Source of the DNA: Sphingobacteriales bacterium
GTDB lineage: Bacteria > Bacteroidota > Bacteroidia > Sphingobacteriales > Sphingobacteriaceae
Length of the DNA: 62,605 bases
Direction of reading: 5' to 3'
NCBI GenBank assembly: GCA_004293485.1
Contig: RDYW01000042.1
Location: 1-62,605, forward strand
A model generated the notes under the pieces. That model saw only the letters and a list, made by a program, of their open reading frames with translations. It was not told the origin of the DNA and did not search any database. Each line of letters opens with the position of its first letter. Position 1 is the stretch's first letter. A program made the position numbers and the translations under genes. Below are positions 1 to 62,605 of this stretch, piece after piece.

Positions 1-35
1 TTTAAACCTGCAAAATAATACTAAAAATCGACCAC

Positions 36-73
36 CATTTTTGTCCACATGGAACAAACGTCTATCAAAAAAC
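36..73 (-). repeat. Dispersed repeat 1, left copy
   Basis: Read on the minus strand, this stretch contains GATAGACG, three variable bases, then GTTCCATGTGGAC and AAAAATG. The same block occurs on the plus strand at 56455-56493 with about 34 of 37 positions identical. Neither copy lies in a gene. I do not recognise the element; it could be the end of a degraded mobile element or a conserved noncoding module. Confidence 0.55.
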
Positions 74-120
74 ACCACAAATGTCCATTACGTCAAAAAA
101 AAAACATAAATAAAATACCA

Positions 121-168
121 AACTGTTAGATGTAACCAATGCTACGCTTTTTAATGATCGAACTCAGG
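121..168 (+). repeat. Dispersed repeat 2, left copy
   Basis: This stretch aligns with 56896-56942 over about 47 bases (roughly three quarters identical), including the shared core TACGCTTTT and AAACTC or GAACTC. A shorter echo, GCTACGCTTTT, occurs near 4658. It is noncoding and of unknown function. Positions 1-231 otherwise hold no gene that I can see. Confidence 0.45.
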
Positions 169-231
169 ATAAAAGTAAAAACAATTAAAACTCTTTTCTT
201 TTATAAATAAGGTTTTTTTGTGTAGGCTTAC

Positions 232-1761
232 TTAATGCTGTATAATAATTTGTTTTTTAATAGTTTCTTTACCATCGTTAATGTGAAGGAAATAGGTGCC
301 GTTGGGTATGTTTTGGGTGTTAATTTTTATATCTTTATCTGATAAATTGTTTTTTTGCGATAGTATTTTATATGAGTTACCATCAAATAAATGTACTTCA
401 AACAAAACAGGGGGTGTAACTTGGTTTTGGTTTTGAGGTGTTTCATTATCTAATGATACTTTAATTTCGTTTGTAGTTGGATTTGGGTAAATAGCAATAC
501 GATTTAATGTATTGCAATTAGCTGTATATTCATACGCAATAAATGAAGCTTGAGAAACCCCACAAGGATCGGTAGCCGTTACAGAATATTGATACCAAGT
601 ATTACAAGTACGCCCAGGGCTATTAACTCTGTTAATAGTAGTAGTAGCAAATAATACATCGTTTTCGTTATACCATTTATAATTAATAGCATTAGGTATT
701 GGGTCACACGATAAAATTACCCAGCCAGCCCTGCCAGTTTGGTTGTTATGCCCACTCACATTTACACCCGTAATTGTGGGTGTACCTGTTTTTACCACAA
801 TACCAGGTGAAGTGTAGGTGTTTGCACAATCGGTAACTGTTGCATTAAGCGTAAAAGTACCAGTATTGCTACTTGCCAAAAGTGTAACTGTGCTAGCTGT
901 ATTACTACCAACTATGCTTGCAATTAATGGGTTAGATACGTTCCAAGCAATTTGTGCTCCAATTGGTACGCCTGTAATTTGGTAGGTTTTTGTTGCACCA
1001 GCACAAAATGAAGCGGTATTTGTTGCAGCAACTGCAAGTACTGGCGCAGGCCTACTAATAGGTATAACCACAGTATAAGCATTATTTACAGCCAAACCTG
1101 GCCCGCAACTTGCATTAGTTGGCCTTATTCTGATACTACCACCAGTTGCTAAATCGGAGGTTACATTTACATTATTGCCCGCTGGTATCCAAGTTGAACC
1201 ATCTGAAACGGTATTGCCCAGTTTCCAGCCACTGGGTATTAAATACACGTAAGTGCTAATGCTACCAAAACAAACATCCGGAAAACCAAATGTGGTAGTG
1301 TATTGCATATTAGTGAAAGAGATGTTTTGGGTGGTAATTTTACACGGTGGGTATGTTAATGCGCCTGAAAAACCAAGATTTATATAGGAACTATAGCAGG
1401 AACTAGTACCCGTCAATGATTTTATTCTGGTGAAATTAATAGGGAGAGGAGTTGAAGAATTATCTATTGTTTTTTGGTATTGAATACCTATTGACTGTGT
1501 AATGTTTTTATCTTTAAATCGAACTGTTACTGTGAAGGGAAGTGTGAAACTGGCGGTTGTAGATATTATTTGGGGCGAATCTGAACCAAAAGGATTTACA
1601 TTAATAGAGGTATTAGATACCCTATCTGGCAAATCATTAACTGTAAAAGTATAATCAACACCTGGGCAAAATTCGCCGTTAACGTTTGGTGTTACATTTT
1701 GTGCATATATACTAAATACTTTAAAACATAAAGCAAATGCAAAGGTTGTTGTTTTTTTCAT
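232..1761 (-). CDS. Secreted protein with T9SS type A C-terminal sorting domain
   Basis: A 509-residue protein with a signal peptide (about residues 1-20, ending SIYAQ). The body is rich in Thr, Ser and Asn, with Ig- or PKD-like stretches (for example around residues 240-330). The C-terminal ~85 residues form a type IX secretion signal: the IAIYPNPTTNEI block starts it and GTYFLHI, with a final basic KKQIIIQH, closes it. Export by T9SS to the surface or medium is therefore likely. It is the last gene of a minus-strand set and starts 8 nt after the upstream beta-barrel gene. The substrate or ligand is unknown; it may act with the neighbouring barrels. A relic of a second copy lies at 3128-3211. 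Confidence 0.85.
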   Translation of the reverse strand: MKKTTTFAFALCFKVFSIYAQNVTPNVNGEFCPGVDYTFTVNDLPDRVSNTSINVNPFGSDSPQIISTTASFTLPFTVTVRFKDKNITQSIGIQYQKTIDNSSTPLPINFTRIKSLTGTSSCYSSYINLGFSGALTYPPCKITTQNISFTNMQYTTTFGFPDVCFGSISTYVYLIPSGWKLGNTVSDGSTWIPAGNNVNVTSDLATGGSIRIRPTNASCGPGLAVNNAYTVVIPISRPAPVLAVAATNTASFCAGATKTYQITGVPIGAQIAWNVSNPLIASIVGSNTASTVTLLASSNTGTFTLNATVTDCANTYTSPGIVVKTGTPTITGVNVSGHNNQTGRAGWVILSCDPIPNAINYKWYNENDVLFATTTINRVNSPGRTCNTWYQYSVTATDPCGVSQASFIAYEYTANCNTLNRIAIYPNPTTNEIKVSLDNETPQNQNQVTPPVLFEVHLFDGNSYKILSQKNNLSDKDIKINTQNIPNGTYFLHINDGKETIKKQIIIQH

Positions 1762-1769
1762 AATTATAT

Positions 1770-2417
1770 TTATCTTTTTTGTAAATGAAACTGTAAACCG
1801 ATACTAAACTGCAAACCTTTTTGAAGATATGTATAGGAATTTAGTGTGTTTTCAGGTATGTCAAAATCGTATTTATAGTTTTTAAAATTGCGATTATAAC
1901 CTATTAAAAACTCTAAGCCTACGGTTGGATTAAAATAAAGAGATGTACCTGTTAAAATAGAAAAATTGTTTATTTTACCTGTAGAATAATTACCCACTTT
2001 ATTCACCCCTAGTTGATAACTACTTTCTAAGAGTAAGTTAAATGACTTCTCTTTTTTTAAAAAATAATATCTAACAAAAGGACCAATTAATAAATCACGA
2101 TTGTAACCACTACCAAACTGAGTATAGGAATTATAATCTACCTTACTATCACGCCATAAAATGTTAGGCTTAATGCCTATTGCAAACTTATCTAATAAAA
2201 AATAACCAATAGATGGCGATAAGTTTAGATTAAATTCTCTCGAATTTCCAGATTTACCACCATAATCTCCATTCAAAACATTTGTAGTATAATTTACAGT
2301 AGAAAAGGTAGAACCAAAACTACCCGAACCTCCAAAAAGCCAGGTTTTTTTATCCAACTGCGCATACAAAGAATTTGTAGTGGTTATAGCTATTATAATT
2401 AAAATTATTTTTTTCAT
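1770..2417 (-). CDS. Outer-membrane beta-barrel protein, type A
   Basis: A 215-residue protein with a signal peptide (about 1-19, ending LYAQ) followed by KKTWLFGGSGSFGS. Alternating polar and hydrophobic segments with frequent Gly, Tyr and Phe (IGYFLLDKFAIG, VRYYFLKK, LEFLIGYNR) and a terminal aromatic strand (LQFSIGLQFHL) indicate a small porin-like or OmpW/PorT-like outer-membrane barrel. It lies between barrel type B (2435-3049) and the T9SS protein. Its closest relative in the window is the frameshifted gene at 3218-3855. The ligand or function cannot be told. Confidence 0.75.
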   Translation of the reverse strand: MKKIILIIIAITTTNSLYAQLDKKTWLFGGSGSFGSTFSTVNYTTNVLNGDYGGKSGNSREFNLNLSPSIGYFLLDKFAIGIKPNILWRDSKVDYNSYTQFGSGYNRDLLIGPFVRYYFLKKEKSFNLLLESSYQLGVNKVGNYSTGKINNFSILTGTSLYFNPTVGLEFLIGYNRNFKNYKYDFDIPENTLNSYTYLQKGLQFSIGLQFHLQKR

Positions 2418-2434
2418 AAGTTATTCATTTTTTA

Positions 2435-3049
2435 CTAAAAATGATATTGAAAACCAATACCTGTGTTAAAACCCTTGTTAATAGTTTCAGATAAATCTTT
2501 TTTTATGGTGCTTTGGTATGTATAACCTAGACTTAACTCTAGTGCAACATTTTCAGTTAAAAACACAACTGGCCCAGCCGATATGCCAAAATTATGGCTA
2601 TTTTTAGGATTTAAAAAGCCAGTATTGTCAACTGGTTTTTGTATCCACCAATTGTATCCCAATTGGTAGCTTGCATCTATCAAAATATTAAATAATTTAT
2701 CGGTATTTAAAACATAGTAACGGGCAAAAGGGCCAATAGACAAACTATGTGTTCTACTTGGTCTTTTTTCAACAAAGTAAGTTTGCGAACTTTCGTAACT
2801 TGTTCGTAAACCAACATTTAGTTTATCGACTATAAAATACCCCAAGTTTGGTGCTATTTTATAATTAAGTTTATTAGAAACGTTTTTCAAATTATATGGT
2901 GTACCATTGTTAATACCATTATATGTAGAAGTTTCTTCAAACGCCCTTAAACTAGCAGTGCCTCCCAGCATCCAAGTACCTTTTTCTAATTGTGCAAATA
3001 GGGGGTTTGTAAAGGCTAAATAGGCAATTAATAAAACAGTTTTTCTCAT
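2435..3049 (-). CDS. Outer-membrane beta-barrel protein, type B
   Basis: The chosen start at 3049 (MRKTVLLIAY) puts a signal peptide at residues 1-20 ending LFAQ; the open frame extends 20 codons further upstream to 3109 but without a signal-like start. The mature part begins LEKGTWMLGGTASLRAFEE and has barrel-type strands (LGYFIVDKLNVGLR, GPFARYYVL, LELSLGYTYQ) ending in the aromatic strand GFNTGIGFQYHF. It is about 204 residues long. It is close to the gene at 3888-4496, and together with type A forms the duplicated unit. Function unknown; outer-membrane location inferred. Confidence 0.72.
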   Translation of the reverse strand: MRKTVLLIAYLAFTNPLFAQLEKGTWMLGGTASLRAFEETSTYNGINNGTPYNLKNVSNKLNYKIAPNLGYFIVDKLNVGLRTSYESSQTYFVEKRPSRTHSLSIGPFARYYVLNTDKLFNILIDASYQLGYNWWIQKPVDNTGFLNPKNSHNFGISAGPVVFLTENVALELSLGYTYQSTIKKDLSETINKGFNTGIGFQYHF

Positions 3050-3127
3050 CATAGGTAGCATTAATGAAATAATATTTAAATATGCCAAAAAAAAAAATGA
3101 TATGTGCAAATTTATTTTAATAATTTT

Positions 3128-3211
3128 TCAAATTGGTGCATTTTTTTCTAAAAAAAATGTTTTAAATCCTATAAAACATAGGGCAATAGCAATAGTTATT
3201 AGCTTTTTCAT
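3128..3211 (-). pseudogene. 27-codon relic of a T9SS-protein gene
   Basis: A short open frame, MKKLITIAIALCFIGFKTFF followed by seven residues and a stop. It begins 6 nt after the frameshifted barrel gene, just as the intact T9SS gene begins 8 nt after its barrel. About 37 of 49 nucleotides next to the start codon align with the start of the T9SS gene at 1713-1761, and both peptides share MKK, ALCF and a following F. I read it as the leftover 5' end of a duplicated T9SS gene whose body was deleted. Confidence 0.55.
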
Positions 3212-3217
3212 AATTAT

Positions 3218-3855
3218 TTATTTTTTTTCTAAGTGAAACATTAAACCTATATTAAATTGTAAACCATTTTGTAATCTTTTTCTACAAAATGCTTCATTGT
3301 TATTATCGTCTTCTGTAAAACTAAAAAACCTATTATAACCCAGCAAAAACTCTAACCCAATAGTTTTATTAAAATAAAGTGATGTACCTGCTAATAACGA
3401 AAAATTATTATTTGTACCTTTTACCTTGTCATATTCTCTCAATTTACCTAATTGATAACTGCTTTCTAGCAGTAAATTATAGGGTTTTTCTTTTCTTAAA
3501 AAATAAAAACGCACAAAAGGGCCAATGAAGAAATTTCTAATATTATAATCACTTGTTATGGGAGCATCTGATTAAATACTTCACTTTTAGTAAACATAAT
3601 AGTTGACTTTAGTCCTAAGGCAAATTTATCGAACAAAAAATAACCGAATGATGGGGTGAGATTTAAATTAAACACATTTGATTTTTGATAGGGCCTGTCA
3701 GTTGTACTTGGTGGTAAAGGATTGTAATAAGTTAATGTCGAAACGCTTGAACCAAAACTACCCGAACCACCCAAAAGCCAAGTTTTTTTCTCTAATTGTG
3801 CGTAAATAGGTAAAATGATTGTCATAAATACGAATAGTAATAATATTTTTTTCAT
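3218..3855 (-). pseudogene. Frameshifted outer-membrane beta-barrel gene, type A copy
   Basis: Two adjoining minus-strand frames make one type A barrel. The 5' frame (3556-3855) has a signal peptide ending PIYAQ, then KKTWLLGGSGSFGS, and stops after KSEVFNQMLP. The 3' frame continues with SDAPITSDYNIRNFFIGPFV and runs to LQNGLQFNIGLMFHLEKK. The switch lies near 3566-3572. The span of 638 nt is one short of a multiple of three and would give about 212 residues, against 215 in the paralogue, so a single 1-nt deletion explains it. No long homopolymer is present there. Real inactivation, a sequencing error or programmed frameshifting are all possible; the first is most likely. Confidence 0.75.
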
Positions 3856-3887
3856 TTGTAATATGCTAAGTTATCTAAATATTAATG

Positions 3888-4496
3888 CTAATAATGAAAT
3901 TGAAAACCAACGCTAGTGTTAAATCCTGTGCTAATGTTTTTTGATACATCTTTTCTTATGCCACTTTGGTATATATAACCAAAGCTTAGTTCTAACGCTA
4001 CATTTTCTGTTAAAAAAACTACTGGTCCTGCAGAAATAGTAAAAGTTTGACTGCTTATTGGATTATAAAAACTAGGTGGCCAATCGGGTACATTTACCCA
4101 CCAATTGTAACCTAGTTGGTAGCCAGCATCTATTAAAATATTAAATAGTTTATCGTGGTTTAAAACATAATAACGGGTATAAGGTCCAATGGCTAAATCA
4201 TGTACACTAATAGAACGGTTAGCAATAAAGTTAGTACGTGAACTTTCGTAAGCTGTTCTCAAACCCATGTTAAACTTATCAGCAATAAAATAACCTAAGC
4301 TTGGGGCTATTTTAAACGCCAAGTGATTAGTAAATACTTGTTGATTAAAAGTATTAGTATTAAATGTAAGTGTAAGTTTTTCCTCAAACGCCCTCAAACT
4401 AGCAGTTCTACCCAGCATCCAAGTACCTTTTTCTAATTGGGCAAAAGATGTTAACCAAAATGCCGTAAATGCTATAAAAAAGCAAAGTTTTTTCAT
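3888..4496 (-). CDS. Outer-membrane beta-barrel protein, type B copy
   Basis: The start at 4496 (MKKLCFFIAFTAF) gives a normal signal peptide ending TSFAQ; the longer frame from 4562 adds 22 codons without support. The mature protein (LEKGTWMLGRTASLRAFEE) is clearly paralogous to 2435-3049, with matching strands such as LGYFIADKFNMGLR and QLGYNWWV, and ends GFNTSVGFQFHY. At about 202 residues it is a small outer-membrane barrel. It is the first gene of the minus-strand cluster, so the promoter for the whole set probably lies in 4497-4708. Function unknown. Confidence 0.72.
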   Translation of the reverse strand: MKKLCFFIAFTAFWLTSFAQLEKGTWMLGRTASLRAFEEKLTLTFNTNTFNQQVFTNHLAFKIAPSLGYFIADKFNMGLRTAYESSRTNFIANRSISVHDLAIGPYTRYYVLNHDKLFNILIDAGYQLGYNWWVNVPDWPPSFYNPISSQTFTISAGPVVFLTENVALELSFGYIYQSGIRKDVSKNISTGFNTSVGFQFHY

Positions 4497-4708
4497 AATA
4501 AGTAGTGTTAATGTAGATAATAATCTAATATGCAAAAAAAACGATATGAGAAAATTTATCATTAATTTTTTTTAAATTTCAATAAAACAAGCTTTTAACA
4601 TATAAAACATTCAATTGATAAAAGGAATACCCTTAAAACGCTAAGGACTGCAGAAAGAGCTACGCTTTTGTTGGTATAATAAAACAAAACACCGCTAAAT
4701 TACCTCCA

Positions 4709-5440
4709 TTATAGTTTGTGGTAAACGGTTAGTCGTAAAATTTTTCTATCAAAAAATTGGTATTGTGCAGCCCGCTGTTGGTACAAATGCAAATATCCTA
4801 ACTCTAACGAAAATTGTTTATTTATCTCTTGTTCGCAGCAGGCATATATTCTGTTTTGGTCGAACTGGTTGTAAACAATGTTTTTACCACCGTTTAGCAT
4901 TAGTTCGTTTGATAGTTTAATGCTTGTTTTATTTTTCGCACTATCGGTACCTAGCCTATAATTTAGTTGTATTCGGTACCGAAATCTTAAGTTAAAATCA
5001 TATCCATCAAGCAGTTGCTGGCCATTATTTTTACGTATAAAGCGTTCATCTATGCGTAGTCGGTGTTGTAAAGTTAGTTTTTGGGTAAGTATGTTACTTA
5101 TATTAATTTCTTGGTTGGGGCGTATTTCGGGCACAACTAAGGTACTTGTAGAAGCTATAAATTGGGGGCTTTGTAACGAATAGGTAATGCCCGCAGCAAT
5201 ATCGGTACGGGGTAAAATTTTATAATATAACCTTGTATGTGCTATAAAATGGTGCTGCTGGTTGCCATCAAAAAATCGCCTATTTTCTACTTCGTTGTGT
5301 AACGCCCATTTGGGGTTTATGGTTAATATGTTGTAGTACCTTAGCCAATGTAGGCTTTGGCTAGTTACTTGTTTTTGCGCCTTTACACTAAAATTTAATA
5401 GTGCAAAAAAAAGTATTAGGCAGTTGGTTTTTACAATCAT
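4709..5440 (-). CDS. DUF2490 family outer-membrane protein
   Basis: A 243-residue protein with a signal peptide (about 1-21, ending VKAQ), then SQSLHWLRYYNILTINPKWA, which is typical of DUF2490 proteins: the HWLRYYN / NPKW opening is followed by strands such as HFIAHTRLYYKI, QHRLRIDERF and LELGYLHLYQ. Such proteins are predicted outer-membrane barrels of unknown role, common in Bacteroidota. It stands alone between the barrel cluster and glyA, transcribed in the same direction as both. Confidence 0.75.
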   Translation of the reverse strand: MIVKTNCLILFFALLNFSVKAQKQVTSQSLHWLRYYNILTINPKWALHNEVENRRFFDGNQQHHFIAHTRLYYKILPRTDIAAGITYSLQSPQFIASTSTLVVPEIRPNQEINISNILTQKLTLQHRLRIDERFIRKNNGQQLLDGYDFNLRFRYRIQLNYRLGTDSAKNKTSIKLSNELMLNGGKNIVYNQFDQNRIYACCEQEINKQFSLELGYLHLYQQRAAQYQFFDRKILRLTVYHKL

Positions 5441-5524
5441 TAAATATTTTTACGCTTAATACTTTAAAAACTTTAGTTAAAGTTTTGATTTGGAAGGCGC
5501 TTTTTTTTAGGCTTGCCGCTAAAT

Positions 5525-5560
5525 AAAAAAACGCCACTTAAAATATAAGTGGTGTTTTTT
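5525..5560 (-). terminator. Intrinsic terminator after glyA
   Basis: An inverted repeat with 15-nt arms (ACGCCACTTA pairing with TAAGTGGTGT, one G-U type mismatch) is flanked by A and T runs, so it could end transcription in either direction. It sits 6 nt past the glyA stop codon and ahead of the DUF2490 gene. Confidence 0.75.
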
Positions 5561-5566
5561 AAAGTC

Positions 5567-6844
5567 TTAATTTTTTTTGTACAGTGGATGTTTGGCCATT
5601 AATATGTTTACTTTTTGGCGTACACGTTCAATTGCAATTTCGTCGGTAAGGTTGCATATCACTTCATCAATAAACTCCACAATTTTTACCATGTGTTTTT
5701 CTTTTAAGCCTCGTGTGCTTATGGCGGCAGTACCCACACGTATGCCCGATGTTACAAAAGGCGAGCGGGTATCAAACGGTACCATATTTTTGTTTACTGT
5801 AATATCGGCTTTGCCTAAGGCCTCTTCGGCGGCTTTGCCCGATACATTTTTATTTGTTAAATCAATTAACATCAAGTGATTATCTGTACCGCCTGATATA
5901 AGGGTGTAACCACGTTCTACAAATGCATTGGCCATGGCATCGGCATTTTTTTTCACTTGTAAAATGTATTTCATGTAGCTATCGCTTAAAGCTTCGCCAA
6001 ATGCTATGGCCTTGGCGGCAATAATATGCTCGAGCGGGCCACCTTGAATACCAGGAAAAACTGCCGAATCTAATAAAGCTGACATCATGCGTAACTCGCC
6101 TTTGGGGTTTTTAATGCCAAAAGGGTTCTCGAAATCTTTACCCATCATTATCAAACCTCCACGTGGGCCACGCAAGGTTTTGTGCGTAGTAGTAGTAACA
6201 ATATGGCAATGTGGCAGAGGGTCGGTTAGCAAACCACGGGCTATTAAACCGGATGGATGCGAAATATCGGCCAGTACAATAGCCCCCACTTTATCGGCCA
6301 CAGCCCTAATAAATGCGTAATCCCAATCGCGTGAGTAGGCCGATGCACCGCAGATAATCATTTTAGGTTTTTCGGCTAGGGCTACTTTTTCTAATTGCTT
6401 ATAATCTATTAAGCCTGTTTCTTTATCCACACCATAAAAAAACGGCTTGTAATATTTACCCGAAAAATTTACGGGCGACCCATGTGTTAAATGACCTCCG
6501 TGTGATAAATCGAAACCCAAAATTTTATCGCCAGCTTTTAAAACTGCTAAAAATACTGCTGCATTGGCTTGTGCTCCTGAGTGTGGTTGTACATTTGCCC
6601 ACTCGGCATTAAATAATTTTTTGGCTCTATCAATAGCAATATTTTCGATTTCATCTACCACTTCGCAACCGCCATAATAGCGCTTACCGGGCAATCCTTC
6701 GGCGTATTTATTGGTTAAAACCGAGCCTGCTGCTTTCATAACCTGTTCGCTTACAAAGTTTTCGGAGGCTATTAACTCGATGCCATTTTCTTGTCTGTTT
6801 TCTTCCTCTTCAATAAGGTTAAATATAAGTTTGTCTTTTTTCAT
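5567..6844 (-). CDS. glyA: Serine hydroxymethyltransferase
   Basis: Interconverts serine plus tetrahydrofolate with glycine plus 5,10-methylene-tetrahydrofolate in the cytoplasm, feeding one-carbon and glycine pools. The 425-residue length fits the family. Visible signatures are [11 protein letters not shown] near the N-terminus, [16 protein letters not shown], the substrate/PLP region [13 protein letters not shown], and the PLP-lysine motif [14 protein letters not shown] with Lys222. The start ATG gives the expected N-terminus. It is a single gene followed by an intrinsic terminator. Codon use matches its neighbours. Confidence 0.97.
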
Positions 6845-6984
6845 CTAAATATTAAAAGCTGATTTAAATAATTATTATGTACTAAATGTAAAATTTGTAA
6901 ATTGCCGATTATAAACCAAAAAGCAATTTTATTAAGAGCCATAAAATTAGCTAAAAAAACAATATATTATAATAAAACCACAGA

Positions 6985-8007
6985 ATGAATAAAATTCAGT
7001 TTGTAATTGTAGGCGTTGGGCGCATAGGTACTAAATACAGTAAAATTATTGGCGAAAACCCCAATGCCGAGCTTATTGCAGCTGTTGATATTGATTTTGG
7101 AAAAAGAAAATCTATTTCGAAGCTAGTTCCTTTTTTTACCGATATTTCCGATTTTTTGGCCGCCAATATTAAAGCCGATATTATTTGTGTGTGCACCCCA
7201 AATGGCTTACACGCTAGGCATACCATCATGTTTTTACATGCGGGTTTTCATGTGATTTGCGAAAAACCTATTGCCTTGCATGTAGCCGATGGTTATAAAA
7301 TGCTAGCTGCCGAAAAAGCTTCGGGTAAAAAGGTATTTGCTGTAATGCAAAACCGATATAGCCCAGTATCTATATGGCTAAAAAAACTAATTGATGACAA
7401 AAAATTGGGTAAAATATTGTTTATTCAAATTAATTGTTTTTGGAACCGTAGCCAACAATATTATACCGAAGCCCCATGGCGGGCTACGCTTGAACTTGGC
7501 GGTGGCCCTTTGTTTACCCAATTTTCGCATTTTATTGATTTAATGATTTGGCTAACAGGCCAGCCTGAACACATTGTTGCCCAAAGCTTTAACCTAAACC
7601 ACCAAATAAAAACCGAATTTAATGATAGCGGTACACTTACTTTTAACTTAGAAAACGGCGGAACTGGTACATTTAATTATACCAATGCAACATTTGATAG
7701 AAACTTAGAAAGTAGCTTAACCATTATTGCCACCAAAGGAAACATAAAGGTAGGAGGACAATATATGGAAAAACTAGAGTATGTAAATTTAGAAAAAAGC
7801 ACCCAAATACCTGTTTTTGATAACGTTACTACTGCCAACGATTATCAGTTTTACCAAGGCTCGCTTGATAAACACGATGAGTTTTTGGCCAATGTGATAC
7901 ACTGTTTACAGCATAACTTAGCACCCGAAGTAGGCCTAAAAGATGGCATTAAAATTGTGCATTTTATTGAAGAGGCTTTGGCTGCTGCCGAATATAAAAA
8001 TTATTAA
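6985..8007 (+). CDS. Gfo/Idh/MocA family sugar oxidoreductase
   Basis: A 340-residue NAD(P)-dependent oxidoreductase. The Rossmann motif IVGVGRIGTKY is at residues 8-18, and CEKPIALH (about residues 92-99) carries the family's EKP lysine. The C-terminal part has LELGGGPLFTQFSHFIDLMI, the region seen in WlbA/WbpB-type UDP-N-acetylglucosaminuronate 3-dehydrogenases and related amino-sugar enzymes. A role in nucleotide-sugar or surface-polysaccharide synthesis is likely, but no partner genes (aminotransferase, acetyltransferase) lie nearby, so the substrate is open. Its last 14 codons overlap the 3' end of scpA on the opposite strand. Confidence 0.85.
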   Translation: MNKIQFVIVGVGRIGTKYSKIIGENPNAELIAAVDIDFGKRKSISKLVPFFTDISDFLAANIKADIICVCTPNGLHARHTIMFLHAGFHVICEKPIALHVADGYKMLAAEKASGKKVFAVMQNRYSPVSIWLKKLIDDKKLGKILFIQINCFWNRSQQYYTEAPWRATLELGGGPLFTQFSHFIDLMIWLTGQPEHIVAQSFNLNHQIKTEFNDSGTLTFNLENGGTGTFNYTNATFDRNLESSLTIIATKGNIKVGGQYMEKLEYVNLEKSTQIPVFDNVTTANDYQFYQGSLDKHDEFLANVIHCLQHNLAPEVGLKDGIKIVHFIEEALAAAEYKNY

Positions 8008-8722
8008 ACCCTACGCCAATTTCGATACTTAGGAGTTTTTCGTGTACCATTTCTAGTAAAGCCAAAAAACTATACACCAGTTCTAATTTACTTTGGGTAT
8101 TATTTTTTATTTGTTGATAACTTAATTTTTTATTAATAGCTATCAACTGTGTTATCAATTCTTTTTGTTGGGCATTGGTAAAAGGCTGCTGCACTACCAC
8201 GTGGGTATGGGGTACAATTTGCTGCTTATATTTTACGGTTAATTGGTTATATATTTTTAGTAATTTGTATAAGTCAAAACTCAGTATTTCATCATTGTAA
8301 TGTGGTTTGGTTTCGGTAGCTAAAACAATATCTTGGGCTATGTTTCCTCGCTTTAATTGCTGGCTTCGGTATTGTTCAAAACTTTTTAAATTTTCGGCTT
8401 GCTGTTTAATTGCTTTGTAAGCAATTAATCTGTTAATAAGTTCTTGTTCCGAAACTATGTTCTCATTTTCGTTTTCGTGGTGTTGTATAGGCAGTAAAGT
8501 TTTGGCTTTTATGCGCATAAGGGTGGCGGCCACCAAAATAAAATCGGCAGCTACTTCTACATTTAGTGCCGTTAGTTGGTTAATGTAGTTTAAAAAATCG
8601 TTGGTAATTTGTGCAATGGGTATAGCATGTATGTCAAGCTCGTCTCGCTCGATAAAAAACAACAGCAAATCAAAAGGGCCATCAAATTGTGGTAAGTGAA
8701 TTTCGAAGTTTGTATCGGGCAC
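7964..8722 (-). CDS. scpA: Segregation and condensation protein A
   Basis: The kleisin subunit of the bacterial SMC-ScpAB condensin, which bridges SMC heads during chromosome segregation. It is 252 residues, of usual length. The N-terminal signature FDGPFDLLLFFIERDELDI (about residues 14-32) and AADFILVAATLMRIKAKTLL (about 60-79) are typical; the C-terminal part carries the winged-helix region. scpB and smc are not in the window. The gene converges on the oxidoreductase and overlaps its 3' end by 44 nt, so the two mRNAs would be complementary over that stretch. Confidence 0.92.
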   Translation of the reverse strand: MPDTNFEIHLPQFDGPFDLLLFFIERDELDIHAIPIAQITNDFLNYINQLTALNVEVAADFILVAATLMRIKAKTLLPIQHHENENENIVSEQELINRLIAYKAIKQQAENLKSFEQYRSQQLKRGNIAQDIVLATETKPHYNDEILSFDLYKLLKIYNQLTVKYKQQIVPHTHVVVQQPFTNAQQKELITQLIAINKKLSYQQIKNNTQSKLELVYSFLALLEMVHEKLLSIEIGVGFNNFYIRQQPKPLQ

Positions 8723-8867
8723 AGAGCTTTAGGTTTGATAATTACAACAAGTTCAGTTTTAGTGAAAAAAAAATATTTAATAGCCACTAAAATCAAAAAT
8801 TGTTAATATGTAAAACAGTTAAAGGCAATATATTTTTTACAATAGCCTAAATTTTTACACGCTTATT

Positions 8868-9629
8868 TTACCTTACCTGATAAGCTAGCCAACGAAGGTT
8901 GCTTATTTTGTAACCATATTTTTCGGGATATTCAATAATTTCTTTCATCGAAATAATGCTGTACACATAAGAGGCCGTTTCGGGGTTAAGTTTTAACTTA
9001 AAATAATTGGCCTGTTTTTGTGATTTTACTTGTCTTTTTATTCTTCCTTGGCCACCATTATATGCAGCAGCCACCAGCGTCCAGTTGCCAAAAACTTTAT
9101 ACAAACTTTTAAAATACTTTGCTGCAGCAAGGGTTGATAATCGGATATTAAACCTTTCGTCAACAGTTGAATTTACTTTTAGGCCAAAATCTCGGCCTGT
9201 TTGAGGCATAAATTGCCAAAGCCCTGCAGCCCCTTTACTCGAGTAAATATTTGAGGTTAAACCTGTTTCTACCAATGGTATGTATTTAAAATCGTCGGGG
9301 ATACCATGTTGTTTTAATATAGGTTCGATAATAGAAAACCACTTTAAAGCTTTATAATGAAGTTTATGCGTTTGTAATTTGCTATACGAATTTGCTTTTA
9401 ATACCCTTTTCATTTTATAGGCTATTTTTTTGTTGCCTACCGGGATGTTTTCGCTGGCAAAACTTAGGCTGCGTGATGCAATTTTTGGGGTAATAGGGAC
9501 AATATTGGGCGATGGTGGTATAGCTAGGTTAGCTAAAGTAGCTTTAGGCGATGAGGTGTAAATGTTAATTTTTACAAGTACAAATAGCAAAAGCAATTTA
9601 CAAGTAATTATTAGTTTACTTTTTGTCAT
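8868..9629 (-). CDS. Lytic transglycosylase, SLT domain
   Basis: Cleaves the MurNAc-GlcNAc bond of peptidoglycan in the periplasm. The start at 9629 (MTKSKLIITCK) begins directly with a hydrophobic signal or anchor segment; nine more codons are open upstream to 9656. The SLT domain shows YIPLVETGLTS (catalytic Glu about residue 121), GAAGLWQFMPQTGRDFGL and AAYNGGQGRI, in the order found in MltD-like enzymes. No LysM repeats are present, so it is shorter than MltD (253 residues). It is a single gene. Confidence 0.9.
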   Translation of the reverse strand: MTKSKLIITCKLLLLFVLVKINIYTSSPKATLANLAIPPSPNIVPITPKIASRSLSFASENIPVGNKKIAYKMKRVLKANSYSKLQTHKLHYKALKWFSIIEPILKQHGIPDDFKYIPLVETGLTSNIYSSKGAAGLWQFMPQTGRDFGLKVNSTVDERFNIRLSTLAAAKYFKSLYKVFGNWTLVAAAYNGGQGRIKRQVKSQKQANYFKLKLNPETASYVYSIISMKEIIEYPEKYGYKISNLRWLAYQVR

Positions 9630-9869
9630 TCTTTTAATTTTCGTAAACAATAGCAAAGCATGATATTTAAAACACGCTTAACGTTAATATAGTATTTAAA
9701 CTTTAAAAAACTTATAGTTTAATGCCTAATTAAATACTGGCTGCAAAGGTAAATAATATAATTCACATAATCAAGTAGTTATAAAATAAATTACAAATAA
9801 TGCTGTGTAGGTAACTAAAATAAGCTTATTAAGTTATTGAGTTTTATAAGGTGTAGCATAAAAATTTAG

Positions 9870-9877
9870 TATATTTG
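9870..9877 (+). promoter_or_regulatory. Probable -7 box TATATTTG of the pseudouridine synthase gene
   Basis: TATATTTG fits the Bacteroidota -7 consensus TAnnTTTG and lies 30 nt before the start codon. No clear TTTG is seen 19 nt upstream. Confidence 0.5.
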
Positions 9878-9907
9878 CAGGCCTATTTTGGGAGATAAAA
9901 TTTTACT

Positions 9908-11281
9908 ATGCCATTTAATAATAACAGGAACAGTCGAGACGACAAATCCAAAAAAGAAGGTTCTAAATTTGGCAAACCCAGCAGCCATCGTACTACCGGA
10001 GCCAATACTTCATCATCAAACAAATCAAATACGGGAAAGCACCCTTATGGCACTTACAACCCTGGTGCTAATGCCGATGATGATAAAATGGGCTTTAAAA
10101 GCAACTCAGAATTTAAAAATAAACACCATAAAAAATCAAACGACGAGGCTAAACCATACAGTAGAAATTCAAAATCCGGCCCCGACCGAAACTATACAAA
10201 CTATAAAGAAAAAAATACAGATAACGAAAAACCCAAAAGCCGCCCCCGTAAAGCTTTTGTAGCGGACGACAAACAAGGCTACGAAGATAAAAATTTTGCC
10301 AACCACAAACCTCGAGAGGCTAAATCGTACAGCCATAAAAAATTTATCGACCGTGATAAAAAACCTTTTAAAGGGAAAGTAAAAGCCGAGGAGGATGATT
10401 TACGCCCCTCGTACTCAAGTAAGGTGCCTAACTTTAGCCGCCCTTATGAAAAAATTTACGAAAAAAGAGGCCAAGTACCCAACCAAAATGTAATTGATTT
10501 TGGTGATGGAAACTTTAAGCAAAAAAACCGAAATGGTAACAAAAATGGCTTTAATAAAGATGCTGCCTTTATAAGGCTTAACCGCTTTATCGCTAATGCA
10601 GGTATTTGTTCTCGCCGTAAGGCTGATGAATTAATAGCAGCTGGTGTAGTAAGTGTTAATGGCGAAGTAGTAACCGAGCTTGGTACAAAAGTAAACCCAA
10701 ACAACGACCAAATACGCTACAATGGCGAATTGCTAAAATCCGAAAAAATGGTGTATGTGCTACTTAATAAACCTAAAGATTTTATTACTACTACCGAAGA
10801 TCCGCATGAGCGAAAAACGGTAATGGCACTGGTAGATAAAGCAAGCCACGAACGTATTTACCCTGTAGGTAGGCTCGATAGAAATACAACAGGCTTACTA
10901 TTAATGACTAACGATGGCGACTTAGCCGAAAAACTTTCGCACCCACGCAATAATATTAGTAAAATTTACCAAGTTGAACTAAACAGAAATTTAAGTCAAG
11001 GCGATTTTAACAAAATTACTTTTGGGCTTGAGCTTGAAGATGGTTTTATAAAACCCGATGCACTTTCATACGTTACTGGAGGCAGCAAAAACGAACTCGG
11101 CATACAAATACATAGCGGTAAAAACCGAATTGTACGCCGTATTTTCGAATTTTTAGGATACGAAGTGGTAAAACTCGATCGTGTTATTTATGCAAATTTA
11201 AGTAAAAAAGATTTACCTCGCGGTAAATGGAGGCATCTAAACGAAAAAGAAATAATTCAACTAAAGCATTTTATAAAGTAG
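9908..11281 (+). CDS. rRNA pseudouridine synthase (RsuA/RluB family) with long disordered N-terminus
   Basis: Converts a uridine in rRNA to pseudouridine. The enzyme part begins near residue 215: an S4 RNA-binding domain (FIRLNRFIANAGICSRRKAD) followed by the catalytic domain with YPVGRLDRNTTGLLL, whose Asp is the nucleophile, and a C-terminal GKNRIVRRIFE. The first ~210 residues are Lys/Asn/Ser/Arg-rich, repetitive and without predicted fold (many KS, NKSN, YKEKN stretches), likely an RNA-binding tail. RluB is the best match (23S helix 89 uridine), but RluE/RluF cannot be excluded. A TATATTTG box precedes it. Confidence 0.88.
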   Translation: MPFNNNRNSRDDKSKKEGSKFGKPSSHRTTGANTSSSNKSNTGKHPYGTYNPGANADDDKMGFKSNSEFKNKHHKKSNDEAKPYSRNSKSGPDRNYTNYKEKNTDNEKPKSRPRKAFVADDKQGYEDKNFANHKPREAKSYSHKKFIDRDKKPFKGKVKAEEDDLRPSYSSKVPNFSRPYEKIYEKRGQVPNQNVIDFGDGNFKQKNRNGNKNGFNKDAAFIRLNRFIANAGICSRRKADELIAAGVVSVNGEVVTELGTKVNPNNDQIRYNGELLKSEKMVYVLLNKPKDFITTTEDPHERKTVMALVDKASHERIYPVGRLDRNTTGLLLMTNDGDLAEKLSHPRNNISKIYQVELNRNLSQGDFNKITFGLELEDGFIKPDALSYVTGGSKNELGIQIHSGKNRIVRRIFEFLGYEVVKLDRVIYANLSKKDLPRGKWRHLNEKEIIQLKHFIK

Positions 11282-11402
11282 TATTTTGGGGTAAAAATTT
11301 AACCCACGAATTGCTATTTTACACTTCTTTAAATTTATCAAGTAATTGTGAAATTAATTGCAATGCTTACAAATATAACATACTGCTTTTTTAATAAGCC
11401 TT

Positions 11403-11432
11403 AATTAGGTGTTTGTAAACAAACACCTAATT
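11403..11432. terminator. Bidirectional hairpin between convergent genes
   Basis: A perfect inverted repeat, AATTAGGTGTTTG / CAAACACCTAATT (13 bp), with a TAAA loop and T-rich ends, lies between the convergent genes ending at 11281 and 11447. A bidirectional terminator is the simplest reading. Confidence 0.65.
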
Positions 11433-11446
11433 TAAAAATGCTTAAA

Positions 11447-12208
11447 TTAATTTAGTTTTATAGGTTTTAACAAAGAAAAATCGTTGTAATAATACGGATT
11501 GGTTTTAAACTTATTAAAAGCCAAATTAATATAGCTTAAAAACTCGTATTCGCTAGCCCTTACTGCAAAAAAATACGATGGGCGGTAGCTTATTAAAAAA
11601 CGTAAAAGCTTTTCGCCTATTAATCCCGTTTCACGTTGTACAATTTTGGCATTAAAACGTTGGTCTATCACCTGGTTTTGGTAATCTCGTTCCATTATTT
11701 CCATCAGGTGCCTGGCGTTTCGGCCTTCACGGCTAAATGTACTCCATAGCGCATCAATACTTATACCCGCACCATTGGGGCCAATAGAAAACACATCGTT
11801 ATTATTACCTAAGCGGTATAGATTATGAAATTGTTTTTTGGTGTTTTCGTATTTGGCTTGCGCCGATAACACCGTGTCCTTAACAGTAACCTGTGCCAAT
11901 GGTATAGCCAAGCGTTTTAAAAAAACAATAATAGATGTTTGGTTAGCCACCAAAAAAGTATCGGTTTTGTAGCCCGCTAAGGTGCAAATAATGATATCTC
12001 CGTTTTTGGCTTTTATGCTAAATTCGGCCTTGGTATTGTTATAAACCGCTTGCTGCAGCCTAGGGTTGTAAATATTTACACGGTTTAGCCTAGCTTTGCT
12101 GTATTTATCAAACACAATACCATCCATTATTTTTTCTTGCGCATTTGCCACTATGCAAAACAAAAAAAATAGGAAAATAAAGCCAATATTAGTTTTAAAT
12201 AACACCAA
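11447..12208 (-). CDS. Carboxypeptidase-regulatory-like domain protein
   Basis: A 253-residue secreted protein with a signal peptide (about 1-23, ending ANAQ). Residues about 25-95 form a CarboxypepD_reg-like beta-sandwich (KIMDGIVFDKYSKARLNRVN ... GDIIICTLAGYKTDTF), as in the plug-proximal part of TonB-dependent receptors, but no receptor barrel follows. The C-terminal part contains DALWSTFSREGRNARHLME. A paralogue lies at 24752-25384. It is 14 nt from the glucosaminidase gene, so the two are probably co-transcribed. Function unknown; periplasmic or outer-membrane associated by inference. Confidence 0.7.
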   Translation of the reverse strand: MVLFKTNIGFIFLFFLFCIVANAQEKIMDGIVFDKYSKARLNRVNIYNPRLQQAVYNNTKAEFSIKAKNGDIIICTLAGYKTDTFLVANQTSIIVFLKRLAIPLAQVTVKDTVLSAQAKYENTKKQFHNLYRLGNNNDVFSIGPNGAGISIDALWSTFSREGRNARHLMEIMERDYQNQVIDQRFNAKIVQRETGLIGEKLLRFLISYRPSYFFAVRASEYEFLSYINLAFNKFKTNPYYYNDFSLLKPIKLN

Positions 12209-12222
12209 TTAATCTCCGTAAA

Positions 12223-13047
12223 TTACTTTTTTACTATCAATACTTGCCCTAGTTTTATGCCGTTATCGGGCAGGTTGTTTAACGCTTGCAACTCATCCAC
12301 GCTAAGTGCAAAACGCTTAGAAATATTATAAAGTGTATCGCCTTTTTGTACTATATATTGGTTTGGCAGTAAAACCTGAGTGGTGGGTGTGGGTAAGTTG
12401 GGTGTAATTACGGTATCGCGTGGCGTTACATAAGGCAATTCAATGGGGGCCTGGTTATCAAATTGTTGTAAATTATACTTTTCGATATAGCTAATTAATA
12501 GTTGCGGGTACTGCGGGTTAGTAGCGTAGCCACATTGCTTTAAGCCAGCAGCCCAGCCTTTATAATCGTACTTATCAAGCGTAAATAATGAGGCATAACG
12601 GGGGCGCTTTAAAAACAACGAATGGTCTATAAACGATTGCTCGGCATTATCGTACCACCTAAAACACTCGTTTTCTTTATCATCGTTTTTATAATATGTT
12701 TTACCCGCCCAGTTGGCATTACATTTTATACCAAAATGATTATTGGCCACAACAGCCAAATCGCTATTTCCCGAGCCCGACTCTAGTATCCCTTGTGCCA
12801 ATGTAATACTGGCAGGTATGCCAAACTGGATCATCTCGCGTATAGCAATTGTTTTGTATTTTTCGATATAGGCCAAAGTGTTTGTTTTTGCGCTTCCAGG
12901 GCTGCTTCTTTCGGCAATTTTAGTATCTTTTTGCCCCACAATGGGATAATTTTGTTCGATATTTTTTTTGTGCAAAGCATATTTTTTGCTGGTGCATGAT
13001 GTTAAACTACCTGCCAAAAGCAGTAAAAAGAAACTCTTTTTTATCAT
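12223..13047 (-). CDS. Glucosaminidase-type peptidoglycan hydrolase lipoprotein with LysM
   Basis: A 274-residue putative lipoprotein (LLLLAGSLTSC, lipobox Cys at about residue 18). A mannosyl-glycoprotein endo-beta-N-acetylglucosaminidase (FlgJ/LytG-like) domain covers about residues 60-200: ITLAQGILESGSGNSDLA contains the catalytic Glu, followed by NNHFGIKC and GYATNPQYPQLL. One C-terminal LysM repeat (YIVQKGDTLYNISKRF ... LGQVLIVKK) binds glycan. It cleaves peptidoglycan, probably for turnover or cell separation. It is 5 nt downstream of the O-methyltransferase and likely in the same operon. Confidence 0.9.
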   Translation of the reverse strand: MIKKSFFLLLLAGSLTSCTSKKYALHKKNIEQNYPIVGQKDTKIAERSSPGSAKTNTLAYIEKYKTIAIREMIQFGIPASITLAQGILESGSGNSDLAVVANNHFGIKCNANWAGKTYYKNDDKENECFRWYDNAEQSFIDHSLFLKRPRYASLFTLDKYDYKGWAAGLKQCGYATNPQYPQLLISYIEKYNLQQFDNQAPIELPYVTPRDTVITPNLPTPTTQVLLPNQYIVQKGDTLYNISKRFALSVDELQALNNLPDNGIKLGQVLIVKK

Positions 13048-13052
13048 ATTGT

Positions 13053-13688
13053 TTATTTTTTTCGGATAATAAATACTCCATCCCGTACAGGTAAAATTAA
13101 CTTTTCTACCCGATTATCAGCCGCTATATAACTATTAAAATGGCTAATATATGTTGTTGCGGCATCCGCCTTTTTGTTTAGCACTTTGCCACTCCATAGC
13201 ACATTATCTACTATAATAATTCCACCTGGGCGTACTTTATCAAATACTAACTCATAATACGCCAAATTATTTTTTTTATCTGCATCAATAAATACCAAAT
13301 CAAAAACAGCATCTATTTTTTTAAGTAGCGTTAAAGCATCGCCTATTATGTAATCTATCACATCGGTTAAACCCGCCATTGCAAAATAATTACGCACCCT
13401 GTCTTCTAGTTCTTCATTAATATCTAAGGTAATAATTTTACCCCCAGCCGCTAATCCCTCGGCAAAACACAAGGTAGCATAACCAGTAAAAGTGCCTATT
13501 TCTAAAATTTTTTTTGGTGCGATAATTTTGCTAAGCATACTAAATACCCTACCTTGGTAATGGCCCGATGCCATACGGGGCATTAAAACTTTTAGCTGTG
13601 TTTCGCGGTATATTTGCGCAAGCAAAGCAGGCTCGGGGTCGCAAAAATTTTCTAAGTATGTTTTTAAAACATCGTTGTTTAAATCCAT
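13053..13688 (-). CDS. Class I SAM-dependent O-methyltransferase
   Basis: A 211-residue enzyme of the catechol/caffeoyl-CoA O-methyltransferase type. SAM-binding motif I is KILEIGTFTGYATLCFAEGL, followed by GKIITLDIN and DLVFIDADKKN (metal-binding Asp), then GGIIIVDNVLWSGKV. It transfers a methyl group to a hydroxyl of an unknown small molecule in the cytoplasm. It is the first gene of a probable operon with the glucosaminidase (5-nt gap) and the carboxypeptidase-like gene. Confidence 0.88.
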   Translation of the reverse strand: MDLNNDVLKTYLENFCDPEPALLAQIYRETQLKVLMPRMASGHYQGRVFSMLSKIIAPKKILEIGTFTGYATLCFAEGLAAGGKIITLDINEELEDRVRNYFAMAGLTDVIDYIIGDALTLLKKIDAVFDLVFIDADKKNNLAYYELVFDKVRPGGIIIVDNVLWSGKVLNKKADAATTYISHFNSYIAADNRVEKLILPVRDGVFIIRKK

Positions 13689-14020
13689 GGCGTAAATATA
13701 CTAAATCAGCACCAACCAACTATACCAGAAATCAAACAATCAAGCTTTACAACTAAAAAACACTAGTTTAAATCATTGTTAACAATATAAATAAAAACAA
13801 TAAAGCGCTGCTATTTTATGTAGTAATTGGGTATTTAACTAGTTTGCTATGTGGCGGTAGCAAAGTTAATAGGTGTTTTATTAACCCAATGTTTTTTACC
13901 AAAAATTGTGGTTATTCAAAAATTTGAAATTAAATAAATACTTATATACAACCTTCACGGCTTAAAAAAATTTTTGCCACAAAATATAACAATTATCATT
14001 TTACCCCACCCAAATATTAA

Positions 14021-14028
14021 TATATTTG
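14021..14028 (+). promoter_or_regulatory. Probable -7 box TATATTTG of efp
   Basis: TATATTTG matches the TAnnTTTG consensus, 26 nt before the efp start. The 365-nt gap 13689-14053 between the divergent O-methyltransferase and efp genes holds nothing else I can name; it is AT-rich and without an open frame of note. Confidence 0.5.
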
Positions 14029-14053
14029 CATCCTCAAAAAAATAAATAACAAA

Positions 14054-14614
14054 ATGGCTAAAGCATCCGACATTAAAACAGGCAATATACTAAGGCACAA
14101 TGGCGAACTTGTATCGGTAGATGAACTTATACACCGCACACCAGGAAAAGGTGGGGCATTTTATACCGGTAAAATGCGCAATATAAAAACAGGTAAAATA
14201 GTAGAACTGCGTATGCGTACCGATGAAGAGGTAGAAATATGCAGGGTAGAAACCAACGATTACCAATACCTTTACGACGATGGCGATTATTTTGTAGTGA
14301 TGGATAATGTAAGTTTCGACCAACACAACATTCCCAAAACTTTGTTTGGCAATACCGCAAAATTTTTAAAAGAAGGTATGAATGTAATTATTGCTTTTGA
14401 AAGCGAAGAACCAATTATGGCACAAGCACCTCATTTTGTAGAACTCGAAATTACCTATACCGAACCAGCCGTAAAAGGCGATACATCTACCAATGCCTTA
14501 AAATACGCAACCACCGAAACTGGCATCGAAATTAAAGTGCCCATGTTTGTAAATCAAGGCGATAGAGTAAAAATTGATACCGCCTCAGGCGCATACGTTG
14601 AAAGAGTAAAGTAA
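14054..14614 (+). CDS. efp: Elongation factor P
   Basis: Binds the ribosome between the P and E sites and relieves stalling at proline runs. It is 186 residues, with the KOW-like N-domain and two OB domains. The tip loop reads HRTPGKGGAF with Lys32 at the position that is modified in many bacteria; which modification, if any, occurs here cannot be seen and no epmA/ymfI-type gene lies nearby. The C-terminal signature is GDRVKIDTASGAYVERVK. Single gene. Confidence 0.96.
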   Translation: MAKASDIKTGNILRHNGELVSVDELIHRTPGKGGAFYTGKMRNIKTGKIVELRMRTDEEVEICRVETNDYQYLYDDGDYFVVMDNVSFDQHNIPKTLFGNTAKFLKEGMNVIIAFESEEPIMAQAPHFVELEITYTEPAVKGDTSTNALKYATTETGIEIKVPMFVNQGDRVKIDTASGAYVERVK

Positions 14615-14733
14615 TATTGCGCTTTCGGGCTAATGTTGGTTTAAATTTTTTAAAATTAGGGTTTTTATGAACCCAATGTATATTTAGCATTACTGTATTA
14701 AAATTATTAGGGCGTTTATACACGCTTTCGGCT

Positions 14734-14782
14734 ACCTGCTTGCCGGTTTACCTGCCAAGAGGCATGGCAGGCAGGTATCTTT
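14734..14782. repeat. GC-rich palindromic repeat, copy 1
   Basis: A locally GC-rich block in AT-rich DNA with the inverted repeat TACCTGCC (14749-14756) / GGCAGGTA (14770-14777). It follows efp and may also help end its transcript, as a T run follows. It belongs to a CCTGCCTGCC-type family also seen at 14822-14853. Confidence 0.55.
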
Positions 14783-14821
14783 TTTTTAATCGCCCTGCCT
14801 TTTTCCAAGCCATTAAAAAAA

Positions 14822-14853
14822 AGGATGCTTGCCTACCGGCAGGCAGGCCGCCT
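14822..14853. repeat. GC-rich palindromic repeat, copy 2
   Basis: This block contains GCTTGCCTACCGGCAGGCAG, with the small hairpin TGCC-TACC-GGCA. It shares the GCCTGCCTGCC motif (minus strand) with the block at 14734-14782. The gap 14615-14946 contains no gene; these two palindromic blocks are its only visible structure. Confidence 0.5.
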
Positions 14854-14946
14854 CAATCGTTAACGCAACTTACAGTTTAGTTACACTTTAAGTTATTTTA
14901 AAAATTATACCTCAAAAATTACAAGCATTTTTAATAACCACATATT

Positions 14947-15516
14947 TTGCTTAAACAACACATACGAAGCCAATACTTAAGCAAACGAAAAGCAATACCC
15001 GAAACACAGCTTCGGGCACTTAACCATGCTATAAACAATAAATTAAACCAATTTAATTGGTCACTTTACAAAACCATTAGTTTATTTTTGCCTATAAAAA
15101 AACTTAACGAAGTAAATACACTCCTAGTTTTATCGTTTTTTGAAGCCAACTTTCCCGAGATGATAGTGGCAATACCCAAAACAAATTTTGCAAATTATAC
15201 CCTACAACATATACAATACAGCCAAAACACTATACTGGTACAAAACAAATACCACATCCCCGAACCCTTAAATGGTAATATAATTTTGCCATCGGCTATT
15301 GATGTGGTATTTGTACCACTATTGGCATTTGATAACGTAGGAAACCGAGTTGGCTATGGCAAAGGTGTGTACGATAAATTTTTAGCTACCTGCCGATCCG
15401 ATGTTGTTAAAATTGGTCTCTCGTTTTTTGATACCCTGCAATCCATTGATGATGTAAACAGTTTTGATATACCTTTAAACTACTGCATTACACCCAACAA
15501 AGTTTATCGATTTTAA
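14947..15516 (+). CDS. 5-formyltetrahydrofolate cyclo-ligase, TTG start
   Basis: Converts 5-formyl-THF to 5,10-methenyl-THF with ATP. It is 189 residues; family signatures are KRKAIPE near the N-terminus, TISLFLPIKKLNEVNT, and the C-terminal VFVPLLAFDNVGNRVGYGKGVYDKFL. No ATG is available: the frame has a stop at 14935 and only CCA-CAT-ATT-TTG before the conserved LKQHIRSQYLS, so TTG (14947) is the likely start. Single gene, co-directional with the lut genes. Confidence 0.92.
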   Translation: MLKQHIRSQYLSKRKAIPETQLRALNHAINNKLNQFNWSLYKTISLFLPIKKLNEVNTLLVLSFFEANFPEMIVAIPKTNFANYTLQHIQYSQNTILVQNKYHIPEPLNGNIILPSAIDVVFVPLLAFDNVGNRVGYGKGVYDKFLATCRSDVVKIGLSFFDTLQSIDDVNSFDIPLNYCITPNKVYRF

Positions 15517-15612
15517 TAAAAAAACAAATTATAACAAAACATTATTTTACCGTGTTTGCTTTACAATTATCTTTCTAATTTAGGCACACCAAAAATATTG
15601 ATGAATATAAAA

Positions 15613-16344
15613 ATGAAAGTAGGTTTATTTATCCCTTGCTATGTAGATCAGTTTTACCCAAACGCCGCCATTGCAACCTTACAATTGTTAGAAAAACTAG
15701 GCGTTAATGTTACCTATCCTGCCAACCAAACCTGCTGTGGCCAGCCTATGGCAAACTCGGGTTTCGAGCACCTTACAAGCGGTTGTAACACGTTGTTTAT
15801 GGCAAATTTTAAAGAGTTCGATTACATAGTTGCCCCATCGGGCAGTTGCGTACTGCACATAAAAGAGCATATTCACACCCCAAATCACGAAGATGACAAA
15901 AACATAAGCGGCAAAATTTACGAACTTACCGAGTTTTTAACCGATGTGTTAAAAGTTACCCATCTAACCTCAAACTTTCCGCACAGGGTAGGTTTACACC
16001 AAAGTTGCCACGGGCAGCGGGGTTTACACATTTCGCAAATGAGCGAGCTGGTTGAAGCACCTTACTCTAAACCGCAAACATTATTAAATATGGTGCAAAA
16101 CATAGAGATGATTACCCTAAAACGCAAAGACGAATGCTGCGGTTTTGGTGGAACATTTTGTGTTACCGAAGAGGCGGTATCGGCCAAGATGGGGAAAGAT
16201 AGGGTGCTAGACCACGAAAATAACGGTGCCGAATATATCACTGGCGTTGATTTATCTTGTTTGATGCACCTCGAAGGCATCCTAAAAAGAAAAAACAGCA
16301 AAACCAAAGTTATACACATTGCCGAAATTTTAAACGCAAGCTAA
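15613..16344 (+). CDS. lutA: Lactate utilization protein A (Fe-S oxidoreductase subunit)
   Basis: The start at 15613 (MKVGLFIPCYVDQFYP) is the usual LutA N-terminus; an in-frame ATG at 15601 and a longer frame from 15556 exist. It is 243 residues, with two cysteine-rich CCG motifs: CCGQPMANSG in the first half and CCGFGGTFCV in the second, plus HQSCHGQR. With LutB and LutC it forms the iron-sulfur complex that oxidises L-lactate to pyruvate. The three genes are separated by single nucleotides. No lactate permease is adjacent. Confidence 0.93.
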   Translation: MKVGLFIPCYVDQFYPNAAIATLQLLEKLGVNVTYPANQTCCGQPMANSGFEHLTSGCNTLFMANFKEFDYIVAPSGSCVLHIKEHIHTPNHEDDKNISGKIYELTEFLTDVLKVTHLTSNFPHRVGLHQSCHGQRGLHISQMSELVEAPYSKPQTLLNMVQNIEMITLKRKDECCGFGGTFCVTEEAVSAKMGKDRVLDHENNGAEYITGVDLSCLMHLEGILKRKNSKTKVIHIAEILNAS

Positions 16345-16345
16345 A

Positions 16346-17719
16346 ATGATACAAGAACTAAAACACCACGCCACACTTGCCGATGATTTTAACCAAAACG
16401 AAGACCGTGTAGGTTGGCATGACGATACCCTGTGGTGGATACGCGAAAAACGCGATAAAATAGCTTGGCAAGTACCCGATTGGGAGTTATTGCGTGATGC
16501 TGCATCGAACATTAAAGACCACGTGTTATCAAACCTAAACCCCTATTTAGTACAGTTTGAGGCCAATGCCATTGCCAACGGCATTACCGTACACTGGGCT
16601 GCCGATGCTGCCGAGCATAACCAAATTGTGCTAAACATATTGCGTGAAAAAGAAATTAATAAACTTGTAAAAAGTAAATCGATGCTTACCGAAGAATGCC
16701 ATTTAAACGATTTTTTGGCCGAAAACGGGGTGGATGTGATAGATTCGGACTTAGGCGAACGCATTGTACAACTGGCCGAAGAACCGCCAAGCCACATCGT
16801 GTTGCCTTGCATACATAAAAAGAAAGAAGAAATTGGCCAACTTTTTCACAAACACTTGGGTACGCCCGAAGGCAACAGCGACCCGCAATTACTCACCGAA
16901 GCAGCAAGGCACCACCTGCGTGAAACTTTTTTATCTCGCAAAGCTACCGTTACCGGAATAAACTTTGCCGTAGCCGAAACTGGCGAATTTGTGGTTTGCA
17001 CCAACGAAGGTAACGCCGATATGGGCGCACACCTTGCCGATGTACACATAGCCTGTATGGGTATCGAAAAAATTATTCCCGAGCGTAAAGATTTAGGCGT
17101 TTTTTTACGATTGCTTGCCCGAAGTGCCACAGGGCAGCCCATTACCACCTATTCCAGCCATTTTAAAAAGCCTAGAGAAAACCAAGAAATGCATATTATT
17201 TTGGTGGATAATGGCCGTACCAAACAACTGGGGCGAGAAGATTTTAGAAACTCGCTAAAATGTATCCGTTGCGGGGCCTGTATGAATACCTGCCCAGTTT
17301 ACCGCCGTAGCGGTGGCCACAGTTACCATTATGCCATTACTGGGCCCATTGGGGCAATTTTAGCACCCAATTTAGATATGGAAAAATACGCCGATTTGCC
17401 CTTTGCATCTACCCTTTGTGGTAGTTGCACCAATGTTTGCCCTGTTAAAATTGATATTCACCAGCAACTGTACAAATGGCGACAAGTAATTGTGCAGAGT
17501 GGTTACGCACCCAAAGCCAAAGTATTAAGTATGAAAGCTATGGCTTTTACTTTTTCATCTCCATTTGTGTACCACACCGCAGGTAAAATGGGTAGGGCTG
17601 TTTTAAAATACGCACCGTTTACCGTAAACAATAAATTTAACCCTTGGTACAAACAACGCGATATGCCCGAGCCACCTTCGGCGTCGTTTGGCGAATGGTA
17701 CAAAAAAAATAGAAATTAA
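16346..17719 (+). CDS. lutB: Lactate utilization protein B (Fe-S / LUD domain)
   Basis: 457 residues. An N-terminal LUD domain (ending near ITTYSSHFKKP) is followed by two [4Fe-4S] motifs, CIRCGACMNTCPVY and CGSCTNVCPVKI, as in ferredoxin-type electron carriers, and a C-terminal helical part. It is the electron-transfer subunit of the LutABC lactate oxidase. It starts 1 nt after the lutA stop and ends 1 nt before lutC. Confidence 0.94.
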   Translation: MIQELKHHATLADDFNQNEDRVGWHDDTLWWIREKRDKIAWQVPDWELLRDAASNIKDHVLSNLNPYLVQFEANAIANGITVHWAADAAEHNQIVLNILREKEINKLVKSKSMLTEECHLNDFLAENGVDVIDSDLGERIVQLAEEPPSHIVLPCIHKKKEEIGQLFHKHLGTPEGNSDPQLLTEAARHHLRETFLSRKATVTGINFAVAETGEFVVCTNEGNADMGAHLADVHIACMGIEKIIPERKDLGVFLRLLARSATGQPITTYSSHFKKPRENQEMHIILVDNGRTKQLGREDFRNSLKCIRCGACMNTCPVYRRSGGHSYHYAITGPIGAILAPNLDMEKYADLPFASTLCGSCTNVCPVKIDIHQQLYKWRQVIVQSGYAPKAKVLSMKAMAFTFSSPFVYHTAGKMGRAVLKYAPFTVNNKFNPWYKQRDMPEPPSASFGEWYKKNRN

Positions 17720-17720
17720 A

Positions 17721-18302
17721 ATGAGCAGTAAAGCACAAATATTAGCCGCCGTTTTGGCCAACCAACCCGCTAAATTACCACAGCCAGTTTTCGAGCCCTT
17801 TTCGCCCCAAGGCCAAAATAATTTAGATGTATTTGTTAAAACAGCCAAAGGTATTGGCAGTAGCTTACATTTTTTTAGTGGGATGCAAGAAGTTAAAAAT
17901 TTAATAACCAGTAGTTTTTCTGTGGGCAGGATAATTTCGCCATTAGCCGAGTTAAGTGATATTGCAGAAACCGATTTTGCCGATTTAGATGCACACACCT
18001 TAGAAAATGTGGAGCTAGGCGTTTTTAAAGCCCATTTTGGCGTTGCCGAAAACAGCGCACTTTGGGTAACCGAAGCTTTGTTGGGCAAGCGGGTATCGCC
18101 ATTTATTTGCCAGCATTTAATGTTGCTGGTTAACAAAACAGCTATTTTACAAAATATGCACCAAGCTTACGATAGCATAGGCGAAGCCGATTACGATTTT
18201 GGAACTTTTATAGCTGGCCCATCTAAAACTGCCGATATAGAACAATCGCTGGTATTAGGCGCACATGGGCCTCGTAGTTTGGTAATAGTAATTTTAGGCT
18301 AA
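17721..18302 (+). CDS. lutC: Lactate utilization protein C (LUD domain)
   Basis: The start at 17721 (MSSKAQILAAVLANQ) follows the lutB stop by 1 nt; the longer frame from 17688 runs into lutB. It is 193 residues, a single LUD domain with the C-terminal signature IAGPSKTADIEQSLVLGAHG. It is the third component of the L-lactate oxidation complex. A strong terminator 40 nt downstream closes the operon. Confidence 0.93.
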   Translation: MSSKAQILAAVLANQPAKLPQPVFEPFSPQGQNNLDVFVKTAKGIGSSLHFFSGMQEVKNLITSSFSVGRIISPLAELSDIAETDFADLDAHTLENVELGVFKAHFGVAENSALWVTEALLGKRVSPFICQHLMLLVNKTAILQNMHQAYDSIGEADYDFGTFIAGPSKTADIEQSLVLGAHGPRSLVIVILG

Positions 18303-18341
18303 AAAGTATATTACTAGGATTTTTATTTGGTTTAGCCATAA

Positions 18342-18373
18342 AAAAAGCAGAAACAATATTGTTTCTGCTTTTT
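18342..18373. terminator. Terminator after lutC
   Basis: A perfect 16-bp inverted repeat (AAAAAGCAGAAACAAT / ATTGTTTCTGCTTTTT) with no spacer, having A and T runs at its ends, lies between lutC (+) and the lipoprotein gene (-). It can act in both directions. Confidence 0.85.
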
Positions 18374-18442
18374 AGTTGCCATTTAAAATGCAATTTTAAC
18401 TAGTTAAATAATTATAAACACAATTGCTTACAAAGGTTTTAT

Positions 18443-18775
18443 TTACTTTAACGTAGCAGGTAACGCTTGATTTTCAGCCTCGCGTTCACAAGCAAGTTCT
18501 TTGAGCTCCGCATTTAAATCCTCAAGTAATTTTGTATCAGATGAAGTTTGGCTACAACTTTTTGCCTCTTCAATTAAAGCTAAACCTTCAGCTTTTAATG
18601 CATTGCATTCTGTAATGGTTGCATTTTCGTTTTTTTCAAAAATATCAGCTCTTTTTTCATAATCATCTGCTTTTGCCACTAATTTATCGCCGCAAGTTTC
18701 TGATTTTTTACATGCAAAAAATAATGTTCCAGCAATAGTAATAACAGTTGTAATAGTTAATAATTTTTTCTTCAT
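18443..18775 (-). CDS. Small four-cysteine lipoprotein, paralogue 1
   Basis: A 110-residue protein with a signal peptide ending TLFFAC; the lipobox Cys is followed by KKSE, fitting a Bacteroidota lipoprotein that may be exported to the cell surface. The mature chain has four further Cys with spacing C-x28-C-x16-C-x21-C and is otherwise predicted helical and acidic (EKRADIFEKNENAT, LLEDLNAELKELA). The same spacing recurs in the next gene. I do not recognise a named family. Likely two disulfides holding a helical bundle; function unknown. Confidence 0.7.
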   Translation of the reverse strand: MKKKLLTITTVITIAGTLFFACKKSETCGDKLVAKADDYEKRADIFEKNENATITECNALKAEGLALIEEAKSCSQTSSDTKLLEDLNAELKELACEREAENQALPATLK

Positions 18776-18907
18776 TTTTAATTTTAATAATAATAAGGTT
18801 TAATTTACAAGTATATGTTAAAATTTTAAGCCTACATAATAATTAAATTTTTTCTGTTAAAATAATTTAACACAAACATTTTATTATTGCTTTGTTAAAA
18901 ATAAAAT

Positions 18908-19213
18908 TTATTTAGAAGAACAATTAAGCCTAGCACCTTCGTCAATTAACATTTTAATACTAGGTTCTGAGGCAACTGTAGGGCATTTGCTAACTTTAAC
19001 TGTTAATGCATCAACTGCTACTTTTAATTCAGCGCATTTTGTTTTAGGACTTACAAGCCAAGCGGCATACAAGATTTGAGCAGCTGAAATATCTGGTGCT
19101 AGTTTAGTTGCTAATGTTGCGCATTCGTTAACCTCTTCAGTTTTCTTACAAGCAAAAAATACAATAGAACTTAATAAAACTAATGCTGTAAGTATTAAAG
19201 TAATTTTTTTCAT
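18908..19213 (-). CDS. Small four-cysteine lipoprotein, paralogue 2
   Basis: A 101-residue protein with a lipoprotein signal ending SIVFFAC, then KKTEEVNE, resembling a surface-export signal. Four mature Cys are spaced C-x28-C-x16-C-x20-C, almost exactly as in the gene at 18443-18775, although the rest of the sequence has diverged. Predicted helical. It lies 132 nt upstream of its paralogue in the same direction, so the pair arose by tandem duplication. Function unknown. Confidence 0.68.
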   Translation of the reverse strand: MKKITLILTALVLLSSIVFFACKKTEEVNECATLATKLAPDISAAQILYAAWLVSPKTKCAELKVAVDALTVKVSKCPTVASEPSIKMLIDEGARLNCSSK

Positions 19214-19422
19214 TTTTAGGATTTTAAATTTATAAATTTAGTTTATATTACAATTGTAGTTTATATTTTGCATACAACAAAAAAATAGAGTAACATTTTT
19301 GTTGTACTATTATGTTTTAATGTAATTAATACTGTTTACATCTAAAAAACCTTCACTTAAAGGTTTAAAATTTCGCCCAATAGGGATATAAAATAGCACT
19401 TAAAAAATATTTAGTTCAACGC

Positions 19423-19453
19423 TTTGTTTATCAATATAAAAATTCTACTTTTG
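19423..19453 (+). promoter_or_regulatory. Promoter of the str operon
   Basis: TTTG (19423-19426) and TACTTTTG (19446-19453) are separated by 19 nt, an exact match to the Bacteroidota -33/-7 arrangement. It lies 78 nt before rpsL. The rest of the gap 19214-19531 shows no gene. Confidence 0.75.
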
Positions 19454-19531
19454 CATTCCTTTTGCGTGGATAAGCTATGTAGTAACCAAAGCAATTGTAA
19501 AAACATAAATTTTAAAACATAAATTATTTAA

Positions 19532-19954
19532 ATGCCAACCATTCAACAATTAGTTAGGAAAGGTAGAGTAGCACTGGTAGATAAGAGTAAATCACCAGCA
19601 TTGGACAGCTGTCCACAGCGAAGAGGCGTATGTACACGTGTATATACTACTACCCCTAAAAAACCAAACTCGGCCATGCGTAAAGTTGCTCGTGTACGTT
19701 TAACCAACGGTAAAGAGATTAACGCTTACATACCAGGCGAAGGCCATAACTTACAAGAACACTCTATTGTTTTGGTACGTGGCGGTAAGGTAAAAGATTT
19801 ACCTGGCGTACGTTACCACATTGTACGTGGTGCATTAGATACTGCTGGCGTAGCTGGCCGTAACCAACGTAGAAGTAAATATGGTACCAAACGCCCTAAA
19901 CCAGGTCAAGTAGCTGCTGCCCCTACAAAAGGCGGAGCTAAGAAAAAGAAATAA
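19532..19954 (+). CDS. rpsL: 30S ribosomal protein S12
   Basis: 140 residues beginning [13 protein letters not shown]12 lies at the decoding centre. The conserved loop [19 protein letters not shown] and [20 protein letters not shown] are intact, with Lys at the positions where streptomycin-resistance changes usually arise, so no such change is visible. The C-terminal tail is Lys/Ala-rich (GGAKKKK). First gene of rpsL-rpsG-fusA-rpsJ. Confidence 0.98.
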
Positions 19955-19960
19955 TTAAAC

Positions 19961-19965
19961 GGAGG
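19961..19965 (+). promoter_or_regulatory. Shine-Dalgarno sequence of rpsG
   Basis: GGAGG stands 8 nt before the rpsG ATG. It is unusual here: most genes of the window have A-rich leaders without any such motif, as expected for Bacteroidota. Confidence 0.6.
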
Positions 19966-19973
19966 ACAAGACA

Positions 19974-20441
19974 ATGAGAAAATCGAAACCAAAAAAGAGA
20001 ATTATCCTGCCTGACCCAAAGTTTAACGACGTTATGGTAACCAGGTTTGTAAACAATATGATGTACGATGGAAAAAAATCAATCGCATATGATATTTTTT
20101 ACGGTGCAATTGAAATAGTAGAAACTAAAACCACCGAAAATGGTTTAGAAACCTTTAAAAAGGCATTAAACAATATTATGCCTGGCGTTGAGGTAAAATC
20201 TCGCCGTGTGGGTGGTGCCAATTTTCAGGTACCTACCGAAGTAAGGCCCGAACGTAAAATAGCCTTAGGTATGAAATGGCTAATAAGCTACAGCCGTAAA
20301 CGTGGAGAAAAAACAATGACCGAAAAATTAGCCGGCGAAATAATATCGGCAGCCAAAGGCGAAGGTGCAGCGGTTAAGAAAAAAGAAGACACCCATAAAA
20401 TGGCTGAAGCTAATAAAGCTTTCTCTCACTTTAGGTTCTAA
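19974..20441 (+). CDS. rpsG: 30S ribosomal protein S7
   Basis: 155 residues; binds the 3' domain of 16S rRNA and nucleates the 30S head. Signatures: [56 protein letters not shown] and the C-terminal [16 protein letters not shown]. It is 19 nt after rpsL and has a GGAGG ribosome-binding site. S7 is the usual feedback repressor of the str operon in other bacteria; whether that holds here is unknown. Confidence 0.98.
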
Positions 20442-20465
20442 CAAAATAGAGGAGATAGTTTATAC

Positions 20466-20503
20466 ATTACACCGATTGTTTATGAAATAATAATCGGTGT
20501 AAT
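20466..20503 (+). promoter_or_regulatory. Intercistronic hairpin between rpsG and fusA
   Basis: ATTACACCGATT (20466-20477) and AATCGGTGTAAT (20492-20503) form a perfect 12-bp stem with a 14-nt loop, 37 nt before fusA. No strong T run follows, so it looks less like a terminator than an RNA-stability, processing or S7-binding element. Function inferred only. Confidence 0.55.
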
Positions 20504-20540
20504 TATTTAAAGAAATCACAAAAAAAATCCCCAAAATATA

Positions 20541-22649
20541 ATGTCAAGAGATTTAAGATTTACAAGAAACATTGGTATTGCCGCCCATATTGATGCGGGT
20601 AAAACCACTACTACCGAACGTATTTTATATTACGCTGGTGTAAGCCACAAAATAGGTGAAGTACACGATGGTGCAGCCACTATGGATTGGATGGCGCAAG
20701 AGCAAGAACGTGGTATCACCATTACATCGGCAGCTACCACCGTAAATTGGAAATACCGCAACCAAAATTATCATATTAATATTATTGATACCCCAGGCCA
20801 CGTAGATTTTACAGTTGAAGTAAACCGCTCGTTACGTGTGTTAGATGGATTGGTGTTTTTGTTTTCGGCGGTTGATGGTGTTGAGCCACAATCAGAAACT
20901 AACTGGCGCTTAGCTAATAATTACAACGTATCTCGCATAGGTTTTGTAAACAAAATGGATAGGGCTGGTGCCGATTTTTTAAAAGTGGTAAAACAAGTTA
21001 AAGAAATGTTAGGCAGCAATGCTGTACCCTTGCAAATACCCATTGGCAGCGAAGACCAATTTAAAGGTGTGGTTGATTTAATTAACTGGCGTGGTATAGT
21101 GTGGAACGAAGAAGACAAAGGTATGACCTTTACAGAAGTACCTATACCAGCAGATTTGGTTGAAGAAGCTACCGAGTGGAGAGAGAAATTATTAGAATCA
21201 GTTGCTGATTATGATGAAAGCTTGATGGAGAAATTTTTTGAAGATCCAGAATCTATAACCGAACGTGAAATATTAGACGCTTTACGTAAAGCTGTTTTAG
21301 ATGCCTCAATTGTACCTATGGTATGTGGTTCATCGTTTAAAAACAAAGGTGTACAAACCATGTTGGATTATGTGATGGAACTATTACCATCGCCCATGGA
21401 CCAAGAAGGTATTAGAGGTACACACCCCGATACTGGCGAAGAATTATTACGTAAACCCGACGAAAAAGAGCCTTTTGCCGCTTTAGCATTTAAAATTGCT
21501 ACCGACCCATTTGTAGGCCGTTTATGTTTTATTCGTGTATATTCAGGCAACTTAGAAGCAGGTTCGTACATATACAATGTACGTTCGGGCAACAAAGAGC
21601 GTATTTCGCGTATTTTCCAAATGCATGCCAACAAGCAAAACCCTATACCAAATGTAGGTGCTGGTGATATTGCTGCTGTGGTAGGATTTAAGGATATTAA
21701 AACAGGCGATACGCTTTGTGAAGAAAAAAATCCAATCATACTTGAGTCGATGAATTTTCCCGACCCAGTTATTGGTTTAGCTATCGAGCCTAAAACACAG
21801 GCCGATGTAGATAAAATGGGTATGGCTTTAAATAAACTAGCCGAAGAAGACCCAACATTCCGTGTACATACTGATGAGGATAGTGGACAAACCATTATAC
21901 AAGGTATGGGCGAGCTACACTTAGATATTTTGATGGACAGGTTAAAACGTGAGTTTAAAGTAGAAGTTAATCAAGGTGCGCCACAAGTAGCTTATAAAGA
22001 AGCTATTACAGGCACTGTACAACACCGCGAAACGTACAAAAAACAAACTGGTGGCCGTGGTAAATTTGCCGATATACAAGTTATTATTTCGCCTGTAGAA
22101 GATGAAACCAAAATTGGTTTAGAGTTTGTAAACGAAATTTCGGGTGGTTCTATCCCTCGTGAGTTTATACCATCGGTACAAAAAGGGTTCGAAGCCTCGT
22201 TATCAAACGGTGTTTTGGCTGGTTACCCTGTAACATCTATGAAAGTACGCTTAATTGATGGTTCGTTCCACGCTGTCGATTCAGATGCTTTATCATTTGA
22301 ATTAGCTGCTCGTAACGCATTCCGTGAGGCTTTACCAAAATGTAAACCCGTTTTAATGGAGCCTATTATGAAAATAGAGGTATTAACTCCAGAAGAAAAC
22401 ATGGGTGATGTAATGGGCGATTTAAACCGCCGCCGTGGCCAGTTACAAGGTATGGATACTAGGGCTGGTGCACAAGTTATTAAAGCATTAGTGCCACTTT
22501 CAGAAATGTTTGGTTATGTAACCCAGTTACGTACCATTACATCGGGTAGGGCAACATCAACTATGGAGTTTAACCATTACGAACCAGCACCAAAAGGTGT
22601 ACAAGAAGAAGTAGTTGCCAAAGTTAAAGGTGCAAAAGCTAACGCATAA
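20541..22649 (+). CDS. fusA: Elongation factor G
   Basis: 702-residue GTPase that drives ribosome translocation. G-domain motifs: [12 protein letters not shown] (G1, residues 15-26), DTPGHVDF (G3) and [10 protein letters not shown] (G4). Domain IV/V signatures include [18 protein letters not shown] and [16 protein letters not shown]. Position in the str operon indicates the canonical copy. Start ATG gives [16 protein letters not shown]. Confidence 0.98.
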
Positions 22650-22650
22650 T

Positions 22651-22712
22651 AATTGTTAATGGTTATTTGATAATAATTAATTAACCATTAATAACTAATA
22701 TAATTAACAATT
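22651..22712 (+). repeat. Nested inverted repeats between fusA and rpsJ
   Basis: AATTGTTAAT (22651-22660) pairs with ATTAACAATT (22703-22712), and inside it TGGTTA pairs with TAACCA (22682-22687). The element starts right after the fusA stop. It could stabilise the fusA 3' end or modulate rpsJ; no T run marks it as a terminator. Confidence 0.5.
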
Positions 22713-22766
22713 AAAAAAGCTTGGTTATTAATAGCTCTAACCTTGCTTACACTTAAAACAAATACA

Positions 22767-23072
22767 ATGAGCCAAAGAATTAGAATTAAATTAAAATCGT
22801 ACGATTACAACTTGGTTGATAAATCGGCAGAGAAGATTGTAAAAACAGTAAAACCTACGGGTGCAGTGGTAAGCGGGCCTATCCCCTTACCTACCGAAAA
22901 GAAAATTTTTACCGTTTTACGTTCTCCACACGTAAACAAAAAAGCCCGCGAGCAGTTTCAATTATGCTCTTACAAAAGGTTGTTAGATATTTATAGTGCT
23001 TCGGCTAAAACTGTTGATGCGCTTATGAAGCTTGAACTACCTTCGGGTGTAGAAGTTGAAATTAAAGTCTGA
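22767..23072 (+). CDS. rpsJ: 30S ribosomal protein S10
   Basis: The start at 22767 ([18 protein letters not shown]) is the normal S10 N-terminus; eight upstream codons in frame are not conserved. It is 101 residues, with [19 protein letters not shown] and the C-terminal [10 protein letters not shown]10 is in the 30S head and also serves as NusE in transcription antitermination. Unlike the usual arrangement, no rplC follows; a terminator does. Confidence 0.97.
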
Positions 23073-23091
23073 TAGGTTTTTATTTGATATT

Positions 23092-23127
23092 AAAAAGCCC
23101 TTTTAAATCGTTTTAAAGGGCTTTTTT
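23092..23127 (+). terminator. Intrinsic terminator after rpsJ
   Basis: The stem AAAAAGCCCTTT (23092-23103) / AAAGGGCTTTTT (23115-23126) is followed by T, 20 nt past the rpsJ stop. It closes the str operon after S10. Confidence 0.88.
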
Positions 23128-23815
23128 GTACACCTAAAAACTATGTATATAATGCAACGCTATATTTAATGTGCAATACCATCAACCTTTAAACACAAGG
23201 CTTATAATTAATTAAAAGACTAAATATTTGAACTTTTACCTATTAAATATTACAATAATTAAAATGTTAATCGCAAACCCCAATAATTAAATAGTCTTCA
23301 AACGAATAATGGAGAACTAAAGAATTAACAAAATTTATGCGTAAACACCTTTGAGGCAAACTATCTATCACCAACAAGTAATTTCAAAGACAAGAAAAAA
23401 TTAACCAAAACTAAAAGGTATTTACCAGCTATATAACTTTATAAAAGTTAATTTATTTTGCCGTGAAATATAAAAAAAATGGGTAAAGTCTTTATTTAAT
23501 TAATGTATAACTATCATTCAGTTGAATATTTTTGATGGCGAGATACTTCCTATAAAAATATAATAGCTTTTGGTAAATAATTTTATAACTTTCGGGGCAG
23601 CGTAAATTAACCAGACTTATCAGGAAAACATAATTTAGGCTTTATTTGAAAGTAATTTTATAAATTTAACACAATTTGATTTTCACATATCCCCCTACTA
23701 TAATATTAGCTTAATTACCTATTTATACATTGCCAATTAAGCAACCAAAATCAAAATACTGCAAAAAATAGAATATTAAACACTGTTACATAAAACCTTA
23801 ACCTATTTCGATACA
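23128..23815. other. Noncoding stretch, nothing recognised
   Basis: About 690 nt, AT-rich, with stop codons in all frames and no repeat shared with the rest of the window that I can find. It could hold a small RNA or the remains of decayed sequence; no evidence for either. Confidence 0.5.
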
Positions 23816-24268
23816 ATGGTAAAAAAATTTAATATACGTGTTTATGGTCTTTTAATTAACGAATACAAGGAAGTATTAGTAAGCGACGAAGAAGAAAAAG
23901 GTAAACGCTTTATAAAATTTCCTGGTGGGGGTTTAGAGTTTGGCGAAGGTTTAATAGATGGCTTAAAACGTGAATTTATAGAAGAATGCGCTATGGAGAT
24001 AGAAATTATAAGGCATTTTTACACCACACATTTTTTTGCAGAATCTATTTTTAACGGCCACCAACTTATTGCTGTTTATTATTTGGTGAAGCCAGTGGGC
24101 GATTTTATTGTATCAACCAGTACAGTTCCTTATAATTTTATTAACCCTGTGGGGGATACCAAACAAGCGTTCAGATTTATAGCTTTAAAAGATATTAGCG
24201 AAGATGACGTTACTTTTCTTGTAGATAAACATGTTGTAAAATTATTAAAAGCGTTACCAGGCTTCTAA
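23816..24268 (+). CDS. NUDIX hydrolase
   Basis: 150 residues. The Nudix box is visible as GGGLEFGEG...REFIEECAM (about residues 41-64), matching Gx5Ex7REUxEExGU except that the late Gly is replaced by Ala. It hydrolyses some nucleoside diphosphate derivative; the substrate cannot be told. It is a single gene; next to it is NFU in the same direction, 80 nt away. Confidence 0.85.
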   Translation: MVKKFNIRVYGLLINEYKEVLVSDEEEKGKRFIKFPGGGLEFGEGLIDGLKREFIEECAMEIEIIRHFYTTHFFAESIFNGHQLIAVYYLVKPVGDFIVSTSTVPYNFINPVGDTKQAFRFIALKDISEDDVTFLVDKHVVKLLKALPGF

Positions 24269-24348
24269 TTATTGTCATAATTATTTGATTTAAACTTAAT
24301 TTAAACATTTTAAATAAATAAACACTATTTTTGATTTTTTTTAAAAAC

Positions 24349-24642
24349 ATGATGTACCCAAGCGAAGCCTTATTGCAAAAAGTAGAAAAAGCCTTAGATA
24401 CTATACGGCCTTATTTGGTAACCGATGGTGGTAATGTTTCTATCGAAGAAATTACGCTAGATAATGTGGTAATTTTACGTTTGCTGGGTTCATGCGAATC
24501 ATGCCCAATGAGTATTATGACCTTAAAAGCAGGAATAGAACAGGCTATTATGAAAGCAGTACCCGAAATTATAAGGGTTGAAGCTTTAAACTTAACAGCC
24601 ATCGACGACCCCAATGCTATACTACCAGAAAACATAAGGTAA
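24349..24642 (+). CDS. NFU-type Fe-S cluster scaffold (NifU C-terminal domain)
   Basis: The start at 24349 or 24352 (MMYPSEALLQKVEKALDTIR) is preferred over the TTG at 24331. It is 97 residues, a stand-alone NifU C-terminal domain: RPYLVTDGGNV, then the cluster-binding CxxC in LLGSCESCPMS, and AIMKAVPEIIRVEAL. It carries or assembles [4Fe-4S] clusters for delivery to apo-proteins, of which the window has several (LutA/B, MoaA, MutY). A SUF operon is not adjacent. Confidence 0.93.
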   Translation: MMYPSEALLQKVEKALDTIRPYLVTDGGNVSIEEITLDNVVILRLLGSCESCPMSIMTLKAGIEQAIMKAVPEIIRVEALNLTAIDDPNAILPENIR

Positions 24643-24751
24643 GCCATATTTGTACTTATTAAAATAGCTTAGCCATAACTTAATATTTTGCTTTAACACA
24701 ATTTAACCCAGCATTATATAGCCCTGTTGTATTTAATCATAGTTTTGTAAC

Positions 24752-25384
24752 ATGTTACGGTATTTATTTTTAAGCATTTTGCTGTTAGGGTTTTCAATCG
24801 CTTTTTGCCAACAAAAGCAAAAAAACGTTGTACAATTTTCGGGCGTAGTATATGATGCCGATAGCAACAGTGTAGTTCCTTACGTAAATATTAAAGTAAA
24901 AAATAGTAACCAAAATTATAGTGCCAACTATAAAGGTTATTTTTCTTTTGTTTGCCACGATGGCGATAGTTTAATTTTTTCGTCGGTGGGCTATAAAAAA
25001 GTAACTATCATTATCCCCAGCCATTTAATCGACCATAAATTTACTGCCATTATTAAACTAAAAACTGATAATATTATGCTACCCATGGTGAGGGTTTTTC
25101 CTTGGGCAAGTACCGATGAATTTAAAAAAGATTTTTTAACGATGAAATTTGCTGACGATGATGTAGAAATAGCCCGAAAAAATTTATCTAGCGAAAGCCT
25201 CCGATATTTAATATCCTCGTTGCCACGTGATGGAGGCGAAAACCGAGGCTTGAGCTTTAACAACAGCCACAATGCCTTAATTAACAAATCTGGCGTTCAA
25301 GTAAACCCATTGCTTAATCCACTGGCCTGGGGAGCACTTATAAATCAAATTAGCGAAGGCGATAAAAGTCGCAAAAAAAATTAG
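24752..25384 (+). CDS. Carboxypeptidase-regulatory-like domain protein
   Basis: 210 residues with a signal peptide (about 1-19, ending AFCQ). Residues about 25-95 form a CarboxypepD_reg-like beta-sandwich (VQFSGVVYDADSNSVVPYVN ... GDSLIFSSVGYKK). The C-terminal part includes LRYLISSLPRDGGENRGLSF. It resembles the protein at 11447-12208 in domain and layout. Function unknown; periplasmic or outer-membrane by inference. It converges on the RsmI-like gene with a 16-nt gap. Confidence 0.7.
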   Translation: MLRYLFLSILLLGFSIAFCQQKQKNVVQFSGVVYDADSNSVVPYVNIKVKNSNQNYSANYKGYFSFVCHDGDSLIFSSVGYKKVTIIIPSHLIDHKFTAIIKLKTDNIMLPMVRVFPWASTDEFKKDFLTMKFADDDVEIARKNLSSESLRYLISSLPRDGGENRGLSFNNSHNALINKSGVQVNPLLNPLAWGALINQISEGDKSRKKN

Positions 25385-25400
25385 ACCATTTAATTTAGCT

Positions 25401-26120
25401 TTACCTTATTTTGTTTCGATAAAGCAAAAAAACGGTAGGTTTTTTGTGTAAATCCGGGATATTTTTTCGCCAATCGGTTATCGATTTTGATTTTACCATT
25501 TCGGTATCGGCCGTTAAGTTAGTTGCTATACAAAGCCGAGTATCAGGCTTACACAGTTTTAATAAACTATCTAAAAACATATTGTTTCTAAAAGGAGTTT
25601 CAATAAAAATTTGAGTTTGCCCAATCTTTTCCGATTGTAATTCTAACTCCTTAATTTTCTTGTCTCTATCGGCTTTATCGATAGGTAAGTAACCATAAAA
25701 AGCAAAACTTTGCCCATTAAAACCCGATGCCATTAAAGCTAAAAAAATAGAACTAGGCCCCACTAAGGGAACAACTTTTATGTTTCTGCGGTGTGCTTCT
25801 GCAACTATATCGGCTCCTGGGTCGGCTATTCCAGGGCATCCTGCTTCGCTCATAAAGCCTACATTATTACCCGCTTCGATGCCTTTTAAATACGCTGTAA
25901 GGTTTGGGTTTCGGTTATGTTTGCTGTAATCGTGTATAATTAAATTACTTTGAGGTGTTATTAACCCCGCATTTCTGAGGCATTTACGGGCGGTTTTTTC
26001 GTTTTCAACGATGTATTCGTTTATACTGTTGATGGTTTGGTGTAAAAACGAACTTAAAGATTTTCCCTCTGTACCATCGGCAAGTATTACAGGTATTAAA
26101 TATAAGGTTCCTTTTTCCAT
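25401..26120 (-). CDS. RsmI-like SAM-dependent methyltransferase (tetrapyrrole methylase fold)
   Basis: 239 residues. GTLYLIPVILADG at the N-terminus replaces the canonical RsmI GTLYLVATPIGN, while VGFMSEAGCPGIADPGADIV (about residues 87-106) and VVPLVGPSSIFLALMASG (about 116-133) are family motifs. Canonical RsmI 2'-O-methylates C1402 of 16S rRNA; this divergent Bacteroidota branch may have another target. Single gene. Confidence 0.82.
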   Translation of the reverse strand: MEKGTLYLIPVILADGTEGKSLSSFLHQTINSINEYIVENEKTARKCLRNAGLITPQSNLIIHDYSKHNRNPNLTAYLKGIEAGNNVGFMSEAGCPGIADPGADIVAEAHRRNIKVVPLVGPSSIFLALMASGFNGQSFAFYGYLPIDKADRDKKIKELELQSEKIGQTQIFIETPFRNNMFLDSLLKLCKPDTRLCIATNLTADTEMVKSKSITDWRKNIPDLHKKPTVFLLYRNKIR

Positions 26121-26243
26121 GTGAGATATTAGGTATTTTTATTTATACCATTGGTTTACATATAGTTAATAGCAAATAAATATAAAATATACAAGCACAT
26201 TTTTTAAGGAATTAAAAAATTTTTAGGCTAAAACAACTCACTT

Positions 26244-27836
26244 CTACCCGTTCATGGCTACCAAAAATTCATCGTTGCTACGGGTACCTTTCATTTGGTT
26301 TTGTAAAAATTCCATGGCCTCTTGTGGGTTCATATCAGCAAGGTGGTTTCTTAAAATCCATACACGCTGTAAGGTATCTTTATCTAGCAATAAATCGTCT
26401 CGGCGGGTGCTGCTAGCAGTTAAATCAATAGCCGGGAAAATACGTTTGTTCGATAATTTACGGTCTAGTTGTAATTCCATATTACCAGTACCTTTAAATT
26501 CTTCAAAAATTACCTCATCCATTTTCGAGCCTGTATCGGTAAGGGCTGTAGCCAATATGGTAAGCGAACCTCCATCTTCGATATTTCGGGCAGCACCAAA
26601 AAAACGTTTCGGCTTGTGCAACGCATTAGCATCCACACCGCCCGATAATATTTTACCCGATGCTGGAGCAACGGTATTATAGGCTCTGGCTAAGCGAGTT
26701 ATCGAATCTAAAAGTATCACTACATCGTGGCCACACTCTACCATTCGCTTGGCTTTTTCCAATACAATATTTGCAATTTTTACGTGTCTATCAGCAGGTT
26801 CATCAAAGGTTGATGCTACCACTTCGGCCCTTACGTTTCTCGACATATCGGTTACCTCCTCAGGGCGTTCATCAATCAATAAAATAATTAAATATACTTC
26901 GGGGTGGTTGGCCGCAATAGCGTTAGCTACTTCTTTCAATAAATTTGTTTTACCTGTTTTAGGTTGCGCCACTATTAAGCCACGTTGGCCTTTACCTATG
27001 GGGGTAAATAAATCCATTATTCGGGTCGAAAAATCCGATGGCTTGGTATATAAATTTAACCGCTCGGTAGGAAATAATGGTGTTAAATAATCAAACGGAA
27101 CACGGTCGCGTACTTCGGCAGGTATGCGCCCGTTGATAGATTCGACCCTTACCAGCGGAAAATATTTTTCACCTTCTTTAGGGGGCCTAATGCTTCCCCG
27201 TACTGTATCGCCTGTTTTTAACCCAAATAATTTTATTTGCGATTGCGATACATAAATATCATCGGGCGAGGATAGGTAATTATAATCCGACGAGCGTAAA
27301 AAACCGTAGCCATCGGGCATAATTTCTAGCACACCTTCGTTTACAATTACATTATCAAAATCAAAGGTAGTATCGTTGTTTCTATTGATACGTCCATTAT
27401 TTGTATGGTTGTTTTTATCGGTATTCGATGTTTTAATTTCTTTTTTTTCTGGTATTTTATTGTTTGCTACTGCAGGGGTATCTGCACTTTCGTTAGTTGT
27501 AGGTGTTACAATATTTTCATCTATTACAGGCTCGATATCGGGCAAATCAAACAATTTAACATCATCTAGTGGTACATCGCTACGCTTTTTTTCTACCAAC
27601 TCGGCTTTAATAGTTCGGGTTCGTTTTTTAGGTTTTGCGTTGGTTTCGGTAATGCTTACCACCGCCAAAGTGTTATCTAAAGTATTTTTTGCAGCTTCTA
27701 TAAGTGCTTGCTGTTCGGTAATTTTAGCTATTAAATCGGCTTTGCGCAATTCGTCAGCATTTTCAATACCAAAACTTTTTGCAATATCCCGCAGCTCGGA
27801 AACGAGCTTATCGTTCAATTCTATTTTATCAGACAT
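26244..27836 (-). CDS. rho: Transcription termination factor Rho with extended N-terminus
   Basis: A 530-residue ring helicase that ends transcription at C-rich unstructured RNA. Residues about 1-45 form the Rho N-terminal helical domain ([17 protein letters not shown]); about 45-165 is a low-complexity, Asn/Thr/Glu-rich insertion; then the cold-shock RNA-binding domain ([20 protein letters not shown]) and the ATPase core with Walker [24 protein letters not shown] and [11 protein letters not shown] (Q-loop and R-loop regions follow). The insertion makes it longer than E. coli Rho (419). Confidence 0.97.
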
Positions 27837-28072
27837 TAATTATGAATTATGTTCAAGGAATTTTTTTTATCATTCACCTCTCGCTCGGTAAGCTTAATCT
27901 TGATTTTTTTCTGAGAAATTTATTAGAAAACTGTAAGCGATAATCGAAGATGATTTAAGATTATGTTGCAATTTTATACAAATTATTATTAGCATCAAAA
28001 TTTTTAAATAAATATTTCGCCATAAAAATTATTAAATTTTACCAACTTTGTTTATTCAACACTTTAAGTTAT

Positions 28073-28900
28073 ATGAACCGCCAACAACTTATTAACCAAA
28101 TAAAGCTAAAAAAAACTTTTTTATGTGTAGGCCTCGATACCCACATTAATAAAATACCCCCGCATTTATTAACCCAGCCTAACCCCGTATTGGCATTTAA
28201 CAAACAAATAATAGATGCCACACACGATTTATGTATTGCCTATAAAATAAATACCGCTTTTTACGAATGCCAAGGCATACAAGGTTGGCAAACCCTGATA
28301 GACACCTTAAATTATATCCCTAAAAATATTTTTACCATTGCCGATGCCAAACGAGGCGATATTGGCAATACAGCAAGCATGTATGCCCAAGCTTTTTTTG
28401 ATAAGCAAGCTTCAGGCATGAGTTTTGATGCCGTAACCGTAGCCCCTTACATGGGTGCCGATAGTGTAAAACCTTTTTTGGCTTTCGCCGATAAATGGAC
28501 GATTTTACTAGCCCTAACATCCAACGAAAGTGGTAAAAATTTTCAACGGATTAAAAACGAAGATGGCTTTTTGTACCAACAAGTAATAACCCAGGCCAAC
28601 CAATGGGCCACTGCCGAACAGCTTATGTATGTAGTAGGTGCTACCCAAGGCCAAGCATTTAAGGATATTAGAAAAATAGCACCGCATCATTTTTTACTTG
28701 TACCGGGCGTGGGCGAGCAAGGTGGTAGCCTAACCGATGTATGTACCTATGGGCTTAACGCCGATTGTGGCTTGATAGTAAACTCATCGCGTGGTATTAT
28801 TTACGCTGGGGCGGATGAAAATTTTGCCAACGCAGCCAGAAACGAAGCTTTAAAAATACAGCAACAAATGGAGGTGGAGCTGGGTAGGATTTTTGATTGA
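28073..28900 (+). CDS. pyrF: Orotidine 5'-phosphate decarboxylase
   Basis: 275 residues, the long (PyrF type 2) branch. It decarboxylates OMP to UMP, the last step of pyrimidine synthesis. Signatures: [18 protein letters not shown] at the N-terminus, the catalytic [14 protein letters not shown] (Lys/Asp tetrad), and [11 protein letters not shown] with [10 protein letters not shown] near the C-terminus. Its pathway partner carB is at 36990-39806. Single gene. Confidence 0.96.
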
Positions 28901-28919
28901 TAACTATCACCATCGAAAT

Positions 28920-28980
28920 GGTTTTCAACCGCTGTTGAGGTAACCTTGCCAACGATCTTTTTCAGACCTTGGCAACGGTT
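28920..28980 (+). repeat. Structured repeat 3, left copy
   Basis: It contains the hairpin TCAAC-CGCT-GTTGA (28925-28938) and a second inverted repeat TTGCCAA (28946-28952) / TTGGCAA (28969-28975). A second copy at 29809-29868 and a short one at 29902-29926 follow. It marks the left edge of a decayed two-gene module. Confidence 0.65.
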
Positions 28981-29102
28981 AATGCATAATATTCCATAAT
29001 CATCGGATAATAATATTTTTGATTTTTGAAACGGGTTTTTTTAAGTGATTTGAGGTGTAGATTTAAAAATGGCATATAACTGAATTAAAAACTTAGGCAA
29101 GG

Positions 29103-29557
29103 GCGCTTGACCGATACGAAATAAAAGCAGGAAATAATTTAACAACTTTTGAGTTTTTAAGCGAAGGTAAAAATGGGCAAATTTTGAAAATAATTCAATT
29201 TCAACAAATGAACCTTGATAACCTTTAAAACCTAGCTTTTGGCGACAAAGACTTAAAAACAGGTAAAATTGATGATAAGGTAGTTACAGATAATGGTGAT
29301 TCGGAAAAGTACTTGCTACGGTTGTATCTGCAATTTATGTTTTCGCAAATCGTTATCCCTATAGTTGGATTTATGCAACAGGAAGTACCGCATCAAGAAC
29401 ACGACTGTATAGAATGGGAATAAACAAATATTATGAGATTGTTGTTAACGATTTTGAAATAATGGGAGAATATAAAAATGAGTGGGAAAATTATATGTTT
29501 GGCAAAGATTATCAAGCATTTGCCGTTCATAGAAAAAATACTAAATTTGAATTATGA
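29103..29557 (+). pseudogene. Broken DUF6934-like gene
   Basis: The conceptual translation reads RYEIKAGNNLTTFEFLSEGK, then a TAA (29226-29228) where the family has Tyr before NLAFGD, then GKIDDKVVTDNGDSEK; after a 1-nt loss near 29309 it goes on in the next frame as ATVVSAIYVFANRYP, TGSTASRTRLYRMGIN and WENYMFGKDYQAFAVHRK. The NLAFGD / DNGD / GSTASRTRLYRMGI pattern is that of a Bacteroidota family I recall as DUF6934. It therefore has one nonsense and one frameshift change. The 5' end is unclear. It overlaps the next small gene by ATGA. Confidence 0.7.
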
Positions 29558-29730
29558 AATCAATCTTAGAATTAAACGAAACAAAAGTACCAGCGGTAAA
29601 AATTGACCCAACGTTAAATAAGTATGATAAAATTGTGCTTTTCCCAGAGAAACTCGCAAAAGCAAATGATATGCTTAAAAACTCCAATTTTACCGAAGTT
29701 TTGGGTGCTAAGCAAAAGGGTTATAGTTGA
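29554..29730 (+). CDS. Small protein downstream of the DUF6934-like pseudogene
   Basis: A 58-residue intact frame: MKSILELNETKVPAVKIDPT, then NKYDKIVLFPEKLAKANDML, ending GAKQKGYS. Its ATG overlaps the stop of the broken upstream gene (ATGA), typical of coupled pairs. Small size, charge and position suggest a partner protein of the DUF6934-like product, possibly in a toxin-antitoxin-like pair, but this is inference. No named family recognised. Confidence 0.55.
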   Translation: MKSILELNETKVPAVKIDPTLNKYDKIVLFPEKLAKANDMLKNSNFTEVLGAKQKGYS

Positions 29731-29808
29731 GTTTTACTTAATATTTGTGCAATAACCAATGCTTAAAAAATAACCATACAATATTTACTCAGTCTTTACC
29801 ATCCACAA

Positions 29809-29868
29809 GGCTTTCGACCGTTGTCGAAGTTTCGCCTTGCCAACGGTCTTTTTTCAGACCTTAACGGT
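29809..29868 (+). repeat. Structured repeat 3, right copy
   Basis: It aligns with 28920-28980 over about 58 nt. The first stem is TCGAC-CGTT-GTCGA (29814-29827); against the left copy both sides of one base pair changed (A-T to G-C), keeping the stem. The second arm is shortened (TTAA instead of TTGGCAA). A further fragment, TTTTCAACCG, is at 29872-29881. Confidence 0.65.
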
Positions 29869-29901
29869 AGATTTTCAACCGTTATAGTGTACCTTCTACA
29901 A

Positions 29902-29926
29902 GGTTTTCAACCGCTGTTGATGTAAC
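29902..29926 (+). repeat. Structured repeat 3, short copy
   Basis: It repeats GGTTTTCAACCGCTGTTGA exactly as in the left copy, hairpin included, then diverges. It lies 29 nt before the SDR gene start and would be in its leader. Confidence 0.6.
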
Positions 29927-29954
29927 TTGTTTAAAAACAATAACATATATAAAA

Positions 29955-30770
29955 ATGAACCTACAAAACAAACTCATTATTATAACTGGTGCAAGTAGTG
30001 GTATAGGCTTAGCCTGCGCCCACGAGTGTGCCAAACGGGGGGCAAATTTAGTTTTGGCTGCCCGCCAATATGTTAAAATATGCGAAATTGCCAATAGCCT
30101 ACAATCCCAGTATGGCATAAAAGCCTTAGCCGTACAAACCGATGTAGCTAGTGAGACCGATTGTGAGCAATTGATAAAGCAAAGCATGTATACTTTTGGT
30201 AAAATAGATGTATTAATAAATAATGCAGGTATAAGTATGCGGGCTTTATTTGCAAGTTTAGATTTAGATGTGCTACGTAAAGTAATGGATATTAACTTTT
30301 GGGGAACTGTGTATTGTACCAAATATGCCTTGCCACATTTATTAGAAAGCAAAGGGACTTTGGTTGCGGTATCGTCCATAGCTGGTTTTAAAGGCTTGCC
30401 TGGCCGTACTGGTTATTCGGCATCAAAATTTGCTATCAATGGTTTTTTAGAATCGTTACGGATAGAAAACCTAAAAACAGGCTTAAACGTAATGCTTGCC
30501 TGCCCAGGTTTTACAGCATCAAATATCCGCAATGTAGCCCTTAATAGCCAAGCACAATCGCAGGGCGAAAGTAGTATGGACGAAGATAAGATGATGACAG
30601 CCACACAAGTAGCAGCTATAATTTTAGATGGAGTACAACACCATAAACGCCAATTAATAATTACAGGGCAAGGTAAACTTACCGTTTTTATGCAAAAGTT
30701 TTTTCCTTCGTTATTGGATAAACTGGTGTATAATCATTTTAAAAAAGAAAAAGATCCTTTAATTACATAG
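29955..30770 (+). CDS. Short-chain dehydrogenase/reductase
   Basis: 271 residues. The NAD(P)-binding TGASSGIG (residues 11-18), LINNAGIS, the catalytic Ser region VAVSSIAGFKGLPGRTGYSA and YSASK (Tyr/Lys pair) are intact, followed by LACPGFTASNIRN. A classical SDR close to DHRS7-like enzymes; substrate unknown. It precedes the NUDIX gene by 40 nt in the same direction and may share its transcript. Confidence 0.92.
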   Translation: MNLQNKLIIITGASSGIGLACAHECAKRGANLVLAARQYVKICEIANSLQSQYGIKALAVQTDVASETDCEQLIKQSMYTFGKIDVLINNAGISMRALFASLDLDVLRKVMDINFWGTVYCTKYALPHLLESKGTLVAVSSIAGFKGLPGRTGYSASKFAINGFLESLRIENLKTGLNVMLACPGFTASNIRNVALNSQAQSQGESSMDEDKMMTATQVAAIILDGVQHHKRQLIITGQGKLTVFMQKFFPSLLDKLVYNHFKKEKDPLIT

Positions 30771-30810
30771 GCTTTAATGCCAAAAAAATCTCACCAAAAA
30801 AAATAAATAT

Positions 30811-31356
30811 ATGAAATGGAAAACCTTATCGTCAGAATACATCGTAAAAAAACCTTGGGCAACACTACGTGTAGATAACTGCGAGCTACCCGATGGACGC
30901 ATAGCCAACGAATATTATGTGTTAGAATACCCAAACTGGGCAAATGCCGTTGCCATAACCGAAAGTGGAGAAATGATAATGGTACGCCAATACCGCCATA
31001 GCGGAGGCATAACATCGCTAGAAATACCTGGCGGCGTGATAGAAAATGGCGAAGAACCCGTAAAAGCCATAGAGCGAGAATTATTAGAAGAAACTGGTTA
31101 CGCTTTCGATAAATTAGAGTTAATATCAACCGTTTACCCAAACCCCGCTACATCTAACAACGTATGTTTTTGTTACTTAGCCACAGGCGGAAAAAAAGTA
31201 CAAGCACAAAGCCTTGATGAACACGAAGATATTTCGGTAGAACTTTTTAGCATCGAAACAGTAAAACAAATGTTACTTAATAACCAAATACCGCAATCGC
31301 TGCATACTACTGGCTTGTTTTACGCATTTTTAAAAATAGGTGAAATAAAAGGGTAG
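30811..31356 (+). CDS. NUDIX hydrolase, ADP-ribose pyrophosphatase type
   Basis: 181 residues. The full Nudix box GGVIENGEEPVKAIEREL, LEETGYAF is at about residues 74-98, with the ADPRase-like features MVRQYRHSGG and STVYPNPATSNN downstream. It probably cleaves ADP-ribose or a related sugar nucleotide. Codon use is ordinary. It is about 40 nt after the SDR gene. Confidence 0.9.
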   Translation: MKWKTLSSEYIVKKPWATLRVDNCELPDGRIANEYYVLEYPNWANAVAITESGEMIMVRQYRHSGGITSLEIPGGVIENGEEPVKAIERELLEETGYAFDKLELISTVYPNPATSNNVCFCYLATGGKKVQAQSLDEHEDISVELFSIETVKQMLLNNQIPQSLHTTGLFYAFLKIGEIKG

Positions 31357-31448
31357 TATTTTTACTATAAGTTAATGTGCAGATGTAAAACAAAAGCCCG
31401 ATAATTGCTTAAAGCAGTTTTTACACCTTAAGCAACTGCATTAAATTT

Positions 31449-31456
31449 TATATTTG
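31449..31456 (+). promoter_or_regulatory. Probable -7 box TATATTTG of moaA
   Basis: It matches TAnnTTTG, 29 nt before moaA. No matching -33 box seen. Confidence 0.45.
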
Positions 31457-31485
31457 TAAAAAACTGCTGTTTTATCCTAAAATTA

Positions 31486-32439
31486 ATGATTTCACTTGCC
31501 AACCCACATCAACGAAAGTTTAAAAACCTTAGGGTAAGCCTTACCGACGTTTGCAACCTTAATTGTGTTTATTGCACCTTAGGTAACGATGATGAAATAA
31601 ATGCCGACCACAGACCACAACAACCCGCTAGTTTTTTTATCAAACTAGTGGCAAAATTGCACAAACAATTACACCTTGATAGCATCCGCTTAACCGGCGG
31701 CGAACCACTTTTATACCGCCACTTGTCCGATTTAATTGAAGGATTAAAGCAATTAAATATCAATGATATTAACCTAACTAGTAATGGTTTTTTGCTGGCT
31801 AGGCATGCACTAATGCTAAAAAAAGCTGGCTTAAAAGCCATCAATATTTCGTTAGACGCTATTGATGAAGAATTATTTTTTAAAATTACTAAGCGCAAAA
31901 ATGTAACCCGTGTAGTAGCAGGTATTGATACCGCATTACAAAACGGCTTAACCGTAAAACTTAACACTGTAATAATGAAAGGTATAAACGAAAATCAAAT
32001 TTTACCCCTCCTTGATTTCGCATTTTCTCGAAACATACCCATTCGATTTTTGGAAGTTATGGCAATGGGGCATTTATATCAAAATGTAAATCAACATTTT
32101 GTAAGCCAACAGCAAATTTTAGATACCATTGCCACCAAACACACTTTTAGCACTATGGTTAGAAAAACATCGGCAACAGCCCAATACTGGCTTACAAACA
32201 AGGGACAAACTTTTGGCATTATTGCCAACGAAACTGCCCCTTTTTGCCACGATTGCAACCGATTACGCCTTGATGCTAAAGGAAATATATACGGCTGCCT
32301 TAGTAATAATAACCCTATTGCTATTGGTATTGAAATGCAACCGAACATATTGGCACAAAAACTGCATGAAGCTATGCAGCAAAAACAAGCTTATAAATTT
32401 GCTGGTAGCCAGTTAAGTATGTTGGAAATAGGCGGATAA
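31486..32439 (+). CDS. moaA: GTP 3',8-cyclase (molybdenum cofactor synthesis)
   Basis: A 317-residue radical-SAM enzyme making 3',8-cyclo-GTP, the first step to molybdopterin. The N-terminal cluster Cys are C23, C27 and C30 (CNLNCVYC); the second cluster Cys are C254, C257 and C271 (CHDCNRLRLDAKG...C). The LTGGEP SAM-binding motif is present. The protein ends in Gly-Gly, the C-terminal tail that reaches into the active site in this family. No other mo-cofactor gene is near, which is unusual as moa genes often cluster. Confidence 0.95.
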   Translation: MISLANPHQRKFKNLRVSLTDVCNLNCVYCTLGNDDEINADHRPQQPASFFIKLVAKLHKQLHLDSIRLTGGEPLLYRHLSDLIEGLKQLNINDINLTSNGFLLARHALMLKKAGLKAINISLDAIDEELFFKITKRKNVTRVVAGIDTALQNGLTVKLNTVIMKGINENQILPLLDFAFSRNIPIRFLEVMAMGHLYQNVNQHFVSQQQILDTIATKHTFSTMVRKTSATAQYWLTNKGQTFGIIANETAPFCHDCNRLRLDAKGNIYGCLSNNNPIAIGIEMQPNILAQKLHEAMQQKQAYKFAGSQLSMLEIGG

Positions 32440-32479
32440 AAGTAATTTATTGTAATTTATCAGGTTTTGAGAACCTTAA

Positions 32480-32516
32480 AAAAAAGTGCTTTAATGTTTA
32501 TTTAAAGCACTTTTTT
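32480..32516. terminator. Terminator between moaA and tRNA-Ser
   Basis: AAAAAAGTGCTTTAA (32480-32494) / TTAAAGCACTTTTTT (32502-32516), a perfect 15-bp stem with T run. It serves moaA on the plus strand and the tRNA on the minus strand. Confidence 0.88.
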
Positions 32517-32527
32517 GTTTAAGGTAT

Positions 32528-32617
32528 TGGCGGAGAGTTAGGGATTCGAACCCCAGGACCCTTTAACAAGTCAACAGTTTTCAAGACTGCCGCAATCGAC
32601 CGCTCTGCCAACTCTCC
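32528..32617 (-). tRNA. tRNA-Ser (anticodon UGA)
   Basis: Acceptor arms GGAGAGT (5' end at 32617) and ACTCTCC pair fully; discriminator G; CCA is encoded (32530-32528). The anticodon loop CTTGAAA gives TGA at 32583-32581, closed by GCAGT/ACTGT with one mismatch-type end pair. A long variable arm (class II) and the T loop TTCGAAT confirm serine. It reads UCA and related codons. The surrounding gap 32440-32809 holds nothing else but the terminator. Confidence 0.95.
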
Positions 32618-32809
32618 GCCGCAAAAGTACAAAAGCGATTGATTGTGGCAAATTAATTTTACACTTTTTGTTTAAAAAATTAACATTCAACAGATTAAAA
32701 AGTAGAATATTTTTTTCTATAAATCAAAGGTGAACTTTTAGTATCAAAAGTTTTTTTGCTAATACGCTAATTTATAGCCAATTTTACTAGCCAACTAAAA
32801 TTAATTATC

Positions 32810-33520
32810 ATGCGTGTATGTATAGCGTTTACTTTTTTAATATTGCTTGTACGTTGTAAAACCGAAGCATTAAAGCCCGAAATTATAGCACCATTACCTA
32901 AGCCTAATGTAAAAAACTATACTTACTTGGCCTTAGGCGATTCGTACATGGCATCAAACCCTAGTGGCCTGCGCAGCGGATTCCCCTATAAACTAACCGA
33001 TACACTAAAAAAAGAAGGGCTAAGCATTAGCCCGACCATTATTGCACAATTTGGTTGGACAAGCAGCGATTTATACCATGCCATCCTATCAAGAAACATT
33101 AATACCCAAAAATATGACGCAATAACCTTATGTATTGGTGTAAATAATCATTATCAAATGCTAGATACTGGCTTATATAGGCATGATTTTAGAAAAATAA
33201 TAAACGCCTGCTTAAATAGTGTAAACGGCGAAGCTAAAAAAATATTTGTTTTAAGCATACCAGATTGGAGTGTAACCCAATTTGCAAAAACAGACAACCG
33301 AACTCCCGAACAAATAGCCCGGGAAATAATCGATTTTAACGCTATTAACGCCGATGAAGCCACAAAGGCAAAGGTTAATTATATAAACATTACTACAATA
33401 TCGCGAGAAGCGAAAACCGATATTGCCTTAATATCTAAAGATACCTTACACCCATCCGAAAAAATGCACAACAAATGGGTGAGGATAGTATATCCATTTA
33501 TTATTACAGCATTTAATTAA
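32810..33520 (+). CDS. SGNH/GDSL hydrolase, probable lipoprotein
   Basis: 236 residues. A short hydrophobic start ending LILLVRC may be a lipoprotein signal (Cys at residue 16). LALGDSYMAS carries the catalytic Ser, CIGVNNHYQM the Asn block, and DTLHPSEKMH the Asp/His pair, so the triad is complete. It would remove acyl or acetyl groups from an envelope-located substrate that cannot be named. Single gene, converging on trpG. Confidence 0.85.
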   Translation: MRVCIAFTFLILLVRCKTEALKPEIIAPLPKPNVKNYTYLALGDSYMASNPSGLRSGFPYKLTDTLKKEGLSISPTIIAQFGWTSSDLYHAILSRNINTQKYDAITLCIGVNNHYQMLDTGLYRHDFRKIINACLNSVNGEAKKIFVLSIPDWSVTQFAKTDNRTPEQIAREIIDFNAINADEATKAKVNYINITTISREAKTDIALISKDTLHPSEKMHNKWVRIVYPFIITAFN

Positions 33521-33557
33521 TTGCCGCTAAAAAACTGTTACTTTTTATAGTCAACAA

Positions 33558-34127
33558 CTATACTTTACTACACCAATTGCCCAACATTTCTTTTCCATAT
33601 TCGGTTAGTACCGATTCGGGATGAAACTGAACACCTCTAACATCGTGGCTTGTGTGCCTAAGAGCCATCATAACTCCTTTATCATCTTCGGCGGTAATTT
33701 CTATACAAGATGGCAAATTTTCGGGTTGTACAGCCCATGAATGGTAACGCCCAACCTTAAACTGTGAAGGCAAAGCATTAAAAAGTATTTCGTTTTTTAC
33801 AACATTAATATTGGTGGCGGTACCATGTATTGGTTTTGCTAGGTTATACAGTTCGCCACCATAAACTTCGGCAATAGCCTGGTGCCCAAGGCATATACCC
33901 AATATGCTTTTATTTTGACCGTATTGTTTAATTACATCTAACAGTAAGCCCGCTTCCGACGGAATGCCTGGCCCTGGCGATAGCAAAATTTTATCGTAAG
34001 CGTCCACATCGGCTAGGGCAAATTTATCGTTACGCCATACATCGGCTTGCAAGCCTAACTCATTAATTAAGTGTACCAGGTTGTAGGTAAACGAATCGTA
34101 ATTATCTATTACTAATATATTTTTCAT
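33558..34127 (-). CDS. trpG: Anthranilate synthase component II (glutamine amidotransferase)
   Basis: 189 residues. It supplies ammonia to TrpE from glutamine. The class I amidotransferase triad is present: nucleophile Cys in GICLGHQAIAE, and His/Glu in GVQFHPESVLTEYG. The N-terminus ILVIDNYDSFTYNLVHLI is typical of TrpG/PabA. Position 25 nt after trpE, behind a Trp attenuator, favours the tryptophan role; dual use with pabB is possible. Confidence 0.93.
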   Translation of the reverse strand: MKNILVIDNYDSFTYNLVHLINELGLQADVWRNDKFALADVDAYDKILLSPGPGIPSEAGLLLDVIKQYGQNKSILGICLGHQAIAEVYGGELYNLAKPIHGTATNINVVKNEILFNALPSQFKVGRYHSWAVQPENLPSCIEITAEDDKGVMMALRHTSHDVRGVQFHPESVLTEYGKEMLGNWCSKV

Positions 34128-34152
34128 TTTATTATTTCTATTGAGGCTAAAA

Positions 34153-35565
34153 TTATACCGTTTCGGCCATTGTTAATGCGTTACGCAAGGCGGCAATTTT
34201 GTTTTTTACTTCGTTTAGTTCGCTTACAGGGTCTGAGTAAGCAACCACGCCCGCACCTGCTTGGTAATGCAATACATTGTTTTTGCTAAGGAACGAGCGT
34301 ATCATAATGGCGTGGTTAAAATCGCCATTAAAACCTAAAAAACCTATTGCACCGCTATAAAAACTGCGTTTTTGGTTTTCGTACTGGTCTATCAATTGCA
34401 TGGCCCTATACTTGGGTGCGCCACTTAATGTACCGGCGGGGAAGGTATCGGCCACAATATTAAAAGGATTTACGCCTGGCATTATGCAGCCTTCTACTTT
34501 TGAAACCAAATGAATAAGGTGCGAGTAATATTGTACTTCTTTGTAAGCTTTAACATGTACATGGTTACAATGGCGGCTTAAATCGTTACGGGCTAGGTCG
34601 ACTAGCATTACGTGTTCGGCCGATTCTTTGGGGTCTTGTTCTAACTTTTCGGCTAATAATTTATCTTCAACATCGTTGCCTGTACGCTTAAAAGTTCCTG
34701 CAATAGGGTAAATTGTGGCTATATTGTTTTTTATAGTGAGCTGCGCCTCGGGCGATGAACCAAAAATTTTAAACCCACCATAATCAAAATAAAACAAATA
34801 AGGCGATGGGTTTATAGACCGTAAAGCCCTATAAACATTAAATTCGTCGCCCGTAAAAGCGGTTGCAAAAGCCCGTGATGGCACAATTTGAAAAACATCG
34901 CCACGGTAAACATGTTTTTTCATCGTTTCTACAAGGGTAATAAACCCTTCATCGCTTAGGTTTGATGTTTCTTGGCCGCTAACTTTAAAGCTATATTCGG
35001 GAAAGTTTTTATTGTTTATAAGGTATTCTATTTTATCTAAGCCATGGCTTTCGGTTTCGTATTCGCTTTGGTTTTTTACAATATACAGCTCGTTTTTAAA
35101 ATGGTCAATCGCTATAATATACCTGTACACGTGGTACTGCATTGTGGGTATGCTGCGGGTATCGGCAACATCTTTTTTAAGTACGATATCTTCAAAATGC
35201 TCCACCGCTTCGTGGGTAAAGTAGCCAAATAGCCCATCGGTAATAAACTTTAAATGGGTATCGGCATCGGTTTTAAACGCCGCCTGAAACTGGCTTATTT
35301 CATCAATTAAAACAAATTCACCTGCGTTTAAGGTTTCTTTTTTACCATCGGGATAATATTTTTTTAGGTTTTGGTTTTCGAGTTTTATGCCTGCAATAGG
35401 GTCGCAGCAGATATAGCTCATGCTGTTTTCGCGGCTATGGTAATCCGAACTTTCGAGCAATAAACTATTAGGGAAAACATCGCGAAGACGCAAATAAATA
35501 CTTACTGGCGTGGTGGTATCGGCCAGCATTTTTTTATATATAACTTTAAATTTGTAGGGTTTCAT
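34153..35565 (-). CDS. trpE: Anthranilate synthase component I
   Basis: 470 residues; converts chorismate and ammonia to anthranilate. The Trp-feedback element near the N-terminus reads LLESSDYHSRENSMSYICCD, close to the LLES motif of feedback-sensitive TrpE. Catalytic-core signatures: RGDVFQIVPSRAFA, SSPEAQL, PIAGTFKRTGND, EHVMLVDLARNDLSRH and AGTLSGAPKYRAM. It heads a trpE-trpG pair; other trp genes are not in the window. Upstream lie a leader peptide with tandem Trp codons and a terminator. Confidence 0.95.
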   Translation of the reverse strand: MKPYKFKVIYKKMLADTTTPVSIYLRLRDVFPNSLLLESSDYHSRENSMSYICCDPIAGIKLENQNLKKYYPDGKKETLNAGEFVLIDEISQFQAAFKTDADTHLKFITDGLFGYFTHEAVEHFEDIVLKKDVADTRSIPTMQYHVYRYIIAIDHFKNELYIVKNQSEYETESHGLDKIEYLINNKNFPEYSFKVSGQETSNLSDEGFITLVETMKKHVYRGDVFQIVPSRAFATAFTGDEFNVYRALRSINPSPYLFYFDYGGFKIFGSSPEAQLTIKNNIATIYPIAGTFKRTGNDVEDKLLAEKLEQDPKESAEHVMLVDLARNDLSRHCNHVHVKAYKEVQYYSHLIHLVSKVEGCIMPGVNPFNIVADTFPAGTLSGAPKYRAMQLIDQYENQKRSFYSGAIGFLGFNGDFNHAIMIRSFLSKNNVLHYQAGAGVVAYSDPVSELNEVKNKIAALRNALTMAETV

Positions 35566-35616
35566 TTTTTAAAATTGTGTTGTTGTAAGTTTTTTTATTG
35601 GGGCTGGGCATAAAAA

Positions 35617-35643
35617 AACCCAACGGATTTTAAGCGTCGGGCT
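35617..35643 (-). terminator. trp attenuator terminator
   Basis: On the minus strand AGCCCGACG (35643-35635) pairs with CGTTGGGTT (35625-35617; one G-U), followed by a run of T. It lies between the leader ORF and trpE. The competing antiterminator pairs 35706-35688 (GCATCGG and TGTATTTT) with 35650-35634 (AAAATACA and CCGACGC), which includes the 5' arm of this terminator. Confidence 0.85.
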
Positions 35644-35685
35644 GTATTTTTAGGATTATAAGATTGATTGAGTTTAAGCTAAAAA

Positions 35686-35754
35686 TTAAAATACATATAC
35701 CGATGCTGCGCTACTATAACGCCACCAACTAAATGTATTTGTATATTTTATCAT
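35686..35754 (-). CDS. trpL: trp operon leader peptide
   Basis: A 22-residue frame, MIKYTNTFSWWRYSSAASVY plus VF, with adjacent Trp codons at 35727-35722. The stop codon lies inside attenuator segment 2. Segment 1, AAATACAT (35740-35733), just before the Trp codons can pair with ATGTATTT (35696-35689). A ribosome stalled on Trp codons would cover segment 1, freeing segment 2 for the antiterminator; a ribosome reaching the stop would cover segment 2 and let the terminator form. This is the classical transcription-attenuation design. It is not product-annotated in most pipelines because of its size. Confidence 0.85.
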   Translation of the reverse strand: MIKYTNTFSWWRYSSAASVYVF

Positions 35755-35761
35755 ATGGCAA

Positions 35762-35791
35762 CAAAATTATAAAGAAAATTGAATATGCAAA
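35762..35791 (-). promoter_or_regulatory. Promoter of the trp leader
   Basis: On the minus strand TTTG (35791-35788) and TAATTTTG (35769-35762) are 18 nt apart, matching the Bacteroidota promoter. Transcription would start about 35755-35757, so the leader peptide would be nearly leaderless. Confidence 0.65.
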
Positions 35792-35800
35792 ATTTTAAAT

Positions 35801-36250
35801 TTATTGGCTACCTAGCAGTGGCCTACCGCTTTGTAAAATTGCCACTACAATAACAATCAGTGCAAGCGTAAAATAAATGGCTATGGTGCGGTGTTTTAGT
35901 ACATCTGTTACCGCTTTTTTTGATTTGGCGTGGCCAATGGTTATAAGCACCATGGCCAGTAGCATCATAACTACGTGTTCTAAAGCCCAGTAACGTAGTG
36001 TTTGGTTTTTCATGGCTTCGCCCCAATTGTTCATGGCTACTTGGGTAATGTTGCTTAAAAAGTATAAAACTATACCGCCTAAAACTTGTGTGTGTACCGA
36101 TATCATGGCAAATAAATTTACCCTACGGTTGCCCTCGAAGTATTTTTTATTACCCAGCCAGCCCATAAATGCGCCAATAATAGCGGTTAAAACCAGTAAT
36201 AAAACTACGTAACGAAAGCCCGAGTGCAAGTGTTTGATAAAGTTGTACAT
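35801..36250 (-). CDS. Four-helix membrane protein, cytochrome b-like
   Basis: 149 residues with four transmembrane segments: about 11-31 (FRYVVLLLVLTAIIGAFMGW), 47-67, 85-106 and 120-142. His residues lie within or at the helices (KHLHSGFRY, SVHTQVLG, LEHVVMM, GHAK, KHRTIA), which is why similar Bacteroidota proteins are called cytochrome B, though haem binding is not shown. It sits between bioD and the trp leader, all on the minus strand. Function unknown. Confidence 0.7.
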   Translation of the reverse strand: MYNFIKHLHSGFRYVVLLLVLTAIIGAFMGWLGNKKYFEGNRRVNLFAMISVHTQVLGGIVLYFLSNITQVAMNNWGEAMKNQTLRYWALEHVVMMLLAMVLITIGHAKSKKAVTDVLKHRTIAIYFTLALIVIVVAILQSGRPLLGSQ

Positions 36251-36269
36251 ATTTATTTTTTAAGATGGT

Positions 36270-36887
36270 TCAAATATATAAAATTTGTTTGGCGTATTTT
36301 AATACGGTTTTTTTTGTAATCTCTTTTTCTAAACCGATGCGTAAAATACAAGGCAAGCCCGAGTGGTTTAAAATAAAGTTTTCGGTTTCGGGTACACGTT
36401 CGCCATTAAAAATTATACCCTTTACGGGGATGTTTCGGCTTTTTAATAGCTCGATAGATAATAAAGTGTGGTTAATGCTGCCCAAATAATTTTGGCTTAC
36501 AAGTATTACTTCTACATTAAGTTGGGCTATTAAATCTATCACCAAATTGGTGTTATTTAAAGGTACCATAAGGCCACCAGCACCTTCAATAACTAAATTA
36601 TTAGGGGATTGAGGGAGTTTAAAATCACTTAATTTTATTTCGATACCATCAATTTTTGCGGCTGCATGTGGCGATGCTGGCGTATTAAGGCGGTAGGCTT
36701 CGGGGTAAAAAATTGTTTTTGTGTTGCTAATTAATGCTTTTACGGTGTGGGTATCGGTTTGGTGCAGGTCGCCAGCTTGCACAGGTTTCCAATAATGGGC
36801 TTGTAGGGCCTCGGTTACAATTGCCGATGCAATGGTTTTACCTACATTAGTACCTATACCTGTGATAAAATATTTTTGTGCTTGCAA
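36270..36887 (-). CDS. bioD: Dethiobiotin synthetase
   Basis: 205 residues. It forms the ureido ring of dethiobiotin from DAPA, CO2 and ATP. The P-loop FITGIGTNVGKTIAS (residues 7-21), KPVQAGD and EGAGGLMVPL are visible. It uses the product of BioA, whose gene is 18 kb away at 54469-55734; biotin genes are thus scattered. It is 19 nt upstream of the membrane-protein gene. Confidence 0.93.
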   Translation of the reverse strand: MQAQKYFITGIGTNVGKTIASAIVTEALQAHYWKPVQAGDLHQTDTHTVKALISNTKTIFYPEAYRLNTPASPHAAAKIDGIEIKLSDFKLPQSPNNLVIEGAGGLMVPLNNTNLVIDLIAQLNVEVILVSQNYLGSINHTLLSIELLKSRNIPVKGIIFNGERVPETENFILNHSGLPCILRIGLEKEITKKTVLKYAKQILYI

Positions 36888-36989
36888 TGAATTTTGAGTT
36901 TAACTAACGTAATAGTTTGTTTTATAATTTTCATTAAAAATTAAAAAAAGAAAAAATATTTTTGTATTATGAAAGTTACAATTATCTAA

Positions 36990-39806
36990 TTACTTACTCA
37001 AATACATCGATTTATCTTTGTACAAAGTTATAAAATAAGGGTCATGTAAATCCTCAATAAAACGGATGGCTTCGCCGGTTGATTTCATTTCGGGGCCTAA
37101 CTCTTTGTTTACTTCTGGGAATTTATCGTACGAAAACACTGGTTCTTTTATAGCAAAGCCTTTTAGCTTGCGCTCGATGGTAAAATCTTTTATTTTTTTG
37201 GTGCCTAGCATTACTTTGGCAGCAATGTTTATGTAGGCTACATCGTAAGCCTTGGCAATAAATGGTACGGTACGCGATGCCCTTGGGTTGGCTTCTATTA
37301 CATACACTTCTTCGTTTTTAATGGCAAACTGCATGTTCATTAAACCTCTAATATCTAAGGCTCGGGCAATTTTTTCGGTGTATTGCTCCATTTTTTCAAT
37401 CACGCTGGCCGATAAGTTGAAAGGTGGAAGTACCGCACTAGAATCTCCCGAATGGATACCCGCTGGCTCTATATGCTCCATTAAACCAATAATATGCACC
37501 TCATCGCCATCAAAAATACAGTCCGACTCTGCTTCTTCGGCCCTATCTAAAAAATGATCAATCAAAACCCGATTGCCTGGCAACACGCCCAGTAATTTTA
37601 CTACTGCTTTTTCTAAATCTTCATCGTTAATTACAATGCTCATGCCTTGCCCACCAAGCACATAGCTAGGGCGCACCAATACAGGGTAACCCACTTTTTG
37701 CGCTACTTCAATTGCTTCTTCGGCGGTTTCGGCAACGCCATATTTGGGGTAAGGGATGTTTAAATCTTTCAATAAATCCGAAAACCTACCACGGTCTTCG
37801 GCAATATCCATATTTTTGTAGCTGGTGCCAATAATTTTTATACCGCTTTGGTACAGTTTTTCGGCCATTTTTAAAGCCGTTTGCCCGCCCAGTTGTACAA
37901 TTACGCCTTCGGGTTGCTCAAGGTCTATAATCTCGCGTACGTGTTCCCAAAATACGGGTTCAAAATATAGCTTATCGGCCATATTAAAATCGGTAGAAAC
38001 GGTTTCGGGGTTACAGTTTACCATTATCGATTCAAAGCCTTCTTCTTTAGCGGCAAGCAATCCGTGTACACACGAATAATCAAACTCTATCCCTTGGCCA
38101 ATGCGGTTTGGCCCCGAGCCTAGTACAATAATTTTCTTTTTGGGCGATGGGATAGATTCGTTTTCGCCTTCGTAAGTCGAGTAATAATACGGTGTTTTTG
38201 CGGGGAACTCGGCAGCGCAAGTATCCACCATTTTGTATACGCGGCGCAAGCCTAATTCTTTTCTTTTGTTATATACCTCGTCTTCGCTGGTATTGCCTAA
38301 TACGTAGGCTATTTGCACATCCGAAAATCCTTTTTGTTTTAGGGTTAATAAAAAATCTTTGGGTATATTGTTTATGGTATAGCGTTTTAGTTCTTGTTCT
38401 AAGGTTACCATTTCTTGTATTTGTAACAAAAACCATTTATCTATTTTGGTAACTTTACGTACCGATTCGATGGGTACGCCCATGCTTAATGCATCTTTTA
38501 AAGCAAATAAACGGTCCCAACTTGGGTGTTCTAGCTTTTGCATTACCTCATCAATATTGCGGTAGTGTTTACCATCGGCCCCAAGGCCAGCCCTACCAAT
38601 TTCTAAACTCTGGCAAGCTTTTTGTAACGCCTCGGAGAAAGAACGGCCAATACCCATTACCTCACCTACCGATTTCATTTGCAAGCCCAGTTCGGTATTT
38701 GCACCTTTAAATTTATCGAAATTCCAACGGGGTATTTTTACAATTACGTAATCTAAAGTAGGTTCAAAGTAGGCAGAGGTGGTTTTGGTAATCTGATTTT
38801 CGAGCTCATCTAAGTTATAACCAATGGCCAATTTAGCGGCAATTTTTGCAATGGGGTAACCTGTAGCTTTTGAGGCTAAGGCCGATGAACGAGATACACG
38901 AGGGTTAATTTCTATGGCAATAATATCGTCGTTGGCAGGGTTTACCGAAAACTGTACGTTACAGCCGCCGGCAAAATTACCTATGGCCTGCATCATTTTT
39001 ATAGCTTGGTTGCGCATATCTTGGTAGCAACGGTCGCTTAGTGTCATGGCTGGGGCAACGGTAATGCTATCGCCGGTGTGTATGCCCATAGGGTCAAAAT
39101 TTTCGATAGAGCAAATAATAATTACATTGTCTTTGCTATCGCGAAGCAACTCTAACTCGTATTCTTTCCATCCTATAACGGCTTGCTCTACCAATACTTC
39201 GTGGGTAGGCGAAGCCGTTAAACCACGGGTAAGGGCGCCATCAAAGTCATCTTTTTTGTGTACAAAACCACCGCCCGAGCCACCTAAAGTATATGACGGA
39301 CGAATAACCAGCGGAAAGCCAATTTTTTGTGCGGCCTCTTTACCCTCTAAAAACGAATTGGCAATTTGCGATGGCGCAACCCCTACCCCAATATCTACCA
39401 TCAATTGCCTAAACTCTTCGCGATTTTCGGTTTTTTCTATCGCATCAATATCTACGCCAATAATTTGTACACCGTGTTTTTTCCATACACCACGTTCGTC
39501 GGCCTCTTTACATAAGTTTAAAGCCGTTTGCCCGCCCATGGTGGGTAACACTGCATCTATTTTACGCTCTAGTAAAATTTTTTCGATACTGGCAACAGTT
39601 AAAGGCCACAGGTACACATTATCGCCAATAAGCTTATCGGTCATGATGGTGGCTGGGTTCGAGTTTATAATAGATACCTCGATGCCTTCTTCTTTTAAAG
39701 ATAAGGCGGCTTGTGAGCCCGAGTAATCAAATTCGCAAGCTTGACCGATAATAATGGGACCCGAACCTATAATAAGAACAGATTTTATGGAAGTATTTTT
39801 TGGCAT
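36990..39806 (-). CDS. carB: Carbamoyl-phosphate synthase large chain, short form
   Basis: 938 residues. Both ATP-grasp halves are complete (KSVLIIGSGPIIIGQACEFD and KKIIVLGSGPNRIGQGIEFD), making carbamoyl phosphate from bicarbonate, ammonia and 2 ATP for pyrimidines and arginine. The protein ends soon after ELGPEMKSTGEAIRFIED, so the C-terminal ~130-residue MGS-like allosteric domain of the E. coli enzyme (1073 residues) is missing. UMP or ornithine control through that domain is therefore not expected. carA is not adjacent. Confidence 0.95.
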   Translation of the reverse strand: MPKNTSIKSVLIIGSGPIIIGQACEFDYSGSQAALSLKEEGIEVSIINSNPATIMTDKLIGDNVYLWPLTVASIEKILLERKIDAVLPTMGGQTALNLCKEADERGVWKKHGVQIIGVDIDAIEKTENREEFRQLMVDIGVGVAPSQIANSFLEGKEAAQKIGFPLVIRPSYTLGGSGGGFVHKKDDFDGALTRGLTASPTHEVLVEQAVIGWKEYELELLRDSKDNVIIICSIENFDPMGIHTGDSITVAPAMTLSDRCYQDMRNQAIKMMQAIGNFAGGCNVQFSVNPANDDIIAIEINPRVSRSSALASKATGYPIAKIAAKLAIGYNLDELENQITKTTSAYFEPTLDYVIVKIPRWNFDKFKGANTELGLQMKSVGEVMGIGRSFSEALQKACQSLEIGRAGLGADGKHYRNIDEVMQKLEHPSWDRLFALKDALSMGVPIESVRKVTKIDKWFLLQIQEMVTLEQELKRYTINNIPKDFLLTLKQKGFSDVQIAYVLGNTSEDEVYNKRKELGLRRVYKMVDTCAAEFPAKTPYYYSTYEGENESIPSPKKKIIVLGSGPNRIGQGIEFDYSCVHGLLAAKEEGFESIMVNCNPETVSTDFNMADKLYFEPVFWEHVREIIDLEQPEGVIVQLGGQTALKMAEKLYQSGIKIIGTSYKNMDIAEDRGRFSDLLKDLNIPYPKYGVAETAEEAIEVAQKVGYPVLVRPSYVLGGQGMSIVINDEDLEKAVVKLLGVLPGNRVLIDHFLDRAEEAESDCIFDGDEVHIIGLMEHIEPAGIHSGDSSAVLPPFNLSASVIEKMEQYTEKIARALDIRGLMNMQFAIKNEEVYVIEANPRASRTVPFIAKAYDVAYINIAAKVMLGTKKIKDFTIERKLKGFAIKEPVFSYDKFPEVNKELGPEMKSTGEAIRFIEDLHDPYFITLYKDKSMYLSK

Positions 39807-40142
39807 ACGTGTGTATTAATGTTGGGCTTTGGTGTTATACATTTAAGAAAACCACATTTTATAGTTTGGGAGGCAAAGTTATAAGAATTGAGGTATTTTT
39901 TTTAGGAATTTTTTGGGGAACTTTACGAGCAGTACACTTAAAGCAACATCAATTTGTTAACCCACCGTTTAATTTATTATCATCAACCAAATTAAAAATT
40001 TCGGATAAAAATTTAAAGCTTATTTTAACATAAAATAATTTGCTCAAATAAATAAAAATGGTTAATTTGATATCAACATAAAATCCCTAAAATTGCACCA
40101 TATATTAAACTATACTTACAGCTGTATTAAGCTAATTTTTTA
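39807..40142. other. Divergent intergenic region with carB promoter box
   Basis: 336 nt between carB (-) and the arginase-like gene (+). A minus-strand TAACTTTG box (39881-39874) could be the carB -7 element. A 77-codon plus frame starting at 39800 has no family features and is probably chance. Confidence 0.45.
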
Positions 40143-41324
40143 ATGTCATTATCCGATTTTTTTTCGCCAGTAAATGTAACCGATTTTACACCTAAAAATG
40201 GTTTTTATAGTTGCCAGTTAGGTGCAGTAATTCACAGCTATAAAACCGATTTTCCGGAACTTGAAAGTAACAAATTTACCCTAGCCATTTTTGGGGTAAA
40301 GGATGATAGAGGCACCATAAATAACCAAGGATGTGGGCTTGGAGCCGATTATGTGCGTTCAAAATTATACTCATTAAACGAATCGAACGTTAAAACCAGC
40401 ATCGTTGATTTAGGTAATATACTTCCAGGCCATCAACTTAGCGATACCTACATTGCCGTTAAAACCGTTGTGGCCGAATTGATAAAACTAAACATTGTAC
40501 CTATTATATTGGGTGGCAGCCACGATATTACCTACGCTCAATACCTTGCTTATGAGACTTTAGAGCAAAATGTGGATTTGGTAGTTATTGATTCTTATTT
40601 TGATATGGATGAAAACCAAAACCAAAATTTGGAAACAAATTCAGTAGCATATCTTAATAAAATATTTTTACATGAACCTAATTATTTGTTCAACTTTAGT
40701 AATATTGGCTACCAAACATATTTTGTAAGCCAAGATAGCTTACGCACTATGGATAAGTTGTTTTTTGATGCACAACGATTGGGCGAAGTAAGTGGTATGG
40801 TACACCTTGCCGAGCCCACCATACGCAATGCCAACATGTTAAGTTTTGATATTAATAGCGTAAAAGCTGCCGATGCTATGGGTAATGCAAACGCAAACCC
40901 GAATGGATTTTATGCCCACGAAGCCTGCCAACTGTGTAAATATGCGGGTTATAACGATAAGCTAACATCAATAGGTTTTTACGAATTTAACCCTGCTTAC
41001 GATACCAATGGACAAACGGCAATGCTACTAGCTCAAATGATTTGGTGTTTTATAGATGGCTTTTATAGCCGAAAAAATGATATTCCGCTACTACACAAGT
41101 CGGATTATGTAACTTACAAAACCAGTTTAAAAACCGATGTACACGAACTTATATTTGTTAAAAGTAAAAAAACCAATCGGTGGTGGATGCAAGTACCATA
41201 CCCTCATACAGTGTCCAAAAACGAACGTTTCCATTTGGTACCCTGCCATTATAACGATTACCAGTTGGCCTTAAAAGGCGAAATGCCAAATTTGTGGTGG
41301 CGTACTTATCAAAAATTAAATTAA
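40143..41324 (+). CDS. Arginase/formimidoylglutamase-fold protein with altered metal site
   Basis: 393 residues. The ureohydrolase motifs are recognisable but changed: GGSHD (His127), DSYFD (Asp150, Tyr152, Asp154) and SFDIN (Asp236, Asn238). Compared with arginase, the ligands of Mn_A (His, Asp, Asp, Asp) are kept while two Mn_B ligands (His and Asp) are replaced by Tyr152 and Asn238. Similar Bacteroidota proteins are annotated as formimidoylglutamase, but no hut genes are nearby. Activity is uncertain. The TlpA-like gene follows after 7 nt. Confidence 0.75.
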   Translation: MSLSDFFSPVNVTDFTPKNGFYSCQLGAVIHSYKTDFPELESNKFTLAIFGVKDDRGTINNQGCGLGADYVRSKLYSLNESNVKTSIVDLGNILPGHQLSDTYIAVKTVVAELIKLNIVPIILGGSHDITYAQYLAYETLEQNVDLVVIDSYFDMDENQNQNLETNSVAYLNKIFLHEPNYLFNFSNIGYQTYFVSQDSLRTMDKLFFDAQRLGEVSGMVHLAEPTIRNANMLSFDINSVKAADAMGNANANPNGFYAHEACQLCKYAGYNDKLTSIGFYEFNPAYDTNGQTAMLLAQMIWCFIDGFYSRKNDIPLLHKSDYVTYKTSLKTDVHELIFVKSKKTNRWWMQVPYPHTVSKNERFHLVPCHYNDYQLALKGEMPNLWWRTYQKLN

Positions 41325-41331
41325 CGTAATT

Positions 41332-42462
41332 ATGAAAAAAAAAATCTTTCTAATCATTGCTTTACTGCCTTATGTTTTACTTGCACAAAACAATTTTAAC
41401 CTAAGCATACAATCTAAAAACGTATCGGCCAAAGCTAAAATGTATTTGGCTTATCAAGAAAACGGGGCGCAGCAAATAGCAAGTTCCAAAATCGAAAAAG
41501 ATATTTTTAAATTTGATTTAAAACTAATTGAGCCTTCGTTTGCGGTTTTAATTTTAGATGCCCAAGGCAACCTAAGTGCCGAAGAGGCATTTAAAAAAGA
41601 TGCTTTTCGTTTATTTATAGAGCCTTCAAAAATGGATGCTTTTTTTAAAGATTCGGTAAAATTTGCCACGGTAAGCAATTCAATAATACAAAATGAGTAT
41701 ATACAATTTAACAATTATACCCTCCCATTTGATAAGCAGCTATACGCACTCGAACAAGAGTTTACCAAACTACCGCAAGATAAAAAAGCCGATACCGCAG
41801 TAAATAACTCGCTTAAAACAAGGTTTTTAGATATTAGCCAGCAGCGTAAAACTTTAATAAAACAGTTTTTTAACGATTACCCTAACTCGTACATTAGTTT
41901 ATTTATGCTTAACAGCGAGTTTGGTGGCGATAAAATGGATTTAACTATTTTCGAGCCTTTATTTAATAATTTAAGTAAAAAAGTTAAAAATACTGGTTTA
42001 GGTAAATACATTAACGAGCAGATAAATGCCAATAAATACACATCGATAGGTAGTATAGCTCCCGATTTTACACAACAAACGCCCGAAGGCAAAGAAATAA
42101 AACTTTCGGATTTTAGAGGTAAATATATACTGCTTGATTTTTGGGCTTCGTGGTGCGGCCCATGTAGGCAAGAAAATCCTGCGGTAGTAAGCGCATTTCA
42201 AAAATTTAAAAATAAAAACTTTACCGTTTTGGGCGTTTCGCTCGATAAAGCCAAAGCTCCTTGGGTAAAAGCAATTGCCGATGATGGCTTGGCTTGGGCG
42301 CATGTATCGAGTCTCAATTATTTTTATGGTAAAGAGGTGGTGTTGTATGGCATAAAAAGCATCCCACAAAATTTTTTAATAAGCCCTGATGGCAAAATTA
42401 TTGCTAAAAATTTAAGAGGCGACGAACTAAAAAGTAAACTTGAAGAAATTTTAGGTAAATAA
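41332..42462 (+). CDS. TlpA-like thiol-disulfide oxidoreductase with DUF4369-type N-terminus
   Basis: 376 residues. A signal peptide (about 1-18, ending LLAQ), then a DUF4369-like beta domain (about 20-115), a helical linker and a C-terminal thioredoxin/AhpC-TSA domain starting IAPDFTQQTPEGKEIKLSDF, with active site WASWCGPCRQENP and the cis-Pro region GIKSIPQNFLI. It would reduce disulfides of periplasmic proteins. It is 7 nt after the arginase-like gene, so probably one transcript. Confidence 0.9.
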   Translation: MKKKIFLIIALLPYVLLAQNNFNLSIQSKNVSAKAKMYLAYQENGAQQIASSKIEKDIFKFDLKLIEPSFAVLILDAQGNLSAEEAFKKDAFRLFIEPSKMDAFFKDSVKFATVSNSIIQNEYIQFNNYTLPFDKQLYALEQEFTKLPQDKKADTAVNNSLKTRFLDISQQRKTLIKQFFNDYPNSYISLFMLNSEFGGDKMDLTIFEPLFNNLSKKVKNTGLGKYINEQINANKYTSIGSIAPDFTQQTPEGKEIKLSDFRGKYILLDFWASWCGPCRQENPAVVSAFQKFKNKNFTVLGVSLDKAKAPWVKAIADDGLAWAHVSSLNYFYGKEVVLYGIKSIPQNFLISPDGKIIAKNLRGDELKSKLEEILGK

Positions 42463-42570
42463 AAAAGTAGCATAGAGGTAAAAAAACTAAGAAACATAGA
42501 CATTAAAAAAATTAAATTTACCTTTTGAATAAGTACAAAAACTACAAGCAAAAAAATTAAACTTTCTTAA

Positions 42571-43248
42571 ATGATCAAAAAACACTTACCAAACATTTTA
42601 ACTTGTGCTAACCTTTTAACTGGTTGTGTGGGCGTTGTACATGCTTTTAAAGGCAACCTTAAATTGATGGTATTTTTTGTTTTAGCATGTAGCATTTTTG
42701 ATTTTTTTGATGGCTTTACTGCCAGAATACTAAATGTAAAATCGGATATTGGTAAAGAGTTGGATAGCCTAGCCGATGTAATAAGTTTTGGTTTTTTGCC
42801 AAGTGTACTTTTTTATCAACTGCTATTACAAAACCACGAATCACCTGATTGGTTGCCTTATTTTGGGTTTTTTATAATAGTATTTTCGGCATTAAGGCTA
42901 GCCAAGTTTAACATTGATAGCCGGCAATCCGAAAATTTTATAGGTTTAAACACCCCTACAAATGCATTTTTTGTAGTATCCTTACCCTATCTTATTGCTG
43001 ATTTCGAATTTGTAAGTAAGCCTTATTTTTTATTGGTTTTAATACTGGTTTTAAGCTATTTGTTGGTAAGTAATATCAAGTTATTTAGTTTAAAATTATG
43101 CTCAACCAGTTGGCAAGCCAATAAATACAAATACATTTTTTTAATTTGTTCGGCAGTTTCCTTATCATTTCTTATGTTTGCGGCAGTACCCATTATTTTA
43201 ATTTTATACTTCGTTTTTTCACAACTACATTTTAAATACCAAACATGA
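42571..43248 (+). CDS. pssA: CDP-diacylglycerol-serine O-phosphatidyltransferase
   Basis: A 225-residue integral membrane enzyme making phosphatidylserine, the precursor of phosphatidylethanolamine. The CDP-alcohol phosphotransferase motif is complete: DFFDGFTAR, then GKELDSLAD (DxxDGxxAR...GxxxDxxxD). About six to seven transmembrane segments. Its last codons overlap the purS start (ATGA). A psd gene is not in the window. Confidence 0.93.
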   Translation: MIKKHLPNILTCANLLTGCVGVVHAFKGNLKLMVFFVLACSIFDFFDGFTARILNVKSDIGKELDSLADVISFGFLPSVLFYQLLLQNHESPDWLPYFGFFIIVFSALRLAKFNIDSRQSENFIGLNTPTNAFFVVSLPYLIADFEFVSKPYFLLVLILVLSYLLVSNIKLFSLKLCSTSWQANKYKYIFLICSAVSLSFLMFAAVPIILILYFVFSQLHFKYQT

Positions 43249-43496
43249 AATTTTTAGCAGCCATAAATGTAATGCCCCTTAAAGAAATATTAGACCCTCA
43301 AGGCAAAGCCGTTACAGGAAGTATGAAAAACTTAGGTTTACCCGAAATTCAAAATGTACGCATAGGTCGCCACATTACCCTCGAAATTGAAGCCGAAACC
43401 GAAACTTTAGCTTGTAAAAAAGTAGAACTAGCTTGTAAAAACTTATTGGCCAACATGATAATGGAAAACTTCACTTTTCAATTAAAAATAATTTAA
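43245..43496 (+). CDS. purS: Phosphoribosylformylglycinamidine synthase subunit PurS
   Basis: 83 residues: MKFLAAINVMPLKEILDPQG, then VTGSMKNLGLPEIQNVRIGR, typical of PurS, the small bridging subunit of the PurSQL complex in purine synthesis. purQ and purL are elsewhere. Its start overlaps the pssA stop by ATGA, so translation is probably coupled to a lipid-synthesis gene. Confidence 0.92.
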   Translation: MKFLAAINVMPLKEILDPQGKAVTGSMKNLGLPEIQNVRIGRHITLEIEAETETLACKKVELACKNLLANMIMENFTFQLKII

Positions 43497-43572
43497 AATT
43501 CAAAAAGCTTTAATAGCGTTTTAAGACACGGTTTACAGCCCACAATTTGTGTACAACCTCAACCTCCAAAAT

Positions 43573-43932
43573 CTAAAAAGTATCTTTTTCGTATCTTAAT
43601 CTTGTATAAAGAAAATCTAATACAGGCAAAATGCTAAGTAGTTTTTTTTCAATTTCTTTAATTTGAGTGCCCGATTGGGCGTAATTTTCTATCTTAGTAA
43701 AACTATCTTTAATGCTATGCAAGCCAAACATGGTAAATGTTGGTTTAATTTTGTGTGCAATTTGAGAAATATGTTGATAGTTTTTTTCTACTATGGCTTT
43801 TTGGATAGACGTAATTTGTGGAGGTGTTTGGCTTAAAAACATATCTATCATTTCATCCATAAATTCTTTATCGCCATCGGCAATGGTTGCCAAATATTCT
43901 AAATTAAATTCTGGTAGTAAGTTATCATTCAT
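43573..43932 (-). CDS. Hpt domain protein (histidine phosphotransfer)
   Basis: 119 residues, mostly helical. The phosphorylatable His is in IAHKIKPTFTMFGL, the HxxKP motif of Hpt domains. It would pass phosphate between response-regulator receivers in a multistep phosphorelay. No kinase or regulator is next to it, so partners are unknown. It is 7 nt after folK and likely co-transcribed. Confidence 0.85.
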   Translation of the reverse strand: MNDNLLPEFNLEYLATIADGDKEFMDEMIDMFLSQTPPQITSIQKAIVEKNYQHISQIAHKIKPTFTMFGLHSIKDSFTKIENYAQSGTQIKEIEKKLLSILPVLDFLYTRLRYEKDTF

Positions 43933-43939
43933 CAGCTTG

Positions 43940-44425
43940 TCAAAAAATAATTTTAAAAACTTCTAATTCATCATTACAAAGTAAACATAATTCGTTCATA
44001 TTTTTACCTAATACTGGATGTATAAATTGTGGTGCAATTTCGTTAAGTGGCAATAAGGCAAATTTACGATTATGCAGAAGCGGATGCGGTATAGTAAGCT
44101 TATCGTCGTTTACAAGCAAATCATTATAAAAAAGTATGTCAATATCCATTGTGCGGGCACCCCATTTTTCGAGCCGTTGGCGCTTAAAATAATTTTCAAT
44201 CTCAAAAATTTGGGCTAAAATATCGTGTGGTTTTAATGTGCTGTGGCATATAACTAACTGGTTTAAAAAATTAGGTTGTTCTTTGTTTCCCCATGCAGCA
44301 CTTTCATATACACTCGAATAGCTATTAACTATACCTACTTTTTTGGTTAGCATTGTAATAGCAATCGATATATTTTGTAATTTATTTCCTAAATTACAGC
44401 CAAGCAATAAAAAAACCTTATTCAT
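43940..44425 (-). CDS. folK: HPPK: 2-amino-4-hydroxy-6-hydroxymethyldihydropteridine pyrophosphokinase
   Basis: 161 residues; transfers pyrophosphate from ATP to the pterin in folate synthesis. Signatures: VFLLLGCNLGNKLQNI, YESAAWGNKEQPNFLNQLV, and RTMDIDILFYNDLLVNDD with IPHPLLHNRKFALLPL. It is divergent from sppA, which starts 73 nt away. Confidence 0.95.
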   Translation of the reverse strand: MNKVFLLLGCNLGNKLQNISIAITMLTKKVGIVNSYSSVYESAAWGNKEQPNFLNQLVICHSTLKPHDILAQIFEIENYFKRQRLEKWGARTMDIDILFYNDLLVNDDKLTIPHPLLHNRKFALLPLNEIAPQFIHPVLGKNMNELCLLCNDELEVFKIIF

Positions 44426-44461
44426 ATAAGTAACAATGGCATTAAATGTAGGTCTTAATTT

Positions 44462-44469
44462 TATATTTG
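44462..44469 (+). promoter_or_regulatory. Probable -7 box TATATTTG of sppA
   Basis: It matches TAnnTTTG, 29 nt before the sppA ATG, in the short divergent gap with folK. Confidence 0.5.
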
Positions 44470-44498
44470 TGCTAATATATTTTTATTTATAGTTCAGT

Positions 44499-46265
44499 AT
44501 GAAACAATTTTTCAAGTTTGTTTTTGCCTCCATGTTTGGCGTATTTTTGTCGCTTATTTTATTTGTTATTTTGTTTTCGGCTATAATTTTTGGTGCTTTA
44601 GAAAGCAACAACGAAAAAATAGAAATTAGTGAAAATACTATTTTACATCTTAACCTTAACTACCCTGTTGTTGAACGTACAGAAGATAACCCTTTAAACG
44701 ACCTTAACTTTGGCCCATTTAAATCACAAAAAACTATTGGTTTAAATGATATTTTAAAAAGTATTAGCAATGCCGCTACCGATGAAAATATAGCTGGTAT
44801 ATACCTAGATGCTACTTATTTAATGGCAGGTATGGCCACTACCGAAGAAATAAGAAATGCCTTAATTAAGTTTAAAAAATCAGGAAAGTTTATAGTTGCG
44901 TACAGCGAAGTATATAGCCAAAAAGCCTATTACTTAGTTTCGGTAGCCGATAAAATATACCTTAACCCACAAGGTGCTTTAGAAATTAAAGGCTTAAGCA
45001 GCAACAATATGTTTTTTAAGGGTGCTTTAGATAAGCTCGAAATTGAGGCTCAAGTAATTAAAGTAGGTACTTTTAAAAGTGCGGTTGAGCCTTTTATTTT
45101 AGATAAAATGAGCGATGCAAATAAGCTACAAACAACATCGCTATTAAATGCAATCTACTCAAATTTTATAACCCAAATTGCCCTAAGCCGTAAACTTAAT
45201 GCCGATTCGGTTAAAAGCATTGCCTATAACTTAAAGGTTCGTAGCCCTCAAGATGCTTTAAAATTTAAATTGGTAGATGGCCTAAGGTATAAAGACGAAG
45301 TATTAGACGAACTAAAAGACAAATGTGATATAGATAAAGATAAAAATTTAACAACTGTAAGTGTGCAAGATTATGCCGGTACAGTAACTTCTGAAAACGA
45401 AGAAGTAAGCGATAAAATAGCGGTTATATATGCCAATGGCGAAATTAATGGGGGCGAGGGAGACGAAAGTACCATAGGTTCTGAAGCTATTTCGCGGTCG
45501 TTACGCAAAGCCCGACTCGACAAAAAAGTTAAAGCGGTAGTATTACGGATAAACAGCCCTGGCGGTAGCGCCTTGGCATCGGATGTAATATGGCGTGAAG
45601 TATTGCTTACCAAAAAAGCCAAACCTATAATGGTTTCGATGGGCGATTATGCTGCTTCGGGCGGTTATTACATAGCCTGCGCCGCCGATAGTATTATTGC
45701 CGAACCCAATACCATTACAGGCTCTATCGGTGTATTTGCCATTATACCAAATATGAAAGGTTTTTTTAACAATAAACTTGGGCTTACGTTTGATGGGGTA
45801 AAAGTAGGCGATTACTCGGATTTAGGCGATATATCTCGCCCGCTTAGCTTGGCCGAAAAAATGATTTTACAAACTGAAGTAAACCGCATTTACAGCGATT
45901 TTACCTTGCGTGTAGCACAAGGGCGTAAAATTTCGCAAGCCAATGTAGATAGCATTGGCCAAGGCCGGGTATGGACGGGTTCGCAAGCCCTAAAATTAAA
46001 ACTGGTGGATAAACTAGGCCACCTAGATGATGCCATAGCTTCGGCAGCTAAAAAAGCAAAACTAAAAGAATACCGCCTAGTAGCTTACCCCGAACAAAAA
46101 ACAGGCATTTTTAGTTTCTTAGATAAATCAAGCGATAAAATTAAACAATCAATCATAAAAACCGAACTTGGCGATAATTACATTTACTACAATAAATTAA
46201 AACAAGCCACCACCCAACATGGTATTTTTACAAAGCTGCCTATTGAGTTTGGTATCGATTTTTAA
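44499..46265 (+). CDS. sppA: Signal peptide peptidase SppA, 67K type
   Basis: 588 residues: an N-terminal membrane anchor (about 7-30) and two ClpP-like domains. The dyad is split between the halves, as in E. coli SppA: Lys193 in VGTFKSAVEPF and Ser387 in GDYAASGGYYIA. It degrades cleaved signal peptides in the membrane as a tetramer. Single gene closed by a strong terminator. Confidence 0.95.
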   Translation: MKQFFKFVFASMFGVFLSLILFVILFSAIIFGALESNNEKIEISENTILHLNLNYPVVERTEDNPLNDLNFGPFKSQKTIGLNDILKSISNAATDENIAGIYLDATYLMAGMATTEEIRNALIKFKKSGKFIVAYSEVYSQKAYYLVSVADKIYLNPQGALEIKGLSSNNMFFKGALDKLEIEAQVIKVGTFKSAVEPFILDKMSDANKLQTTSLLNAIYSNFITQIALSRKLNADSVKSIAYNLKVRSPQDALKFKLVDGLRYKDEVLDELKDKCDIDKDKNLTTVSVQDYAGTVTSENEEVSDKIAVIYANGEINGGEGDESTIGSEAISRSLRKARLDKKVKAVVLRINSPGGSALASDVIWREVLLTKKAKPIMVSMGDYAASGGYYIACAADSIIAEPNTITGSIGVFAIIPNMKGFFNNKLGLTFDGVKVGDYSDLGDISRPLSLAEKMILQTEVNRIYSDFTLRVAQGRKISQANVDSIGQGRVWTGSQALKLKLVDKLGHLDDAIASAAKKAKLKEYRLVAYPEQKTGIFSFLDKSSDKIKQSIIKTELGDNYIYYNKLKQATTQHGIFTKLPIEFGIDF

Positions 46266-46289
46266 AATACTCGATTTTATTTTATAAAC

Positions 46290-46325
46290 AAAAGAGCCTT
46301 AAATTTATGCGTTTAAGGCTCTTTT
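46290..46325. terminator. Terminator between sppA and acs
   Basis: AAAAGAGCCTTAAA (46290-46303) / TTTAAGGCTCTTTT (46312-46325) is a perfect 14-bp stem with T run, placed between convergent genes, so it can work both ways. Confidence 0.88.
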
Positions 46326-46390
46326 TGTGTAGAAGCTCACTTCGGACTTCCTACTAACTACTTCCCACTAACTACTAATTACTCCCCCTT

Positions 46391-48298
46391 CTACACCCGT
46401 TCATTCTTTATCTTCTCCACCACACTTGGGTCTAGCAATGTAGATATATCGCCTAAATTCTCGGTTTCGCCTTCGGCAATTTTACGCAATATGCGGCGCA
46501 TAATTTTGCCCGACCGTGTTTTGGGTAAGCCTGTAACAAACTGTATTTTATCGGGTTTAGCAATGGCCCCAATAATGCGGCTAACGGTCATCGTAATATC
46601 TTGGCTTGTAAGGTTGGCATCTTCAACTTGTTTATTTAAAATTATGTAGGCATAAATCCCTTGTCCTTTTATAGCGTGTGGGTAACCTACTACGGCCGAT
46701 TCTACCACATCGGTAAACATATTTATGGCGTTTTCGACCTCGGCTGTGCCTATGCGGTGACCCGATACGTTTATCACATCGTCCACCCTGCCCGTAATGC
46801 GGTAATTGCCGACCTCGTCTCGCATACAGCCATCGCCAGTAAAATACATATTGCGGTAAGCAGAAAAGTAATTAGTTCGGCAACGATCGTGGTCGCCGTA
46901 GGTGGTACGCAACATTCCCGGCCACGGAAACTTAATACATAAATTTCCAGATACGCCGTTTCCTAAAATTTCTTCGCCTTTTTCGTCCACCAAAATGGGT
47001 TGTATCCCCGGTAAGGGTAAAGTGGCATAGCAAGGTTTGGTAGGCGTAATCCCCGCCAAGGGCGAAATTAAAATGCCACCAGTTTCGGTTTGCCACCACG
47101 TATCTACAATGGGGCAATTGCGCTTGCCAATGTTTTCGTTATACCAGTTCCAAGCTTCCTCGTTTATAGGTTCGCCTACCGAGCCTAGTACTTTTAATGA
47201 TGATAAATCTTTGTCTTTTACATAATCTAAGCCCGATTGCATTAACGACCGTATAGCCGTAGGTGCCGTATAAAGCACATTAACTTTGTATTTATCAACA
47301 ATATCCCAAAAACGGCCAGCATCGGGATAGGTAGGTACGCCTTCAAACATTAGCGTAGTGGCACCCATGGCCAGCGGCCCGTAAACTATGTAGCTGTGGC
47401 CGGTTATCCAGCCAATATCGGCGGTACAAAAGTAAACATCGCCCGCCTGGTACTGGAAAACGTTTTGAAAGCTATAAGCCGCATACACCATATAACCGCC
47501 GCAAGTATGCACCACGCCTTTGGGCTTGCCGGTACTGCCCGATGTGTATAGGATAAAAAGTTCGTCCTCGGCATCCATTTCTTCGGCTTGGTGGCTGTGC
47601 ATACCTAGGGTTTCGGCTTTTTTAATCTCGTCTTCCCACCATACATCGCGACCCTTAATCATTGATATGGGCGAATGTGTTCGGGTTAATACAATCACTT
47701 TTTTTACGGTTGGGCATTGCACCAAAGCATCGTCAATCACGTTTTTAAGCGGTATATCTTTAGCCCCTCTAAAGCCACCATCGGCCGTAATTACCAAGTT
47801 ACATGTGGCATCGTTAATTCTATCGGCTATAGATTGTGCCGAAAACCCCCCAAAAACCACCGAATGTATAGCCCCAATGCGGGCACAAGCCAATACTGCA
47901 ATGGCCAGCTCGGGCACCATAGGCATATAAATACAAATGCGGTCGCCTTTTTTTGCGCCATTATTTTTTAATGCATTGGCAAATAAACATACCTGCTGGT
48001 GTAACTGCGTGTAGGTTAATACCCGGTGATGCTCATCGGGGTCGTTAGGTTCCCAAACAATAGCGGGCTGGTTTCCTTTATCTTGCAGGTGTCTATCTAA
48101 GCAATTTTCGGTAATATTAAGCTTTGCCCCTTCGTACCATTTAATACTAGGAGTAGTAAAATCCCAACTTAAAACGTTATCCCATTTTTTACGCCAGAAA
48201 AAATTGTCTGCCACTTCGGCCCAAAATTCTTCGGGCTGCTCCACACTTTTTTTATACGCTTGGTTATAGTCGTCTAAGGTTTTAATTTGTAAATTCAT
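46391..48298 (-). CDS. acs: Acetyl-CoA synthetase
   Basis: 635 residues; activates acetate to acetyl-CoA through acetyl-AMP. Motifs: YTSGSTGKPKGVVHT (P-loop-like), WWQTETGG (about A5 motif), TGDGCMRDEVGNYRITGRVDDV and the C-terminal PKTRSGKIMRRILRK with the catalytic Lys that is acetylated for control in many bacteria. It may supply acetyl-CoA together with lactate use (lutABC) when carbon overflow products are reused. Single gene. Confidence 0.96.
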   Translation of the reverse strand: MNLQIKTLDDYNQAYKKSVEQPEEFWAEVADNFFWRKKWDNVLSWDFTTPSIKWYEGAKLNITENCLDRHLQDKGNQPAIVWEPNDPDEHHRVLTYTQLHQQVCLFANALKNNGAKKGDRICIYMPMVPELAIAVLACARIGAIHSVVFGGFSAQSIADRINDATCNLVITADGGFRGAKDIPLKNVIDDALVQCPTVKKVIVLTRTHSPISMIKGRDVWWEDEIKKAETLGMHSHQAEEMDAEDELFILYTSGSTGKPKGVVHTCGGYMVYAAYSFQNVFQYQAGDVYFCTADIGWITGHSYIVYGPLAMGATTLMFEGVPTYPDAGRFWDIVDKYKVNVLYTAPTAIRSLMQSGLDYVKDKDLSSLKVLGSVGEPINEEAWNWYNENIGKRNCPIVDTWWQTETGGILISPLAGITPTKPCYATLPLPGIQPILVDEKGEEILGNGVSGNLCIKFPWPGMLRTTYGDHDRCRTNYFSAYRNMYFTGDGCMRDEVGNYRITGRVDDVINVSGHRIGTAEVENAINMFTDVVESAVVGYPHAIKGQGIYAYIILNKQVEDANLTSQDITMTVSRIIGAIAKPDKIQFVTGLPKTRSGKIMRRILRKIAEGETENLGDISTLLDPSVVEKIKNERV

Positions 48299-48577
48299 TG
48301 TATGTTTTTGGTTTTTTTGGTGGGCACAATTTAGCCGTTTTTTTTCGTAAATGGGAATTTTTAATTTTTGCTTAGCTAAGCAGGCTTATGCGAATAAAAG
48401 AGTGTTGGGGTAATTTTTTTTTGAAAAACTAAACCTGTGTTTCATACACACACCAGCAAACGCTAAAAGTTTTGGGAATTAAAAAAGCTTGATAAAATAT
48501 ATGTTAACTGTTTGTTTATAAATATTTTGATTGCATTTTTGTATGTAATGTTTTATTTGTTGCCATTAGGTATAGCG

Positions 48578-49000
48578 CTAAAATGCCAAATTATCTTTAT
48601 CTACAATAGGGGAAATTTTGGTTGCTGGTTCTTTTTTTTCAAAAGCTTGAGCAGTGTTTTCTTCAAAATCGTTTCTTCTTCCTAGCATGGTAAAATTTTC
48701 GGCTACTACTTCGGTGGCATATTTTTTATGTCCTTCTTTATCTTCGTACGAGCGTGTGCGCAATTTGCCTTCAATATACACCAGCTTGCCTTTTACCAAA
48801 TGTTTAGCTGCGGTTTCAGCCAAGTTACGCCACATTACAATATTATGCCACTCGGTTTGTTCAACCCTTTTGCCTTCTTTATTGTATGATTCGGAGGTAG
48901 CCAATGGGAAACTAGCTACACATATATTACCCTCCAAATATCTTAACTCGGGGTTTTTGCCCAAATGCCCCACCAATATTACTTTATTTATGCCCGACAT
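48578..49000 (-). CDS. ssb: Single-stranded DNA-binding protein
   Basis: 140 residues. OB fold: INKVILVGHLGKNPELRYLE, then VASFPLATSESY and EQTEWHNIVMWRNLAETAAK. The acidic tail tip is atypical: it ends VDKDNLAF, not DDDIPF, though the last hydrophobic pair is kept. It binds ssDNA in replication and repair. It is 18 nt downstream of mutY, in one repair operon. Confidence 0.95.
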   Translation of the reverse strand: MSGINKVILVGHLGKNPELRYLEGNICVASFPLATSESYNKEGKRVEQTEWHNIVMWRNLAETAAKHLVKGKLVYIEGKLRTRSYEDKEGHKKYATEVVAENFTMLGRRNDFEENTAQAFEKKEPATKISPIVDKDNLAF

Positions 49001-49018
49001 ATTTTTTATAATTTTTAT

Positions 49019-50068
49019 TCAAGTTAGGTATTTTTTTAAAAAAGCAAAAATTAATTTTGGTTGTGCATAATTTTCAAGTTCATTAACCGAAACATGTAAC
49101 CACTCAGGCGGTTGTTTGTTTAAACAAATAGCCCCGCAAACTTCAATAAATTGAGCATAAATAGTTTGGTGAGTAAGCAAATGTTTTATGGGTTTGTGTA
49201 TTTTATTTACAATCGCATTGTTACCAAACCATAATTTAAAATCGTGGTGGGCAACAATAGCCTCAATAGCAAGCAAACCTTTACTTTCAATAGACGGAAA
49301 ATCATATAAACCCGCCCAAATATCATCATTTTTGCGCCGTTTAATAATTAGTTTATTGCCATTACGTACAACAAAAAAATACATAAACCTTTTTTTTGAA
49401 GCTGTTTTTTTAAGCTTAACGGGCAATAGTTCAACTTTATTATTTGCCAATGCCCAACAATTAGGCCTTAGCATACAATGGCTACACTTAGGTTTTTTGG
49501 GTGTACATACCAAAGCACCAAACTCCATAATGGCTTGGTTGTACAGCGATGGAACGTGGCTTTCCATCATACTATTGGCCAAAATTTGAAAAACTTTTAT
49601 CCCACTATTACTATTAGTTGGGTTATCAATGCCCATATATCGGGCAATTACCCGGTAAACATTACCGTCTACTACTGCTCGTTTTTCATCCACCGAAAAC
49701 GACGATATGGCCGATGCTGTATATGGCCCTATTCCTTTTAGTTTTATTAAATCATCGTAAGCGGTCGGAAAAATACCTCCACAATTATTTTTTATTACTT
49801 TAGCTGTTTTTAACATATTACGGGCTCTTGAGTAATATCCAAGTCCTTGCCATAATTTTAAAACTTCATCTTCGGTGGCATTGGCAAAACTTGTAATATT
49901 TGTAAATGCGTTTACAAATTTAAAGTAGTAAGGCACACCTTGTGCTACACGTGTTTGTTGTAAAATAATTTCAGATAGCCATATTAGGTAAGGATCGCGA
50001 GTATTTCGCCACGGAAGATCCCTTTTATTTAACTTATACCAATCTATTAGTGTGCAACCAAAATTCAT
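49019..50068 (-). CDS. mutY: A/G-specific adenine glycosylase
   Basis: 349 residues; removes A opposite 8-oxoG. Helix-hairpin-helix GIGPYTASAISSFSVDEKRA with the catalytic Asp in VVDGNVYRV, the catalytic Glu in SEIILQQTRV, and the [4Fe-4S] loop CTPKKPKCSHCMLRPNC; a C-terminal NUDIX-like 8-oxoG recognition domain follows (FFVVRNGNKLIIKRR...). First gene of mutY-ssb, divergent from the HU gene. Confidence 0.96.
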   Translation of the reverse strand: MNFGCTLIDWYKLNKRDLPWRNTRDPYLIWLSEIILQQTRVAQGVPYYFKFVNAFTNITSFANATEDEVLKLWQGLGYYSRARNMLKTAKVIKNNCGGIFPTAYDDLIKLKGIGPYTASAISSFSVDEKRAVVDGNVYRVIARYMGIDNPTNSNSGIKVFQILANSMMESHVPSLYNQAIMEFGALVCTPKKPKCSHCMLRPNCWALANNKVELLPVKLKKTASKKRFMYFFVVRNGNKLIIKRRKNDDIWAGLYDFPSIESKGLLAIEAIVAHHDFKLWFGNNAIVNKIHKPIKHLLTHQTIYAQFIEVCGAICLNKQPPEWLHVSVNELENYAQPKLIFAFLKKYLT

Positions 50069-50179
50069 ATTATGTGTAAATTAAGCTAAATTATATACGT
50101 TTATAAGACTAGCAATTGTTTTTTAAGCAATTAGAAAAAAAATAAATTAATTTTATTTTTCAAATTCAACTAAAAAATA

Positions 50180-50187
50180 TACTTTTG
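50180..50187 (+). promoter_or_regulatory. Probable -7 box TACTTTTG of the HU gene
   Basis: It matches TAnnTTTG, 48 nt before the HU start, in the divergent gap with mutY. Confidence 0.5.
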
Positions 50188-50235
50188 CAACCCCAAATCT
50201 ATTGGATTAATTATAAAAAATATAACATTAAAAAA

Positions 50236-50520
50236 ATGACAAAGGCAGAAATTATTGCAGAAATTGCAACCAAAACCGGAATTGAAAAAGTAGATGTAAC
50301 AGAAACTGTTGAAGCTTTTTTTAGCGTAGTAAAAAAAGCCATGGTAGGTGGCGAAAATGTTTACGTTAGAGGATTTGGTAGTTTCGTGGTTAAAAAAAGA
50401 GCCGAAAAAACGGCTAGAAACATATCTAAAAATACAGCAATTATTATCCCAGCACACTTTGTACCTAGTTTTAAACCTGCAAAAATATTTGTAGAGAAAG
50501 TAAAAACTGGCAATAAATAA
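50236..50520 (+). CDS. HU family DNA-binding protein
   Basis: The start at 50236 (MTKAEIIAEIATKTGIEK) is the normal HU N-terminus; 17 upstream codons in frame lie in the leader. 94 residues; GENVYVRGFGSFVVKKRAEKTARN is the HU/IHF signature with the DNA-binding arm IIIPAHFVPSFKPAK (Pro at the arm tip). It bends and packages DNA. First of the HU-TPR-small basic protein-RNase G series. Confidence 0.95.
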   Translation: MTKAEIIAEIATKTGIEKVDVTETVEAFFSVVKKAMVGGENVYVRGFGSFVVKKRAEKTARNISKNTAIIIPAHFVPSFKPAKIFVEKVKTGNK

Positions 50521-50545
50521 TTTTTTCTTTTTAAGATTACTTTTT

Positions 50546-51391
50546 GTGATAAAAACTAAACAACTTATAGCTGTACTGGTCGTAGTGGCAGTAGTAGGCT
50601 TGTTGTATAGTTTTGATATCAAAGGTTTGGTAAAGCCAAAAGGTGACAGAGCTGTAAATTCAAATCCGGTTTCTGCTTCCTCAGTAACATTCAATACTCA
50701 AATTGCTTCGGCTAGTGCCAAAGCGTCGCTTAATGCCAACTTAGCAAGCCAAATTACAAGTATCGAAGATGAAATTAAAAACGCTTCGGGCCAGAAAAAA
50801 TTTAAATTACAACAACAATTGTTGCAAAAATGGGACGATGTAAACCAGCCTGCCCCAGCTGCTTTTATTGCCGAAGAAATTGCGCTTAGCCAAAACTCGT
50901 TTAAAAATTGGTTATTGGCTGGAGATAAATTTACACAAGCATTTACAAATTATAGTGACACAAGTGCCATACCAGCCTTAGTATCGAAAGCCATATTTGC
51001 ATACAATAAGGCACTAGCCATTGATGGTGATAACTTTGATGCAAAAACAGGTTTAGGGGTAGCTTACGTTACCGAAGGCATACATCCTATGCAAGGCATA
51101 CAGCTGTTGCTAGGAGTAGTAAAACAGCAGCCTAGTAACCTAAAAGCGAATATGAATTTAGGCTTGTTTTCAATGAAATCGGGGCAGTTTGAAAAAGCAG
51201 TAACACGTTTTAAAACTGTATTGGCTGTTCAACCATCGCCCGAGGCTTATTTTTACTTAGCTACCAGTTACGAAAATTTGGGCGCTAAAAATGAAGCATT
51301 ATTGGCTTACACCAAAAGTAAAGAACTTGCGGCCGACCCTGGTTTAACTAAATATGTTGACCAAAAAATTAGAGAATTAAACAATAAATAA
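50546..51391 (+). CDS. Tetratricopeptide-repeat protein, membrane anchored, GTG start
   Basis: 281 residues starting with GTG. An N-terminal membrane anchor (about 5-21, LIAVLVVVAVVGLLYSF) leaves the rest in the periplasm or cytoplasm. TPR-like helices occupy about 130-275 (AIFAYNKALAIDGDNFDAKT, FEKAVTRFKTVLAVQPSPEA, KNEALLAYTKSKELA). Adjacent to HU (25-nt gap) and before RNase G, an arrangement common in Bacteroidota. It probably scaffolds protein contacts; precise role unknown. Confidence 0.85.
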   Translation: MIKTKQLIAVLVVVAVVGLLYSFDIKGLVKPKGDRAVNSNPVSASSVTFNTQIASASAKASLNANLASQITSIEDEIKNASGQKKFKLQQQLLQKWDDVNQPAPAAFIAEEIALSQNSFKNWLLAGDKFTQAFTNYSDTSAIPALVSKAIFAYNKALAIDGDNFDAKTGLGVAYVTEGIHPMQGIQLLLGVVKQQPSNLKANMNLGLFSMKSGQFEKAVTRFKTVLAVQPSPEAYFYLATSYENLGAKNEALLAYTKSKELAADPGLTKYVDQKIRELNNK

Positions 51392-51413
51392 AAACATTTT
51401 AAAATTATATATT

Positions 51414-51503
51414 ATGCCAAGCGGTAAAAAAAGAAAAAGACATAAAATGGCTACCCACAAACGTAAAAAACGTTTAAGAAAAAATAGACACAAGAAAAAA
51501 TAA
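51414..51503 (+). CDS. 29-residue basic protein, AURKAIP1/COX24-type (bS22/mS38-like)
   Basis: The small frame MPSGKKRKRHKMATHKRKKR is followed by LRKNRHKKK. Nearly two thirds of residues are Lys, Arg or His. The KRKRHKMATHKRKKR pattern fits the AURKAIP1/COX24 domain of the small ribosomal proteins mS38 and bS22, so it probably binds rRNA in the 30S subunit. It lies between the TPR gene (22 nt) and RNase G (121 nt) in the same direction. Too short for most gene callers. Confidence 0.75.
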   Translation: MPSGKKRKRHKMATHKRKKRLRKNRHKKK

Positions 51504-51624
51504 AACTTTTCTTAACACACAAGCTTTTACAATTTAAAACTTATGTGTACAAAATGTGATTTATTATAATCTTATGTTGGTTTGAAAGGTTTAAGAAATT
51601 AAACTTATCATAAATAATTAGCTG

Positions 51625-53175
51625 TTGGTAAAGGAATTAATTATTAATTCGACCCCAAACGGGGTAACTATTGCATTATTGCAAGACAAGCAACTTGTAG
51701 AACTTAACAAAGAACAAATTAACAACAGTTATGCTGTTGGTGATATTTATATGGGGCGTATTAAAAAAATTATGCCCGGTTTAAATGCTACTTTTGTTGA
51801 TGTTGGTTACGAGAAGGACGCCTTTTTGCATTATCTGGATTTAGGCCCTCAAGTGCAATCGTTGCTTAAATTAACCAAAATTGCTCGTAGTAGTAATTTT
51901 GACGATACGCTTTTAAATAATTTTAAGCGAGAAAGTGATATTGAAAAATCGGGTAAAATATCTAGCGTTTTAACCAAAAATCAATTACTACCTGTACAAA
52001 TAGCCAAAGAACCTATTTCAACTAAGGGGCCTCGGTTAAGTTCCGATTTATCTTTTGCGGGTAGGTTTGTGGTGTTGGTTCCTTTTTCGGATGTAATATC
52101 TATATCAAAAAAAATACGTAGCAACACCGAGCGTGTGCGCTTACGCAAAATAATTGAAGGTATAAAACCCAAAAACTTTGGCGTAATTATTCGAACCGTA
52201 TCCGAGCATAAAGGCGTTGCCGAAATACAAAAAGATATTTTAGATTTAATATCAAAGTGGGAAGCCTTTATGGCTAAAATGCCCGTTACCGAGCCCTCGA
52301 AACGTATTTTTGGCGAAATGGGAAGAGCTTCAACCATTTTACGCGATATTTTAAACGATGATTTTACAAATATTTATGTAAACGAAGTCGCTATTTTCGA
52401 CGAAATAAAATCGTATGTACACGAGATTTCGCCCGATTTAGAAAAAATAGTAAAAATTTATAAAGGCAAAGAACCTATTTTCGAGCATTTTGGTATTGAT
52501 AAACAAATAAAAGCCGCCTTTGGCCGTACAGTAAACCTTGCCGGCGGAGCTTATTTAGTAGTTGAACATACCGAAGCTTTACACGTAATTGATGTGAATA
52601 GCGGTAACCGTACTGCCATCCCCGAAAACCAAGAGCAAAACGCCCTGCAAGTAAATAAAGAAGCGGCCAAAGAAATTGCCCGCCAATTACGCCTGCGAGA
52701 TATGGGAGGTATTGTAGTAATTGATTTTATTGATTTGCATAAAGCCCCCAACCGTAAAGAATTGTTTGATTTACTACGCAGCGAAATGTTGTTAGATAGG
52801 GCCAAACACACCATTTTGCCTCCAAGCAAATTTGGCTTAGTACAAATTACTAGGCAAAGGGTAAGGCCCGAAATGAATATCATTACCAACGAAAAATGCC
52901 CATCTTGCAATGGTACAGGCGAAATTACTGCCAGCATTATTTTGTTAGATGATATTGAAACCAATATGAACTACATTTTGCAAGAGCAAGCCGAAAAAGG
53001 AATTACCCTTAACGTACACCCTTATATAGAAGCGTACATTAAAAAAGGCTTGTTTTCTATCCAAGTAAAATGGTTTATCAAATATAAACAATGGATTAAA
53101 GTACACGCTGTGGCTTCGTATTCGCTAACCGAATACCATTTTTTAAACGCAAAGCATGAGGAAATTAAGTTATAA
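51625..53175 (+). CDS. rng: Ribonuclease E/G family protein, TTG start
   Basis: 516 residues, beginning with TTG (MVKELIINSTPNGVTIALLQ, the family N-terminus). An S1-like domain (GDIYMGRIKKIMPGLNATFV) with an inserted segment is followed by the catalytic part: IDVNSGNR and VIDFIDLHKAPNRKEL hold the metal-binding Asp residues, and CPSCNGTGE is the Zn-link. It is closer to RNase G in length, without the long E-type tail. It processes rRNA and mRNA. A small basic protein gene precedes it. Confidence 0.95.
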   Translation: MVKELIINSTPNGVTIALLQDKQLVELNKEQINNSYAVGDIYMGRIKKIMPGLNATFVDVGYEKDAFLHYLDLGPQVQSLLKLTKIARSSNFDDTLLNNFKRESDIEKSGKISSVLTKNQLLPVQIAKEPISTKGPRLSSDLSFAGRFVVLVPFSDVISISKKIRSNTERVRLRKIIEGIKPKNFGVIIRTVSEHKGVAEIQKDILDLISKWEAFMAKMPVTEPSKRIFGEMGRASTILRDILNDDFTNIYVNEVAIFDEIKSYVHEISPDLEKIVKIYKGKEPIFEHFGIDKQIKAAFGRTVNLAGGAYLVVEHTEALHVIDVNSGNRTAIPENQEQNALQVNKEAAKEIARQLRLRDMGGIVVIDFIDLHKAPNRKELFDLLRSEMLLDRAKHTILPPSKFGLVQITRQRVRPEMNIITNEKCPSCNGTGEITASIILLDDIETNMNYILQEQAEKGITLNVHPYIEAYIKKGLFSIQVKWFIKYKQWIKVHAVASYSLTEYHFLNAKHEEIKL

Positions 53176-53214
53176 ATTCAAAGATTTTATAACACTAAAA
53201 AAATAACTTATTTA

Positions 53215-53246
53215 AAGCCACCGGTTTAAACCGATGGCTTTTTTTT
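53215..53246 (+). terminator. Intrinsic terminator after rng
   Basis: AGCCA-C-CGGTTT / AAACCG-A-TGGCT, an 11-bp stem with one mismatch, followed by eight T. It ends the HU-TPR-rng series. Confidence 0.85.
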
Positions 53247-53303
53247 GTACAGAATTAAATTTTGTGTAAACAATTACCCTAAAGATTTTTTTAAATTTGA
53301 CAG

Positions 53304-53651
53304 ATGAAACCCTCAGAAATAAACCTTAAATTTTCGGAACTTCAAATAAAGCTAGCCACCGAGTTTGATAACGAACGCCCCGATTTAAAAGTAATACTTT
53401 TTTTAATTGGGGTGCAAGAACTAGGTAAAGGCCCTCAAAAATTTAGCAAACGCCAAAAAGAAGAACTAATGCACATTGCCAATTGTAGGCTATTTGCCCA
53501 AATGGGTTTTTACGAACTAGAAGGCACCGACCAAGATGGCTGGCCCCACTGGCGCAAGGTAAAAGCCATTCCTCACTATCCATTACTCGAACAAGAATTG
53601 ATACTTAAATCATTAATGGTAAACTATTTTGAAGAATTAGGGTATTGGTAA
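53304..53651 (+). CDS. Conserved hypothetical protein
   Basis: 115 residues, no signal peptide, mixed helical. FSKRQKEELMHIANCRLFAQ and DGWPHWRKVKAIPHYPLLEQ are its most distinctive parts. It resembles small conserved Bacteroidota proteins of unknown function that I cannot name. It is followed after 22 nt by the exonuclease gene, so an operon is likely. Confidence 0.65.
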   Translation: MKPSEINLKFSELQIKLATEFDNERPDLKVILFLIGVQELGKGPQKFSKRQKEELMHIANCRLFAQMGFYELEGTDQDGWPHWRKVKAIPHYPLLEQELILKSLMVNYFEELGYW

Positions 53652-53673
53652 AAAGTTGCTTTTTATAACAAAC

Positions 53674-54453
53674 ATGAAAATAATATCGTACAACGTAAAC
53701 GGCATAAGGGCCGCCATTAACAAAGATTTTTTGGCCTGGTTACAAGCCACCAATGCCGATGTGGTATGTTTGCAAGAAATAAAAGCCACACCCGACCAAA
53801 TTGCCGAACTCGGCTTAATAGAACAATTAGGCTATAAGCATTATTGGTATCCTGCCAAAAAAAAAGGATATAGCGGTACAGCTATATTTTGTAAAACCGA
53901 ACCATTAAAAGTAACTTATGGCTGCGGTATCGAAGAAATTGACTTTGAAGGTCGCATAATTAGGGCCGATTTTAAAGATTTTTCGGTAATGAGTGCTTAC
54001 TTTCCATCGGGCAGCAGTGGCGAAGAAAGGCAAATTTTTAAATATCAGTTTTTGGATAAATTTGCAAGCTATATAGATAAATTAAAACTCGAAATACCCA
54101 ACCTAATTATCTCGGGCGATTATAATATATGCCACCAAGCTATTGATATACATAACCCTAAATCTAATGCCAATTCATCAGGCTTTTTACCCGAAGAACG
54201 AGCATGGATGGATAATTTTTTAAAAAGTGGCTTTATTGATACTTTTAGGTATCTAAATCCTCACCCACATCATTATACTTGGTGGAGTTACAGGGCCGGT
54301 GCCCGAAACAAAAACTTAGGCTGGCGTATTGATTATCATTTGGTAACAAACGCATTGGCCAATGCCATTAAACGGGTAGCGGTATTGCCCGAAGCCAAAC
54401 ACTCAGACCATTGCCCTATTTTGCTTGAGCTTGATTTTGGGAAAAGAAATTAA
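53674..54453 (+). CDS. xth: Exodeoxyribonuclease III (Xth family)
   Basis: The start at 53674 (MKIISYNVNGIRAAINKDF) is the family N-terminus; six upstream codons are not. 259 residues of the endonuclease/exonuclease/phosphatase fold: LQEIKA (Glu), SAYFPSGSSGEERQ, ISGDYNICH (Asp/Asn), RIDYHLV and SDHCPI (Asp-His). An AP endonuclease and 3'-exonuclease for base-excision repair. Same direction as bioA, 15 nt later. Confidence 0.95.
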   Translation: MKIISYNVNGIRAAINKDFLAWLQATNADVVCLQEIKATPDQIAELGLIEQLGYKHYWYPAKKKGYSGTAIFCKTEPLKVTYGCGIEEIDFEGRIIRADFKDFSVMSAYFPSGSSGEERQIFKYQFLDKFASYIDKLKLEIPNLIISGDYNICHQAIDIHNPKSNANSSGFLPEERAWMDNFLKSGFIDTFRYLNPHPHHYTWWSYRAGARNKNLGWRIDYHLVTNALANAIKRVAVLPEAKHSDHCPILLELDFGKRN

Positions 54454-54468
54454 TTAAATACGTAAAAG

Positions 54469-55734
54469 ATGACTTTAGCACAGCGAGACTTGGCCGTAAT
54501 ATGGCATCCTTATACCCAAATGCTTACAGCTGCCACACCCATAGGCATTAAAAAAGGCGAGGGGGCATACTTGTTTACCGAAAACGGCCACAAACTTATT
54601 GATGCGATTTCATCGTGGTGGGTAAATATACATGGCCATGCCCACCCTCACATTGCACAAAAGGTTTTCGAGCAGCTACAAACTTTAGAACACGCAATTT
54701 TTGCAGGGTTTACGCATTTAGGAGCTATAGATTTGGCCGAAAAAATACTAAGCATTTTGCCTAGCAACCAGCGTAAAGTATTTTATACCGATAATGGCTC
54801 AACAGCGGTAGAGGTGGCTTTAAAAATGAGTTTACAATACTGGAGTAACCAAAACCAAAAACGTTTAAAAATACTGGCTTTCGAAAACGCCTACCATGGC
54901 GACACCTTTGGTGCCATGGCTGTAAGTGGCCGAAGTGCCTTTACAGCCCCTTTTGATGCCCTATTATTTGATGTAATTTTTATACCTACACCCGATGAAC
55001 GCAATGTTAAAACGCTAAAATCACAAATTACCCATCACCAATCGGATATTGCATGTTTTATATTCGAACCATTGGTACAGGGTGCAAGTGGTATGCTTAT
55101 GTACGAAGCCGAATATTTAGATGAGCTGATACTACATTGCCATAGCCATAACATACTTACCATTGCCGATGAAGTGATGACGGGTTTTGGCCGTACCGGA
55201 AAACTTTTTGCTACCGATTATTTGCAACACAAACCCGATATCATGTGTTTTTCGAAAGGCTTAACTGGTGGTACTATGCCATTAGGCTTAACCACTTGTA
55301 GCCAAAATATATACGAAGCATTTTTATCAACAGATAAATTAAAAACACTTTTTCACGGGCATTCGTTTACCGCAAATCCTGTGGCTTGCGCATCGGCATT
55401 GGCAAGTTTCGATATATTAATGCAGCCCCAAACTATGCTAAATATTATCAGAATTACAGCCCAGCACCACGCCTTTAAACTAAAAATACAAAAGCATCCT
55501 AAACTAAAAAACGTTAGGCAAAAAGGCACAATATTGGCTATCGAATGGCAAAACAATGCCGATACATCTTACTTTAGCGATTTACGAACCCAACTATACG
55601 ATTTTTTTATCTCTAAAAATATCATACTAAGACCTTTAGGAAACATTATTTATATTTTACCGCCTTATTGCATTAGCAATACCGACCTTAACTATATTTA
55701 CGAACAAATAGAACTTGCGCTCGAAATTTTTTAA
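54469..55734 (+). CDS. bioA: Adenosylmethionine-8-amino-7-oxononanoate aminotransferase
   Basis: 421 residues; makes DAPA from KAPA with SAM as amino donor. PLP enzyme: WHPYTQMLTA at the N-terminus and SSWWVNIHGHAHP are BioA hallmarks, ADEVMTGFGRTGK binds PLP, and Lys263 in CFSKGLTGGTMPLG forms the Schiff base. It is 2 nt upstream of a ferritin-like gene. Confidence 0.95.
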   Translation: MTLAQRDLAVIWHPYTQMLTAATPIGIKKGEGAYLFTENGHKLIDAISSWWVNIHGHAHPHIAQKVFEQLQTLEHAIFAGFTHLGAIDLAEKILSILPSNQRKVFYTDNGSTAVEVALKMSLQYWSNQNQKRLKILAFENAYHGDTFGAMAVSGRSAFTAPFDALLFDVIFIPTPDERNVKTLKSQITHHQSDIACFIFEPLVQGASGMLMYEAEYLDELILHCHSHNILTIADEVMTGFGRTGKLFATDYLQHKPDIMCFSKGLTGGTMPLGLTTCSQNIYEAFLSTDKLKTLFHGHSFTANPVACASALASFDILMQPQTMLNIIRITAQHHAFKLKIQKHPKLKNVRQKGTILAIEWQNNADTSYFSDLRTQLYDFFISKNIILRPLGNIIYILPPYCISNTDLNYIYEQIELALEIF

Positions 55735-55736
55735 AT

Positions 55737-56345
55737 ATGAACCTAACAGCATTATTTGACACCATTATAAGCCAACCCAGCATCCACGCTAAATGGTTAA
55801 ATACTTTATCGTTTATGGAAAACGCTGGTGCCCGTAAAATATCGGCATCAGAAGATAAACAAAATGTAAACCTAATTATTTTAAAACATGCTGCTGAAGA
55901 ACACCGCCACGCATATTACCTAAAAAAACAATTGGCCAAACTAGGCGAAAACATTTGCCCTACTTACCATAACCAGTTTTTGCTATCGCCTGCCCATAGT
56001 AAATATTATTTGGCTGCACTTGATATTATGGTATGTAAATATTTAAAAAAACAATTAGGCCTAAGCGGGGCAGAGTTAAAGTTTACAGCTTATTTGTTAG
56101 TAACTTACGCTATCGAAGTGCGGGCCGATGAGCTATACCCCATATACCAACAAGCCTTAAATAAGACGCAAAGTAAGGTAACCGTAAAATCAATAATTTT
56201 AGAAGAAGAAGGGCATTTAGATGAGATGCTAACCCAATTAAAAAACTTTTCGCCAAAGTGGGAAAGCCATGCAGCCGAAGCAGTGAGTTTTGAAAATATA
56301 TTGTTTAATAATTGGGTAGTGGCTTTAACGAATGAGGTATTGTAA
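55737..56345 (+). CDS. Ferritin-like diiron protein next to bioA
   Basis: 202 residues, all-helical in appearance. Four helices carry the diiron pattern Glu28, Glu55-x-x-His58, Glu127, Glu157-x-x-His160 (EEHRH and EEEGH are easy to see), as in ferritin-like oxygenases and oxidases such as the four-helix carboxylate-bridged enzymes. I cannot assign it to a named family; it does not look like MiaE or ferritin. The 2-nt gap to bioA suggests one transcript and possibly a role in biotin-precursor synthesis or oxidation, which is inference. Confidence 0.7.
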   Translation: MNLTALFDTIISQPSIHAKWLNTLSFMENAGARKISASEDKQNVNLIILKHAAEEHRHAYYLKKQLAKLGENICPTYHNQFLLSPAHSKYYLAALDIMVCKYLKKQLGLSGAELKFTAYLLVTYAIEVRADELYPIYQQALNKTQSKVTVKSIILEEEGHLDEMLTQLKNFSPKWESHAAEAVSFENILFNNWVVALTNEVL

Positions 56346-56454
56346 ACTTTGAGATGGGGCGTAATCAATTAAAATTTTTGTTAGGGTGTTAACCTTTGGT
56401 TTTTGATTTATAACCGAAATAATAGGTAAAAAAGGGTAAAACGAACCTTTTTAT

Positions 56455-56493
56455 GTTTTTTTGATAGACGATAGTTCCATGTGGACAAAAATG
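56455..56493 (+). repeat. Dispersed repeat 1, right copy
   Basis: It contains GATAGACG-ATA-GTTCCATGTGG followed by ACAAAAATG, matching the minus strand of 36-73. Not in a gene. Confidence 0.55.
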
Positions 56494-56895
56494 TAAGACG
56501 TTTTTTTGGAGTTTTGTAGCTTTAAAAAATTTTGTTGATTTTTATAAAATCAAGCAAAACGGAAACCAGTTTTGCTTCAATGAATCTGTTTAGGGATAAC
56601 TAAGCTGAAGTAAAACTATGCCAATCGACGGATGAAAATAAAAATAAACAATAAACCTTAATGTAGGTTTTAAGAAATGTTTTTCAATATTTTTTTATCA
56701 ACCTGAGTCCGACAATTATTTGCGATAAAATTATGCTAAGGAGAAGATTGGTAATATAACCGTGAATGATGAACTTAAAAACAGATGTTAAATTTAACAT
56801 TCAAGACCTATATCATTCATTAATTTTATTGTAACCATTTTAGCTAGCTAGGCAGCTTTAAGCTTTTTTCCTAAAAAACCATCAATAAAATTTCT

Positions 56896-56942
56896 AACCG
56901 TTAAATCTAACTAATGGTACGCTTTTAAATATCAAACTCGCG
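56896..56942 (+). repeat. Dispersed repeat 2, right copy
   Basis: It matches 121-168 (core GGTACGCTTTT against GCTACGCTTTT). Same orientation as the left copy. Its neighbour, repeat 1, is inverted relative to the left edge. Confidence 0.45.
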
Positions 56943-57009
56943 TAATTAAATGTTTACCTTGTTATTTTATATTATAATGCCCTACATAGTGCTTAATGTA
57001 CAACAATAA

Positions 57010-58095
57010 TTATGCTAATTGTTTAATATCTAGCTTTATTGCTAAGCTGTTTAAATCATCAACTACGGCATCAATTAAGGGTATACCGTTTAATGTACGC
57101 TCTGATTCGGCTTGGGTTTCGGGTTCGCCAGGTATAATAACGGGTTGGGCGGGGCTTATAGGTTTGGCGGCTTTAAACCTTGTTATCCAATTATCTAAAT
57201 GTGTTTTAAAATCATCAATCGGCCTAAAGCCATCAACCCTCATGGCTCCTAAAAAATGGCCAATTCCTTGGCCAGGTTGGTTATCTAGCGGATTTAAAAA
57301 AGCTACAAAAGGGGGTACCCATGGGCCGTAACTGGCACCCGAAAGTACTGCCGAAAGTATATCAACGGTGGCACTTAAACCAAACCCTTTGTGGCTACTG
57401 TGTTCCCTATCGCTACCTAAAGGCAGCAGCGAACCTCCGTTTTTTAAGTCGGTGGGGTTTAAAGTAGCTTGGCCATTTATATCTTGCAGCCAACCTTGTG
57501 GTACGTTTTCGCCTTTGCGTTGGGCAATTTCTAACTTGCCGTTTGCAGCGGTTGAGGTGGCTAAATCAATAATTAGTGGTGGGTATTTCCCAGCAGGAAA
57601 AGCGTAGCACATTGGGTTAGTACCCAGCATACGTTCGGTAGAAAATGTGGGTGCAACTAGTGGGCTAGCATTGGTCATGGCAAAGCCAATCATATCTTTT
57701 TCAACCGCCATTAAAGCGTGGTAAGTGGCTATTCCAAAGTGGTTCGAGTTTTTTACAGCCACCCAGCCCGAGCCATATTTTTCGGCTTTTTGTAGTGCAA
57801 CTTGCATAGCAAAAGGAGCAACCACTAGGCCTAAACCGGCATCGCCATCAACGGTGGCGGTGGTGGCAGTTTGGTGTACCACCCTGATATTGGGGTTAGT
57901 ATTAATGCGTTTTTTCTCCCACAGGCGTACATAACCTGTAAGGCGGGCTACCCCGTGAGAATCTATTCCCCGTAAATCAGATTTTATTAATACATCGGCA
58001 GCTAATGTAGCGTGTGCCAGCGAACAACCCATTTTTAAAAATACGTTTTCGGTAAAGGCTCTTAATACAGATGCTGAAAAGGTAAAATATTTCAT
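57010..58095 (-). CDS. Ldh family NAD(P)-dependent oxidoreductase
   Basis: 361 residues of the malate/L-sulfolactate/ureidoglycolate dehydrogenase family: SDLRGIDSHGVARLTGYVR contains the catalytic His, then VDGDAGLGLVVAPFAMQVAL, NSNHFGIATYHALMA and GTNPMCYAFPAG. It oxidises a 2-hydroxy acid; substrate unknown. Its ATG shares one base with the bshC stop (TAATG), so translation is coupled. Confidence 0.9.
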   Translation of the reverse strand: MKYFTFSASVLRAFTENVFLKMGCSLAHATLAADVLIKSDLRGIDSHGVARLTGYVRLWEKKRINTNPNIRVVHQTATTATVDGDAGLGLVVAPFAMQVALQKAEKYGSGWVAVKNSNHFGIATYHALMAVEKDMIGFAMTNASPLVAPTFSTERMLGTNPMCYAFPAGKYPPLIIDLATSTAANGKLEIAQRKGENVPQGWLQDINGQATLNPTDLKNGGSLLPLGSDREHSSHKGFGLSATVDILSAVLSGASYGPWVPPFVAFLNPLDNQPGQGIGHFLGAMRVDGFRPIDDFKTHLDNWITRFKAAKPISPAQPVIIPGEPETQAESERTLNGIPLIDAVVDDLNSLAIKLDIKQLA

Positions 58096-59681
58096 TATTG
58101 TAAAATGGTAAATTTAAAATCTAAGGGGACAAAATTTTTGATAAGTTGGGCAATAAAATCATTGCCATATTGTACATAAAATAAGCCAAAATTTTCGCTA
58201 CGTTCTTGCAATTGCATCTGCGGAAAAAGTAGGTTTTTTATTTTATCAATATCGGCTATAGCCTCGGTAAAATTTCTTTTTTCGGCTTTTAGTAATTTTT
58301 TTTCGAGGTTTTTAATGGCTTTGTGCAAGCGTGTTTTTACGGCTTCGGTACTGGGCGATAACGAAGCATCTATTTTATGGCTTCTTAGTTTTAGGCTTTC
58401 GAAAATACAGCTTAAGCTGCGCCACTCTTCGGCTAAACTTAAATTATGGGTAGTGTGGGCTTGGGTAAAATTGTTTTTTAGTGCAAGTGTTTCGGTAAAA
58501 ACATCAATGGTTTTAAGTTGCAGTTTTTGCAGTTTATGTTGCACTTTTTGAGGGATTATCATTGCCGAATTACGCAGCATCACGATAGGGAAATCAACAC
58601 CATAAAAATCAAATGTAGCTTTTAATTGTAGCCAGTAAGTAAGCTCGGCACCACCGCCAATGTAAGCAATGTTGGGTAAAATAACTTCTTGATACAGTGG
58701 CCGTAATACTGCGTTGGGGCTAAACCTATCGGGGTAATTATCAATTTCGGTAAGTAATTGTTGCTGGGTAAATTTTATATCAGTACTTACCACTTGGTAG
58801 CTGTTGTTTTCAAAAACTATACGCTCTCGTAAATCGTTTTTTAGATAAAAAAAATTGATTTCACGGGCGGCAACCTGTGGTTTTATACCTATTGCAGTTA
58901 GTTTTTTATCGCTTGCGTTGATATACTTAAAACTGTTTTGCTGCAACATATCTTGCTTAATAATGGGTACAAATTGTGTTTTTAGCTTGGCATTATCGGC
59001 ATCTAAAATTACTAATCCATAGTTGCCAAAAAGCTGGTTTACCAAATATCGGGTAGCATTAGCCAAGTTATCAAATCGGGTATAAGTGGTGTTTATCAAA
59101 TCGGTCAAAGCATCGGCGTTAAGCCCCGAACCTAAAATTTGGGTGTATTGGTCGAGTGCTTTTTTTATGGTTTTTGTACTTATTCGGCCTGTTGCACCAG
59201 TGGTTTTTATATCCCAAATTATTTTTTTACCGCCAATATGGGCATGGTTTATTTCTTCAAAATCGTGGTCTTCGGTGGCCATCCAATACAGAGGCACAAA
59301 GTTGTAATTTGGAAACTGTAATTTTAAATCTTGCGATAACTTTATTGCTGTTACTATTTTAAATATAACATACAATGGCCCAGTAAAAATATTTATCTGA
59401 TGTCCGGTAGTAATAGTAAATGTATTGGTGGATTGTAGGCAATGCAGGTTTGTGATTAATTTTGGAGATAAATTATCAATAATTTGGTATTGATTTTTTA
59501 GCACACTAACCAGTAAATCTCTATCGCATGTTGTATTTTTTTGTTTTATGATTTTTTCGAAACTGGTAATATTCGCAAACTCGTTTACAAATGGTTTTAG
59601 GCTTTCATCTTCGGCTAAATATCGGATAATAGTAGGCGAAAAACAGTCAGTTTGTTTGTAATTTATGTATTGAGGTTCCAT
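58095..59681 (-). CDS. bshC: Bacillithiol biosynthesis cysteine-adding enzyme
   Basis: 528 residues; adds Cys to GlcN-malate, the last step of bacillithiol synthesis. Signatures: TITTGHQINIFTGPLYVIFK, VPLYWMATEDHDFEEI and YIGGGAELTYWLQLKATFDF, with the usual coiled-coil region near residues 415-470. Presence suggests bacillithiol is the cell's low-molecular-weight thiol. bshA and bshB are elsewhere. Confidence 0.95.
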   Translation of the reverse strand: MEPQYINYKQTDCFSPTIIRYLAEDESLKPFVNEFANITSFEKIIKQKNTTCDRDLLVSVLKNQYQIIDNLSPKLITNLHCLQSTNTFTITTGHQINIFTGPLYVIFKIVTAIKLSQDLKLQFPNYNFVPLYWMATEDHDFEEINHAHIGGKKIIWDIKTTGATGRISTKTIKKALDQYTQILGSGLNADALTDLINTTYTRFDNLANATRYLVNQLFGNYGLVILDADNAKLKTQFVPIIKQDMLQQNSFKYINASDKKLTAIGIKPQVAAREINFFYLKNDLRERIVFENNSYQVVSTDIKFTQQQLLTEIDNYPDRFSPNAVLRPLYQEVILPNIAYIGGGAELTYWLQLKATFDFYGVDFPIVMLRNSAMIIPQKVQHKLQKLQLKTIDVFTETLALKNNFTQAHTTHNLSLAEEWRSLSCIFESLKLRSHKIDASLSPSTEAVKTRLHKAIKNLEKKLLKAEKRNFTEAIADIDKIKNLLFPQMQLQERSENFGLFYVQYGNDFIAQLIKNFVPLDFKFTILQ

Positions 59682-59766
59682 TAAAAAAACTAAGGTAATG
59701 CAAATTGTTGAATTACCCTATTGGGTTATTTTATTTTAGGTTGTTATATTTAACAACTTTTGTTTA

Positions 59767-59940
59767 TTAAATTAATTTGGTAGTACTTTTATATTCGGCC
59801 CGAAATGCCGTTTTAAAAAAATCTTTAAGCAGTGGCAAAAAGGCAACATTTTTCACAAATAAACTTTTGCCCGAACAAAATTGCTCTAGGGTCTTTTGCT
59901 TTAAGGCTTCGTAATCGAAGCTCACGTTTTTATTTATCAT
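59767..59940 (-). pseudogene. IS256-family transposase remnant (N-terminus)
   Basis: A 57-codon frame starting MINKNVSFDYEALKQKTLEQ, then FCSGKSLFVKNVAFLPLLKD, ending KSTTKLI. The FDYEALKQK / SGKSLFGKDGAFAPLLK layout is the N-terminus of IS256-type transposases, here drifted and cut after about 50 residues; full proteins are about 400. No inverted repeats of an intact element seen. It marks old insertion-sequence activity at the edge of the accessory tract. Confidence 0.6.
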
Positions 59941-59950
59941 CGTTTAAACT

Positions 59951-60553
59951 GTGTGTCAAAGTTCTAAATTTTTAAACTTTGACAAAGTTTATTTTACAGC
60001 CTCAACACAAAACCTTAACGGGATTTTACACGCTATACAAAATCGGGTTTTCATAAAATTTGATTACCAAAAGTATTGGATTGATGAGCAAACCGAGCGT
60101 ACAGTTGCCCCTTATGCACTCAAAGAATTCAAAAACCGATGGTATGTAATAGCTAAAGATAGTAAAGTCAAGCAGATTAAAAGCTTTGGTTTAGATAGGT
60201 TGAGCAACCTCGATATTACCAAAAAGGGATACCCAAAACAAGATAGTTTTGATATTGATGCGCATTACAAAAACAGTTTTGGTATTATAAGCCCCAATGA
60301 ATTACTGCCCGAAAAAGTAGTTTTATCTTTTAATGCATTTCAAGGAAAATATGTAAAATCGTTACCACTTCACGATAGTCAAGTTGTAATTTTAGACATT
60401 GTAAACGAAGTACAAATACAACTCAACCTGTGTATCACCCACGATTTTGCGATGGAATTACTCTCTTTTGGCGATAATTTTAAAGTTATTCAACCGAAAA
60501 CTTTGCTAGATAAAATTAAAACTGCACACTATAACGCCTTTAAAAAATATTAA
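59951..60553 (+). pseudogene. WYL-domain protein, N-terminally truncated
   Basis: 200 codons from a GTG at 59951. The body is a WYL domain: ILHAIQNRVFIKFDYQKYW, RTVAPYALKEFKNRWYVIAK and FGLDRLSNLDIT, with a C-terminal WCX-like part (FAMELLSFGDNFKVIQPKTL). Full proteins are about 330 residues with an N-terminal helix-turn-helix, which is missing here; the first ~15 codons come from a palindrome. An N-terminal WYL fragment lies at 62374. Probably inactive as a regulator; a still translated ligand-binding protein is possible. Confidence 0.65.
59954..59984. repeat. Palindrome at the truncated end of the WYL gene
   Basis: TGTCAAAGTT (59954-59963) and AACTTTGACA (59975-59984) form a perfect 10-bp stem, at the point where the WYL gene has lost its 5' half. 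Confidence 0.6.
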
Positions 60554-60789
60554 ACAGATTATAGATGATTTAAAAACTGATTTAAAGGTTTCTCTTAATT
60601 CTTTACATTTTATAGGCGTAAGAACTGGTGGTATGATTGTAAGCATTTGTTTATTTTGAAAAATCACGTTTCAACCTGATATGTTCCGCAAAGGTTTTGG
60701 AATTTACAAATAGCTAAAGGTTTTAGAAATCCTTTTTATTGTTTTTAAGGATGCTGTTGTTTAATTTTTTAATCAGAGATTCAGCGTTT

Positions 60790-61155
60790 TTAAAATTCGA
60801 TTAAAACCAAATCTAACTCTTCAATCTTAGTAAACCCTTTATCTGCGGTAATTAATGGAAGGTTGTAAACTAAACTAGTCGCAGCAATTATTGCGTCTGG
60901 TAAATTAATATTATATTTTCTTTTCAATTGTATGGTTTGGTCTTTTATTTTAGTATTCCACTCAATTAAAAAACAATCATTAATAAGTTCATTAAGTTTT
61001 ATTACATCAGCATTTGATATTCCTCGAAAACCCAGTAATTCAATTTCTGAAACAAATGAAACATCAAAATTATATTTTAAAAAAGACTCAACAATTTTGT
61101 TGCCCTCGTGTACATAAATCAAAAAATTTGTATCAGCAATAAAATCAATCTTCAT
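60790..61155 (-). CDS. PIN-domain toxin (VapC-like)
   Basis: The start at 61155 (MKIDFIADTNFLIY) overlaps the upstream antitoxin by 11 nt. 121 residues; acidic RNase residues are seen at DTNFLIY (Asp8), EIELLGF (Glu), LPDAIIAATS (Asp) and TADKGF (Asp), the PIN metal site. It would cleave RNA when free of its antitoxin. The gap 60554-60789 on the other side holds no recognised gene. Confidence 0.85.
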   Translation of the reverse strand: MKIDFIADTNFLIYVHEGNKIVESFLKYNFDVSFVSEIELLGFRGISNADVIKLNELINDCFLIEWNTKIKDQTIQLKRKYNINLPDAIIAATSLVYNLPLITADKGFTKIEELDLVLIEF

Positions 61156-61312
61156 TTTCTCTAGCAATAATTTGATACGCTAAGCCATCAATATTTCTTA
61201 TCATTTTACCAAAATGCTTTGATAAATTTCCAATTTTTACCGACTTTTTAAACTTTTCGCTGAGAATTTTAGATATGTTTTTTAAGTTTGATTTATCAAT
61301 TAAAACTGTCAT
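61145..61312 (-). CDS. Antitoxin partner of the PIN toxin
   Basis: 55 residues: MTVLIDKSNLKNISKILSEK, then FKKSVKIGNLSKHFGKMIRN and a tail ending QIIARENED. Basic N-terminal half and acidic tail are usual for antitoxins; its stop lies 11 nt inside the toxin gene. The family cannot be named. Too short for most gene callers. Confidence 0.65.
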   Translation of the reverse strand: MTVLIDKSNLKNISKILSEKFKKSVKIGNLSKHFGKMIRNIDGLAYQIIARENED

Positions 61313-61509
61313 ACTGTAATTTTTTTTTGACCCAAAATACTAAAATAAAGGTTGCAATGAAAAACGTTTATTAAAAGATGGGCAGTTTATACGCAAAGTT
61401 TATAAAGTATGATTTGGTAATTTTGAGTATGAAATAAAAGAAATTTTACAGTTATTTTTTTAGTGACAGTTTTTTCAGGTTTGGCAGTGCAAATTGTTTG
61501 GTTTTTTTA

Positions 61510-61540
61510 TTTGCAAATGATATACAATATACTATCTTTG
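61510..61540 (+). promoter_or_regulatory. Promoter of the hicAB module
   Basis: TTTG (61510-61513) and TATCTTTG (61533-61540) with 19 nt between them, exactly as in the str promoter; 21 nt before hicA. Confidence 0.65.
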
Positions 61541-61561
61541 AATTGCTAAACAGAAAGATAA

Positions 61562-61741
61562 ATGAAATATAGCGAATTTTTAAAAAAAGCTAAAAAATGT
61601 GGTTGGTAATTTTTAAGACAGGGAAAAGGAAGTCACGAAATATGGATTAAAGAAGGTAAAACAGTGGTAATACCAAATTATAAATCTAAAGAAATGACAA
61701 CAGGATTAGAAAAAAGTTTAACAAAAGATATGGGTTTATAA
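61562..61741 (+). pseudogene. hicA: HicA toxin gene with internal stop
   Basis: The frame reads MKYSEFLKKAKKCGW, TAA (61607-61609), then FLRQGKGSHEIWIKEGKTVV and IPNYKSKEMTTGLEKSLTKD. The body is a HicA mRNA interferase (dsRBD-like fold): GSHEIW holds the catalytic His. In relatives an aromatic residue stands at the stop position, so one base change made the TAA. The rest of the frame is undisturbed. It is 22 nt ahead of hicB. Confidence 0.75.
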
Positions 61742-61763
61742 ACCAATTTATAATAAAAAAATT

Positions 61764-62159
61764 ATGAAAACAATTAAAATTATTATTGAAAAAGGTGTTG
61801 ATAATTACGGCGCTTATGCCACCAATGTAGCTGGTATTTACGGTGCTGGCAATACTGCCGAAGAATGTAAACAAAGTATTTTAGATGCTATTGAAACCAT
61901 AAAAACCCTTGATTTATCACAAATACCCGCTATTTTAAAACAAGATTATGAGTTGGTTTACCAGTTTGACACTATAAGTTTATTAAACTATTACAAAGGT
62001 GTTTTTAGCAATACGGCCTTTGAGAAACTAACTGGCATTAACCAAAAACAAATTAATCACTATGCTAGTGGACACCGCTCCCCAAGGCCAGCACAAAAGC
62101 AAAAAATAGAATCGGCACTACACGCATTAGGTAAAGAATTAATTACTATAGTGTTATAA
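61764..62159 (+). CDS. hicB: HicB antitoxin
   Basis: 131 residues. The N-terminal HicB partial RNase H fold (KTIKIIIEKGVDNYGAYATN, AGNTAEECKQSILDAIE) is followed by a C-terminal XRE-type helix-turn-helix (NTAFEKLTGINQKQINHYAS). It neutralises HicA and represses the module. Intact although its toxin is broken. Confidence 0.88.
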   Translation: MKTIKIIIEKGVDNYGAYATNVAGIYGAGNTAEECKQSILDAIETIKTLDLSQIPAILKQDYELVYQFDTISLLNYYKGVFSNTAFEKLTGINQKQINHYASGHRSPRPAQKQKIESALHALGKELITIVL

Positions 62160-62234
62160 AGTTTCGTTTTCCAAAAATATTTCTACCCTTTTATTACCAT
62201 CGGGTGTAGTGTAATTATAAATTGATTAAACCAT
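62154..62234 (-). pseudogene. Possible RhuM-like N-terminal fragment
   Basis: A short minus-strand frame without start: NYTTPDGNKRVEIFLENETL, then stop. This resembles the N-terminus of RhuM/Fic-type accessory proteins (xxDGxxRVEVxLENET). It is cut where hicB ends. Weak evidence. Confidence 0.3.
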
Positions 62235-62373
62235 TAAAGCTGTTTTACTAGCATAGAAAAAATAGCGATGATTTTGGTAATGGGCTACTGAATCTCAACA
62301 AGCGATTATATTTAATAAATATAGCTGCTATTATAATAAATTAGTAGATTACGTAAAACAATATACCTAAAAT

Positions 62374-62448
62374 ATGCCAGTAAATTTAGATGTATCTTTA
62401 CGTTACCAAGCCATTGATAAATGTTTGCAAAACGGTTTACGAGAGTGC
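62374..62448 (+). pseudogene. WYL-protein N-terminal fragment
   Basis: MPVNLDVSLRYQAIDKCLQN is followed by GLREC, which is the conserved opening of Bacteroidota WYL-domain proteins; homology stops after about 25 codons, although the frame runs on. It could be the lost 5' end of a WYL gene such as that at 59951. Confidence 0.5.
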
Positions 62449-62507
62449 ACTTTTATACCTCTAAATGTAAAGTTTCACAACGTTGTTGATGACATAAATT
62501 TTGAAAT

Positions 62508-62605
62508 TTATAATTGGTTAGAAAGATATTGTAATGCAACATCTTCACTTTCTTCAATTGCCATTTCTACTGCTTTCTTGGCAACTTCCAAAAGTCTTAC
62601 GCTTT
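62508..62605 (-). CDS. Partial hypothetical protein (C-terminus), runs off the window
   Basis: The last 31 codons of a minus-strand frame: VRLLEVAKKAVEMAIEESED, then VALQYLSNQL and stop. Helical and charged. No family can be assigned from this piece. Confidence 0.4.
   Translation of the reverse strand, partial: SVRLLEVAKKAVEMAIEESEDVALQYLSNQL

Follow-up and report, generated by a model that had tools for sequence, protein, structure and literature searches.

Whether the short open reading frame (ORF) with two adjacent Trp codons in front of trpE at this locus belongs to a Trp attenuator, and whether its start codon lies almost at the 5′ end of the message, are the questions addressed here. 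The window, that is, the whole stretch of 62,605 nucleotides that was analyzed, is contig G000:C17 within a 2.2 Mb genome. According to the ORF list, the minus strand carries the whole element, with a 149-aa ORF upstream and trpE-trpG downstream.

Parts and folding of the trpE leader

The first-pass annotation had described a promoter, a leader ORF with tandem Trp codons (WW), and four pairing segments, and all of these were recovered at the positions below. It had also placed the −7 box 8 nt from the leader ATG; the closeness holds, and the actual gap is 7 nt.

36250-35801, minus strand: upstream same-strand ORF of 149 aa, ending 46 nt 5′ of the leader ATG
35788..35791, minus strand: −33 element TTTG of the leader promoter (from the sequence and the TTTG peak over 122 leaders)
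35762..35769, minus strand: −7 box TAATTTTG, 7 nt 5′ of the leader ATG
35755..35757, minus strand: predicted 5′ UTR of ~3 nt, with a putative transcription start near 35757 (from a box position of −12 to −5)
35686..35754, minus strand: leader ORF MIKYTNTFSWWRYSSAASVYVF followed by a stop, 22 codons, ATG at 35754, stop codon TAA at 35688-35686
35722..35727, minus strand: tandem Trp codons 10 and 11, the putative sensor (sequence, conservation)
35733..35740, minus strand: segment 1 AAATACAT, from the whole-leader fold, in the weakest helix
35688..35706, minus strand: segment 2 GCATCGG..TGTATTTT, overlapping the leader stop codon by one base
35634..35650, minus strand: segment 3 AAAATACA..CCGACGC, partner of segment 2 or 4 (folds, covariation)
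35642-35635 and 35625-35618, minus strand: terminator arms GCCCGACG and CGTTGGGT, the 3:4 helix
35612..35625, minus strand: segment 4 CGTTGGG and T run (35618-35612), the 3′ half of the intrinsic terminator
34153..35565, minus strand: trpE, anthranilate synthase component I (profile match)
33558..34127, minus strand: trpG, anthranilate synthase component II (profile match)

The TTTG element and the −7 box are separated by a promoter spacer of 18 nt. TrpE matched the profile trpE_most with an E value of 7.1e-125 and 417.6 bits, which is below the curated cut-off of this model (517.7), and TrpG matched trpG_papA with a score above the curated cut-off. In a scan of contigs from named genomes, the nearest TrpE was that of a Sphingobacteriales MAG, with 97% identity. 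A tRNA gene was also seen downstream of trpG (window 32531-32617, minus strand).

Three alternative pairings had been claimed for this leader, and folding of the window in the corresponding states yielded all of them. The whole leader folded as 1:2 plus 3:4 at −29.1 kcal/mol (z −0.96), and 34 of 200 shuffles were equally good. When the ribosome was placed on the Trp codons and segment 4 was not yet made, 2:3 formed (−11.8, z −1.84; 12/200 shuffles equally good). When it was placed at the stop codon, 3:4 formed (−11.6, z −3.40; 1/200 equally good). The folding energy of the whole leader is ordinary and by energy alone not unusual. Single-sequence folding is weak evidence, and the strength comes from conservation; it was dropped as proof since the whole-leader z of −0.96 was too weak, and relatives were therefore compared.

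Conservation and covariation in relatives

DNA upstream of trpE was collected from 130 loci in 128 genomes, two of which contributed two loci each. The loci came from a search of relatives (46), from an even draw of 296 genomes across the phylum, of which 165 had a TrpE match at E ≤ 1e-80 (25), and again from the same draw (60, of which 38 belong to the class and 22 do not), minus one duplicate. L132 and L058, from the same genomes as L055 and L036, respectively, were excluded before counting. The start codon was taken as the 3′-most ATG lying 3 or more codons upstream of the Trp pair, or else GTG/TTG; the start of L016 was shifted by hand to an earlier ATG for the alignment-stage analyses.

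A short ORF with W.?W was present upstream of trpE in 122 of the 130 loci, compared with 48 of 1300 shuffles (3.7%) and 6 of 130 loci on the reverse strand. These leaders were spread over 27 of 32 family labels, including 37/39 loci of f1, a family label that we read as Sphingobacteriaceae, and 19/22 loci outside the class. A second set, consisting of loci of named genomes with enough upstream DNA (L238 and L239 were left out for short upstream DNA) and overlapping in some species with the 130-locus set, had the leader in 78/78 cases. The rule failed in 8 of the 130 loci: inspection by eye revealed leaders whose Trp codons are single or separated in L021, L031, L034, and L042 and a weak leader in L121, and no leader upstream of trpE was found by rule or by eye in L084, L107, and L129. 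Apart from their Trp codons, leader peptides varied widely between families. Between the Trp codons and trpE, a terminator was found in 121 of the 122 leaders (L086 being the one without it by the rule used), compared with 27 of 366 dinucleotide shuffles. Judged by these two comparisons with shuffles, the Trp leader before trpE is not a chance feature. At one locus (L040, G024:C1), the trpE match was broken by one TGA and one TAG, with leader and terminator still present.

For covariation, 37 f1 leaders (36 distinct rows) were aligned, and the structure was taken from L001. Helix 3:4 was paired in 99.0% of cells, with 19 cells showing two-sided changes compared with 3.9 in shuffles; the values over the same 36 rows were 82.3% and 26 compared with 12.6 for helix 2:3, and 66.7% and 24 compared with 14.0 for helix 1:2. 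None of 500 shuffles, which leave the relatedness of the rows in place, reached any of these two-sided counts. For helix 2:3, pairs with two-sided change numbered 5, compared with 4.9 in shuffles, and further pair types 15, compared with 17.1, so that neither was in excess. Column 152 in segment 3 covaries with column 59 (UA 19, CG 10) as well as with column 171 (AU 24, GC 8), and such three-way compensatory change in aligned sequences is the mark of two alternative pairings that are both maintained. Helix 1:2 is, in this alignment, weaker than the other two: the three upper pairs of this helix are formed in 38% of cells, and sliding its partners by 1 or 2 columns left 22 two-sided cells against 24 unslid, in a control somewhat biased towards the L001 structure. 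The first-pass annotation had proposed looking for the Trp codons and the helices in relatives, and both are kept there. Covariation is clear in helices 3:4 and 2:3, and that of 1:2 is weaker.

The pairings were also scored leader by leader with RNAduplex, leaving out L086, which has no terminator by rule, and L124, whose middle region is too short. For 2:3, p ≤ 0.05 against dinucleotide shuffles was reached by 30/37 f1 leaders (mean z −2.96), 0/29 leaders in f26, and 19/54 in the rest; for 1:2, the same level was reached by 11/37 leaders in f1, 7 in f26, and 11 others. In folds run with no shuffle control, 5 nt or more of segment 3 paired upstream in the stalled state of 37/37 f1 leaders, and the mean probability of 3:4 in the released state was at least 0.8 in 36/37. 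In f26 leaders (L093 and L083 among them), segment 2 thus paired with the 5′ arm of the terminator no better than shuffles did; in L093, its partner may be the loop of the terminator (GTCGTGAT and ATCACGAC).

Distance between the promoter box and the leader start

The near-leaderless spacing claimed earlier for the window proved to be conserved across f1. The −7 box TAnnTTTG ended 4–9 nt 5′ of the start codon in all 37 f1 leaders (33 exact, 4 with one mismatch), and the distance in the 33 exact boxes had a mean of 6.9 and an sd of 0.96 nt, with other spacings varying more. Over the 122 leaders, TTTG elements peaked 31–36 nt 5′ of the leader starts. When the DNA preceding all 122 leaders was base-shuffled, an exact box that close occurred in 69 of 6100 shuffles, and within the window it preceded 1 of 47 ORFs of 150 aa or more, counted from the first ATG and not curated as genes. 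Because the −7 box spans −12 to −5 in mapped Flavobacterium, as given in sections of the papers on F. psychrophilum (PMC9723704) and F. johnsoniae (PMC6847099), the 5′ UTR is predicted to be ~3 nt.

Outside f1, the spacing was less uniform. An exact box within 9 nt was found in 20/85 leaders (7/29 in f26 and 13/56 elsewhere), and a one-mismatch box in 10 more; of the 29 f26 leaders, 17 had the box 16–20 nt away from the start and 7 had it within 9 nt. In the named-genome set, the distance was 5–9 nt in 54 of 78 loci, 10–13 nt in 12, and 16–23 nt in 11, with no box in 1. Outside the class, the loose pattern TAnnnT ended 6–11 nt before the start in 11/18 leaders (shuffle mean 4.2; 3/2000 shuffles reached 11), a distance range picked after looking and a count that leaves out L124 with its doubtful TTG ORF. 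Several outside-class Trp leaders (L112–L131) seem to have TTGACA/TATnnT-like promoters hugging the leader start, and in L115, L123, L127, L128, and L131, a hexamer resembling TTGACA or TTGACT was seen by eye upstream of TAnnnT.

The closeness of the box to the start is, across the leaders compared, an unusual trait, conserved in f1 and partial outside it. Published maps show longer 5′ UTRs for most Bacteroidota messages: in the accessible parts of these reports, 87% of transcripts with a probable promoter in F. johnsoniae had a 5′ UTR of more than 10 nt (PMC6847099), leaderless mRNAs made up 5.5% in F. psychrophilum (PMC9723704), and 5′ UTRs shorter than 10 nt made up ~3.7% in B. thetaiotaomicron (PMC7366714). 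Despite this, and despite the apparently different promoter type in some distant lineages, the near-leaderless start may be a selected design of Sphingobacteriaceae Trp attenuators that recurs in other Bacteroidota and their neighbours and is possibly ancestral, the start codon being held at the transcription start for the earliest ribosome engagement with the nascent RNA. We hold this reading tentatively, somewhat short of an even chance, and place it slightly lower than we otherwise would because only 20 of the 85 leaders outside f1 have an exact box within 9 nt.

Other amino acid leaders of the same genus were compared. The trpD loci inspected had a Trp attenuator-like leader in 13/13 cases (L154–L166), including that of the own genome (MKTNYTNINWWLYIKL followed by a stop; L156:2503-2622, G000:C78), and their box CATATTTG, with one mismatch to the consensus, lay 8–16 nt before the ATG as read by eye. 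The distance from box to start was 15–17 nt in Phe/Tyr leaders (the 6 of 7 that could be parsed) and 37–47 nt from box to ATG in His leaders before hisG (10/13 loci by rule). The pattern TTTG..ATG..TGGTGG was rejected as a leader finder in the own genome, as it gave 91 hits against 142 in the reversed control; the trpE and trpD leaders are among the 91. His-rich leaders before hisG were seen in L135–L142, L147, and L148, and by rule no His leader was found in the own genome (L145), L144, or L146. Just 5′ of the His leader ATG, a conserved stretch, TTATTAAAAAGAC, looks complementary to a stretch just before hisG, which suggests that another mechanism may operate there. In seven relatives (L288–L294), Phe/Tyr-rich leaders (e.g., MNNNTTYYFGYFYFKNKSRD followed by a stop) and a terminator preceded a putative prephenate dehydratase ORF, so named from a motif; the PF00800 locus of the own genome (L296) had no clear Phe/Tyr leader.

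Known leaders, proposed mechanism and alternatives

At the Rfam gathering score, the window yielded nothing but a tRNA. RF01692 gave no match to the window even at E ≤ 10 (gathering score 49 bits), and RF00513 scored 17.7 bits, below its gathering score of 41. Over 20 loci, of which 14 were from f1 (13 trpE and 1 trpD), only L074 of f26 reached the RF01692 cut-off, and 0/13 other f1 trpE loci did. None of the best 30 candidates scored in the own genome reached the RF01692 gathering score, and with the best 30 candidates per genome scored in 99 genomes of the phylum, there were 8 matches, all in f26 and 6 of them over the cut-off. These f26 matches sit just 5′ of trpE matches, and Bacteroides ihuae was among the controls.

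A covariance model built from the 37 f1 leaders scored 49–84 bits on six Sphingobacteriaceae leaders on which it was not trained (L173, L178, L188, L191, L208, and L218). In 19 f1 genomes, it gave a trpE match of at least 84 bits in 18, all of which were training sources. Its 46.8-bit hit in the own genome (L287) and L295 were rejected as leaders, since they look like plain terminators after genes. Given this resemblance, the scores of 26–50 bits obtained in other families may come partly from the terminator alone. Within the window, 53156-53247 on the plus strand is a weak match to this model (31.4 bits, E 0.03).

Candidate attenuators in Bacteroidetes/Chlorobi were reportedly already named by Vitreschak in 2004. 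As in E. coli trpL (RF00513), the element before trpE comprises a tandem-Trp leader ORF, segments 1–4, and an intrinsic terminator; unlike trpL, whose start codon is at about +27, it has a Bacteroidota-type promoter and a start codon predicted at about +4. RF01692 (Bacteroid-trp, “Bacteroidete tryptophan peptide leader RNA”, Weinberg 2010) is listed as likely cis-regulatory in the source text available (PMC2864571). Both it and the present element are Trp peptide leader RNAs of Bacteroidetes upstream of trpE, but the box lies 4–9 nt from the start in f1 (37/37) and mostly 16–20 nt in f26 (17/29). The leader described in the first-pass annotation is borne out by its conservation; with RF01692, however, Trp leaders were already known in the phylum.

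For F. psychrophilum, the main text of PMC9723704 mentions “strong clues” for leader-peptide attenuation upstream of amino acid operons, a likeness within the same phylum; “trp” is absent from that main text, and the relevant parts of the paper contain no near-leaderless leader. The literature searched, which was mostly open-access and in part excerpts, yielded no description of a trp leader with a near-leaderless start in Bacteroidota. Outside the phylum, trpL/rnTrpL of S. meliloti is leaderless according to the sections consulted, its RNA beginning with the leader ATG, and attenuates before trpE(G) (PMC7298713). With its predicted 5′ UTR of ~3 nt, the present leader would resemble it in being of leaderless type and attenuating ahead of trpE. 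It differs from rnTrpL in that the latter is alphaproteobacterial and has reported trans roles (PMC7298713), of which none is known for the present leader. Mycobacterial polycysteine ORFs, as far as the excerpted source goes, are a further precedent for leaderless attenuator leaders. The near-leaderless box spacing is conserved in f1, and a leaderless trp leader as such has its precedent in S. meliloti.

Taken on sequence evidence, the element is very probably a functional, conserved Trp attenuator, and we are highly confident, short of certainty, that it is a transcription attenuator which works through the ribosome, responds to Trp, controls trpEG, and has a near-leaderless leader. Transcription by RNA polymerase would start ~3 nt before the leader ATG, and a ribosome would load at the RNA 5′ end. 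When charged tRNA-Trp is ample, the ribosome would reach the stop codon and cover segment 2, so that 3:4 terminates transcription. When it is scarce, the ribosome would stall on the two Trp codons and cover segment 1; free segment 2 would then pair with 3 before 4 is made, and transcription would enter trpEG. If a ribosome never loads, 1:2 would form and 3:4 would terminate.

A longer 5′ UTR is possible, because the same-strand ORF at 36250-35801 ends 46 nt before the ATG and could be read through. The same attenuator might then work mostly on longer transcripts from the upstream gene or a farther promoter, with the near-leaderless start incidental. No terminator between that ORF and the leader was reported by a simple sigma-70/terminator scan with a loop limit of 8 and generic promoter scoring, but the leader terminator was absent from the output of the same scan. 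We consider this reading unlikely, though worth keeping in mind: the 33 exact boxes keep a tight distance to the start, with more variation in the other spacings, TTTG peaks at the −33 distance, and on inspection L010, L026, L028, and L030 retain the box although their upstream context differs.

A role in trans for the leader peptide or for a short terminated RNA, with the cis switch secondary, would have a precedent in rnTrpL and peTrpL of S. meliloti, as described in the available part of PMC7298713, and termination would indeed yield a short RNA. However, leader peptides differ widely between families beyond the Trp codons, and the features that covary belong to the cis switch, so we regard such a role as very improbable. 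We give hardly any credence to a plain terminator that has an ORF next to it by chance, or to an untranslated terminator sensed by a protein or tRNA. The unremarkable single-sequence fold would suit either, but leaders in 122 of 130 loci against 3.7% of shuffles and the covariation of 3:4 and 2:3 speak against both, as does a window that at gathering score holds no known Rfam element save a tRNA.

As for annotation, neither of the two trp-leader models in Rfam recognises the element in the tested f1 loci, so a regulator of Sphingobacteriaceae trp operons would go unannotated by these models. Should the near-leaderless start prove real, a phylum whose mapped mRNAs are mostly leadered would use leaderless-type initiation for a timing-sensitive switch, and it would become testable in one reporter how a ribosome lacking Shine-Dalgarno signals stays in step with RNA polymerase.
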